Notes under the pieces: model-generated | Told to the model about the DNA's origin: nothing | Database searches by the model: none | What the model saw: only the letters and a program-made list of their open reading frames with translations | Origin: Pseudomonadota bacterium | Lineage (GTDB): Bacteria; Bdellovibrionota_B; Oligoflexia; Oligoflexales; CAIYRB01 | Direction: 5' to 3' | DNA length: 39,499 nt | NCBI GenBank assembly: GCA_026390435.1 | Contig: JAPLFY010000136.1 | Coordinates: 1 to 39,499, forward strand | Shown here: positions 1-39,499 of the stretch, one piece after another | Layout: each line of letters starts with the position of its first letter | How positions within the stretch are numbered: position 1 is the first letter of the stretch | Position numbers and translations under genes: made by a program

Positions 1-279
1 TTTAACCGCGCCAACGATCACTTCCTGTTCCCGAATCCGCTAGACAAAGCGCGTAAATGGGATTCAGGCGTATTCTTCTCCGCTTCTAATTGGAAGCTGG
101 CACAGTGGCGGTCCGACGCCTACACAGCTGCCATCGTACTCGAGGCTCTCGCCAAATATGCGCTGGCGTATGATCAGTCCGACAAGAGTTTTAAAGATGG
201 GCTACGGTTGCACGTTACTAGCTACGGCCGCAATGCGGATGCAGCGGTGAATAACTTGGTTTTAGACGCCGCGAATTGA
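1..279 (+). CDS. C-terminal part of an unrecognised protein (5' end outside window)
   Basis: Frame 1 is open from the first base to a TGA at 277-279 and gives 92 residues. The fragment is rich in aromatic residues and has a helical stretch of the type AAIVLEALAKYALAY. I do not recognise a family and see no catalytic motif or membrane segment. Codon use and the hairpin just after the stop support a real gene end. Nothing can be said about the function; the part outside the window is needed to name it. Confidence 0.6.
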   Translation, partial: FNRANDHFLFPNPLDKARKWDSGVFFSASNWKLAQWRSDAYTAAIVLEALAKYALAYDQSDKSFKDGLRLHVTSYGRNADAAVNNLVLDAAN

Positions 280-306
280 TGCCTCGACATCCCCACTTTA
301 GTGACG

Positions 307-325
307 TGCCCAGCTTTTCTGGGCA
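307..325 (+). terminator. Hairpin after the first gene, possible terminator
   Basis: TGCCCAG and CTGGGCA form a perfect 7-bp stem around a 5-base loop, 28 bases after the stop. No U-tract follows, so intrinsic termination is uncertain. A second, weaker hairpin (GGTCC-gccta-GGACC, 411-425) is followed by GCTTTTT and could act instead. Both lie in the gap before the GspC-like gene. Confidence 0.35.
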
Positions 326-533
326 ATCGTCCAAACTTTAGTCAGTTCAAGGATCCATAGCGATTCGCCCATGAAGCGCCTTCGGCTATAAAATCAACGA
401 CTTGCCCCTTGGTCCGCCTAGGACCGCTTTTTGCTAAACAGACATTCAAGTGGAGGTCTGCCCTACATGGGCGCCAGAACTCCGCGAGGTTGCTGTTTGG
501 GCTCTTGCTGTAATTGCTGTCGCTGAGGTTCAC

Positions 534-1223
534 ATGCGGAAAACCGCGATTCAAAATCTACTGGTATCGATTGCATGCCTAACTTGGAACTTCCCAACTC
601 AAATGAGATTGGCAGCAAAATCAAACTTTTTGGTACTCGGAGTCATTGCCTCGGGAGACCACAAGGCTGGCGTAGCCCTAATTAAATCTGAGGCCTCGGG
701 CACAACCTTCGCCGTACGCTCTGGCCAGCAGCTCGATGCCGGCACCCAAATTATGCGGATTTCAAGAGATTACGTTTATTTCGTGATAGACGGCCGTGAA
801 AATAAAGTCCGCGTTGGCGAAGACACGGCGAGCAGCGACTCTAGTTCGCCGACGGCCTATGCGGATGTCGACCATCTATCTAAGGGTATCGAACGAGTCG
901 GTTCTACCGTCCGCATAAGCTCAGAACTGAGAGAAGAGTTAACTAGCCGTCAACTAAGCCGCGTATTAATGCAAGCAGCTGCTATGCCTTATTATGAGGA
1001 AGGGCGACTGTCAGGGTTTAAATTATTAGCCATTGATGCTGGAAGCATTTACGACAAAGTAGGATTCAAAGATGGCGATATCGTCACCACTGTGAACGGT
1101 CACAGACTCTCCGACGTCGCCATGACCATCAAACTACTCCAAGGCATGAAAGATGCCAAAAGTGCCGATGTTAGCTTTCGCCGAGGCGGCGCTGAACAGT
1201 CCCTGACTTTGGAAATCCAGTAA
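534..1223 (+). CDS. GspC-like type II secretion protein (HR domain + PDZ)
   Basis: A 229-residue inner-membrane protein. After a short basic N-terminus and a hydrophobic stretch (about residues 5-20) comes a region of about 32-97 that resembles the GspC homology region: a FLVLGVIASG strand, then the SGQQL and IMRISRDYVYF strands. A C-terminal PDZ domain follows (about 145-225, with DKVGFKDGDIVTTVNG). In type II secretion, GspC links the inner-membrane platform to the GspD secretin. I chose ATG 534 because GAGG lies five bases upstream and the product then starts with a membrane anchor; the frame is open further up and a GTG at 450 would add 28 residues. No other gsp gene is next to it, so it may work with a system encoded elsewhere. 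A general PDZ envelope protein is the alternative. Confidence 0.65.
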   Translation: MRKTAIQNLLVSIACLTWNFPTQMRLAAKSNFLVLGVIASGDHKAGVALIKSEASGTTFAVRSGQQLDAGTQIMRISRDYVYFVIDGRENKVRVGEDTASSDSSSPTAYADVDHLSKGIERVGSTVRISSELREELTSRQLSRVLMQAAAMPYYEEGRLSGFKLLAIDAGSIYDKVGFKDGDIVTTVNGHRLSDVAMTIKLLQGMKDAKSADVSFRRGGAEQSLTLEIQ

Positions 1224-1254
1224 GAGTAAATTCCAGTAAGAGCAAATTCCAGTA
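1213..1254 (+). repeat. Short tandem repeat spanning the gspC-like stop codon
   Basis: A 15-16-base unit (AAATTCCAGTAAGAGC and variants) occurs twice in full and once in part. The stop codon of the upstream gene (1221-1223) lies in the first copy, so the duplication has repeated the gene's 3' end. Confidence 0.7.
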
Positions 1255-1354
1255 TCCCCGACCGCGCCAAATTTAAAATTTGATTGAGTCTCGATCAAGC
1301 TAGCGTTAAGATCCCGTCAATATCTCGCAAATGCGACAAAATCACGGGGCTCTT

Positions 1355-2596
1355 ATGCGACTTAAGTTAGCAGCAATATCTGTTGTCGCCATATTGATAA
1401 CCGCATTCAACATTCCATTACCAAAGGCGTATGCTGCGTCCAAGGCACAGGCTATATCTGTGGGAGACCTTGCCGTCAGCAATCCAGCGTTCCTAAATAT
1501 ACTCCCAAATGAAGATGGCACGGAGCAGCTGATGATTTCCAGCTTCGCCATGCTTGGTCCCGGCAGAGTATTCTCGATGCCATTACTAACTAATTCTGAG
1601 GATTGGTTACAAACCTCCTATAAGAAATTACACCCAATCACCTGGAGCATCGCTTGGCCCAATCACGTTACTGCAGTCCCTGAGTCCGTCTTAGGACCTG
1701 GGAAAGTGGTGGTTGGGTCTGGTTTCTTAATTCCTGGGTATAAAACCGGGACTATCGCTATAGTCGATGTGGCCACTGGTGACACGCAATCGATAGTCAA
1801 GCCGAAGGCAGACTTTTTCTACCATCAGACTGTTTGGGCCGATGTAAATAACGATGGTCGCCTCGACATCATCACTGCTCGAGCAAAACTTGGTTGGCTA
1901 GGACAGCACGCTGGCGAATTACTCTGGCTAGAACAACCGCTCGATAAATCCCAAAAAATATGGACTGAACATCTCATAGCTTCCGGCCCAGACGTCTACT
2001 TTGTCGTCACGGAACATCATGGTGATTTAGCGATTATAGCCACGGAGTTTTTCAACAAGCGACTGAGTCTGCACTGGCGCCACGATGGGCAATGGTCCCA
2101 GCGAATCATCGACGACACGCTTGGTGCTGCATTTGATGTATCTCTCACTGACCTAAACGGCGATGGGCACGAAGACTTATTAGTCACTAACCATGAGGCA
2201 ACAGAAAAAGCCGCAGTGTTTGCTTATGAAATCCCAAATGATTGGCAACATGGATCCTGGACACGCCACACACTCCTCGGCGGGATCGTGACCAAAGTAG
2301 CCAGCCCAGCAGCGGCATCCCCTGGCTCTGCACTGATCTGGAGTCACCAAGGCCGCAAGCCTGATATTTTTGTTGCCGGCGATGGCTCAGGTAAAGCCCA
2401 CTGGCTGCAGCCAAACAGTGAGGACCCCAAAGACTGGACCTACACCGAGCAGGTACTTTTAGATACGGGATCTACCATCGGCCACATGGCACTTGGCGCC
2501 CCCGACACCGACGGCAATCCACACCTGTTCGTCCCTGATTACGACCAGAGTCGAATCCACGTCTTTAAACTTATCGACCGAACTTTCACCAACTAA
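1355..2596 (+). CDS. Secreted FG-GAP/VCBS-like repeat protein
   Basis: A 413-residue exported protein of unknown role. The start at ATG 1355 gives a normal signal peptide (MRLKLAAISVV... ending near KAYA-AS). An in-frame ATG at 1331 adds eight residues before it and has no clear ribosome site. The body contains two acidic loops typical of FG-GAP/VCBS beta-propellers, DVNNDGRLD (about 162) and DLNGDGHED (about 265), which in that family bind calcium. Further WS/WL-rich strands fit a propeller. No enzyme motif is visible. The family is usually extracellular or periplasmic and mediates binding. It stands alone, with a hairpin terminator right after the stop. Confidence 0.7.
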   Translation: MRLKLAAISVVAILITAFNIPLPKAYAASKAQAISVGDLAVSNPAFLNILPNEDGTEQLMISSFAMLGPGRVFSMPLLTNSEDWLQTSYKKLHPITWSIAWPNHVTAVPESVLGPGKVVVGSGFLIPGYKTGTIAIVDVATGDTQSIVKPKADFFYHQTVWADVNNDGRLDIITARAKLGWLGQHAGELLWLEQPLDKSQKIWTEHLIASGPDVYFVVTEHHGDLAIIATEFFNKRLSLHWRHDGQWSQRIIDDTLGAAFDVSLTDLNGDGHEDLLVTNHEATEKAAVFAYEIPNDWQHGSWTRHTLLGGIVTKVASPAAASPGSALIWSHQGRKPDIFVAGDGSGKAHWLQPNSEDPKDWTYTEQVLLDTGSTIGHMALGAPDTDGNPHLFVPDYDQSRIHVFKLIDRTFTN

Positions 2597-2600
2597 GCTA

Positions 2601-2625
2601 AAGGCCGCATCAAGCCGGCCTTTTT
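2601..2625 (+). terminator. Intrinsic terminator between convergent genes
   Basis: AAGGCCG and CGGCCTT pair around an 8-base loop and are followed by a run of T. It sits between the stop of the secreted propeller-like protein and the stop of the convergent cyclase gene; it fits best for the plus strand but may serve both. Confidence 0.7.
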
Positions 2626-2627
2626 CA

Positions 2628-4949
2628 TCATCCGGCGATAGATAACTGCCGCTGCGCCACGACCAAGAGGCTATTAAAGATCAGCTCGCGGTGCTGATCA
2701 CTTAGCCCGTTAATCATGGTCCCAAGAATAAACTCGTCATCACCCTCAGGCACTCCCCAACGCACCTGAACGCTGATGATTCCCAAGAATTTCATCTGCT
2801 GTTCTGGAATCACCCCAGTAAGGTCCAAAGTAAACTCCGTCCCCTTCCCAAGAAATACTGGCGACCTGACGCAAAATCCATTTAGTGAAAAATTCTGCAG
2901 CTGCATTTCGCCGTGAAAAGATTGAATTGTAAACAAATTTTTATTTGAAGAAAATCTCTGCTCCAGCCTCTGCACTCCAATCCGCTGCCAATACTTGGTG
3001 CGTGCTTTATCAATCGCTTCGGCAGCTTTCTCAAACGGATTACACTCGTAGCTCTCGGTGAGAGAGCTAGCATTTTTTATCGGTATTAAGCGCTGATAAA
3101 ACTTCTCAGTACTCCGGATGCCCTCATCTAGAGCCTGATAAGTCGATTCACCAATAGTGACTTTAAATGGCTCGCAGGCAGACTCAAACCGCTTAGCCAT
3201 GCTCACACCATCGCCGTGGAGCGTGAAGTCAACACGATGCTCGTCACCCATGTTACCGATGCAGACTAAAGCACTATTGACTCCAATGCGCAGGGGGAAA
3301 ATATCTTGGGTTTCAGCGCTGACTGAGTTGATGTAGTCGACCATCTTGCGCTGAATTTCTAGGGCACAGGCGACCGCAGTGGTCTCGTGACCAACGACTT
3401 CCTTACCGGAAATATCGTAGCCAAAAAAGCACAGACATCCATCGCCCAAGCTTTTATCTATGACACCACCGTACTGATGCACAATCTTACCAATGAAGCC
3501 TAAAGTGTCTTTTAAAAATTGGAACGATTCATCTGGTTTGCGACCGCGTGCAGCTATGGTGTAGCCCACGATATCGATAAACATGATGCTCACATAACTA
3601 ACACTCGGAGCCTTGTTTAGTTGAAGGCCCTCAGAGACGATTTTTTGCACCTGAAAGGGAGGAAAGACCGCACTTAAACTTGCAGCAAGAGCCCTGCTCC
3701 TCTTATCGTTCCGCCCAATTTCTAAAGCATTTAAGACGGAAAAAAGAAACAAGGAACCCAGCGAACAGCCCCAAAAATAAAGATTACTCGACCCATTGTT
3801 TGTCTCCAGATAAAATCTGGCTATCTCGGAAAACCCGAACGATATCAGAGGGCTTGCGCAGACCCCAAAAAGCAAAACCTTTTTCCTCATCGTCCGAAAA
3901 GCATGCAATAAAACTCCAAAAATAACGCCGAGAAGGAGTGCAACACTGATTGCTACCAGCGCTAAAGAATACTCCCACATCCAGGGATATCCGACTGCTG
4001 TGGCGAGGGTGGTCCCAGCAGCCAAATAGTAAAGTCCATAAAGCCATGGATGGTTGGCACGCCTGACTTCAAAGTAATTAAAAGCGAACATACCGGTACT
4101 AATTATCACGACAGTTAACGCATGGATCCAAACGCGCGCCGAAGAAGCCAATAGTTCTAAGTTAAAAAACCCAAGTGCCCCACTCGTGCACGCTTGGAGT
4201 AGGAGTAGCCCAAGGACGGTCGCGATGAAGTAAAAGTAAACCAGCGAGCGCAGACTAAAAATCATGACCGCATTGAACACAACCAAGGCCAGCGCAGATA
4301 CTAAGAACGAAGCTGCTATTGCAATATACTCTCGGTTCATCCGATCGAAAGCATCTGGTTGTCTCAGTTCAAAGTCGATCTTAGCTGGGTCTTTAAAACT
4401 ATCGACTCCAAAATAAACCGAGGAGGCACCTACCGGAAAACTCAGATTTATAGCCGGAAATATCCATCCCTTGCCTTGGCCCACGAGAGTGCCATAACCG
4501 ACCTCGCTCCGCGATAGTTCGTGACCCGCATCATCAGCGACTACAACAAAAATCGAGCGAAACGAAAAATAGTTATAAAATACCAGGGGCAGCTCTGCCC
4601 TGCCTGGATTTAACACCTTAAACCGATACCAAACATGATGATCAGTATTGACAGACTGAGTGACATTAGAATGTACAAAGTAGTTAGCGAGCTTTGGTGC
4701 TGCAATCTGATCGGAGGTCACTTTACCGGCTTTAGCCTCATCAAGCTTGTCTACATGTGGAAACACACTGACGTGATAATCAGCGGAATCGCTGACCACT
4801 ACTGGAGGCGTCACCGCAGGAGGCGTCACTTCAACGACAGCACGATCGGCAGACATCTGTAACGGTAATTTTCCAAAAGCATCAGCGCGACTAGCAGCCG
4901 CCGCAGCCAGCACACTCGTTAACGTCAGAATTAGAAAATTTAGGCGCAT
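2628..4949 (-). CDS. 7TMR-DISM receptor with class III adenylate cyclase and PilZ domain
   Basis: A 773-residue membrane signalling protein. In order: signal peptide (1-24), a periplasmic 7TMR-DISM-type domain (about 55-200), seven membrane helices (about 207-410), a class III cyclase domain (about 453-610) and a C-terminal PilZ domain (about 660-765). The cyclase keeps both metal aspartates (FIDIVGYT, D459; LGDG, D503) and the Lys499/Asp574 pair typical of ATP-using enzymes. The usual Asn of the VN..A.R motif is Ser (GVSMAKRFE), while the Arg is kept. PilZ shows RLEQR (RxxxR) and NFSLNG (NxSxxG), the c-di-GMP signature. This suggests cAMP output tuned by an external ligand and by c-di-GMP. 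It stands alone on the minus strand with AAGG upstream of the ATG. Domain order is clear; activity is inferred. Confidence 0.85.
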   Translation of the reverse strand: MRLNFLILTLTSVLAAAAASRADAFGKLPLQMSADRAVVEVTPPAVTPPVVVSDSADYHVSVFPHVDKLDEAKAGKVTSDQIAAPKLANYFVHSNVTQSVNTDHHVWYRFKVLNPGRAELPLVFYNYFSFRSIFVVVADDAGHELSRSEVGYGTLVGQGKGWIFPAINLSFPVGASSVYFGVDSFKDPAKIDFELRQPDAFDRMNREYIAIAASFLVSALALVVFNAVMIFSLRSLVYFYFIATVLGLLLLQACTSGALGFFNLELLASSARVWIHALTVVIISTGMFAFNYFEVRRANHPWLYGLYYLAAGTTLATAVGYPWMWEYSLALVAISVALLLGVIFGVLLHAFRTMRKKVLLFGVCASPLISFGFSEIARFYLETNNGSSNLYFWGCSLGSLFLFSVLNALEIGRNDKRSRALAASLSAVFPPFQVQKIVSEGLQLNKAPSVSYVSIMFIDIVGYTIAARGRKPDESFQFLKDTLGFIGKIVHQYGGVIDKSLGDGCLCFFGYDISGKEVVGHETTAVACALEIQRKMVDYINSVSAETQDIFPLRIGVNSALVCIGNMGDEHRVDFTLHGDGVSMAKRFESACEPFKVTIGESTYQALDEGIRSTEKFYQRLIPIKNASSLTESYECNPFEKAAEAIDKARTKYWQRIGVQRLEQRFSSNKNLFTIQSFHGEMQLQNFSLNGFCVRSPVFLGKGTEFTLDLTGVIPEQQMKFLGIISVQVRWGVPEGDDEFILGTMINGLSDQHRELIFNSLLVVAQRQLSIAG

Positions 4950-4959
4950 GTCATCCCAA

Positions 4960-5001
4960 CCTTCAGGAGATGTATCGGAGGACTTAGATGAAACCTGAAG
5001 G
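4960..5001. repeat. 8-bp inverted repeat upstream of the cyclase start
   Basis: CCTTCAGG (4960-4967) and CCTGAAGG (4994-5001) are perfect reverse complements separated by 26 bases. The left arm overlaps the likely ribosome site of the cyclase gene on the minus strand, so a hairpin in its mRNA could hide that site. Confidence 0.55.
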
Positions 5002-5095
5002 ATCGGAATTAAAAGCTATTATTATTGGCGCCTTGCATCCCCAAATACGAGGAACAAGCCCCACCAGCTTTAAACTTTACCCGCCTAAAGACTGC

Positions 5096-5151
5096 AACCT
5101 GACGACCAGATGCTTTGGGCACTGAGTCATGAGTTGCTCCTACGTCAGGTT
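5096..5151. repeat. 9-bp inverted repeat in the divergent region
   Basis: AACCTGACG (5096-5104) and CGTCAGGTT (5143-5151) are perfect reverse complements with 38 bases between them. It could be a long-range stem or two half-sites of a regulator. No T-run follows. Confidence 0.5.
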
Positions 5152-5292
5152 CTCGCTATGAACGCATTATGGCGCTGCGCGGTGGCGCATTAGTAACAGC
5201 AACCCCCAACACAAATATCTGCACTCAAACACCGACGTCTTACGCGCCAAACCATTCGCTTGAAAAGAAACCGATAAGAATCGGAAAAGAAC

Positions 5293-5321
5293 TTGAAAAG
5301 GACACAGTAATACCAGATAAC
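5293..5321 (+). promoter_or_regulatory. Candidate sigma70 promoter of the hydrolase gene
   Basis: TTGAAA (5293-5298) and GATAAC (5316-5321) are spaced by 17 bases, about 70 bases upstream of the ATG of the alpha/beta hydrolase. Match by eye only. Confidence 0.35.
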
Positions 5322-5391
5322 AATTCGATAAATTCGTCTTTCAAAACTGGCTGGGGCCACTCTTCGACCCGGACCAACTACTGAGGTTCTC

Positions 5392-6933
5392 ATGCGGATT
5401 TCTGCGAAGACGATGTTACTCTTTGCGCTCACGGTCGGCACCCCCGCAATCGCCGACGATAAGCTACCCGGAACCGTAACGGTGACCGATAACGGCAACG
5501 AGACCATCATCAGCGGGCCAAATCCGCAAGCCGCAGTGGTTTTAGTCGCTGGCGCATTTATCAAGCCTAATGGCTACGAGGATCTAGCCAAAGCCATCGT
5601 CAGCAATTCAAATCAAGAAATTGCCGTTTTTATCCCGCATTTTTTCGGCGATTTTGCTATCCCAGGACGCACCGGTAAAAAGATCGATGCTGCCATCGGC
5701 TACCTAGCGCAGCGGGGCATTGCGTCACCATCCCTGCGCGTTTTCGCAGCTGGGCACTCACACGGCGGGATGGCGGTCAATGACACCCCTGTTTCACATG
5801 ATCTCGGCGGCTTAATACTTTTAGCTAGCTACTTACCGCATAGCGCAGTCGGTTCGCAGACGATCGCCAACTTTCCGAAGCCTGTGCTGATGCTGGGCGG
5901 AGAGCTCGACGGCCTCACTGGGATTAACTATGTCGCAAGGGATTCCCTGACGGTGGCGGCCTTGGCCCGTACGGACGCAAATGTAGTGACAGAGAAGCCT
6001 GTCGTGCTCCTGCGTGGAGTGACTCACAGACAGTTTGCTGATGGTTCCGCGGATGCTGCTGATTCCATTCCGCCAGAAGTATCACTAGTCGATGCACACG
6101 ATGCGATGGCTAGGGTAATTGTAGATTTTATTGCCAGTCGCGGAGCACTCACTAGCTTCGATCAGGACTCAGGTAAATCACATATTAAAGCCCAAGTAGC
6201 AGCAACCACGAATTTGATAGAACCTTATCGGCTGGCACAAAATACCGAAGACATGACTTGCGCTGCAGCGCAAAGAGCTGCAGTCGAGCTTGCGGCTCCA
6301 GGTTGGGATTCCGTCAGGATTGAATCCAAGTTTTATCATCACGGCCCTAGCGATGCGTTGTTCATCCTTGATAAATCGTCCGTCTCCAAAGACGCCCAAG
6401 GCTTTAAACTGCACTTACCAGTACTGATCGACAGCGCAATCGACATGACTGACATCTCGAAAAATAACTACCTGGCTCCTCGCGCACTCCTCTGCAAAAT
6501 GCGCACTGCGTCAAAAATTGCTGCTGAAACTGGCCTCGCCACGACCAAGCCCGACTTAAACTGCGCCGAATTAAATCAGCGCGTGATTGCTTCCACACTC
6601 GCTACGGTCACAGACGCGGCACAACGGGCCCGCTTCAGTGCAAAATACGGTGATCCTGAGAGCTGGGCTCTTGAGGCTCTGAGTGACGACACCTCAGACC
6701 AAGTACAGTACGGACCAATCACGATCCGTAGTGAGAAGAAAGCCACCGGCCAATCATGGATCACGAGTCGCTTTGCTTTCGAACCCAAAACAGCGTCTTC
6801 ATGGCAACTCACCACTGGCGACCTAATGACTGCCGATGATGTTAAAATTGCGATGTTTGCCGGCGCCCACTACTGCAAAATATTGCCACCAGCTCGCATT
6901 ATTGAGTGGGCAACCATATTTGGCCTCAAGTGA
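5392..6933 (+). CDS. Secreted alpha/beta hydrolase
   Basis: A 513-residue exported enzyme. A signal peptide (cleavage near AIA-DD) is followed by an alpha/beta-hydrolase domain over about residues 45-240. The nucleophile elbow is GHSHGG (Ser123), with Asp173 in GELDG and His212 in GVTHRQF completing a likely Ser-Asp-His triad. The C-terminal half (about 260-513) has no recognised domain but may carry paired cysteines, as expected for a periplasmic protein. Substrate unknown: esterase, lipase or amidase are all possible. The next gene, a D-Ala-D-Ala dipeptidase, begins 14 bases after the stop, so the two are probably co-transcribed and may both act on envelope material. Confidence 0.75.
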   Translation: MRISAKTMLLFALTVGTPAIADDKLPGTVTVTDNGNETIISGPNPQAAVVLVAGAFIKPNGYEDLAKAIVSNSNQEIAVFIPHFFGDFAIPGRTGKKIDAAIGYLAQRGIASPSLRVFAAGHSHGGMAVNDTPVSHDLGGLILLASYLPHSAVGSQTIANFPKPVLMLGGELDGLTGINYVARDSLTVAALARTDANVVTEKPVVLLRGVTHRQFADGSADAADSIPPEVSLVDAHDAMARVIVDFIASRGALTSFDQDSGKSHIKAQVAATTNLIEPYRLAQNTEDMTCAAAQRAAVELAAPGWDSVRIESKFYHHGPSDALFILDKSSVSKDAQGFKLHLPVLIDSAIDMTDISKNNYLAPRALLCKMRTASKIAAETGLATTKPDLNCAELNQRVIASTLATVTDAAQRARFSAKYGDPESWALEALSDDTSDQVQYGPITIRSEKKATGQSWITSRFAFEPKTASSWQLTTGDLMTADDVKIAMFAGAHYCKILPPARIIEWATIFGLK

Positions 6934-6947
6934 GCTGAGGAGCAATC

Positions 6948-7631
6948 GTGTTAGGTGTTCGTAAACTTTTCGACGCCCGCAATATCCTAGCGCTAAGTTT
7001 AGGAGTGATCGCGTGTGCAGCTCCGAGCTCGGCTGAAGAGCTGCCGCGGGACTTTGTCTCACTTGCCGAGATTGCGCCGGATATTAAAGTCGATATGCGC
7101 TACTACGGCAGTGACAACTTCACCGGCAAACCAGTTCCTGGATATCTTGCTGCCAAATGCCTCCTTACGCGAAAGGCGGCAGATAGCTTGCGTTCGGCAC
7201 AAGATTGGCTAAATAAATTCCAGCTTCGCCTTGTGGTCTACGACTGCTACCGCCCTACTCAAGCGGTCAAAGAGTTCGGGCGCTGGGCCAGTGATCTGAA
7301 CGACACTAAGATGAAGGCAAGTCACTACCCCAAAGTGGGCAAAGAGACACTTTTTCGCGATGGATATATATCTAATAAATCAGGTCACAGCCGTGGCAGC
7401 ACCGTCGATATCGGGATTGAGGGCCTGGACATGGGGGCACCGTTCGACTTTTTCGACCCCATATCGCACACAGCAAATTCAAGCATATCGCAGCAGGCCC
7501 GCGCCAATCGCGCCCTGCTCTCATCAGCTTTAGAGCGCGCAGGTTTTGAAAACTACGCGAAAGAGTGGTGGCACTTTACGGTGAAGTCGGAACAGTTTCC
7601 AAGTCAGTACTTCGATGTTCCCGTTAAGTAG
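6948..7631 (+). CDS. D-alanyl-D-alanine dipeptidase, VanX/DdpX family (M15D)
   Basis: A 227-residue exported zinc peptidase. GTG start with GAGGAG seven bases upstream. A signal peptide (about 1-29) precedes the M15D domain. Visible motifs are YRPT (Arg102, the transition-state Arg of the family), SGHSRGSTVD (zinc ligands His147 and Asp154) and EWWHF (catalytic Glu206, zinc ligand His209). The family cuts D-Ala-D-Ala in the periplasm or cytoplasm; the exported form fits recycling of peptidoglycan-derived dipeptide as nutrient. There is no vanH/vanA ligase nearby, so a vancomycin-resistance role is unlikely. Length fits the family. Confidence 0.85.
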   Translation: MLGVRKLFDARNILALSLGVIACAAPSSAEELPRDFVSLAEIAPDIKVDMRYYGSDNFTGKPVPGYLAAKCLLTRKAADSLRSAQDWLNKFQLRLVVYDCYRPTQAVKEFGRWASDLNDTKMKASHYPKVGKETLFRDGYISNKSGHSRGSTVDIGIEGLDMGAPFDFFDPISHTANSSISQQARANRALLSSALERAGFENYAKEWWHFTVKSEQFPSQYFDVPVK

Positions 7632-7633
7632 AT

Positions 7634-8008
7634 TTACGATTTACTGGCAGATCCGTCGTACTGCACTACCCTTGGGACACCGTTCACCCCCAGCTTTGCA
7701 GCGACGCCGTCATCTAGATAGCACGGTGCATTGGGCCGAAGTTTTTGAATGACTTGTTCGACGGCATCTTTTTCATCAAAAGTGGCGATCAATAAAGTAT
7801 TTTTTGTTTGCGTAGCCCGCATATGATGCAGGCACTCACCGCACCATGAGGCAAAAAAGATTAATTTTAGCGGACCGCGCTCTTTGACTAAACCCGACAA
7901 AGCACTCGGTGACAATTTTGGACAAACTTCAGCGTGTGCCAACGGTGCATGAAGACCAACTATAACAGCCGCCAGCCAGACTAGGCGGATGAATGGGCTA
8001 ACGTCCAC
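7634..8008 (-). CDS. Exported thioredoxin-like protein (WCGEC)
   Basis: A 124-residue small thiol protein. The chosen start is a GTG at 8008, which overlaps the end of ricT by 11 bases and is preceded by a G-rich ribosome site; a longer reading from 8224 would lie inside ricT. A signal peptide (cleavage near LAHA-EV) is followed by a thioredoxin fold with WCGEC (Cys56, Cys59) and a cis-proline motif GVPRVV (Pro112). Likely a periplasmic disulfide oxidoreductase. The overlap with ricT implies translational coupling, and it is the last gene of the tmk-holB-ricT operon. It is short for TlpA-type proteins; partner unknown. Confidence 0.7.
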   Translation of the reverse strand: MDVSPFIRLVWLAAVIVGLHAPLAHAEVCPKLSPSALSGLVKERGPLKLIFFASWCGECLHHMRATQTKNTLLIATFDEKDAVEQVIQKLRPNAPCYLDDGVAAKLGVNGVPRVVQYDGSASKS

Positions 8009-9002
8009 GCGGGCTGCGCCCCCCACCTTGCGGTGGCCTTGGTCCACTCCCGCCTTTGTCACTCCCCTGCTGTGAGTCCCGTCCGCGCCCCGGAACAGGC
8101 TCAGCACCTTCGTCACCAAGAGCAGATAACGCAGCGAAATCAATACCTTCGCCCCATGATTCCGCTTCGCTGGAGTCGTCCGTGGTGGTCTCAGTTCCGG
8201 CCTCAACCACTTCCATCTGGGCAACAGAAACAGTCACTTGCCGCCCTTCCGCAGTCTCGATCACGACAATTTGATTGAGGATGTCACCTTTGATGATATT
8301 GCCAATCTCACCGTCTTCTAAAGAACGGACGCGCGTGCCGCGCGGCGGTAATTTGCTCCTGAGCTCAGTGTACAGGTCGTTCTCGTAAGATAGACAGCAA
8401 AGCAATCTGCCGCAGCCACCGGAGACCTTACTTGGATTCAAGGCTAGATTTTGATTCTTCGCCATCTTGATCGAGACCGGCACAAACTCGCGCAGAAAGC
8501 TCGAGCAGCAAAACTCCCGGCCGCAGATGCCGATACCACCGACTAGTTTAGCCTCGTCACGAGCACCCACTTGCTTTAGCTCAACTCGGGCCTTAAGTCC
8601 GGTCGCTAGATCTTTCACTAAATCGCGAAAATCAACCCGCCCAGGTGCGGCGAAATAAATGATCACCTTGTTGCCGCCAAACTGTACTTCGCTCTCCAGT
8701 ACAGTCATTTTCAAACCAAGAAGGTCTGCCCGCGAGCGCGCATACTTGACAGCATCTTCGGGGGTAAGCTTGCGCGTTTCATCAAGGTCACGACGCGTTG
8801 CCAGTCGGGTGATGGTCTTCAAATCTTTGGTGTCAGTGGCTTCAAAAGCGAAGCGCACCAGTGCTACCTTCGCCAGGCTAGGCCCACGCTCGGTATCCAC
8901 CACCACATCATCGCCAACCCTAAGGTCGCTCTCGCCAGCAGCAAACTCATAAATGCGCCCGGCGCGACGAAACTGAACTCCGACTATATTGATCCCGTCC
9001 AT
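7998..9002 (-). CDS. ricT: PSP1-domain protein RicT (YaaT)
   Basis: A 334-residue cytoplasmic protein with a full PSP1 domain. Six conserved cysteines are visible in two clusters, GICGREFCC (Cys160, 165, 166) and GGCGRLLCC (Cys197, 202, 203). In Bacillus, YaaT/RicT binds iron-sulfur clusters with RicA and RicF and promotes RNase Y-dependent mRNA maturation; whether those partners exist here cannot be seen. The C-terminal 70 residues are acidic, then Gly/Arg-rich and likely disordered. It begins 12 bases after holB, keeping the tmk-holB-yaaT order known from Firmicutes. Confidence 0.85.
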   Translation of the reverse strand: MDGINIVGVQFRRAGRIYEFAAGESDLRVGDDVVVDTERGPSLAKVALVRFAFEATDTKDLKTITRLATRRDLDETRKLTPEDAVKYARSRADLLGLKMTVLESEVQFGGNKVIIYFAAPGRVDFRDLVKDLATGLKARVELKQVGARDEAKLVGGIGICGREFCCSSFLREFVPVSIKMAKNQNLALNPSKVSGGCGRLLCCLSYENDLYTELRSKLPPRGTRVRSLEDGEIGNIIKGDILNQIVVIETAEGRQVTVSVAQMEVVEAGTETTTDDSSEAESWGEGIDFAALSALGDEGAEPVPGRGRDSQQGSDKGGSGPRPPQGGGRSPRGR

Positions 9003-9014
9003 TCACATCCACCT

Positions 9015-10007
9015 TTATGACCGTTGGGTCAAAGCTAGGGCCTCTGCTAATAACTGCGCATTCAAGGGCACCCGCGCCCCCCGTGCTAGTCCGCGTGCGC
9101 GCCGCAGTAAATCGCGCCGCTGTGTTCTTGCCAGCACCCCTGAGTCGGGAACGACACCGGATGCTATGAGTTTACGATAGTACTGATTCAAATATACATC
9201 CCACTGTTCTACCAGCTGGGCTGCACTGCGCCCTTGCTGCCTCGTACAGGTCTCAGCCCATTCTATCATCTCAGCAGCTGTAGCAGTTTGCGGCAACAAA
9301 GAAAAATCATCGCCCTTTTGCTCGGCTGCCGACGAAAGCTCACGCCAAGCCATCCCTGGAGACAAGGCCGAGCGCTTCAGTAACCCCTCGAGCTCAGCTA
9401 ACGGCAACGGTGGCAGACCCGCTGCCGCTGATTCCTTGGCTAACCACGGTAAGCTCAATGCCAGCGGTGGTGGCGGCAGGTGCCAACGCACAAGCCTGGA
9501 AAGGATTGTGGGGAGGACCGCTCCCACGCGACTGGTGCTAAGGAAAAGTCGCGCTCCTGGTGGCGGTTCTTCAATGACCTTAAGCAACCGATTGGCTGCA
9601 GCTTCAGTTAAGCGGTCTGCATCGACCAGTACTACCGTCCGGTAACGGGTGCCTGGTCCCGGACTTAGCGCCAGGTGATCTTGGAGTTTGCAGGCATCAT
9701 CGGTAAGAAAAGCGGCTCCGTCGTCCACCTCCATCCACAACACTTCCGGGTGCCTGCCACTGAGTAGGTATCGACACTGAACGCACTCGCCACAGGCTGT
9801 CCCAACTTCGCAATAATGCATGGCCGTGAGAGCCGCCAATAGCGACCGCTTACCGATACCGGCTCGCCCCACCAACAAGAGTGGCGAAGGCAACCGTTCA
9901 CGCTGCACAAGCTCTTGCCAAGTATTCAGCACTTGATCGAAGCCAAAGAGGCCTCGCCACACCGGCAGCGGTCCTAGCGCCTCACTAAGGTCGTCAGACT
10001 TGGCCAA
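9015..10007 (-). CDS. holB: DNA polymerase III delta' subunit
   Basis: A 330-residue clamp-loader AAA+ protein. P-loop-like GRAGIGKRS (about 47-55) has Arg where Ser/Thr is usual, so it may not hydrolyse ATP, as is common for delta'. A zinc-type set of four cysteines (Cys66, 72, 75, 78) follows, then VDADRLTEAAANRLLKVIEE, and STSR with a downstream Arg, the sensor/arginine-finger region. It opens the sliding clamp with delta and gamma/tau. It overlaps the end of tmk by 14 bases and precedes ricT by 12, so the three are one operon. Confidence 0.88.
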   Translation of the reverse strand: MAKSDDLSEALGPLPVWRGLFGFDQVLNTWQELVQRERLPSPLLLVGRAGIGKRSLLAALTAMHYCEVGTACGECVQCRYLLSGRHPEVLWMEVDDGAAFLTDDACKLQDHLALSPGPGTRYRTVVLVDADRLTEAAANRLLKVIEEPPPGARLFLSTSRVGAVLPTILSRLVRWHLPPPPLALSLPWLAKESAAAGLPPLPLAELEGLLKRSALSPGMAWRELSSAAEQKGDDFSLLPQTATAAEMIEWAETCTRQQGRSAAQLVEQWDVYLNQYYRKLIASGVVPDSGVLARTQRRDLLRRARGLARGARVPLNAQLLAEALALTQRS

Positions 10008-10665
10008 AGCGCGCCTCCAGCTCGGCCAACGCAGCGGCTACCATGGCTTCCGTGGTGAGTCCGGCATCTATGCGCACGTGACCATTGGGGTCACGCTTCA
10101 ACAGTTCTGAGTAAGCCAGCCGACGACGCTCGTGATCTTGAGCTTTAACCCCGTCGTAGCGCTCGATAGCGTCTTGTTGATCGCTCACACGCTGACCGAG
10201 GCGACTAAGTGACACACTAACGGGACAATCTAGAACAAACGTAAGGTCTGGACGTAAGCCGGCAGTAGAAATCTCGATCAGTTGCTCTGTCACTACCGGC
10301 GAAAGCCCCCCCAACACACCCTGATAAACTCGAGTAGAGTCGGCAAAACGGTCGCAAAGTACCCACTTGCCTGCCGCCAGCGCTGGCCGGATGACTCGGT
10401 CACAGTGTTGAGCCCGCCCTGCTGAAACCATTAACGCTTCCGTGACAATGCTGAGTGGCTCATCGCCCGGAGGCTTAGCAAACAGCGCCCGCAGGGCATC
10501 AGCGACCGGGGTTCCACCAGGCTCACGACTCGTGATCAAGGTCCGACCGCTGGCTCGTAAATGCTCAGCAAGGCTGCGGACAAACGAGGACTTACCTACC
10601 CCCTCGCCTCCCTCAACTGCAATAAATCGCCCCAGTTGAACCCGCTCTTTCAATCTATAACTCAT
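9994..10665 (-). CDS. tmk: Thymidylate kinase
   Basis: A 223-residue dTMP kinase that makes dTDP for DNA synthesis. The P-loop EGGEGVGKSS (about 18-27), REPGGTP (47-53) and DRFADS (105-110) are all in place, and the length is normal for bacterial Tmk. First gene of the minus-strand operon tmk-holB-ricT-thioredoxin-like. A TTGACC-N17-TAATGT promoter lies just upstream, leaving a leader of about 20 bases; the ribosome site is weak. Confidence 0.93.
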   Translation of the reverse strand: MSYRLKERVQLGRFIAVEGGEGVGKSSFVRSLAEHLRASGRTLITSREPGGTPVADALRALFAKPPGDEPLSIVTEALMVSAGRAQHCDRVIRPALAAGKWVLCDRFADSTRVYQGVLGGLSPVVTEQLIEISTAGLRPDLTFVLDCPVSVSLSRLGQRVSDQQDAIERYDGVKAQDHERRRLAYSELLKRDPNGHVRIDAGLTTEAMVAAALAELEARFGQV

Positions 10666-10689
10666 TAAGATATTTAAAAAATCCTCTGA

Positions 10690-10718
10690 ACATTAGCAGC
10701 CAAACCAAAGCTGGTCAA
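10690..10718 (-). promoter_or_regulatory. Sigma70-type promoter of the tmk operon
   Basis: On the minus strand TTGACC (10718-10713) and TAATGT (10695-10690) are spaced by 17 bases, about 25 bases before the tmk ATG. The position fits a short leader. Confidence 0.6.
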
Positions 10719-10896
10719 GGAATCCGCCCGAAAGTCCGCCGTGAAGCTAAGGGTTTTATCAGCTTAGTCCCGTACCCGGTAGCCATGGCCCGCATTTAAA
10801 CGTCTGAGTCCTCTCACTTTTCCAACTCAAGCGCCGATAGCTACGTCGAGGGTGTTTAAGTATCACCCAATGGTCTTATAGCCAATCGGAACAGGC

Positions 10897-12795
10897 ATGA
10901 GCGAAATGTCGCGCTACATTCTAGCTAAAAAAATCGCCCGCGGCGGTATGGCGGAGATTTTTCTTGGCAAACAAGTAGGCGAAGACGGCTTCCAGCGACT
11001 GGTTGCGATCAAACGGATCCTTCCTCATTACTCTCAAGACCAAGAATTCATGCAAATGTTCCGCGACGAGGCGCACATCTGTAAGCGCCTACAGCACGGT
11101 AATATTGTGCGGGTTGAGGACTTTGAACAGGTTGATGGCTCGTATGCAATCATCATGGAGTTCGTCGATGGCGCCGATGTGCGGACCCTGCTTCATGCCG
11201 TAGAGCAAAGTCGCCAGAAACTGCCAGTGCCGATGGCCTGTTTCATCATTGCCGAATGCGCCCGCGGTCTGCACTATGCTCACACTAAAACCGACGAGAT
11301 TTCGCAACAACCCCTGGGTATTGTCCACCGGGATATCTCGCCACAGAACATTCTGGTGAGCTTTGAGGGCGAGATCAAGGTTACGGACTTTGGCATCGCC
11401 GATGCTGAAAGCAAGTTGACCGACACGAGGCCTGGCGTCGTCAAAGGCAAGTATTCCTACATGAGTCCCGAGCAGATCAGCGCCAAACCAGTGGATCAGC
11501 GCACAGATATCTTTGCTCTGTCGATTGTGTTTTGGGAAATGCTGGCGATGCGTCGACTGTTTCAGGGTGAGAACGAAGTCGACACCATTACCAAAGTCAA
11601 AAACTGCCGCATCGACTTCGAACTACGCCAACTAAATCCAGAAGTGGATGAAGAGCTTGATGCGATCATCAAGAAGGGTCTAGCTCGTGACCCGAAAAAA
11701 CGCTACCGCACCGCTGCCGACCTAGAGAAAGAACTGCGTCGCTATATGAGCCGACGCCATCCCGAATTTACTCCCGAGGATCTCGGAAATTTCCTCAAGA
11801 AAGTCATGGAAAATCGCCGGACCGAATCTGCGGCCGAAATTAAGCGGACCCTGACCGAGACCAATCTAAGGCCTGGACGAAAAACCAACACCAGCTCCAC
11901 GACACCGCTCGCCCCCGGTACTGATGGTAACAACTCAGACCAAGGACGGCCGCGCGACATTGAATTTGATGGGAAGAGCTCACCCGGGTTTGCCATTCGC
12001 AGTCAATTACCTCAGCCCCTGTCGGGTACCGGCAAGAGTCTACTCCCGAACTCCCTGAAAGTGTCGCCGGGCCTGGTCAGACCACATGCTGGTGCTGCTG
12101 CACCCGCTCGCGCTGGCGCACCGCGGCAAGTGAATAACCCAGTACATGGTGGGAGCCCACTTTTCCGCAGACCGCGCAGACAAAGCTTCGCTGCGCCTTT
12201 GGTAGCGATCTTATTTGCAGCAGCATTATTTTTTGTCGGTGCCAGGGCTTACACTAGCCTTACCGCGCAGTACCGACTAGCGACTGTGCAAATCAGAACG
12301 CAACCCAGGTTTGTTCGCCTAACTGTTGGTGACACGCCCATCGAAGGCAGTCACTACGTCGACACGACAGCCAACAAATTCTACGAACTGCATTTGCCGC
12401 CGGGCCCTCACACGCTGCTGATATCCCGCGCCGGATTTGCGCCGGTACGGCACAAATTCACGGTGAAAGGTGGCGAACGTCAGATCAAAGATGACATCGT
12501 GCTAAGGCCCGAAGGCGCGGTGGCAGCGGTGAAAATTTTTGTAAAAGGTATGAATAAAAACGCAGTAGTTAGTATCAATTCTGGCTATTTCCGGTCCAAC
12601 TTCAAAGCCAATCAACGCGAGCCGATTTTGGCTAAGGACCTGCGACTTGGACCAAATTATGAAGTGAAGGTGACACCAAGCAGCGATCATGAGCGAGAGT
12701 TTAAATGTAGTTTTAATCCCAGGTCCACTTCATGGCTAACGCCGGACGAGCTTACGATCGACATGAAAGATCGCAAATGCTCGATCCAACGGTAG
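10897..12795 (+). CDS. Ser/Thr protein kinase with membrane anchor and PEGA domain
   Basis: A 632-residue receptor-like kinase. The Hanks-type kinase domain (about 5-285) has GGMAEIF in the glycine loop, catalytic Lys39, HRD (144-146), DFG (164-166) and MSPEQ. A Pro/Ser-rich linker leads to one membrane helix (about 431-449), then an external PEGA-like domain (about 462-535) and a further C-terminal part with two cysteines. Kinases of this type sense envelope state and phosphorylate cytoplasmic targets. The next gene starts nine bases after the stop and also has a PEGA-type domain. Divergent to tmk; the ribosome site is GGAACAGG. Confidence 0.9.
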   Translation: MSEMSRYILAKKIARGGMAEIFLGKQVGEDGFQRLVAIKRILPHYSQDQEFMQMFRDEAHICKRLQHGNIVRVEDFEQVDGSYAIIMEFVDGADVRTLLHAVEQSRQKLPVPMACFIIAECARGLHYAHTKTDEISQQPLGIVHRDISPQNILVSFEGEIKVTDFGIADAESKLTDTRPGVVKGKYSYMSPEQISAKPVDQRTDIFALSIVFWEMLAMRRLFQGENEVDTITKVKNCRIDFELRQLNPEVDEELDAIIKKGLARDPKKRYRTAADLEKELRRYMSRRHPEFTPEDLGNFLKKVMENRRTESAAEIKRTLTETNLRPGRKTNTSSTTPLAPGTDGNNSDQGRPRDIEFDGKSSPGFAIRSQLPQPLSGTGKSLLPNSLKVSPGLVRPHAGAAAPARAGAPRQVNNPVHGGSPLFRRPRRQSFAAPLVAILFAAALFFVGARAYTSLTAQYRLATVQIRTQPRFVRLTVGDTPIEGSHYVDTTANKFYELHLPPGPHTLLISRAGFAPVRHKFTVKGGERQIKDDIVLRPEGAVAAVKIFVKGMNKNAVVSINSGYFRSNFKANQREPILAKDLRLGPNYEVKVTPSSDHEREFKCSFNPRSTSWLTPDELTIDMKDRKCSIQR

Positions 12796-12803
12796 GGGTC
12801 GCC

Positions 12804-13463
12804 ATGAAGCGCCGGACACGGAGGTTGACGATCATATCCATCACGGCTTGTGTGTGGACTGCCGTCATATTTGTTGGGTCGGGTAAACAGCAACTCTTGG
12901 CGCGTGCCTCGGCAACTCTAAACATTGAAACCGAGCCGATGAGCGTGCGCATCAGTGTGGATTCAGACAAAGCCGAGAATGGTGGCTACATTGATACTCC
13001 GACGCAGATCATGCTGCATCCAGGCAGGCATAAACTAAAGATTTCTCGCGACGGCTTTGTTACCCAGCAGCTCACGATTGACGCTGAAGCAGGCGATGCC
13101 GTGAACATGGACGATATCATGCTCGTACGCATAGCCGGGGCTCCCCTTGCAAGCGTCGAGATAACTAGCGAAGATATCCCCCTAAACTGTGAAATCGATG
13201 ACGGATTAGCCCGCGGCGTCACGCCGCTGACCGCGCCAGACTTACTGGCAGGACAGCCACACCAGCTGAGCTGCTACCCTAAATGGCCCAGCCGCGAGGG
13301 CGCCGCTAAATGCAAGTTTACCCCCACCTCAACTGGAACTGGAACTGGAACTGGAACTGGAACTGGAACTGGAACTGGGGACGTCGCAGTGGCCCATCTT
13401 AAGCTCAAGACCAAGAACGGTAAGCTCAAAATCAGCGGCTGCGACCGACGCACCAGCCCGTAA
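12804..13463 (+). CDS. Small membrane-anchored PEGA-domain protein
   Basis: A 219-residue protein. Start at ATG 12804 (GGGG upstream) gives a basic N-terminus and one membrane helix or signal (about 9-28). A PEGA-like domain follows (about 40-110), with HPGRHKLKISRDGF matching the PEGA hairpin core. The C-terminal part carries cysteines (LNCEID, LSCYP, KCKF, SGCD), similar in layout to the tail of the kinase just upstream, and includes a Thr-Gly run coded by a hexanucleotide repeat. The nine-base spacing implies an operon and a shared envelope role, perhaps kinase partner or ligand sensor. Function unknown. Confidence 0.7.
   Translation: MKRRTRRLTIISITACVWTAVIFVGSGKQQLLARASATLNIETEPMSVRISVDSDKAENGGYIDTPTQIMLHPGRHKLKISRDGFVTQQLTIDAEAGDAVNMDDIMLVRIAGAPLASVEITSEDIPLNCEIDDGLARGVTPLTAPDLLAGQPHQLSCYPKWPSREGAAKCKFTPTSTGTGTGTGTGTGTGTGDVAVAHLKLKTKNGKLKISGCDRRTSP
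13331..13378 (+). repeat. (AACTGG)8 hexanucleotide repeat in coding sequence
   Basis: Eight perfect copies of AACTGG encode alternating Thr-Gly in the small PEGA protein. Six-base units keep the frame, so slippage changes only the linker length. Confidence 0.95.
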
Positions 13464-13529
13464 TCAGTTTCCAGCGCTTTCGCATGAGACACTATTTCGC
13501 CGCCAGACCACCCACCTACCGGGCTTGGG

Positions 13530-13558
13530 TTGACAGCAGCGTACCGCCCCATTTAACC
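13530..13558 (+). promoter_or_regulatory. Candidate promoter of xseAB
   Basis: A perfect TTGACA (13530-13535) is followed after 16-17 bases by TTTAAC/TTAACC (13552-13558), about 35 bases before the xseA start. Confidence 0.4.
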
Positions 13559-13592
13559 TCGCTGGGTTTCGACTCCGGCAGGGGACTTGCGT

Positions 13593-15227
13593 TTGAGCCT
13601 TCACTATCGCCAACACGGCAGTGCCATCGTCATTATTGGCAATACCTACGCCTATCGTGACCAGCTGAAGACGCTGGGCGCTCGGTATAATGGTAGCGAC
13701 CGTAATTGGCGCGTGCCTTTCACACCGGCCAACCTAGCCTCAGTCGCTGAACTTTGCACCAAGGCCGGCGGCGGCAGCTTGGGCACCGCACCCAGTGTTG
13801 AGCTGACTCTCCCGCAGAGCAGTCCACTCCCAGCTATGGCTGAGCACACCCGCACCATCATCGAAGGCACCCAGTCAGCAGATCCCAGCCTCACCATTCG
13901 GCAGTTGATGGAGCAAGTTGACCTCGCCATTACCCAAGCTTTTCCGCAAACCGTCTGGGTGACTGGAGAGGTGCAAAACTTAAGTCGCAAAGGCACAGGC
14001 ATCTTTTTTGATCTGGCCGAAGCTAGGACTGGTGCCCATGCTAACGCCACTGTCACTGTGCGCAGCATCATCTGGGGCAATGCCCTAGCAACGATGCAGG
14101 CCCGCCGCGGCGCAGATAAATTAGCAGAGGTGCTCCAGGAAGGTCTGCAGCTCCGCTGCTTATGCCAAGTCCAGCTCTATAAAGACCGTGGCAGTCTCAC
14201 CCTGCTCATCTCAGATATCGATCCCACGTTCACCAAAGGAGCACTGGCTCTGGCTCGCGAGCGCCTGCTCAAAGAGTTACGCGCCAAAGGCCTCGACCAG
14301 GCCAACAAGCGGCTCGATCTACCGCCCTTTCCGCTCCGTATTGGGCTCATCAGCTCTGAGGGCTCTAGGGCGCAATCGGATTTTCTCGACCAGCTGGACT
14401 GCCTTAACTATCCAGGGGAAGTGCTGTTTTGCCCGGCCACTATGCAGGGGGAGCAGGTGCCGCGGCAAGTGGTCGCAGCACTGACTTTGCTGATCCAACA
14501 CGGTTGTGATCTGGTCGTCATTACACGTGGCGGCGGCAGTGCCGCCGACCTGCGCTGGTTTGATGCACCTGAAATTGCCTATGCAATTGCTGCAGCGAGC
14601 GTCCCAGTGATAGCCGCGATCGGCCATCACGATGACGTTTGCGTCGCTGAGGAAATCTGCCACCTCAGGCAGAAAACCCCCACCGCTGCGGCAGACTTTG
14701 TCGTTAGTATTTGCCTAGATACCAGGGCGCGTATCGACAGCATGGCTGCCGGCCTAGCCAACTTGCTGGGACAGCGCCTTAGTGAGGTCAGTTTATTATC
14801 TGCAGCTTTGATCGGACGCCTGCATGCCGCAGCAGAACGTGGATTAGACAGCCGTTCGCTGATGCTCAATCAGCTGGGCAACCATTTACAACGGACCGCC
14901 ACATCCCGTATCAACACCACGATGAGCCACCTTAGCGACTTCAAATCAAGGTTCAATATCGCTGCCGAGCGCCACCTTGGCAGCTTTGCAACGCGTTTGG
15001 CCGAGATGCTTGGGGCACTGCAGCGGCGAGATCCGACCGCCTGGCTGAGCCAAGGGTGGACTAGACTCAGCGGGGCCGATGGGCCCATCACCAGCTGTGA
15101 GCAAGTAGCCTTGGGAGAATCCGTCAAAGCCAGACTAGCCGATGGTTGGCTCAACTTAAGTGTCCAAGAAAAGCTACCGCGGGCTCGCCCACAAACAAAT
15201 ACCCATACTCCGGAGGCCTTGCCATGA
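13593..15227 (+). CDS. xseA: Exodeoxyribonuclease VII large subunit with extra N-terminal module
   Basis: A 544-residue nuclease subunit that with XseB degrades single-stranded DNA. The core holds the OB domain (about 100-210), then VITRGGGSAADL (about 310-320) and GHHDD (about 345-349, canonical GHExD; the His and last Asp are kept), RQKTPTAAAD and a long coiled-coil region. The first 60-70 residues are unusual: GNTYAYRDQLKTLGARYNG...WRVPF resembles the small 'fold-back' module seen before DNA-processing domains in other proteins. Start TTG 13593 has AGGGG seven bases upstream; another TTG at 13587 is possible. The stop overlaps the xseB ATG as ATGA. Confidence 0.88.
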   Translation: MSLHYRQHGSAIVIIGNTYAYRDQLKTLGARYNGSDRNWRVPFTPANLASVAELCTKAGGGSLGTAPSVELTLPQSSPLPAMAEHTRTIIEGTQSADPSLTIRQLMEQVDLAITQAFPQTVWVTGEVQNLSRKGTGIFFDLAEARTGAHANATVTVRSIIWGNALATMQARRGADKLAEVLQEGLQLRCLCQVQLYKDRGSLTLLISDIDPTFTKGALALARERLLKELRAKGLDQANKRLDLPPFPLRIGLISSEGSRAQSDFLDQLDCLNYPGEVLFCPATMQGEQVPRQVVAALTLLIQHGCDLVVITRGGGSAADLRWFDAPEIAYAIAAASVPVIAAIGHHDDVCVAEEICHLRQKTPTAAADFVVSICLDTRARIDSMAAGLANLLGQRLSEVSLLSAALIGRLHAAAERGLDSRSLMLNQLGNHLQRTATSRINTTMSHLSDFKSRFNIAAERHLGSFATRLAEMLGALQRRDPTAWLSQGWTRLSGADGPITSCEQVALGESVKARLADGWLNLSVQEKLPRARPQTNTHTPEALP

Positions 15228-15457
15228 CAGAGTCCAGTGAGAAAGTTAAAAAAAACAAAGCCACAACTGAATCCGCAACCTATAAAGGGATGCTGAGCGA
15301 AGTGGAAAACCTAGTCAAAGAAGTAGGTCAGCCAGATCTTGATCTAGACGACATGGTCACGAAAATAGAACGCGGCTACAACCTAATCAAGGCCATGCGC
15401 ACACGCCTAGAGACAACTAAACAAAAAGTCGAACAACTCCGCCTCGATTTTGAGTGA
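15224..15457 (+). CDS. xseB: Exodeoxyribonuclease VII small subunit
   Basis: A 77-residue protein, normal for XseB. The start is ATG 15224 with GGAGG upstream, in a 4-base overlap with the xseA stop. The sequence is a helical hairpin with MLSEVENLVKEV, DLDLDDMVTKIERGYNLIK and a charged C-terminal helix, the pattern of the small subunits that coat the XseA coiled coil. The N-terminal 20 residues are Lys/Glu/Thr-rich. Confidence 0.9.
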   Translation: MTESSEKVKKNKATTESATYKGMLSEVENLVKEVGQPDLDLDDMVTKIERGYNLIKAMRTRLETTKQKVEQLRLDFE

Positions 15458-15466
15458 GCGCTGCTT

Positions 15467-16396
15467 TTAGGGTCTGTGCTTCAGCGTGAATGCTCGGTGT
15501 ATCCGGGGGTCGCGAAAATCCTCGGGGATGGTCGACGCGGTAATGTCAGCCACCTCGTATTTCCGACTTAGGTTTTCATCCAACATGAAAACTTTCTTGT
15601 TAGTCGAGAAATAAAGTATTCCACCCGGAGCCGTCCAGGCCATCGCCAAATCAATCAAACGCCGATGATCGCGCTGAATATCCAGGACTCCAACCATACG
15701 TTTCGAGTTGGAAAATGTCGGCGGGTCGAGAAAAACGATGTCGTAAAGTGGATGCTCCGCGGGCCTTTGCTCGAGAAACTCCCTAGCATCTGCCCGAATA
15801 AATCCGTGCTTCGCGAGGTCAAGACCATTCGTCCGAAAATTGTCCTGCGCCCATTCTAAGTAAGTGGCAGATAGGTCGACGCTATCGGTGATCACACCGG
15901 CCTGCGCAGCAGCGACACTGACGCTGCCCGTGTAACAGAACAAATTAAGTAAACGAAGGCCAGACGGCAACTTACGAAACCGAGACCTTAGCGGCCGATG
16001 ATCGAGAAAAAGGCCGGTATCTAAATAATCGGTGAGGTTTACAAGATAACGACTCGACTCCTCCGCGACCACGAGCGGACGCCCCCCGTCACTCAGCTTG
16101 GTGTACTGCGCTGCACCAGGCATCCGCCGGCGCCCTTTAATGTGGACGAGTTCCGCTGGCATGCTCAAAGCGCCACTGACAACCGCCCGCAGTTCATCCT
16201 CCGCCGCGGCGCTGGCCTCACCGTCACGACGGTCATAAACCACGGCATGGGGGCCGTACAGATCGACGATAAAAGGCAACTCGGGGATATCCGCATCGTA
16301 AAGCCGAAATGCCTCAACATTCGCCTGCTTAGCCCAGCTACGGCGAGGTTTTAGGGATTTACGAAGACGGTTAGCAAACGCTGATAGATCATGCAT
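15467..16396 (-). CDS. rlmK: Stand-alone RlmK-like 23S rRNA methyltransferase
   Basis: A 309-residue SAM-dependent methyltransferase matching the C-terminal half of the gammaproteobacterial fusion RlmKL, which makes m7G2069 in 23S rRNA. Shared features from memory of that family are RLRKSLK at the start, RLYDADIPE, NLTDYLDTGLFLDHR, the SAM loop LNLFCYTGSVSV (about 150-161) and DPPTFSNSKRM (224-234). The THUMP and RlmL part is absent, so this is the K half as a separate gene. Convergent with xseB, ten bases apart. The exact target base is inferred. Confidence 0.78.
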   Translation of the reverse strand: MHDLSAFANRLRKSLKPRRSWAKQANVEAFRLYDADIPELPFIVDLYGPHAVVYDRRDGEASAAAEDELRAVVSGALSMPAELVHIKGRRRMPGAAQYTKLSDGGRPLVVAEESSRYLVNLTDYLDTGLFLDHRPLRSRFRKLPSGLRLLNLFCYTGSVSVAAAQAGVITDSVDLSATYLEWAQDNFRTNGLDLAKHGFIRADAREFLEQRPAEHPLYDIVFLDPPTFSNSKRMVGVLDIQRDHRRLIDLAMAWTAPGGILYFSTNKKVFMLDENLSRKYEVADITASTIPEDFRDPRIHRAFTLKHRP

Positions 16397-16420
16397 AAAA
16401 AGTCCAGACAGACCCGATTT

Positions 16421-17749
16421 TTAGAATTTCTTCTTTACGCCAATTTGTAAGCCATAGGCAGTTTTATTTTTCGGCGACACCTCGTTAAAGCCAATGAGCA
16501 ACTCTGGGTCCACCGCGGAAAATGCCAACATCGCATAATCAAAGCGAGCCGACACGTAAAACCACTCAATCGGCGCAATCGAGACCTCAGCGCGAAACCG
16601 GTCATTCGTACCTTGACCGACAGCCTCGACCTTTGGACTGTCTGCAGCAGCATTAGGATCTGTTACGGCTTGTTTGTAATTATTAAGAATCGAGCGCCCC
16701 GCACTCACCGTTGTCGTGGTGCCGAAGGGCAATTTTTTGCTCGCATTCAAACCAAGTGAAATACTGCTAGCTTCCCCATACATGAAATAACCCTTAGAAG
16801 GCTGCGCCGCGCTATAGCCCACAGATCCACCCAAGCTAAGAGTCTCCCAATTATGGGTCATCCCAATATCTGCACTGTTGAGTTGCCCACTAAAGGTATT
16901 GCCTGAAGCACCCTGATCGAAAGGATCACCAATATAGGCAAAATAATCAAAAAAACCTACCGGACCGGCTGGCACCGGTTCGCTAACCGCCACCTGCCTT
17001 TGTTTGATGCTAAATTTCGCTGTATTCGCCTTACTATTGTAGCGAACACCAGTTGCGACCGTGTAATTGGACGTCATTTTACTTGAGTTTAAATCTGGCA
17101 AACCGTAGCCAACCCAGGGCGCAACGAAACCCTCGAGACCATTAGAACTAAATGGCACCACTAGCTCACTAGCGATCTGAGTAGTCAGGAACCGCCAGTT
17201 ACCTGGTGGTGACAAAGTCGTGATTGGATAATACGCATCGTTATCTAAATTGTATGAGCTCTTGCTGCCTGTAGTCTTGGCCCACTTTTCCCGGACATAC
17301 CCCGTTAAAGTGATAAATGGACGACCAGCCGACCCTGTAAAGCCAAATCCATAAGTTCCCTGGGTTTTTAGCGTGACGTCGAGAGATGATGCGCTAGTTT
17401 GTGCCGAAGTTAGCAGAAAATTCGTCACGTACTGGGACTTCTGCGTCAGAGCTAAACCAGATTCTATATAGTCAAATTTAAAACCAGGTGGATTTTTCCC
17501 CTCAACTTCGTTCTTGCGCGCTGGCACATAGGTCCGCACCGGCCGGCTTTGCCCTGCCGCGCCATAACCTGCCGCGCCATAACCTGCGGCAATATCGGTG
17601 AACGAGGCATCGACAGCCTTCTCATGGATGTCTCCTGCTCGACTATCCGTGGGGATTAATCCCAAGAATAGAAAAAAGCATAATGCAACTGACCGACACT
17701 GCAACAGTGGACGGTTATGAGCGCGAGTATCAATGTGAAAGTTTAACAT
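16421..17749 (-). CDS. Predicted outer-membrane beta-barrel protein
   Basis: A 442-residue exported protein. A long N-terminus with a hydrophobic segment (about 20-36, CFFLFLGLIP) acts as signal, followed by a Gly/Ala/Tyr repeat (AAGYGAAGYG) and many alternating amphipathic strands, ending in a C-terminal Phe (KKKF), typical of outer-membrane barrels. No known porin signature. The start lies inside the upstream gene (20-base overlap), making it the third gene of the PP2C operon. It may be an outer-membrane target or client of that signalling unit; this is inference. Confidence 0.65.
   Translation of the reverse strand: MLNFHIDTRAHNRPLLQCRSVALCFFLFLGLIPTDSRAGDIHEKAVDASFTDIAAGYGAAGYGAAGQSRPVRTYVPARKNEVEGKNPPGFKFDYIESGLALTQKSQYVTNFLLTSAQTSASSLDVTLKTQGTYGFGFTGSAGRPFITLTGYVREKWAKTTGSKSSYNLDNDAYYPITTLSPPGNWRFLTTQIASELVVPFSSNGLEGFVAPWVGYGLPDLNSSKMTSNYTVATGVRYNSKANTAKFSIKQRQVAVSEPVPAGPVGFFDYFAYIGDPFDQGASGNTFSGQLNSADIGMTHNWETLSLGGSVGYSAAQPSKGYFMYGEASSISLGLNASKKLPFGTTTTVSAGRSILNNYKQAVTDPNAAADSPKVEAVGQGTNDRFRAEVSIAPIEWFYVSARFDYAMLAFSAVDPELLIGFNEVSPKNKTAYGLQIGVKKKF
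17553..17590. repeat. 15-bp tandem duplication in the barrel gene
   Basis: CCTGCCGCGCCATAA (as read on the plus strand) occurs twice in a row, plus a partial third copy. It encodes the repeated Ala-Gly-Tyr-Gly-Ala near the mature N-terminus. Confidence 0.85.
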
Positions 17750-19061
17750 TGGATAATTCAGGCTGAGCCTGCTCGGCTGCCTTCGCTGGCGACTGCTCTC
17801 GGGTTACCAGCGAATTTAGCAAGCGAGCTTCCGTCTGGTAGTCAAACCGGGTGAAGTGATCCTCTTGATTCATTTTCCCAGCAAGCTGAGCAATCTGGTT
17901 GGTAAGATCGGCTGGTAAAGCGCCGTGCATGGCTGCAGCTAGGCGGAGTAGGTTCCAACCAAATCTCTCTTCATTATATTCGTTCGATATGTCGTTACTA
18001 CGGGCCAACGCAGCTCGGCATTTCTGCAAACTGCTCAGGTCACGGGCCGCCTCTAAACAGGTCCAGCCGGCTAGACTTGCACTTGGCTCTAAAGATACAT
18101 CAGGTACCGCTGCCCCTTTTATCGACGCCACTTGCCATTCCAGCCGAGATTTAATTTTATTCAATCCCATCCTATCCAGTTCCGATCGGCTTAAACTAAG
18201 CGCCCCTTCGTTTACCAGATCATTTAACGCACGCTGAGCCATTGTCAAACATGCAGAATAGTAGTTGTCCGTGCTGAGCCAACCCTTATTATCGCGATGC
18301 TTGATCCAGTTGGGATCCCATGCCAGCATCCGCGCCCAATGTGCATGCACTAACTTATGGTCTGTCAGAAATTCATTCCAGTCCCGATAACTGGAACGCC
18401 AGCGGCGCGACCACATCTTTAGCGAACAATCCACCGGAGCGATGGCGGTACCACGCAGAATTTTCGGATCAAGACCAGGCAACTGGCCATCGTGGCTAAA
18501 AACATAGCTTCGCAAGTACGGTAGCCAAGCATCAGCGTAAATCTTTTGCTGCTGAACCTGGTCTACTATATCGATGCTATTCGCCTGCATCAGACGATTA
18601 AAGCCCTCACGATCACCCTTATCCAGCAGTGACTGGACATCTTCTGGCTTTAAATTATGGTCTTGCTGATCTTTAGCTTTACTCGACATACGAGCAGAAT
18701 TTGCCATGTAAATGGCCGCAACGAAGGCGGCAATAGCGATTGCTAAAAACGCCATGGCCAAGCCGACACCACGGGTAGATTTTACTTTAACTCGCTTGGT
18801 GTCTTCGTTGATGAGCTTTGCGTCACTATCAGTGGCAACGCCCCAAGCTCCCGTCATATCCTCATGAACAATGCGGGCAACATCAGGATACTGCTTTTTC
18901 ACGCGCTCTAAATTTTCGAGCGTCACCCACGGACCACAATGCCCCGAGACCTCGTCCTGTAGGCCAAATTGCATGCGTTTATAGGCATCCTTTAACTCCA
19001 TCAGGGTCATTGGCCCCGTGAAGGCTTCAAGGTTACGCCTTATCAGATAGAGTTTCGCCAT
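17730..19061 (-). CDS. Membrane protein with GYF-like N-terminal domain
   Basis: A 443-residue protein, function unknown. Residues 1-65 (LYLIRRNLEAFTGPMTLMEL...GPWVTLENL) resemble the GYF_2/DUF4339 type of small domain that binds peptides. One membrane helix (about 98-120) follows, then a mostly helical external part with several Trp and Cys (for example DCSLKMWSRRWRSS). Its ATG overlaps the PP2C stop (TAATG), so the two are translationally coupled, and the barrel gene starts inside its 3' end. It may bring the phosphatase to the membrane; this is a guess from the gene order. Confidence 0.6.
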   Translation of the reverse strand: MAKLYLIRRNLEAFTGPMTLMELKDAYKRMQFGLQDEVSGHCGPWVTLENLERVKKQYPDVARIVHEDMTGAWGVATDSDAKLINEDTKRVKVKSTRGVGLAMAFLAIAIAAFVAAIYMANSARMSSKAKDQQDHNLKPEDVQSLLDKGDREGFNRLMQANSIDIVDQVQQQKIYADAWLPYLRSYVFSHDGQLPGLDPKILRGTAIAPVDCSLKMWSRRWRSSYRDWNEFLTDHKLVHAHWARMLAWDPNWIKHRDNKGWLSTDNYYSACLTMAQRALNDLVNEGALSLSRSELDRMGLNKIKSRLEWQVASIKGAAVPDVSLEPSASLAGWTCLEAARDLSSLQKCRAALARSNDISNEYNEERFGWNLLRLAAAMHGALPADLTNQIAQLAGKMNQEDHFTRFDYQTEARLLNSLVTREQSPAKAAEQAQPELSNVKLSH

Positions 19062-19837
19062 TAGCCTCTCACATGCGAAAGAAGAACGGTGATATTATCC
19101 CTGCCGCCAGCTGCATTGCCTGCATCGATTAGAACCTTAGGCAGAGAATCTAGATGGTCTAGGTTTTCGGTGATAATCTGAGCCGTTTTGCGGTCTTCAA
19201 GCATCCCGCTCAGTCCATCCGAACAAGTAAGAAAAATTTGTCCTGGCTTGAGCGGAACTTCGTAGATATCGACGTCCACTCGCTCACCTAAACCCATCGC
19301 TCGAACTAACGCTCCTTCCTTTGCCCCCGGTAGCACGGCAGACCGCGGTAGCCAACCGCGCTCAATAAAATTGCCGACGCTGTGATCCAAAGTTAATTGG
19401 AAGATGTGCTTCTTATAGTAAAGGTAAGTCCGACTATCTCCGACGTGCGCGAGATGAAGGGTTTCTCCGACAAACATGAGGCAATTTAAGGTCGTTCCCA
19501 TACCCGTGAGATCGCGATCGCGTCGCCCACGCTCAAGAATTTCCATATTAACGCGATCGATGGAGCTCGACAAAAACGGTGCAATCTCTTCGTGGCGAAT
19601 ACGATCACTATTAAGAAATGATTTCCGCAGGCCATTTACGGCCATGCTCGAAGCCACTTCTCCGCCACTGCGGCCGCCAATACCGTCCGCGACTATGCCG
19701 AATCCGGCTGCCTCGTCGTAGTATAGGCTGTCTTGATTACTTTTTCGCCGCCGACCGACATCGGTGGCTCCGATCATACGAACCTGCACGCGCTGCCTCC
19801 ACTTTGCTTCTGGTTCGGAATCGGAATATTGAGGCAA
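19061..19837 (-). CDS. PP2C-family Ser/Thr protein phosphatase
   Basis: A 258-residue PrpC/Stp-type phosphatase that removes phosphate from Ser/Thr. Motifs in order: SNQDS (Asp36), ADGIGGRSGGE (Asp51), GMGTT (112-116), HVGDSRTY, CSDGLSG (Asp207) and GGRDNIT (Asp247), which give the two-metal site. Normal length, no membrane segment. TTG start at 19837 with AAGGGA upstream. First gene of a three-gene overlapping operon. It is a natural counterpart of the two Ser/Thr kinases in this window. Confidence 0.9.
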   Translation of the reverse strand: MPQYSDSEPEAKWRQRVQVRMIGATDVGRRRKSNQDSLYYDEAAGFGIVADGIGGRSGGEVASSMAVNGLRKSFLNSDRIRHEEIAPFLSSSIDRVNMEILERGRRDRDLTGMGTTLNCLMFVGETLHLAHVGDSRTYLYYKKHIFQLTLDHSVGNFIERGWLPRSAVLPGAKEGALVRAMGLGERVDVDIYEVPLKPGQIFLTCSDGLSGMLEDRKTAQIITENLDHLDSLPKVLIDAGNAAGGRDNITVLLSHVRG

Positions 19838-19955
19838 TTCCCTTAGCGCGGCTTGCCCGCATCGGAATTACTAGTTTACTTTCCAACCCACCGAAAAGAA
19901 TAACAAATCATAGCCGTTTGGGTTACCTTTTTTCCATATTTAAGGCTGACAGAAC

Positions 19956-19987
19956 AAAATCAGCGAGACGACAAAGTCGCTGACTTT
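19956..19987. repeat. Inverted repeat in the divergent region before the aminotransferase
   Basis: AAAATCAGCGA and TCGCTGACTTT pair over 11 bases with one mismatch (7 bp perfect at TCAGCGA/TCGCTGA), with a 10-base spacer. It lies between the PP2C operon and the aminotransferase gene and could be an operator for either. I see no convincing promoter boxes beside it. Confidence 0.5.
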
Positions 19988-20075
19988 GATCGGAAAAAAA
20001 GCTAACTTAGTGAAGATATCCAAATCACTTTAATTTGTTGGCTACACTCGCCAGCATACCCGTGAGGTTACCTCG

Positions 20076-21245
20076 ATGCCGAAAATTTCTGCCAAGTGGA
20101 GGGATTTCGGCACCTCCATATTCTCTATAATGACCCAAAAAGCGATCGCCAGTGGCGCTGTCAATCTAGCCCAAGGATTTCCTGACTTCGATGGACCAAC
20201 AGTCATAAAAGATGCGGCTATCGCAGCGATCAAGGCTGGTCGTAATCAATACGCTCCAGCCCCCGGTGTACCGGAACTTAGGCAACTCTTAGCTCAGCGA
20301 AAGGCAGAACTAAGCCAACGCACTTACGACTGGAATAGCGAAGTCACCATCTTTTCTGGGGCCTCTGAGGCAATTTTTTGTGCGTTACAAGCCCTATTCG
20401 ATCCCGGCGATGAAATTTTAGCGTTTGAACCGTACTTCGACTCCTACCCAGCAGCGGCACATAGCAGCGGTGCCCGTATTGTAGGTATCCCGCTGGACCC
20501 GCCGAGTTTTACCTTCACTCGCTCTAGCCTGGAACAGGCCGTCACTAAACGCACCCGGGCCCTGCTGCTGAATTCACCGCATAATCCAACTGGTCGAGCC
20601 TTTAACCAAGTTGAGCTAGAGTTACTGCGCGATTTTGTACTGGCGCATGACCTCTTAGTGATCACCGATGAAGTTTACGAGGAACTCGTTTACAGTCCCG
20701 CTAAACATCAAAGTATTGCTGATTTGCCGGACATGGCGGAACGTAGCATCGTCATATCGTCGACCGCGAAGACCTTTAGCTTTACCGGCTGGAAAGTTGG
20801 CTATGCATTTGCTCCCAAAGAGCTAACCGCAGCATTACGCGCGGTACACCAATTCACCGTCTTTTGTTCTGCAACACCGCTCCAATACGGCATGATCGCC
20901 GCTTTAGAGCTAGGGCCAGAATATTTCAGAGAATTACGCCAGGACTACCGTCTGCGCCGGGACCTTTTACTGACGGAACTCCGCGCATCTGGTTTTCGCG
21001 CCGAAGCTCCAGAGGGCACTTACTTCATAGTCGCCGATTACAGCGACCTCTCAACACTCGATGACCTCAACTTTGCCTCACAACTTACTGAGCAGCACAA
21101 AGTAGCGGCCATTCCAATCTCAGTGTTTTACACGGATCAGCAACTTGCTGCGCGCCGCTATCGCTACGTACGGTTCGCATTCTGTAAGAACCAAGCAACC
21201 ATTGCTGAAGCTGGTGCTCGACTTAGGCGGATCCGGGAGCCATAA
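20076..21245 (+). CDS. PLP-dependent aminotransferase, class I/II (methionine/kynurenine type)
   Basis: A 389-residue cytoplasmic fold-type I aminotransferase. The N-terminus (NLAQGFPDFDGP) and the FSGASEAIF turn resemble the KAT/YbdL group, which acts on methionine, glutamine or aromatic amino acids. Active-site features are NSPHNPTG (about 166-173), DEVYEELVY (Asp198) and SSTAKTFSFTGWKVG with the PLP Lys232, plus the C-terminal YVRFAFCKN, whose Arg binds the substrate carboxylate. Single gene with its own upstream region; substrate not certain. Confidence 0.85.
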   Translation: MPKISAKWRDFGTSIFSIMTQKAIASGAVNLAQGFPDFDGPTVIKDAAIAAIKAGRNQYAPAPGVPELRQLLAQRKAELSQRTYDWNSEVTIFSGASEAIFCALQALFDPGDEILAFEPYFDSYPAAAHSSGARIVGIPLDPPSFTFTRSSLEQAVTKRTRALLLNSPHNPTGRAFNQVELELLRDFVLAHDLLVITDEVYEELVYSPAKHQSIADLPDMAERSIVISSTAKTFSFTGWKVGYAFAPKELTAALRAVHQFTVFCSATPLQYGMIAALELGPEYFRELRQDYRLRRDLLLTELRASGFRAEAPEGTYFIVADYSDLSTLDDLNFASQLTEQHKVAAIPISVFYTDQQLAARRYRYVRFAFCKNQATIAEAGARLRRIREP

Positions 21246-21284
21246 AGGAGCGCGGTATCTGAGTGCTTGAGCCTAGCCCTGACT

Positions 21285-22190
21285 CTAGCCCCGGCTGGCG
21301 CCCAAACTCGGCCAAATACTCATCTCCGGCAAATACACCCACCCATCCTCATCTCGGTAATGATCTGGCCTCTGCTGCGTCAAACCGCTGCTCTGTAGCG
21401 ACGCGACAACAGTGGCAATAAAAGCGTGAAAAACTTCCACGCTGCCGCAAAGCAGCTCACTTAGAGACGGGTTCATTGGCGCCACCAAATGGGCTCCTAT
21501 CATCGCACCCAAAATACCCTGACGCATGGCTAGACCAGTCTCAAAGCGTCTATAATTTTGGCGTGCATGATCCGGCAATCCCAGCGGCTCCCGCATGAAC
21601 TCAATCGCATTGGCTACCTGGGTTTCTAAAAGTTCAATCCGTGGCGACATGGCATTGAGGCGCCTTTGCAGAGTCCGGGCCCGAGTGACTAAAGGGGCTA
21701 GATTAGCGCTGTAGGTCGGCTCCTGTGCTTCGCCCTCGTCTTGATTCAACTGCATAACGTCCCACACACGCTGGCTCTGGGGATTTACCGGCCGCGCCTT
21801 TCGCGCGCCACGCCTTCTCACCCGGCTACTAATTGCCAACATGTAAGCGACCGCAACGTCGTCACACTGCACTGCGCCAGGACAGACGGGGCGTTGACAG
21901 GCCACGCAAGGGGGCAAAGTCAGTGGACAATCCACGAACACGGCGGCAAAGGGTCCATGGTGTTGAAGCAGCTCGACCAAGCGGTCGTCAGAAAATAAAG
22001 TGCCATATGCTCCGATCTTTTCATATACTTGGGATATCTCAACAGGTGCATGGCGAAGATTACCTGAGGCAACCACTAGAGCCGTCTTGTTTGCATTAGG
22101 TCCGGACAAGTGGATACCCGCCGTCCTAACACTGCTGAGCGTCGAGGATTTATTGCTGATCTGGCGAGAAAAAATATGCTCATTACTCAT
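21285..22190 (-). CDS. DUF429-like predicted RNase H-fold protein with Cys cluster
   Basis: A 301-residue protein. The N-terminal part (AGIHLSGPNANKTALVV, then AVFVDCPLTLP) resembles DUF429, a group predicted to have an RNase H-like nuclease fold. The residue after GI, Asp in most such proteins as I recall them, is His here. A four-cysteine cluster (Cys95, 98, 103, 109; C-x2-C-x4-C-x5-C) sits right after the second strand and could bind metal. The C-terminal half is helical. It starts at ATG 22190, divergent to and overlapping the start of the next gene. Function unknown. Confidence 0.55.
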   Translation of the reverse strand: MSNEHIFSRQISNKSSTLSSVRTAGIHLSGPNANKTALVVASGNLRHAPVEISQVYEKIGAYGTLFSDDRLVELLQHHGPFAAVFVDCPLTLPPCVACQRPVCPGAVQCDDVAVAYMLAISSRVRRRGARKARPVNPQSQRVWDVMQLNQDEGEAQEPTYSANLAPLVTRARTLQRRLNAMSPRIELLETQVANAIEFMREPLGLPDHARQNYRRFETGLAMRQGILGAMIGAHLVAPMNPSLSELLCGSVEVFHAFIATVVASLQSSGLTQQRPDHYRDEDGWVYLPEMSIWPSLGASRG

Positions 22191-23934
22191 AGTCGCTCAC
22201 GCTTTCGTCGTGCTGGCTTGCAAGCCATTGTATGCAGCGGAAGCTACCGCCAATTACGCCGAGGCAGGCCGTCTGCAACTAGCGCAGAAGAACTACGACG
22301 AAGCCATTGACCTCCTGAGGATGCATCTTAGGCAGTCGCCCAAGGACTACAATACCTGGAATTTGCTGGCGACGGCTTATTATTATTCCGGTCAACCTAG
22401 GCGGGGCCTACGTTACTTTAAACACGCAGAACACCTCACGACTGCCTCGGCATACAATTATTATCACCAAGGCCTGTGCTACGAAGCTTTGGCACCAGCA
22501 GCGCTGGATGCAGCCGAGCCCGCAGACCTACTTAAAGCCAAGCAATATTTTGCCCTTGCATCCCAGCGCTTTACTGATGAGTACGCTGCCCGTGCCACTT
22601 ATGAAGTCGGAGTACTCGAATACCTGGCTCATAATAAAGCTGCCGCACGGCATTGGCTTACCCGGTACCTGTCACATTACCCGAAGGGAAACTACGCCCC
22701 ACAAGTCAATCAGCTCCTGCAAAGCCTCCAAGAAAACCGTTGGCTCACTAATATCGAAGGCACCAAAAAGCCAAACATGGAATCGGCGCTGTTCAAGTAC
22801 AACAATCTTTCCCTAGGCCCTCTACCGCATTACTGGTTTACCCAAGGCGGATTTCAATATTCCGAGGTAGCTGCTCAAGAACCAAAAGCGAGGGCGCAAA
22901 TCAGCGCCAGCGACAACAGGTTTATTGCCATGCTAGCCAACGCCGGTGTTGGTATAGGACCGATCCGTGAGGACGACATCACCTTATTTGCCGGCTATTC
23001 CTACAAACAGACCTGGGACTCAAACAGTGACCGGATCAATCGCTGGGTGGAGTCCCCAACAGATTTAGACACCTTCCCATTTCAGGCAGATCTACTGCTC
23101 CGCCGCCACCAAATCTATGCCGATGTTCGCCGCGACTTCCGCAAAACGTTTTTCGTCGGAGTGTTCGGTCGGCTAGAATACGCGCGCGTCGGCTCAGCAT
23201 ATTTCCCATCCGCCGATAGCCCGATGTTCCGCAAAACTCTCGATCAAGGTCAAATCCAGCTTTTGATACCTTGGATTGGGATGGCCTACTGGGACCATTT
23301 TCGGACGCTATTTTACCTATACATGAACAAACAACTAGTCTTTAACAGCCCGGAATTCTCCAACAAGAGCTATGATTTTGGACTTAGCAGCAAAACTCCT
23401 ACCATGAGCCTTGGCATCAGTCATGCCATTGACCTGCCTCGCTATGACTTAGCTATAGATATCGAGCTATTTCGCTATGAGTTTATCTACAACGATCCTT
23501 GGCTTGATTATAAGCGCCAGGGTATTTTCATAGGAGTGGAACAAGACTTTCTCCAACGCTGGACGGTGGCTGGTATAGGCGGCTACTACAGCGATCTCTA
23601 CGTTTTCCCCCGCGTTAAAAGCTACAACTGCAGCACACTGGACAATACGTCCACAGATCAATTCATCGCCTCGTCAAGCCCTCGTGGCTGTAATCGCAAC
23701 GATACTGGTACGCTATATCAACTTGGTTTATACTGGAATAGAACACAGTTTCAGCGAGTTTCCATGCTGATACAATATATTAGCAACGAGAATGCCGATC
23801 AAAAGGAATTCAATCAGACTACGAAGAACGTCCAAGTAATGTATACGCTAGCGTTTCCCAGTGTGAAACGGGTATCGAGGTTTGTGGACCGCTTTGCGGA
23901 CGCGGCCTTTACCAAAGGGGGGAAGACTTGGTAG
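22153..23934 (+). CDS. TPR protein with C-terminal outer-membrane barrel-like region
   Basis: A 593-residue exported protein. I place the start at TTG 22153 (GAGGA upstream), giving a signal segment (CSLLIVAHAFVVLAC); cleavage after the Ala before Cys would make it a lipoprotein, while cleavage near PLYA-AE would be a normal signal. The frame is open upstream to 22000. About residues 35-190 hold TPR repeats (YAEAGRLQLAQKNYDEAIDLL, YYYSGQPRRGLRYFKHA). The remainder is rich in Tyr/Trp/Phe strands as in an outer-membrane barrel. TPR-plus-barrel proteins often bind or export surface components; that role is inferred. The stop overlaps the PilZ gene start. Confidence 0.65.
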   Translation: MLIWREKICSLLIVAHAFVVLACKPLYAAEATANYAEAGRLQLAQKNYDEAIDLLRMHLRQSPKDYNTWNLLATAYYYSGQPRRGLRYFKHAEHLTTASAYNYYHQGLCYEALAPAALDAAEPADLLKAKQYFALASQRFTDEYAARATYEVGVLEYLAHNKAAARHWLTRYLSHYPKGNYAPQVNQLLQSLQENRWLTNIEGTKKPNMESALFKYNNLSLGPLPHYWFTQGGFQYSEVAAQEPKARAQISASDNRFIAMLANAGVGIGPIREDDITLFAGYSYKQTWDSNSDRINRWVESPTDLDTFPFQADLLLRRHQIYADVRRDFRKTFFVGVFGRLEYARVGSAYFPSADSPMFRKTLDQGQIQLLIPWIGMAYWDHFRTLFYLYMNKQLVFNSPEFSNKSYDFGLSSKTPTMSLGISHAIDLPRYDLAIDIELFRYEFIYNDPWLDYKRQGIFIGVEQDFLQRWTVAGIGGYYSDLYVFPRVKSYNCSTLDNTSTDQFIASSSPRGCNRNDTGTLYQLGLYWNRTQFQRVSMLIQYISNENADQKEFNQTTKNVQVMYTLAFPSVKRVSRFVDRFADAAFTKGGKTW

Positions 23935-24521
23935 AAGTTGCGAGCAGCCAGAAAGCAATTGATGAGGCACTTAGACTGCGTCAGGCGGTATTTATATCGG
24001 GTGACGGCCTGGCGATCACGTTCCAGACTTTCGTAGTATCACGGAACTCTGATGGCCTGGTCCTAGCCAACCACATCAGGCCAAAGTATATCGGCGACTT
24101 TATGAACTCCCGGGCCTTTAGCTTACAAATAGGCATGGTTAGGTTCCAGTCAGACAAAATAATTTCAGACGGCCAAAATGTCATTTTCCCCCTGAAAAAA
24201 GACTCTGTGATTGAGGAAACGCGTCAGTCAGAACGTTTTTATTTCACCACTGATGAGCGCGTCATTGTGGAAATACTTAATCCCTTCGATGGCGAAACGC
24301 GGATCTCAAAATCCGTCATGGACATGTCAGCAACCGGACTATCTTTGCGTACGACATTTGAATCACAGCTTTTCCGTCCCGACACTTATCTACCCACGAT
24401 GCGAGTCTTAGTTGACGGCGAACTTTATAAAAAAGGCTCTGGTCGTGTAGTTTATCGCCGCAAGTTGATGGATCTCGGTGGCCAGATACGTAGTCAAGTC
24501 GGAATTAAATTCGAGAGTTGA
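23928..24521 (+). CDS. PilZ-domain protein (c-di-GMP receptor)
   Basis: A 197-residue cytoplasmic protein. The C-terminal PilZ domain carries RQSER (99-103, RxxxR) and DMSATG (132-137, DxSxxG), the residues that bind c-di-GMP. The N-terminal 95 residues form a separate beta domain of the YcgR-brake type. TTG start with GGGGGGAAG upstream, seven-base overlap with the TPR/barrel gene, so the two are coupled. It ends one base before the next ATG. Its output may control that barrel protein or motility. Confidence 0.85.
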   Translation: MVEVASSQKAIDEALRLRQAVFISGDGLAITFQTFVVSRNSDGLVLANHIRPKYIGDFMNSRAFSLQIGMVRFQSDKIISDGQNVIFPLKKDSVIEETRQSERFYFTTDERVIVEILNPFDGETRISKSVMDMSATGLSLRTTFESQLFRPDTYLPTMRVLVDGELYKKGSGRVVYRRKLMDLGGQIRSQVGIKFES

Positions 24522-25994
24522 ATGGCAAATTTACCTGGTAGCCGCAATATAAGCCGTCTGAAAAAGTGGCAACGCCTATTCGTTAATCGTTCCCTCAACA
24601 TGGGCAACATTAAAGCGATTGGTTTTGACATGGATCACACCCTAGTAGTTTATAATCGCGAGGCCTTTGAGGCCCTAGCATTCCGGGAGACATTGAAGAA
24701 ATTTATTGCCAGCGGTTACCCTGAAGAGCTAGCAACTCTAGCTTTCGATCCGAATCTATTGATTCGGGGCTTACTAGTCGACATGGACCGTGGAAATGTA
24801 CTGAAAGTCGATGGCCATAAATATGTCAAAGTCGCCTATCACGGACATGTCCGGCTAGCAAAAGACGTGCGTCGCAGCGTCTACAATATTGAGAGCTTCA
24901 AGGCTGGATCACTGCTTTCGGTCGATACTTTCTTCTCATTAAGCGAAGTTCAGCTATTCACCGAAATAGTCGATTATATGGCTCGCAATCCGAACAAAAT
25001 CCAGAAGAGCTACCGGGAAGTATACGACGACTTACGTCGATTTATCGACCAGAGTCACGCTGATGGATCAATAAAAACGCACGTATTGGCGCATCCGGAA
25101 AAATTTGTGCGTAAAGACAAATATCTAGCCCTGACGCTGAAGCAACAAATCGAGGCTGGCAAATCACTTTTCCTTCTAACCAACTCGAGCTGGGAATATA
25201 CGAATGCACTCATGACCTATATCCTAGGCGACGAAAGTGACGAGTTCACCGACTGGCGACAATATTTTGAGTATATTTTGGTGAGCTCTGGTAAACCTGG
25301 ATTTTTTACTGGTAGCCAACCTTTTTACGAGATTCAGACAAAAACCGGCACGGTGAAGCCGCTGGCTGGACCGCTCGCGGAGCGCTCTATTTACCAAGGC
25401 GGGAATGCTAAACTCTTTCAACAGCTAACTGGAATACGCGGTGATGAAATCCTATTTGTTGGTGATCACATCTACGGTGACATCATTCGCTCGAAGCATA
25501 GCGTTAATTGGCGTACACTTTTGGTTATCGAAGAGCTGGGCACTGAATTAGTGAAACTCGAGGCTTTAAAGCGGGCGCTCAGCGATATTAGGTCTAAAAT
25601 GGAAGAGCGTGAGATTGCCGACGAAGACCTACAAGTGCTGCACTCAAAGCTTCGCTGGCAGGAACGTTTGATGGCGCATTCTCAAGCGAATGGCGAAGTA
25701 AAAAAGGCCGAATATATCGGCAAAGAACGCGAAAAATTAGCTACCAAAGCTGGCCGCTTAGCCACGCGACTTGAAAAGCTCGACTTTGAAATCAAGACGA
25801 TGACCGAGGCTCGCGCGGCCCGCGTTCACCCAGTCTGGGGTGAACTCATGAAGGTAGGTCTTGAGCGTAGCCGTTTCGCTGATCAGGTTGCTGATTACGC
25901 CTGTCTATATACCAGTGCTGTGTCGAACTTAAGGTTTTACAGCCCATTCAAGCGTTTCTCGTCCGTCCACGATATGTTAGCACACGACTTTTAA
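24522..25994 (+). CDS. HAD-IG family 5'-nucleotidase
   Basis: A 490-residue cytoplasmic HAD-superfamily enzyme of the HAD-IG (cN-II-like) group, which dephosphorylates purine nucleotides. Motif I is GFDMDHTLVVY (Asp36, Asp38); LLTNSS is motif II; KPGFF lies further on; VGDHIYGDI (about 312-320) gives the acidic motif. A long helical insert near residues 350-440 is charged and coiled-coil-like. It begins at the base after the PilZ stop, so both likely share an mRNA. The substrate, IMP or GMP, is inferred. Confidence 0.85.
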   Translation: MANLPGSRNISRLKKWQRLFVNRSLNMGNIKAIGFDMDHTLVVYNREAFEALAFRETLKKFIASGYPEELATLAFDPNLLIRGLLVDMDRGNVLKVDGHKYVKVAYHGHVRLAKDVRRSVYNIESFKAGSLLSVDTFFSLSEVQLFTEIVDYMARNPNKIQKSYREVYDDLRRFIDQSHADGSIKTHVLAHPEKFVRKDKYLALTLKQQIEAGKSLFLLTNSSWEYTNALMTYILGDESDEFTDWRQYFEYILVSSGKPGFFTGSQPFYEIQTKTGTVKPLAGPLAERSIYQGGNAKLFQQLTGIRGDEILFVGDHIYGDIIRSKHSVNWRTLLVIEELGTELVKLEALKRALSDIRSKMEEREIADEDLQVLHSKLRWQERLMAHSQANGEVKKAEYIGKEREKLATKAGRLATRLEKLDFEIKTMTEARAARVHPVWGELMKVGLERSRFADQVADYACLYTSAVSNLRFYSPFKRFSSVHDMLAHDF

Positions 25995-26047
25995 TGGCCG
26001 GCATAGCTGCTCTGACATCGTGAAGACACTATCGGAGACTGACTGAG

Positions 26048-27514
26048 TTGAAATTTTTTCGGGACTCTAAAATCAGCAACATGCTTGCTTTGCGGTTAGG
26101 CGCACCAGACCCCCAGCTAGATTCAGAGCAAATCGAGCACATGCAGCGCTGGCGCGTCCAAAATGCACAACGCGTCGTAAATATCTTTTCCCGTGCGTCA
26201 GTACCAATTCTGAGCTTATCAGCTGCAGTAATGACACAAACTGCTCCCCCTTCGGTCCGCCCTGCGTGTGTTTTTACATTTGGTGCCCTTGTCATAGTTT
26301 CGTTGGCTTGGTTGACTTGGACCCACCTGCTCAAGCGGCCAACAACGATGCGAGCGCTAAATATCTTTGGTCTAGCCGCTGGTGGTGTCGCCATCGTAGG
26401 ATTTAGCTCGATTTTGCATAATACAATCATCGGCAATGATTTAAATGCATCGCAGTACATCATGATCGGACTGATGTTCGGTGTACAAGGTTTTATGATC
26501 GGACTTTTAGCACCTATTATGGGTGAGCTGGCGATATCATTCGCGCTGGTCCATACCATCAGTTGCCTGATCATTTGGTATGTAGATCATGCTCCCGAGC
26601 CTATCGCCTGGAGCCTTACACTCTGTTTATCGGAAATTTTAGTTGTCTCATTCTTCCAACAACAGGCACGCCAATCCAAAGAGCACGCTCTACTTAATTA
26701 CCAAGCTCTGGATTTGGCTTCGCAAAACCAGCGACTAAGGTTACGGGCAATTGAAAGCGAACTCTTACTAGCCCGCGAAATTCAAGAATCATTCATACCG
26801 CCGCCGACGGAACTGATTACCGATGATTTTGCCGCTCATTTTTTTCATATCCCCCATGGTCTTTTAGGCGGCGACTGGTTAGCAGCACGCATACTACCGT
26901 CTGGTGCGATGGCTATTGCGGTCGGCGATGTCAGCGGCAAGGGTGTACCCGCCGCTATGGTCGTGCAATCAGTGCAGTCATTGTGGGCGCAGGCTCTGCG
27001 GTCGCCTGAATTCGACCCGGCCGAGTGGCTCGATTCCGTTAATGATACCTTGATCGCAATGGGACGCAGACATCCGTACACTTTAACGCTCGGCATCATG
27101 GTTTTGGAACAGAAGCGACTAACGTATTACTCAGCTGGGCATGTACCGCTGCTGCTACTTGGCTCCCCTACAGATCCCATGCAAATCACATCTATACATG
27201 GAGGCGGCAGCGTCCTGGGCATCGACGCCAATTTGGCATTGAAACCCGTAGTCGTAGACTTTGACACATGGCGCCCACACTCAATATTTCTCGCCACTGA
27301 TGGTGTGCTACCTTGGCAGGTGCGCCGCAAAAAAAGTCGCATCCTAAAACTGGTTCAAGATGTACGGAGCCAAGGCAAAACGGCCCTTGAGTCTATCGAT
27401 GAGGAAGATGACCAAATTTTGGTTTGGGTTGAATACGCCGCGCAATTTGGAGGAAAAATCGCTCCCGGGTCGATCCCCGCTGAATTGCCGATAGGGATTA
27501 GCGCCGACAGTTAA
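26048..27514 (+). CDS. Membrane SpoIIE/RsbU-type phosphatase
   Basis: A 488-residue protein. About residues 50-205 form five to six membrane helices, followed by a helix leading to a SpoIIE-type PP2C domain (about 240-470). Visible motifs are LLGGDW (274-277 for GGDW), VGDVSGKGVPAA (from 292) and YYSAGHVPLLL, plus LATDGVL (about 415), which give the Mn/Mg site. Such proteins dephosphorylate anti-sigma antagonists; no antagonist or anti-sigma gene is adjacent. TTG start, weak ribosome site, 53 bases after the HAD-IG gene. The exact start is uncertain. Confidence 0.82.
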   Translation: MKFFRDSKISNMLALRLGAPDPQLDSEQIEHMQRWRVQNAQRVVNIFSRASVPILSLSAAVMTQTAPPSVRPACVFTFGALVIVSLAWLTWTHLLKRPTTMRALNIFGLAAGGVAIVGFSSILHNTIIGNDLNASQYIMIGLMFGVQGFMIGLLAPIMGELAISFALVHTISCLIIWYVDHAPEPIAWSLTLCLSEILVVSFFQQQARQSKEHALLNYQALDLASQNQRLRLRAIESELLLAREIQESFIPPPTELITDDFAAHFFHIPHGLLGGDWLAARILPSGAMAIAVGDVSGKGVPAAMVVQSVQSLWAQALRSPEFDPAEWLDSVNDTLIAMGRRHPYTLTLGIMVLEQKRLTYYSAGHVPLLLLGSPTDPMQITSIHGGGSVLGIDANLALKPVVVDFDTWRPHSIFLATDGVLPWQVRRKKSRILKLVQDVRSQGKTALESIDEEDDQILVWVEYAAQFGGKIAPGSIPAELPIGISADS

Positions 27515-27692
27515 CCATCCAGCCACCGCAGGACCAGGTCGCCCTAGATCTGGAAGCTAATTCTTGGGCTGAATTATTTTCCGTTTTTTTGCGGCCTTTG
27601 ATTTTTACCCAAACTGATTCGAGACGTTTTCCAAGTTTTTTGCTAATAAAGTCGCTCCTCGCGTCGATATGTCACGAGAGGTGAGCTTATAC

Positions 27693-29567
27693 ATGGTCCT
27701 GAGGACTTTATTCGCATTGTTCTGCTCTGGTACGGCGCTAGCTATGCCGGATGGCCTGTCTAATGTTGCCTCGGAATTAGTGAAGGTAAATACCGAAAAT
27801 TTACCTCTAGAGTTTAATAACGTTGAGTATTTAATCGATCCCACAGGGGAGATAAACTTTAGTACGGCAGAAGGAAATAGTAATTTAGCTTGGCAGCGCG
27901 CGACAGAGAGCACCTTTGGGATGCAGCCTGCAGATGTTTGGATGCGTTTTCACATCGAAAATGAAACGCCCTTTCCAGCAATTCTTGAGCATCGTTGGAA
28001 TCTCCCCATAGATGACGCACAACTTTTCTGGCGGCACAACCAAACCTTAACTGAAATAAAGCCGTCCCGCAGTTACGCACCCCTATTTGAACTGAATCTA
28101 CCGCGTGGTTCGCATGAATTTTACCTTCACCTCAAAAACTGCAAGTCGCATACGATGAAGTCTAGGTTTAGGATTTCTAATGCATTTGAAATGCATGCAC
28201 AAATATTCTCAAGCAGAGATTTCATTGCACTTCTTTACGGCGTCACTATTGCGACGATTTTGCTGAATCTCGGCTGGCTTTTGATATATAAAAGATCCTA
28301 TTTCCTATATTACATTCTCTACAGCTTATCTATGCTCGGTATTCTTGCAGTAGCCTCATTCCACATGGCAAATTTCTCCCAGTGGCTATGGAACAGCATG
28401 CTGCTGATCAATGCGTTTGCAGTATTTCTGTTCATGACCACGGCGTTATCTATGCGTACCTATACGCCCAGAATTTTTTACGCCATGATCATTATGCTCA
28501 TAACAATGGCCGTTCTAATGGCTCCTGAAATTGCATATGGTCGGCACTTGCCTTGGTACGTGCCGCAGATTGGACTTTACGGTGCGTCGATTATCGGAGC
28601 GATTATTCGCCATCGGCAAGGCTATAAACCAGCTACCTTCCTCATGGCTGGTTGGACCCTACTCACCGCCGGTTATGTGATCAACGCCCTAGCCTACGCA
28701 GCATCGGTGGGGATGATTTGGCGCTACTCCCTCTACCTGGCATTTGCCGTCGAAAGCATATTTTTTGCTATCGCTGTTGGTTATAAGGCACGGTTAGCTG
28801 AATTAAAAGTGACAATCGAGAATACGCACGCTTTTAGACAAATGGAAAAGGTATTCTATCCCCATCAAATACAGCAAATACGCACGGGCATTGAACTCGA
28901 ACTAACGATGCCTACGGGCAGCGGCGAGGCTTGTGTGCTTTGTTTTGACATAGTTGGAAGTAGCAAGATCAACCACGAAAAGACCAAGGATTTTCTGCGC
29001 AACGTCTTTCGTCGCTGTAACGAGGCGATGGACGACGGCTACGACCCAAGCCGTCTGGTGGCCAGTGGATTTCGAATCAAGGAAATGGGCGATGGCTTTA
29101 TTTGTAGCGTTGGCTATCCGTTCAAATCACTTAGCGGATCGCTGGCGAGAGATGGATTGGGTCTAGCCATCCGGTTCTTAGATATCTTCCAGGAAGAAGT
29201 TGAGAAGTTCGCGTATCACGAACCCGTTTACTGCTGCATTGCGCTAGCTATGGATAGTATCTCCGGCTTTTATCCTTCAGGTGGTACCCGGTCTTACGAC
29301 CTTTACGGTCGGTCGATTATTCTCGCGACGCGTTATGAAACAATGCGAAAAGTGATGTTTCCAAGTGGTATGACAGGAAGTGTTCTAATTGCACAAGAGC
29401 GGGTCTTCTATAGTTTAGCAGCGACTGAGAGGTCAAAGTTCACCAAATATTCTCTGCGGGATAACCACGCAACAGTTCGTGACGACTCCGCTGCTGAAGC
29501 TCTCTTTTATTTAGTAGTCGGCAATTCCGCGCCAGCTGATTTGGTATCACTTCCGCTATCTGCATAG
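27693..29567 (+). CDS. 7TMR-DISM receptor with class III cyclase domain
   Basis: A 624-residue protein. ATG 27693 is preferred (GAGGTGAG seven bases upstream, signal MVLRTLFALFCSGTALA); ATG 27669 is possible. An external 7TMR-DISM domain (about 25-175) is followed by seven helices (about 180-375) and a cyclase domain (about 410-600). It has FDIVGSS (metal Asp), KEMGDG (Lys and metal Asp) and YDLYG. The usual Asn before A.R is Ile (GRSIILATRYE); the Arg remains. Likely an adenylate cyclase responding to an outside signal; reduced activity is possible. Paralogous in design to the protein at 2628-4949 but without PilZ. Confidence 0.82.
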   Translation: MVLRTLFALFCSGTALAMPDGLSNVASELVKVNTENLPLEFNNVEYLIDPTGEINFSTAEGNSNLAWQRATESTFGMQPADVWMRFHIENETPFPAILEHRWNLPIDDAQLFWRHNQTLTEIKPSRSYAPLFELNLPRGSHEFYLHLKNCKSHTMKSRFRISNAFEMHAQIFSSRDFIALLYGVTIATILLNLGWLLIYKRSYFLYYILYSLSMLGILAVASFHMANFSQWLWNSMLLINAFAVFLFMTTALSMRTYTPRIFYAMIIMLITMAVLMAPEIAYGRHLPWYVPQIGLYGASIIGAIIRHRQGYKPATFLMAGWTLLTAGYVINALAYAASVGMIWRYSLYLAFAVESIFFAIAVGYKARLAELKVTIENTHAFRQMEKVFYPHQIQQIRTGIELELTMPTGSGEACVLCFDIVGSSKINHEKTKDFLRNVFRRCNEAMDDGYDPSRLVASGFRIKEMGDGFICSVGYPFKSLSGSLARDGLGLAIRFLDIFQEEVEKFAYHEPVYCCIALAMDSISGFYPSGGTRSYDLYGRSIILATRYETMRKVMFPSGMTGSVLIAQERVFYSLAATERSKFTKYSLRDNHATVRDDSAAEALFYLVVGNSAPADLVSLPLSA

Positions 29568-29570
29568 TTG

Positions 29571-29587
29571 AGATTTTACCAAAATCT
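29571..29587 (+). terminator. Hairpin right after the cyclase gene
   Basis: AGATTTT-acc-AAAATCT is a perfect 7-bp stem starting four bases after the stop. A+T-rich and without a clear T-run, so termination is possible but weak. About 60 bases further on (29640-29690) lies an A+T-rich stretch with a perfect TATAAT (29652-29657), a possible -10 for the next kinase gene without a good -35. Confidence 0.35.
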
Positions 29588-29807
29588 TTGCTCTTTCCGC
29601 CCAGGAGACTAGCGCGCTCCCGCATGCGCAAGTCCCAGGTCATAAACATTTTATAATTAAATTTATCATTAAAACCAAAACAAAACGGCAATGTTCAAAC
29701 GCCACCAAAGACCCTGCTCATCTCGGTAAAGACTCAAGAAAAATGACTAATTACCCGAAGAATGGAGCGCGGGCGCAAAACCCCGTCCGGCATTAAAGGT
29801 GGAGCTA

Positions 29808-32165
29808 ATGCGCAACAAACTTCTCGGTAACCGTTACCGCATCGTCGATCTCATCGGCGAAGGTGGGATGGCTTACGTCTACCTCGCCATCGACGAGAAG
29901 CTTGGTCGTCGCGTTGCCGTGAAAGTTTTGCACGAACACATGGAAAGAAATCCCGAAATCAGACAGCGTTTCCAAGCTGAAGCGCAAACGATTTCTGCTT
30001 TTGATCATCCAAATATTGTTAAAATATATGATTTTTCTGGCGATCAAATCGGACGACTTTGGATCGTCACAGAGGTTATCCAAGGCAAAAACCTTGCTCA
30101 ATATGTGCAGAACTTAAGCAACAAGTGGCTACACCCCGTTATCGCTGCCTGTATAGTCGCAGAAATTTGTAAGGGGTTATCTAAGGCCCACGAGAGCAGT
30201 ATAGTGCATCGCGATATCAAACCTGAAAACGTCATGATCACATATGACGGTCGCATAAAACTCATGGATTTCGGCATATCTAAAGATCTCGCGAAATCTA
30301 GTGTCACCGTCACTGGCACCTTCATGGGCTCCCCCAGCTACATGTCGCCAGAACAAATCCGCGGTCGCGATGTTGATTGGCGAAGTGATATCTACAGCCT
30401 GTCGGTTCTCTTTTACGAACTAGTGACTGGACGACTCCCATACATCGGAAACACTACCCATGATGTGATACTCAAGATCATGGAGGGTAACTTTACTCAT
30501 CCGCGCTATCTCGTACCAGGAATACCGCCTGCCTATGACGAGCTAATCATTCAAGGCCTGTCAAAGCAGGTCTCCGGTAGACCACAGAGTGCGGATTATT
30601 ACCGCGAAATCATCGACCAGACGCTCCGCCTGCTGAACTTTGACGAGAGTCACATTGAGCTAGAGAGATACGCAAGGGACCCCGCTACTTTTCAGGCGCG
30701 CCTAAAGGCTTTCAACGTTGGAACGGCAACGCCACCTCTACCAATGACAAGGCTAGCAGCTCCAACGCCAGGAATGTCTCCTCGGCCGGTAACCGCGGCG
30801 ACACTGCCCCCTAGGTCTAATCAAAGACAACCTAGTTTTGCTCCCGCTAATTCCATTCAGCGGATGGAACCATCACCGCCTCCCCCCGCTACAGCCTTTG
30901 TTCCTATTGCGCAATTTGCCACCGGAATGCCGCAACGTCAGGCAATCCTGCCGCCGCAGCGCAAGGCAGTAGCATCAGTTAGGCAAAATCCAAGGCGGCG
31001 CGCAGTCATAAGCGTCTATCAAAACAGAACTTGGTTTAGCTATTCATTAAGTTTCATCTTCATTGGACTCACCTGCGCTTTAAGCTTGTGGGGCTTCAAC
31101 CTAATTCAGACTCGCTTAGACGCGAGCAACCTTAACGCAGGTCAACGACGAGACAATTGGCCGTCAAATAGCCGCAGCGCCGCTTACAGTGCGCGCCAGC
31201 CAAAGCACCCAAAACGAGACGGCACCCCCCCAAGAGCGACCATTACATCTGGAGCTGGGGCTGTAATTGGAGCTGGAGGCAAAGCACCTTCGACCGTTTT
31301 AAGTACCCCGCCCATCCTGGGAACCGTGCCAGCACAACGACTAGCGGACACACATCAGAGACCTAGCAGAACCCCAAAAAAATCGCAAAAAAACCATGAT
31401 TTTAAGCCTACGCCAAACAAGATTGAGGCAAACAAGGCTGAGCTTCTAAACTCACCTGTAGACTTATCTGCCACTAAAACCTCGTCTGAGACGGAGTCGG
31501 CAAAACAACGCAAGCTGGCATCAGCTGCAGATAATGCAACTGGGCTGGAGACGATACTGCCTGCATCCCTCAATCCAAATGATCGGAATGACCAGGCAGA
31601 CAAACAAGATCAACTTGAGCGACCAGAGATTAAAGATACCAAAATCACTACCGAAAAAAATGACCCGAAGCTGACACCAGCCCGAGGCAAAGGCATGGTT
31701 ATTGTGAGCTCACAGCCAGCTTCAGAAGTCTATGTGGACGGTAGGCGGATCGGCACCACCATCGACCGCACGGGTGACAGTGGACCACTCCCCCTTGCTC
31801 CGGGCAAACATTCTCTTGAGCTAAGGCGAACGGGTTATCCTGTATATCGCCGCGTTTTTGAACTTGCGACTGATGAGATTCTCACTCTCCCCCGCGTCAC
31901 TCTTGGCAACCGGGAAACCTCAAATAGCAATCAGTTGGTAACACTGACGATTAGGACCAATACTGATACAGCGCAAGTCACGCTGCGGAATTTAAATAGC
32001 AATGCGACACAAATATTTTCCCTACGCGGAAGCAGCAAGCAGGTACAACTTGGCGCTGGTCGCTACTACCTTAGAGTGGAACACAATACCGACGTAAAAG
32101 AACGTGAACTGAGCTTAAACGGCAACGAAGGACAGCTCACATTCAGCGCAGAATTTAAGAAGTAA
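29808..32165 (+). CDS. Ser/Thr protein kinase with membrane anchor and PEGA domain
   Basis: A 785-residue kinase. ATG 29808 has AGGTGGAG upstream; a GTG at 29799 overlaps that site and is not favoured. Kinase domain (about 10-270): GEGGMAYVYLA, Lys39 (AVKVL), HRDIKPEN (134-141), DFGIS (154-158), SPSYMSPEQ. A Pro-rich linker leads to one membrane helix (about 409-430), then a long low-complexity region and an external PEGA domain (about 627-700, SSQPASEVYVDGRRIG and APGKHSLELRRTGY). The next gene, 16 bases on, is also a PEGA membrane protein. Same design as the kinase at 10897. Confidence 0.9.
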   Translation: MRNKLLGNRYRIVDLIGEGGMAYVYLAIDEKLGRRVAVKVLHEHMERNPEIRQRFQAEAQTISAFDHPNIVKIYDFSGDQIGRLWIVTEVIQGKNLAQYVQNLSNKWLHPVIAACIVAEICKGLSKAHESSIVHRDIKPENVMITYDGRIKLMDFGISKDLAKSSVTVTGTFMGSPSYMSPEQIRGRDVDWRSDIYSLSVLFYELVTGRLPYIGNTTHDVILKIMEGNFTHPRYLVPGIPPAYDELIIQGLSKQVSGRPQSADYYREIIDQTLRLLNFDESHIELERYARDPATFQARLKAFNVGTATPPLPMTRLAAPTPGMSPRPVTAATLPPRSNQRQPSFAPANSIQRMEPSPPPPATAFVPIAQFATGMPQRQAILPPQRKAVASVRQNPRRRAVISVYQNRTWFSYSLSFIFIGLTCALSLWGFNLIQTRLDASNLNAGQRRDNWPSNSRSAAYSARQPKHPKRDGTPPRATITSGAGAVIGAGGKAPSTVLSTPPILGTVPAQRLADTHQRPSRTPKKSQKNHDFKPTPNKIEANKAELLNSPVDLSATKTSSETESAKQRKLASAADNATGLETILPASLNPNDRNDQADKQDQLERPEIKDTKITTEKNDPKLTPARGKGMVIVSSQPASEVYVDGRRIGTTIDRTGDSGPLPLAPGKHSLELRRTGYPVYRRVFELATDEILTLPRVTLGNRETSNSNQLVTLTIRTNTDTAQVTLRNLNSNATQIFSLRGSSKQVQLGAGRYYLRVEHNTDVKERELSLNGNEGQLTFSAEFKK

Positions 32166-32181
32166 CGTTGGAGCATAGATC

Positions 32182-34257
32182 TTGAGTAGACAGTCAACAA
32201 ATAACAACCAGCCACATGGTCGCCCGATCACGGGGCGATCTGCGGCCATTGCGGCTATTGCAGCTGGTGTTATTCGCGACCTGTTGATTTGGACCTTAAC
32301 TGTGAGCATCGCATTACCCGCAGGTTACAGTGCATCAATGCTGATTTCCTCTTCAGCACTCGCTTCGGCTTACTCGAATGGATTTGATAAATATCAGCAG
32401 GGTGATTTCGCGGGTGCAGAAAAAATACTTAAAGAGTCTCCGCGCAGCAAGCTTCCAGCAAAGGAACAGGCCAGCACTCTTAAATTAATGGGCATCTGCC
32501 AATTTATGCAGAACAACAAGACAGCCGCCGCAGAAAGCTTCAAGAGTGCGCTGAGCTTCGACTCTTCAACTCACATTGATGCAGGTGAGGTGCTCGATGA
32601 CGCGGTGCTCGGATTCTTCAACAAGATCAAATCTACTGCCCCGAGTGGTGGGACTGCCAGCGCGGGTAAGGGCCATTCGGCGACGAGCGCATCGAAATCT
32701 TCTAGCAAACGCACCACTGACTCAAACGGCAATCCACTCAAGCAAACCTTCTTGATGATTAATTCCTCAAATAAAGGCGCCAATATCACCATCGACGGCA
32801 TCATCGCTGGCCAGGTCAACAACAAGATAAATACTGAGCCTGGCAAAGTATTGGTGGAAGTGTCCCTGAACGGTTACAAGACGAAGAAGCTGCGGATCAA
32901 TATCATCAAAGATCAGGATAATGATGTCAGCATAAATTTAGAGAAAAACCAACCAAAGGCACCTCCACGGTCAAAGGCAGCGCCGCAAGCGACACCCAAG
33001 GGTGCTGACGACAGCGGTATTGCCGCAGCTCCCAACTCCGGTGCGCCAGCCGGACGCCCGAGCAAAAAACGTGGATCAAGTAACAATCAAAGCCGACCTA
33101 AGACAGCCAACGACGATATGTTCGGCGAGCCGGCCGCAACACGGGCCCAAGGCGCACCGGGTGGCGGGCTAGCAGCCAGCCGTTCGCAGCAAGCCGGAGC
33201 AAGGGCCGGGCAGGCTGCAAATCAGCAGCAGGCACTACAGCTACAACAGACACCCCAGGGATACGCGCCTACAGGCTATCCGCAGCAGCAAGGCTTTCCG
33301 CAGCAGCAAGGCTATCCGCAGCAGCAGGGCTTTCCGCAGCAGCAGGGCTTTCCGCAACAGCAAGGCTATCCGCAACAGCAAGCCTATCCGCAACAGCAAG
33401 GCTATCCGCAACCGGGTTACCCACCACAGGGCTACGCCCCGCCGCCGTATTATCAGCCACCTCCGCAAGTCATCATCCAACAGTCGCCAGCACCTTATTA
33501 TGGTATGCCGGCGGAGATGAGTGCATCCGCTCCGGCGTCACCGGAAACGTTGCCACCACCGCCGAGCATCCCAGCAGATCAGGGTTCTAGCGATCAGTTT
33601 TTGGGTAGCGACGGTGGGCTGCCACCAGAGCCAGCATTTAGCCCTGATCCCGCATCTAACGGCGGTGGGTCGAGAGACTCCGCAAGCCGTGCGAAAAATG
33701 GCGGTAACCGTGGCAACGATAGTTCGCGTAACGTTTTACTTTATCTACTACCTCTAGGAGTGGGCCAGTTCGTTAACGGTAAGCCTCTGCTTGGGGTATT
33801 AGTTGCTGTCGCCCAGGTTGGGGCATTTGGCTATGGCTTCCAAAAAGACTCACTTGCCAAGTCAAAAACAAAATCAATCAACGCCTATTCTGCGGAAAAC
33901 TGCACAACAGAAGAACAGCTAGCGGATTGTCAGCAGTATATTGATAGCGGCACGGCATACGTGAATACTCTAAATACGCAAAGCAAATATGGCTTCATTG
34001 CTGCCGCTGCAGCCTATGGCCTTGGCGTGACGCAAGCCTTCCTCGACACCCCCGCTAAGGTGGCAAAAAAGAAGAAGAGAAGAGGCTTTAATTTATCGGG
34101 GACCAGAGCTGCGCATGGCGACTCCTCAGATATGGACCTTTACGATGTAAACGAATCCTACGCCTTTGACTGGCGAGTGGACGTAGTCCCACATTATAAT
34201 GCGGTGAGCACGAGGTCCGAACCAGCGCTGACGCTCAATTTAGATTTGCAGTTTTAA
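32182..34257 (+). CDS. PEGA/TPR membrane protein with Gln-rich repeat domain
   Basis: A 691-residue protein. After a 32-residue basic N-terminus comes a signal or anchor helix (about 33-60). TPR-like helices follow (about 65-145, [28 protein letters not shown]), then a PEGA domain (about 190-255, with [17 protein letters not shown]), a Gln/Pro/Tyr-rich segment with hexapeptide repeats (about 365-415), and a C-terminal part with two hydrophobic helices ([20 protein letters not shown], then [12 protein letters not shown]) like DUF5683 proteins. TTG start, GGAG upstream. It follows the PEGA kinase by 16 bases and is its likely partner or substrate; the role is unknown. Confidence 0.7.
33274..33399 (+). 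repeat. 18-bp in-frame repeats encoding G[YF]PQQQ
   Basis: Seven consecutive 18-base units of the type GGCTATCCGCAGCAGCAA encode [12 protein letters not shown] or AYPQQQ. An imperfect eighth (GYPQP) follows. Units differ at third positions and Tyr/Phe codons, showing some age. Confidence 0.95.
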
Positions 34258-34300
34258 GCTGCGCGCTGATAGTCCTCGATTGGGCACAGGAGAGCAAAAA

Positions 34301-34360
34301 TTGAGTCCTGATTTGAATCCTGATTTGAGTCCTAATTTAAGTCCTAATTTAAGTCCTGAA
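34301..34360 (+). repeat. 12-bp repeats at the start of coaE
   Basis: Five units of TTGAGTCCTGAT or close variants lie between the ribosome site and the conserved coaE core. They encode Leu-Ser-Pro-Asp/Asn. The first three begin with TTG, so each could act as a start codon. Confidence 0.9.
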
Positions 34361-34993
34361 AAGATGCTAAAAACATACGGAATTGCCTTAACAGGCGGCA
34401 TCGGGACTGGCAAATCAACTGTGGCTGACATGTTGCGCGCTCGGTCCTATGAAGTGATCGACGCGGATCAGCTAGCTCGGAACATCACAGCGCCGGGTAG
34501 TGCCGCCTTGACTGAGATCGCAAACCGCTTCGGAGCTGATTGCTTAAATGCCGATGGTAGCTTGAATCGCAAAATACTCGGCAGCCTAGTATTTCAAGAC
34601 TCTGGTGCCCGACGCGATTTGGAGGCTATCACCCACCCGCGCATCAGAGCCGCCTTGCTGCAGCACGTAGACACGCTCAAACTTGACAAAAAACCTCGCC
34701 CCTTTTTTTACGAGGCAGCTCTGATTTTTGAAACGACCAGCGCCCCCTTATTTCGCACGGTATGGGCCACCTACTGCCCACCCGACATGCAGGCCCAGCG
34801 GATTATTCAGCGTGATGGCGTCACAGCAGAGCAAGCTGCGACCGTGGTCGCCGCACAAATGTCGAGCCGTCAGAAAGCGGACCTAGCTGACGTAACCATC
34901 GACACCAGCGGCACCCCTTTGACCGTCGCCAAACAGCTCGATGACCTACTAAAATCGCTTAAAGACATCGCTCCAGACTCCACGAAGACCTGA
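34301..34993 (+). CDS. coaE: Dephospho-CoA kinase
   Basis: A 230-residue enzyme for the last step of coenzyme A synthesis. P-loop TGGIGTGKST (about 31-40), DADQLAR (54-60), HPRIRAAL and FFYEAALIFE (substrate and lid regions) match CoaE. I place the start at TTG 34301 with AGGAG upstream. The first 20 residues are a repeat-coded Leu-Ser-Pro-Asp/Asn extension that other CoaE proteins lack; ATG 34364 would give a more usual protein, but its ribosome site is weak. A TTG at 34280 is also in frame. Confidence 0.9.
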   Translation: MSPDLNPDLSPNLSPNLSPEKMLKTYGIALTGGIGTGKSTVADMLRARSYEVIDADQLARNITAPGSAALTEIANRFGADCLNADGSLNRKILGSLVFQDSGARRDLEAITHPRIRAALLQHVDTLKLDKKPRPFFYEAALIFETTSAPLFRTVWATYCPPDMQAQRIIQRDGVTAEQAATVVAAQMSSRQKADLADVTIDTSGTPLTVAKQLDDLLKSLKDIAPDSTKT

Positions 34994-35049
34994 CGAATTT
35001 GGGCTGTGAGCTAGCCCGTTCCATGATAGATTGAGCCCACCTTGCGCTG

Positions 35050-37374
35050 ATGCTGCGCCTGGCTGACAAGGATCCAACTGATTTGAGCAAACGCGGTAAA
35101 AATTCCCAGGCTAAGAAGCGGCCACCACCACGCCGGCGCGAGACGCCGCAAGCAGATAGGCAGCCTAGATCTCGAGCTGACCAGGAGGGTGGTAACCCTG
35201 CGATAGCGAAGGCAGCAGCCCAAACTGCAGCTCAATTGAAAGACTGGCTGGCTGCCGGCACCAGTCAGCGTGCCGCGCCTAAATCCTCCGAAGTGCTCCT
35301 CGATCCATGGCAGGAGCAGGTGCTAGCGGCGCTCATGGCCGGAGAATCCGTCGTTGTCGATGCACCGACCACCGCCGGCAAGACCCGCGCGGTTGAGGTG
35401 TTCTTTCGTGCCAAGCTCAATGATCCCAGCTTTCGGGCTGCCTACACGACACCGGTAAAGAGTCTATCTAACGACAAACTGCGCGAATTCCGCGCCATGT
35501 TTGGCTCCGAAAATGTCGGCATTGCTACCGGTGACATCAAAGAGAATCTGCAAGCTCCAATTGTGGTTGCAACACTGGAGTCTTACCGCAACTCGTTACT
35601 TGGGGTAGAACCCGATCTTGGACGTACCTTAGTCGTCTTTGACGAGTATCATTACCTCCAGGATGAAAGTCGCGGCAGTAGCTGGGAAGAAGCCCTAATC
35701 CTGACTCCAGCAAGCTGCCAAGTTCTGCTTTTGTCAGCATCCGTCGCCAATGCCGAGCAATTCACCGAGTGGCTGCGTCAGATCCATCCCTCGCGCCCCT
35801 GTATCATGGTACGTACCGAGAAAAGGCCCGTGCCATTGGCAGATCTGATTTATTACGGCGGCGAGTGGCTACTGCCGCAGACCTTACCGGCGGGAGCCAT
35901 GAAGCCCCTGCCTAAGGGCCGCCCGGAAGCACCGGTACGTCAGGAAGACATCGCAACTCGCGCCGAAGGCCTGATCAACCTAGGGTTGACGCCAGCTATT
36001 GTATATTGCGGTCGCAGGCTAGCCTGCGAAACGATGGCCAACTTGATGTGTCGCCATCTCCCTCCGTTACCCGCAGCCGAAGCGGAGCGCATCGGCACCT
36101 CGCTCGCGGCGTCCCAAGACGAATTTCGCGGCCTGTCCTTTATTCATCCGAAATTACGTCAAATGCTGCAAGTATACGGTGTCGGCTATCACCACTCTGG
36201 ACTGGCAGCGCCAGCGCGGATGGCGGTAGAGGCACTAGTCAAAGACGGCCTCCTTCGCTTTTGCTCCTCCACGATGGGACTGAGCCTCGGGATTAACTTC
36301 TCGGTGCGTTCGGCGCTTATTAGCGATTATCAGCGTCCAGGCGAGCTCGGCTTCACCGATTATGCGCCGTCGGAAGTGTTACAGATGTTAGGCCGTGCCG
36401 GTCGCCGCGGTAAGGATGTGGTCGGCTTCAGCCTCTGGCCATCGCCTCAGGCCTATCAGCGCCTTGGAAATGCAAAACGCGACAATGTCGAATCGCGACT
36501 GCGCAGCGATCCGACGACCTTTCTTGGTTTGGTCGGAAGGGGTTTCAGCCTCAGTGCCATTGAGACCTTCTATAGTAAGAGTTTTCGGCGTTTCACCGAT
36601 CAGGGCATTGACCTTAGCCTGATCACCAAGCCGCGCCTCAGTAAAAAACTGGGCTCTCAGGACCTACCCTGTGACTCGCCAGCAGCAGCTATCGCGCAGT
36701 TTTGGAATAAGCAGAATTCACCGTGCACGACATGCCGCCACATAAACGTCTGTCATCCGGTCTTGAAGGCCAAGAAAGCGGGCACTCTTGCGGCACTGCA
36801 CGTGCATCTACACAAAATTGGCGCCCTGAATCCGGATGAATCTTTGAGCGAATTCGGTGCGATCGCCCGCTACTTTCCGCAGTCGGGTGGACTAGTCATG
36901 GCTCGCCTGATCGCTGATGGGCAAATTAATTCGGATAATTTAAACCGAGCGGTTGAGCTTGCGGCGTCCTTGACCCTGGCTCGTTTTAAGGAGCCTGGCA
37001 CCGACTCGCGTTACCGCCTGCCATTTGGCGAATACGGCGTCGAGGATATGCTCCTCAGCATGTATCCGTATGATTTATTCCCTGAAATTTATGATCCACC
37101 ATTTCGCCAACGCACCTATCCAGTCATCCGCGAATATAATCCGGCAGCCGGCTATATTATTCGTGAGTGGATTCAGGGCATGCCGTGGACGGATCTCATC
37201 ACCAATACGACCCATGAGCAGTACGGAACGGGGGATGTCATGTCCCTGATCCTGCGCAGCGCCACTTATCTACAGTCGGTGGTGCAGGCCGGGATCCCGG
37301 AACTCACTGATATGGCTCGTAATTTAAGGTCCATCATGCTGCGCGAGCCATTGTCTTTTGTGCTTGCCATTTAA
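35050..37374 (+). CDS. Ski2/Mtr4-like DEAD/H-box helicase
   Basis: A 774-residue helicase. After a basic, likely disordered N-terminus (1-80), the motor has APTTAGKT (105-112), TTPVKSLSNDK (Ia), DEYH (198-201), SAS (229-231) and QMLGRAGRRGKD (motif VI). Motif II DEYH and the layout fit the Ski2-like group, which unwinds RNA or DNA. A C-terminal helical part follows, with PCTTCRHINVCHP (C-x2-C-x5-C, about 557), too few cysteines for a full zinc site unless others help. ATG start without a clear ribosome site, so the true start may differ. Substrate unknown. Confidence 0.82.
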   Translation: MLRLADKDPTDLSKRGKNSQAKKRPPPRRRETPQADRQPRSRADQEGGNPAIAKAAAQTAAQLKDWLAAGTSQRAAPKSSEVLLDPWQEQVLAALMAGESVVVDAPTTAGKTRAVEVFFRAKLNDPSFRAAYTTPVKSLSNDKLREFRAMFGSENVGIATGDIKENLQAPIVVATLESYRNSLLGVEPDLGRTLVVFDEYHYLQDESRGSSWEEALILTPASCQVLLLSASVANAEQFTEWLRQIHPSRPCIMVRTEKRPVPLADLIYYGGEWLLPQTLPAGAMKPLPKGRPEAPVRQEDIATRAEGLINLGLTPAIVYCGRRLACETMANLMCRHLPPLPAAEAERIGTSLAASQDEFRGLSFIHPKLRQMLQVYGVGYHHSGLAAPARMAVEALVKDGLLRFCSSTMGLSLGINFSVRSALISDYQRPGELGFTDYAPSEVLQMLGRAGRRGKDVVGFSLWPSPQAYQRLGNAKRDNVESRLRSDPTTFLGLVGRGFSLSAIETFYSKSFRRFTDQGIDLSLITKPRLSKKLGSQDLPCDSPAAAIAQFWNKQNSPCTTCRHINVCHPVLKAKKAGTLAALHVHLHKIGALNPDESLSEFGAIARYFPQSGGLVMARLIADGQINSDNLNRAVELAASLTLARFKEPGTDSRYRLPFGEYGVEDMLLSMYPYDLFPEIYDPPFRQRTYPVIREYNPAAGYIIREWIQGMPWTDLITNTTHEQYGTGDVMSLILRSATYLQSVVQAGIPELTDMARNLRSIMLREPLSFVLAI

Positions 37375-37387
37375 CCTGCATTAAATA

Positions 37388-37416
37388 TTGACAACATAGG
37401 TCCGGGATTGTATTAC
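37388..37416 (+). promoter_or_regulatory. Strong sigma70-type promoter (TTGACA-N17-TATTAC)
   Basis: A perfect TTGACA (37388-37393) and TATTAC (37411-37416) with the ideal 17-base spacer, 13 bases after the helicase stop. The start site would be near 37423. It would drive the gene-free stretch downstream and perhaps the glutathione-peroxidase-like gene. Confidence 0.65.
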
Positions 37417-37427
37417 CCATCCCGGAC
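37400..37427. promoter_or_regulatory. 9-bp inverted repeat around the -10 box, candidate operator
   Basis: GTCCGGGAT (37400-37408) and ATCCCGGAC (37419-37427) are perfect reverse complements with a 10-base spacer that includes most of the -10 box. A repressor bound here would block the promoter. As RNA it would be a 9-bp hairpin, so a terminator for the helicase gene is the other reading, but no T-run follows. Confidence 0.55.
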
Positions 37428-37973
37428 AATCGTTTCCCCAATGTAGGAATCGAGTGTCGCAGATTCCCCTAGAATCTACGGTCACTTAGCCACACAGTCG
37501 CGACTCACCTCAAGACTTATCGGGATCAATGCATTTTTGGCACTCGGATTGCAGTAACGATTGTACGGCGCTAAACGGAATCTCCGCTTAGCAAAGTCTC
37601 AGAGAGTGCCTGTTAGTGTCTCATTAGTGTAAATCGAAAAGCTCTGCCGCTGCATTTAGTGTCCTCCTTTCCCGTTTCTGTTAGTACCTCACGTACCGTC
37701 TAATCCTTAGTTTATCCTTTCAAAATCGTTTCACCTTAGGTGGTCAGAGCTTAGGGGTCCCCACAAGGGACCCCTTCTACGTTTCCGCGTTTTGAAACGA
37801 AGACGGGCGCAGGGAAGCGCAGACTGCAGACGTTGCCATCCCACCAGATACAAGTACTGCAAAGACATTTGACGCTCGTCGAAGAAGTAGTCTCTACCCA
37901 ACAAACGAAATGCCTCCTAGAGTCAAAAAGCCAGGCGTGGCAAATTAGATTGGAATCATGGAGGAGACAAATC
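37428..37973 (+). other. Gene-free stretch with hairpins: candidate structured RNA or long leader
   Basis: About 550 bases with no convincing gene on either strand, downstream of the strong promoter. It holds several perfect or near-perfect stems: AGATTC/GAATCT (37461-37477), the palindrome AGTCGCGACT (37496-37505), GCTAA.CGG/CCG.TTAGC (37570-37592), AGGGGTCCC/GGGACCCCT (37753-37775) and CGTTTC/GAAACG (37780-37799). TTAGTGT-type motifs recur at 37613, 37624, 37656 and, as TTAGTACC, at 37681. I checked for conserved marks of tmRNA, RNase P RNA and SRP RNA and saw none. Confidence 0.4.
37753..37775 (+). terminator. Strong 9-bp hairpin, possible terminator or attenuator
   Basis: AGGGGTCCC-cacaa-GGGACCCCT is a perfect G+C-rich stem about 350 bases after the promoter and about 200 before the peroxidase gene. 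The following sequence (TCTACGTTT) is only partly T-rich. It would end a short RNA or attenuate transcription into the gene. Confidence 0.45.
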
Positions 37974-38462
37974 ATGACGGCATCTTTTTACGATTTTTCA
38001 GCGGTATCGATTGATGGCGAAAACATCTCAATGTCTGCTTTCAAGGGCAAAGTTATCTTAGTGGTGAATGTTGCGAGCAAGTGCGGCTTCACCCCTCAAT
38101 ATAAAGGCCTAGAAGAGCTGTATCAGAGTTACTGCGACCGCGGTTTAATTGTCCTCGGCTTTCCCTGCAATCAGTTTGGTGGTCAAGAGCCAGGCACATC
38201 TGAAGACATCAAGCAATTCTGCAGCCTAACCTACCCTGTCAGCTTTCCTATGTTCTCCAAGGTTGAGGTTAATGGACCGAGTGCACACCCGCTGTTTAAT
38301 TTCCTTAAGCAAGAGCAAACAGGTGTACTCGGAACAGAAGGCATTAAGTGGAACTTCACCAAGTTTCTCGTTGGCCGCGATGGCAAAGTCGCCGAGCGTT
38401 TTGCCCCGCAAACAGCTCCTGCAAGTTTGACTAAAAACGTTGAGGAGCTACTTAATCGGTAG
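37974..38462 (+). CDS. Glutathione peroxidase family protein (Cys type)
   Basis: A 162-residue thiol peroxidase that reduces hydrogen and organic peroxides. The start is ATG 37974 with GGAGGAG eight bases upstream; a longer frame from 37833 has no support. Peroxidatic Cys37 lies in [12 protein letters not shown], Gln71 in CNQFGGQEP and Trp126-Asn127 in KWNFTKF, the usual catalytic set with Cys instead of selenocysteine. Cys83 (KQFC) sits where the resolving cysteine of thioredoxin-dependent members lies, so thioredoxin is the likely reductant. A terminator follows. Confidence 0.92.
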
Positions 38463-38499
38463 TGTCTTGTGAGCACGGGTGTGCTCTCAATTATGATCT

Positions 38500-38535
38500 G
38501 CCCGGCAGGGTTCTACGAGCCTTGAGCGGGCTTTT
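38500..38535 (+). terminator. Terminator after the peroxidase gene
   Basis: GCCCG and CGGGC form an outer stem that encloses a smaller stem (GGTTC/GAGCC) and is followed by TTTT. A second hairpin (GAGCAC-gggt-GTGCTC, 38471-38486) lies just before it. Confidence 0.6.
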
Positions 38536-38573
38536 CTATATGTAGCTTAGAACGATAGCAGTCCCGTCCCATT

Positions 38574-38658
<85 letters not shown>

Positions 38659-38754
38659 CAAAGTGATTTTGCTAATTCTGCAGATGTCCATCGATGTCGT
38701 TAGCTTTTGCTTCCTCACCACTACATCCTGTAGCGTTCTTAGACTAGCGATAGC

Positions 38755-38779
38755 AGAGTACCCCAATATGGGGTACTCT
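38755..38779. promoter_or_regulatory. 10-bp dyad, likely operator of the toxin-antitoxin unit
   Basis: AGAGTACCCC-aatat-GGGGTACTCT is a perfect dyad 18 bases before the toxin start. Its centre contains CAATAT, a possible -10 box. Antitoxins of the XRE type bind such dyads to repress their own operon, so this fits autoregulation by the gene at 38887. Confidence 0.65.
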
Positions 38780-38797
38780 TGGGTGGAGCGTAAGGAA

Positions 38798-38897
38798 TTG
38801 GCCATTAAACAGGTTCAAATCAGTAGTGACGCGAGGCGAGATCTTCGCAAAGTTCCCGTTTATCAGCATCGAAGAGGTTAACAAACATGACTACTAA
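38798..38897 (+). pseudogene. Decayed RelE/ParE-like toxin (internal deletion)
   Basis: From TTG 38798 (GGAG upstream) the frame reads MAIKQVQISSDARRDLRKVP, the usual start of RelE/ParE-like toxins that pair with this antitoxin type. It then reaches a stop within ten codons. In the +1 frame from 38859 the sequence reads FISIEEVNKHDY and a TAA at 38895-38897, which matches the end of such toxins. The roughly 50-60 residue core is missing, with its catalytic residues, and the halves are out of frame. The 11-base overlap of the toxin end with the antitoxin ATG is still there. No active toxin can be made. Confidence 0.75.
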
Positions 38898-39219
38898 ACG
38901 GTCGAGGAAGACAGTAAAAAGCGACGCTACCTTATTCTTAGAAAAGCTTGGCGGCGGTCCTTTGACCTTCGGGCGCTTGCTTTATTCCATCCGCATGGGA
39001 GATGAAATTAGTCAGGTGGATTTTGCGAAGAAACTAGGTATTTCAAAAGCTCATCTTTGCGACATCGAGAAGGACCGACGCGTTGTCAGTATTTCTCGCG
39101 CTTGGGCTTGGGGCAAGAAGCTTGGGTACCCACCTGAGCAATTCATCGAGCTGGCTTTGCAATCAGTGCTGGAGCGTGAAGGACTTCATTTTCAAGTAAA
39201 ACTCATTACGGCGGCATAA
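38887..39219 (+). CDS. XRE-family antitoxin / helix-turn-helix regulator
   Basis: A 110-residue DNA-binding protein. The helix-turn-helix (about 30-75) includes ISQVDFAKKLGISKAHLCDIEKDRR, followed by a C-terminal helical part (EQFIELALQSVLEREGL) seen in antitoxins that follow RelE/ParE-like toxins. The ATG overlaps the end of the decayed toxin; AGAGG lies nine bases upstream. It appears intact although its toxin is broken, so it may persist as a plain repressor acting on the dyad at 38755-38779 or on toxins elsewhere. Confidence 0.8.
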   Translation: MTTKRSRKTVKSDATLFLEKLGGGPLTFGRLLYSIRMGDEISQVDFAKKLGISKAHLCDIEKDRRVVSISRAWAWGKKLGYPPEQFIELALQSVLEREGLHFQVKLITAA

Positions 39220-39499
39220 CCTGCATGTGCCTACACCGCCCTCGATCTCTCAGCCAAACCTGATGCCGCACGGCAGCGGGTATATATCTACCGGCGGTAT
39301 TTTGGCGCTGCCGCGCGGCAGCGATAGTTTGATCCCCCGCTGGTGGCGGCACTGCGGTATCGTCGCTCTCGACGGCGTTCTCAACAGTGTTGGTTCGGCT
39401 CCCAACATCATTACCCTTAGGTCCATGCTTCGCGGCAGCGCGCTCGGCCTTGCGCACAGGATCTCGTTTGGTGAGCAAGGCGACTTGTGATTTAGTCAG
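39206..39499 (-). pseudogene. Truncated HNH-endonuclease gene (open at window edge)
   Basis: On the minus strand the frame is open from the window edge and reads through KRDPVRKAERAAAK, a low-complexity linker and then RYIPAAVRHQVWLRDRGRC, which matches the lead-in to the HNH fold in a common family of HNH endonucleases. After RC the similarity stops and the frame ends inside the antitoxin gene. The His-Asn-His motif itself is missing, so the nuclease cannot be active. The break lies at about 39230, next to the antitoxin stop. The N-terminal side lies outside the window; a TTG at 39478 is one possible start. Confidence 0.6.

Follow-up and report, generated by a model that had tools for sequence, protein, structure and literature searches.

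The sequence TTGACA-N17-TATTAC at positions 37388 to 37416 on the plus strand of the analyzed stretch of DNA (39,499 nucleotides, hereafter the window) is likely to be a promoter of the sigma70 type for a non-coding RNA that is stand-alone, single-copy and about 360 nt long, with conservation throughout the order (Oligoflexales). Most likely, this promoter switches on an order-wide RNA that has not been described previously, and the 9-bp inverted repeat that surrounds the -10 element is a local peculiarity of two closely related genomes. The conservation of the RNA core, of its closing helix (denoted P1), of the promoter and of the terminator, as well as the assignment to the plus strand, are supported by comparison among genomes; transcription itself, the exact ends of the RNA and its function are what we infer. 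The predicted RNA, about 363 nt in length, would extend from 37423 to 37785 on the plus strand, with the promoter delimiting its 5' end, a hairpin delimiting its 3' end and the conserved core located between them.

The promoter-like sequence is flanked by a DEAD-box helicase gene upstream (35050-37374) and a glutathione peroxidase gene downstream (37974-38462). The -35 hexamer TTGACA (37388-37393) matches the consensus at all six positions, the -10 hexamer TATTAC (37411-37416) at four of the six, with C replacing the usual last T, and the spacer is 17 nt long. The initial annotation considered this site to be the strongest promoter in the window, to lie far from any start codon, and to have its -10 inside an inverted repeat, and all three statements hold: the site obtained the top score in a simple scan of the window, the glutathione peroxidase ATG at 37974 is located about 557 nt past the -10, and the -10 hexamer sits at the exact center of a perfect 9-bp repeat with a 10-nt loop (arms GTCCGGGAT, 37400-37408, and ATCCCGGAC, 37419-37427). 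A scan with a stricter -10 rule did not list the site. Altogether, the window contains four sites that combine TTGACA with a 4/6 match to the -10 at a distance of 16-18 nt (three in addition to the present one), compared to 0-5 sites with TTGACA and at least 4/6 (mean about 1.9) in 20 first-order shuffles, so that, as a bare sequence match, the promoter is not beyond chance. Perfect 9-bp inverted repeats with loops of 3-20 nt are found at three places in the window versus 0-7 (mean about 3) per shuffle; inside its own 45-nt segment, the repeat was equalled by none of 200 shuffles. Given that neither the promoter nor the repeat is unusual window-wide, the decision between the possible interpretations rests on comparison among genomes.

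A search of the intergenic DNA against 56 genomes, including the source genome itself, yielded matches in 12 genomes that clustered on 37637-37785 and not on the promoter. Eleven of these copies were aligned (the twelfth, from G005, is cut by a contig end and was left out) and converted into a covariance model of 117 positions (R1), and a second model (R2) was subsequently built from all 34 copies of the RNA. In the window, the 117-nt core recognized by these models (37637-37752, plus strand) starts 220 nt downstream of the -10. Of the 43 genomes examined for the order, 34 gave exactly one match each to R1 (E<=0.001); these represent several families and include 22 of the 27 genomes of good quality. 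A core match is absent in the remaining nine (G007, G010, G012, G014, G018, G019, G020, G026 and G039). R1 detected no homologs outside the order, and R2 added no further convincing genome; the searches covered 58 genomes, the same set for the class and for the phylum. A sister group, tentatively Silvanigrellales, has 27-31% GC in the three stretches sampled. R2 also gave weak matches with E values of 0.0042 in G057 and 0.094 in G044, as well as a partial match in G018 inside the order (10.5 bits); these were rejected, since all three lack a promoter and a terminator and look coding by eye. Two genomes, G016 and G008, have a weak second R2 match each (E about 0.04), and a search of plasmids produced no match.

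The promoter is conserved along with the core. In the 330 nt that precede the core, a sigma70-type pair of elements at the appropriate distance, TTGACA-N16-18-TA, is present in 26 of the 34 genomes, compared to 0.65 genomes on average and at most 3 of 34 in 300 rounds of shuffling; on the reverse strand, it is found in none of the 34, and elsewhere in the sequence of the same loci (620,880 nt, both strands) the same rule yields 14 matches. Among the 25 promoters that were aligned (G031, with a match just some 50 nt ahead of the core, was left out), all have an exact TTGACA and 23 have the 17-nt spacer. The -10 is weak: it starts with TA in all 25 and ends with T in only two of these and in none elsewhere. 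In G037, the -10 is poor. The eight genomes without a match to the rule all belong to a single family, f8. In one genus of this family (g9), TTGACC or TTGACG-N17-TA is located 43-47 nt before the core in six of the six genomes, and hence the RNA there would consist of little more than the core and the terminator; in G029 and G032, the core is present and a promoter was not recognized. Thus, the promoter at 37388-37416 is very likely genuine, and its product very likely a stand-alone RNA from the plus strand, about 360 nt in length. The initial annotation anticipated a tightly controlled RNA or a long leader, and the part of this expectation that concerns an RNA started far from a start codon is borne out by the conservation of the -35, the spacing and the TA ahead of a conserved RNA. 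As a separate observation, G001 and G003 contain an inverted repeat, TGGCCA-TT-TGGCCA, some 20 nt upstream of the -35 of the RNA promoter, which is absent in the window, and similar repeats upstream of this promoter are TGACCATTTGGCCA in G006 and TGGCCGTTTGGCA in G022; these repeats are a possible candidate for an activator site.

The core is closed by a helix, P1, that is formed by AGCTCTGCCGC (37640-37650) and GTGGTCAGAGCT (37740-37751, with C37745 bulged), both on the plus strand. In the alignment of all 34 copies (A3), 92% of the 351 cells of P1 are paired, and double-sided changes occur in 51 cells, involving 9 of the 11 pairs, compared to 14.9 +/- 4.7 in shuffled alignments (51 was reached in 0 of 500) and 1-10 in controls with the helix slid along the alignment, the count leaning towards P1 given that this helix was used in fitting A3. 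No double-sided changes are seen when only the first 11 copies are considered, but across families the compensatory changes are visible by eye. In the eight pairs that were examined in detail, 19 cells are G-U or U-G versus 5 that are A-C or C-A. This excess, together with the orientation of the promoter and the terminator, places the RNA on the plus strand. According to alignments A1-A3, the P1 loop (37651-37739, plus strand) is mostly unpaired and pyrimidine-rich, with conservation of sequence rather than of structure, the conserved blocks being TGCA, CCTTTCCCGTTT, CACGTAC.GTCTAATCC and TTCACCTTAG. A hairpin, CACC-UUA-GGUG, was considered and rejected: in other families, GGUGG covaries with the 5' strand of P1 and not with CACC. 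Folding of the complete RNA from the window gave an unremarkable result (z = -1.57, with 8 of 100 shuffles doing as well). A small protein was rejected as well: each reading frame is free of stops in at most 8 of the 34 copies, and the 33 complete copies of the core range in length from 106 to 133 nt, so the core is not coding. Also rejected was a sponge for CsrA with GGA motifs encoded on the minus strand, given that the promoter, the terminator and the G-U pairs all indicate the plus strand. Complementarity to 16S rRNA or to Shine-Dalgarno sequences, judged by eye, was not found in every copy.

On the 3' side, the core is followed by a terminator-like hairpin, AGGGGTCCCCACAAGGGACCCCT (37753-37785, plus strand), with a 9-bp stem (37753-37775) and a weak T tail. 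A GC-rich hairpin is located 3' of the core in nearly all copies, the exceptions being G031, G034 and G037, which have no clean hairpin directly 3' of the core; among the 33 homologs with sequence in this region, 27 have at least four T in the 8 nt past the best stem (a raw count, without a shuffle control). The helicase gene lies directly upstream of the core in 15 of the 34 genomes and a gene for an outer-membrane-like protein directly downstream, on the same strand, in 16, and in 10 neither arrangement is found. The recurrence of the latter gene would fit a cis-acting leader or riboswitch of the next gene. However, elsewhere the next gene differs, as in the window itself with its glutathione peroxidase; in G029 and G032, the outer-membrane-like gene is on the other side of the core and on the other strand; the terminator hairpin intervenes between the core and the gene; and no Rfam riboswitch matched in the window or in the homologous loci that were searched. 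We therefore consider a leader or riboswitch to be highly improbable, and the long leader envisaged in the initial annotation can be set aside. Given that the neighboring genes vary among genomes, the RNA appears to be a gene of its own, and the combination of its own promoter and terminator, the lack of a conserved frame and a position that is independent of the neighbors is that of a stand-alone small RNA.

The 5' part of the RNA contains a second promoter-like element, TGGCAC-N5-TTGCA (37538-37553, plus strand), which matches the -24/-12 consensus of sigma54 promoters at 11 of 11 positions and predicts an internal start near 37564. A loose version of the pattern, with one mismatch allowed, has a single match in the window versus a mean of 3.9 in shuffles; the pattern alone is thus not beyond chance, and the argument rests on conservation. 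In all seven genomes of the family to which the window belongs (f1), the element scores 10-11 of 11 and is located 98-99 nt before the core; none of the 27 genomes outside this family has an element with a score of at least 8. In the alignment of the family, the 5' half has otherwise diverged and the element stands out as its best-kept block. The sequence features expected of a sigma54 promoter, namely, GG and GC at -24 and -12 with consensus flanks, were found in 7 of 7 genomes of the family, and rpoN is present in the source genome (over the cut-off, on contig C31). In this family, the sigma54 element probably provides an additional start near 37564 that depends on an activator and would yield a shorter form of about 220 nt. 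If true, this family-specific element would clearly exemplify an RNA gene with changed control and an unchanged product.

The same data could be read differently, with the sigma54 element at 37538 as the true start in this family and the stretch that includes TTGACA and the repeat as an enhancer region, in which the repeat would bind an activator some 150 nt ahead of the start, a distance that is typical of enhancer sites. The -24/-12 element, perfect in the window and kept in all seven genomes, where no other block of the 5' half is as well conserved, and the presence of rpoN fit this scenario. However, TTGACA-N17-TA occupies the same place in all seven genomes and is also found in families without the sigma54 element, and the repeat is present in only two of the seven, so this alternative appears rather unlikely compared to a sigma70-type promoter with the sigma54 element as an addition.

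The 9-bp inverted repeat (37400-37427, with no strand assigned) has a much narrower distribution than the promoter that it surrounds. Comparison of the spacer among relatives shows that the promoter and the downstream RNA are kept and that 9-bp arms at the -10 are missing in 24 of the 26 homologous promoters, the two exceptions being the window and G002, with identical sequences; G002 is the nearest relative, with a helicase 97% identical to that of the window. In G011, an unrelated AT-rich 8-bp repeat is located at the -10. A second exact copy of the repeat was not found in the whole source genome, and a search of this genome with three mismatches allowed yielded three places, the same number as for a backwards control pattern, so the search for the repeat at other promoters that was suggested in the initial annotation revealed no regulon. 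The possibility that the repeat is a repressor operator placed over the -10 and subjecting the promoter to tight control draws on its exact centering on the -10, on the failure of 200 local shuffles to equal it and on its identity in G002. Nevertheless, this identity might reflect only close kinship, the sites in the source genome do not exceed the control, and such arms are missing in the great majority of the homologous promoters, which makes an operator of this kind decidedly unlikely; tight control of the RNA through the repeat is unsupported, given this near-absence of the arms from genomes with the promoter and the lack of a regulon.

The initial annotation also allowed that the repeat might act merely as the terminator of the helicase gene. 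Its GC-rich stem lies about 26 nt past the helicase stop codon, and a 106-nt stretch folds better than 200 of 200 shuffles (z = -3.36). However, the loop is 10 nt long, a proper T run is absent, the scan that used the stricter -10 rule did not list the repeat, and it is not kept in those relatives that retain the helicase upstream, so a helicase terminator is unlikely and this reading found no support. If transcription from the promoter starts near 37423, the second arm would be only partly transcribed and the first would be absent from the RNA; under this assumption, the hairpin of the repeat cannot form in the promoter's own RNA but only in read-through transcripts of the helicase gene. The 9-bp repeat is best viewed as a recent local feature, at most a lineage-specific operator or enhancer site.

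No match of the RNA to an Rfam family was found. At the gathering score, no Rfam 15 family matched the window; with E values up to 5, the only match in 37300-38000 was IMPDH on the minus strand (E = 4.8). A search of 18 of the 34 homologous loci at E<=1 revealed nothing credible at the RNA, a match to MicX (E = 0.44, 22.6 bits versus a cut-off of 75) being at chance level. Three known RNAs were considered and rejected, given that the source genome encodes its own copies elsewhere and none was found in the window: 6S RNA (RF00013; C58:9839-10017), RNase P RNA (RF00010; C14:160795-161206) and tmRNA (RF00023; C7:1921-2272), for which ARAGORN also found none in the window. The new RNA resembles 6S RNA in being stand-alone, structured and order-wide, in contrast to which 6S RNA occupies its separate locus on C58. 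In a separate observation, the 6S model matches twice in each of five genomes of family f6 (G011, G022, G030, G033 and G036), with one match of each pair scoring under the cut-off. Word searches of the open-access literature recognized no description of such an RNA, which is not a proof of absence. CsrB/RsmY-type RNAs are stand-alone and expose conserved single-stranded sequence, features that are shared by the RNA described here; unlike in these RNAs, the plus strand of the core in the window contains no GGA motif and the conserved loop is C/U-rich.

Two further RNAs offer partial parallels. The Pxr small RNA of Myxococcus is intergenic, with a predicted sigma54 promoter and long and short forms; it occurs, mostly as a single copy, in only a part of one bacterial order, and is about 108 nt long with three stem-loops and a fixed gene context (PMC5568312). 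Judged by these features, the new RNA is similar in its intergenic position, predicted sigma54 promoter, possible long and short forms, limitation to one order and single copy, and differs in its length of about 220-360 nt, in having one closing helix with a large open loop, and in the additional sigma70-type promoter; at the sequence level, the two were compared through Rfam only. The merRNA of Bdellovibrio is a stand-alone structured RNA of 445 nt that contains a c-di-GMP riboswitch (PMC3627812). The new RNA is likewise stand-alone and structured and of similar length, and the predatory host of merRNA may be distantly related to the source organism; unlike merRNA, the new RNA has no match to the c-di-GMP riboswitch.

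The comparative data suggest the following course of events. RNA polymerase would start near 37423 and proceed through the variable, structured 5' part into the conserved core, and transcription would end at the hairpin 37753-37775. In the resulting RNA, P1 (37640-37650 paired with 37740-37751) would present a mostly unpaired, C/U-rich loop of about 90 nt, and the exposed conserved loop could pair with mRNAs or bind a protein partner. In the family of the window, sigma54 and an activator may start the shorter form near 37564. A trans-acting regulatory RNA is our best guess for the function, with roughly even chances. More tentatively, and with the balance somewhat against it, the RNA might represent a new housekeeping-like class that is single-copy and order-wide, with one covarying helix, a long C/U-rich loop and, in one family, a sigma54 promoter added inside the 5' part. 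Order-wide single-copy RNAs are usually important, as exemplified by 6S RNA, tmRNA and RNase P RNA; the present RNA, with its conserved promoter, terminator and helix, was recognized here by none of the 4227 models of Rfam and provides a concrete gene for deletion or pull-down in an understudied, possibly predatory lineage.

Several other features of the window were noted. The segment 29799-34257 encodes a Ser/Thr protein kinase, PEGA-like in its C-terminal region, next to a PEGA-domain protein; this pair is followed by dephospho-CoA kinase and then by the helicase, and the coaE-helicase order is also found in other families. In the spacer 3' of the glutathione peroxidase gene, a tandem array of GGCAAC-type hexamers is apparent by eye at about 38576-38663. 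Further downstream, a near-perfect palindrome, AGAGTACCCCAATATGGGGTACTCT (38755-38779; 11-bp arms, 3-nt loop), precedes a helix-turn-helix gene (38887-39219) by about 110 nt and may be an operator or a terminator. The helix-turn-helix ORF, in the segment 38887-39490, shows a weak match, below the cut-off, to a HipB-like antitoxin model and is followed within a few nucleotides, near the contig end, by an 87-aa ORF, with which it could be a toxin-antitoxin pair.

Follow-up and report, generated by a model that had tools for sequence, protein, structure and literature searches.

Remains of a toxin gene in front of an intact antitoxin gene in a toxin-first type II module of a Pseudomonadota bacterium

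HigBA and GraTA modules carry the toxin gene first and the gene of an HTH antitoxin second, and the module described here shares this gene order and the fold family with them. The likeness appears in Pfam ParE_toxin and HigB-like matches, in a weak sequence match of the antitoxin to the HigA-like antitoxin 3cec and in a similarly weak match between the killer-protein chain 6f8s and the toxin of an intact paralogue; in contrast, the matches to the curated HigA, RelE/StbE and HigB-like families stay below their cut-offs, and the toxin of our locus is destroyed. Pairs of a RelE/StbE toxin and an HTH antitoxin on Legionella plasmids (NZ_CP082853.1, NZ_CP045304.1) have the same toxin-first order, the same overlap and the same toxin ends, and their antitoxins are 46–48% identical to that of the window (the whole 39,499-nt stretch of DNA analysed here), whereas their toxins are full length, unlike ours. 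Antitoxins that have lost their toxins are also well described: orphan antitoxins are abundant in Klebsiella, with 2253 occurrences, many of which are recognisable remains of degraded pairs (PMC7192599), and anti-addiction, cross-regulation and mere debris have been proposed as their roles (review, PMC7354431). As in the orphan antitoxins of Klebsiella pneumoniae (PMC7192599; PMC7354431), the antitoxin in the window is kept, the toxin is lost and the toxin context is still recognisable; what differs from described cases is that the scar is readable at both ends and that a retained putative operator and ribosome site can be named. The route of decay is already known, and our locus is a clear and well-preserved example of it, not a new kind.

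The antitoxin gene (38887..39219, forward strand) encodes an intact HTH (HTH_3) protein of 110 aa, which matches Pfam HTH_3 above the cut-off (E 2.7e-7) and retains the conserved columns of its family; against the HigA equivalog TIGR02607 it scored 14.8 bits, below the cut-off of 47.7. It has relatives within the same genome, in genomes of the same genus and the same order and on Legionella plasmids, with up to 62% identity to antitoxins located behind intact toxins. On the basis of the HTH domain, the open frame and the homologues behind overlapping toxins, we classify it as the HTH antitoxin of a toxin-first type II module, and, because a functional toxin is absent and toxin debris lies where it is expected, as an orphan antitoxin from a degraded pair. 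A search of phage records gave no match to the antitoxin, and no close orthologue was found, the nearest relative being the antitoxin of genome G035 (locus L008) with 61% identity. Concerning start codons, the antitoxin ATG is replaced by ACG or ACA in a paralogue on contig C142 of the same genome (L032:1495-1510) and in the relatives L010 and L011; these antitoxins must therefore start elsewhere, perhaps at an upstream TTG within the toxin gene.

A preliminary description, made from the letters of the window, had stated that the first 20 and the last 12 codons of a toxin are readable in different frames, and direct reading reproduced the coordinates, codon counts and frames exactly. The 5′ part of the toxin gene (38798..38857, forward strand) begins with a TTG start and encodes MAIKQVQISSDARRDLRKVP, and the 3′ part (38859..38897, forward strand) encodes FISIEEVNKHDY in another frame and is closed by TAA, both parts being aligned to intact toxins; 20 codons, 1 nt, 12 codons and a stop make up the 100 nt of 38798-38897. 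Frame 2 runs from TTG (38798-38800) through MAIKQVQISSDARRDLRKVP into VYQHRRG and a stop at 38879-38881, and frame 3 gives FISIEEVNKHDY up to the TAA at 38895-38897, which still overlaps the antitoxin start (ATG at 38887), so that the overlap is preserved as had been claimed. The start of the remnant, TTG GCC ATT, corresponds to GTG GCC ATT of the intact C142 paralogue (L032), whose toxin gene of 285 nt reads GTG GCC ATT ... GAC TAT TAA. Compared with this gene, the remnant has a net loss of 185 nt (3n+2), which explains the change of frame, and the approximate deletion junction lies at 38858..38859 on the forward strand; the core is thus gone, in agreement with the earlier statement. In the alignment of the toxin family, 18 of the 24 invariant columns (K26 to Y73) fall in the lost core, including HDE 49-51, R61, R64, Y69 and R70, and a deletion that took most of the family-invariant residues would leave no active toxin to be made. 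The closest relatives share only some 60% identity, too little to place the junction exactly; the short direct repeat GTTTAT is a candidate for a repeat at the junction.

Since the fragmentary ORF had no match in Pfam or NCBIfam, we made a family profile for testing the fragments, using 22 intact toxins and leaving the window out. The profile matched the window with 8.3 bits at profile positions 4-24 and 12.9 bits at positions 79-96, that is, in two frames and without a complete reading frame or the conserved core; these are its best two matches in the six frames of the 39.5-kb window, the next best having 5.3 bits. The N-terminal fragment on its own has a weak score (8.3 bits), and in 4000 shuffles of the same stretch the N-terminal match never exceeded 5.0 bits and the C-terminal match never 4.1 bits. 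The intact toxins located upstream of homologous antitoxins and overlapping them are 90–95 aa long and end with (I/V)EEV.KHDY or close variants. Such full-length toxins were found on C142 of the same genome, in two genomes of the same genus (G002 and G003), on the Legionella plasmids, where they are annotated as RelE/StbE family, and in an uncultured proteobacterium (L005) and a deltaproteobacterial MAG (L006). The C142 toxin matches Pfam ParE_toxin with 26 bits, above the cut-off of 23, and NCBIfam RelE_StbE with 25.5 bits, slightly below the cut-off of 27.9. The assignment to a RelE/ParE-like toxin therefore stands: aligned to the full-length toxins that precede antitoxins of this type, as the preliminary description had proposed, the two peptides fit the two ends of one family of the RelE/ParE/HigB superfamily, with order, strand and spacing all correct, and none of the 4000 shuffles was comparable.

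The same description had also proposed looking for the intact locus in related strains. This was successful for intact paralogues and homologues; an intact allele of the exact locus was not found in the same-genus search, the closest genome (G002) lacking the whole module. For this reason the deletion is deduced from paralogues and more distant homologues, and the ancestral sequence and deletion endpoints proposed here are reconstructions from them. The window is the whole contig C70 of a genome of 4.28 Mb in 153 contigs, and the module is flanked by a glutathione peroxidase gene (37977-38462, Pfam GSHPx) on one side and by the contig end on the other. The glutathione peroxidase gene of G002 shows 96% identity, and similarity continues for another 79 nt, after which the sequences diverge; as G002 has no module there, the module is accessory at this site. 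Upstream of the module, 38573-38662 is occupied by about 14 units of a hexanucleotide repeat, (GGCAAC)n, which lies between it and the glutathione peroxidase gene. On the other side, directly after the antitoxin stop (39219), a truncated HNH-endonuclease gene (39206-39499, reverse strand) extends into the contig end; it is one of about 15–20 copies or fragments in the genome, some of them 94–96% identical, and its match to the other copies ends at 39222, 3 nt beyond the antitoxin stop. Several rearrangements have evidently met at this site.

Loss of the toxin has been found repeatedly among the relatives. The nearest relative of the antitoxin (L008, on contig C21 of G035) has its own internal toxin deletion with a change of frame (L008:1345-1496), and in its remnant MPDIRIVIIETEAQKKLRKV is followed by SNRSYRAIYAEIEQKAVEFISIEEVHKHEY in a different frame. 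Since this deletion does not share its 3′ endpoint with that of the window, the two represent different events or different stages. The 5′ breakpoint of L008 is at nearly the same place as that of the window (after ..LRKV), possibly a hotspot. Frameshifted toxins are present at antitoxin loci of G047 (twice), G022, G054 and G036, and toxin fragments at those of G013, G004 and G055. A solitary antitoxin on C131 of the same genome (L039) and its orthologue on contig C226 of G002 (L034) retain only about the last 7 toxin codons, EVHK(Y/H)EY. Of the well-matched antitoxin loci, about 23 are accompanied by an intact toxin and about 15 are not; some of the draft-genome frameshifts in this count may reflect sequencing errors, and it includes some duplicate loci. 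The same genome also has a second pair on C85 (L092, G000:C85:1500-2900), in which a toxin from a diverged subfamily is frameshifted and the adjacent HTH antitoxin is open; an intact paralogue of this pair lies on C111. As to toxins without antitoxins, G007 C19 was rejected as an orphan toxin, being cut by the contig end, and among the matches checked, the strong toxin match on G033 C34, which had no listed antitoxin, is followed by a diverged HTH gene. With the toxin gutted, the antitoxin intact and intact modules present elsewhere, the view that a type II module decays here while its antitoxin stays is well supported.

Upstream of the remnant, a perfect 25-bp palindrome, AGAGTACCCCAATATGGGGTACTCT (38755..38779), ends 18 nt before the toxin start, and we predict it to be the operator of the antitoxin on the basis of its symmetry, its core pattern, its relatives and co-variation with the recognition helix. 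Its 19-bp core pattern, GTACnCCnnnnnGGnGTAC, occurs in the 4.28-Mb genome only here and before the intact C142 toxin. A palindrome of the form GTAC-N11-GTAC is found family-wide, 20–60 nt before the toxin start, all 8 GTAC letters being present in the window and at about 14 other distinct loci, versus 0.1% of shuffled regions. The inner bases and the antitoxin's recognition helix vary together: xHLCD or xHLND helices go with C at the sixth position in both half-sites (GTACnC), QRLCD with GTACGTA, and AANLCD, PANLCD and SANLCD with TACTGC or TACTGT. The more similar the helices, the more similar the inner bases, also once identity over the remaining protein is corrected for (partial r 0.35, 0 of 2000 permutations). 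Since GTAC score was the criterion for picking the operator candidates and related loci do not count as independent, this association is support and not proof. The palindrome and the co-variation favour the view that the antitoxin would bind its own promoter, and the inner triplet, in varying with the recognition helix, resembles an operator code that can be read. Another solitary antitoxin (L023) likewise retains ATACTGTTTTTAACAGTAT, 81 nt upstream.

Signals for translation also appear to be retained. GGAG at 38785..38788 (forward strand), 9 nt before TTG, is the likely ribosome site of the toxin leader, and GAAGAGG at 38871..38877 (forward strand), inside the E-E-V codons of the toxin and 9 nt before ATG, is the predicted ribosome site of the antitoxin; almost all relatives carry GAGG, or a sequence close to it, equally far upstream of the antitoxin start. 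Because of the frameshift, the toxin start now opens a mini-ORF of 27 aa (38798..38881, forward strand), the end of an ORF at 38663-38881; as this mini-ORF stops 5 nt upstream of the antitoxin ATG, translational coupling could persist. The retained toxin ends comprise the putative operator, the start signals of the operon and the predicted ribosome site of the antitoxin, and the presence of these putative cis-elements offers a reason for their staying.

Putting these observations together, we consider it highly probable that a toxin module of HigBA order has been gutted and its antitoxin kept, probably as a solitary self-repressing regulator. The operon would have been a toxin-first type II module with a toxin of the RelE/ParE superfamily, from which one or a few deletion events would have removed about 185 nt of the toxin core out of frame, sparing the palindromic putative operator, the translation start of the operon, the predicted ribosome site of the antitoxin and the antitoxin gene. 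Since these elements are spared, the old operon probably continues to yield the antitoxin, in coupling to the 27-aa leader that ends just before ATG, and the antitoxin would still repress its own promoter as a solitary regulator. The module was probably broken recently, and neutralisation of related toxins by the antitoxin is only a possibility.

Among other explanations, domestication deserves tentative consideration, though we judge it unlikely: loss of the toxin would have been selected, and the solitary HTH protein would serve as an anti-addiction factor or as a regulator of modules such as that on C142. The intact antitoxin with its conserved columns, the perfect operator, the kept ribosome site, the recurrence of solitary antitoxins in relatives and the roles proposed for orphan antitoxins (PMC7354431, PMC7192599) fit this explanation; however, a recent neutral lesion would look alike, and no wider regulon is visible, since the inner bases of the window operator differ from those of the C142 operator and a search of the genome with the palindrome gave no further close site. 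A related proposal, which likewise seems doubtful to us, is that toxin loss repeatedly yields a selected compact cassette, in which the operator and the leader start are joined to the antitoxin and its ribosome site, and that the toxin ends are kept as cis-elements and not left over from recent decay.

It is improbable that the frameshifted ORF of 27 aa functions as a leader peptide or mini-protein instead of being debris: its start, the upstream GGAG and its stop just before the antitoxin ATG are kept and could sustain coupling, but its last 7 residues are an out-of-frame by-product, no homologue was seen and the L008 remnant gives a different peptide. It is very improbable, too, that the true toxin is intact and the assembler dropped about 185 nt. 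The division into 153 contigs and the contig end 280 nt past the antitoxin, in a repeated HNH gene family, would suit such an artefact, whereas the DNA of the toxin region has no other copy in the genome, only the downstream HNH piece being repeated, so that the repeats that would cause a collapse are absent, and an analogous lesion is found in the unrelated assembly of L008. Chance resemblance where no toxin was ever present can practically be set aside in spite of the shortness of each fragment, given the 0 of 4000 shuffles for each, the right order and overlap, and the homologous antitoxin and putative operator beside them.

The gutting of the toxin with retention of its antitoxin has thus left the readable scar of toxin-first decay that is expected for addiction modules, and this scar suggests which cis-elements are required for continued expression of the antitoxin. 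With the predicted family-wide operator and the way it depends on the recognition helix, annotators would be able to detect both solitary and intact members of the family.
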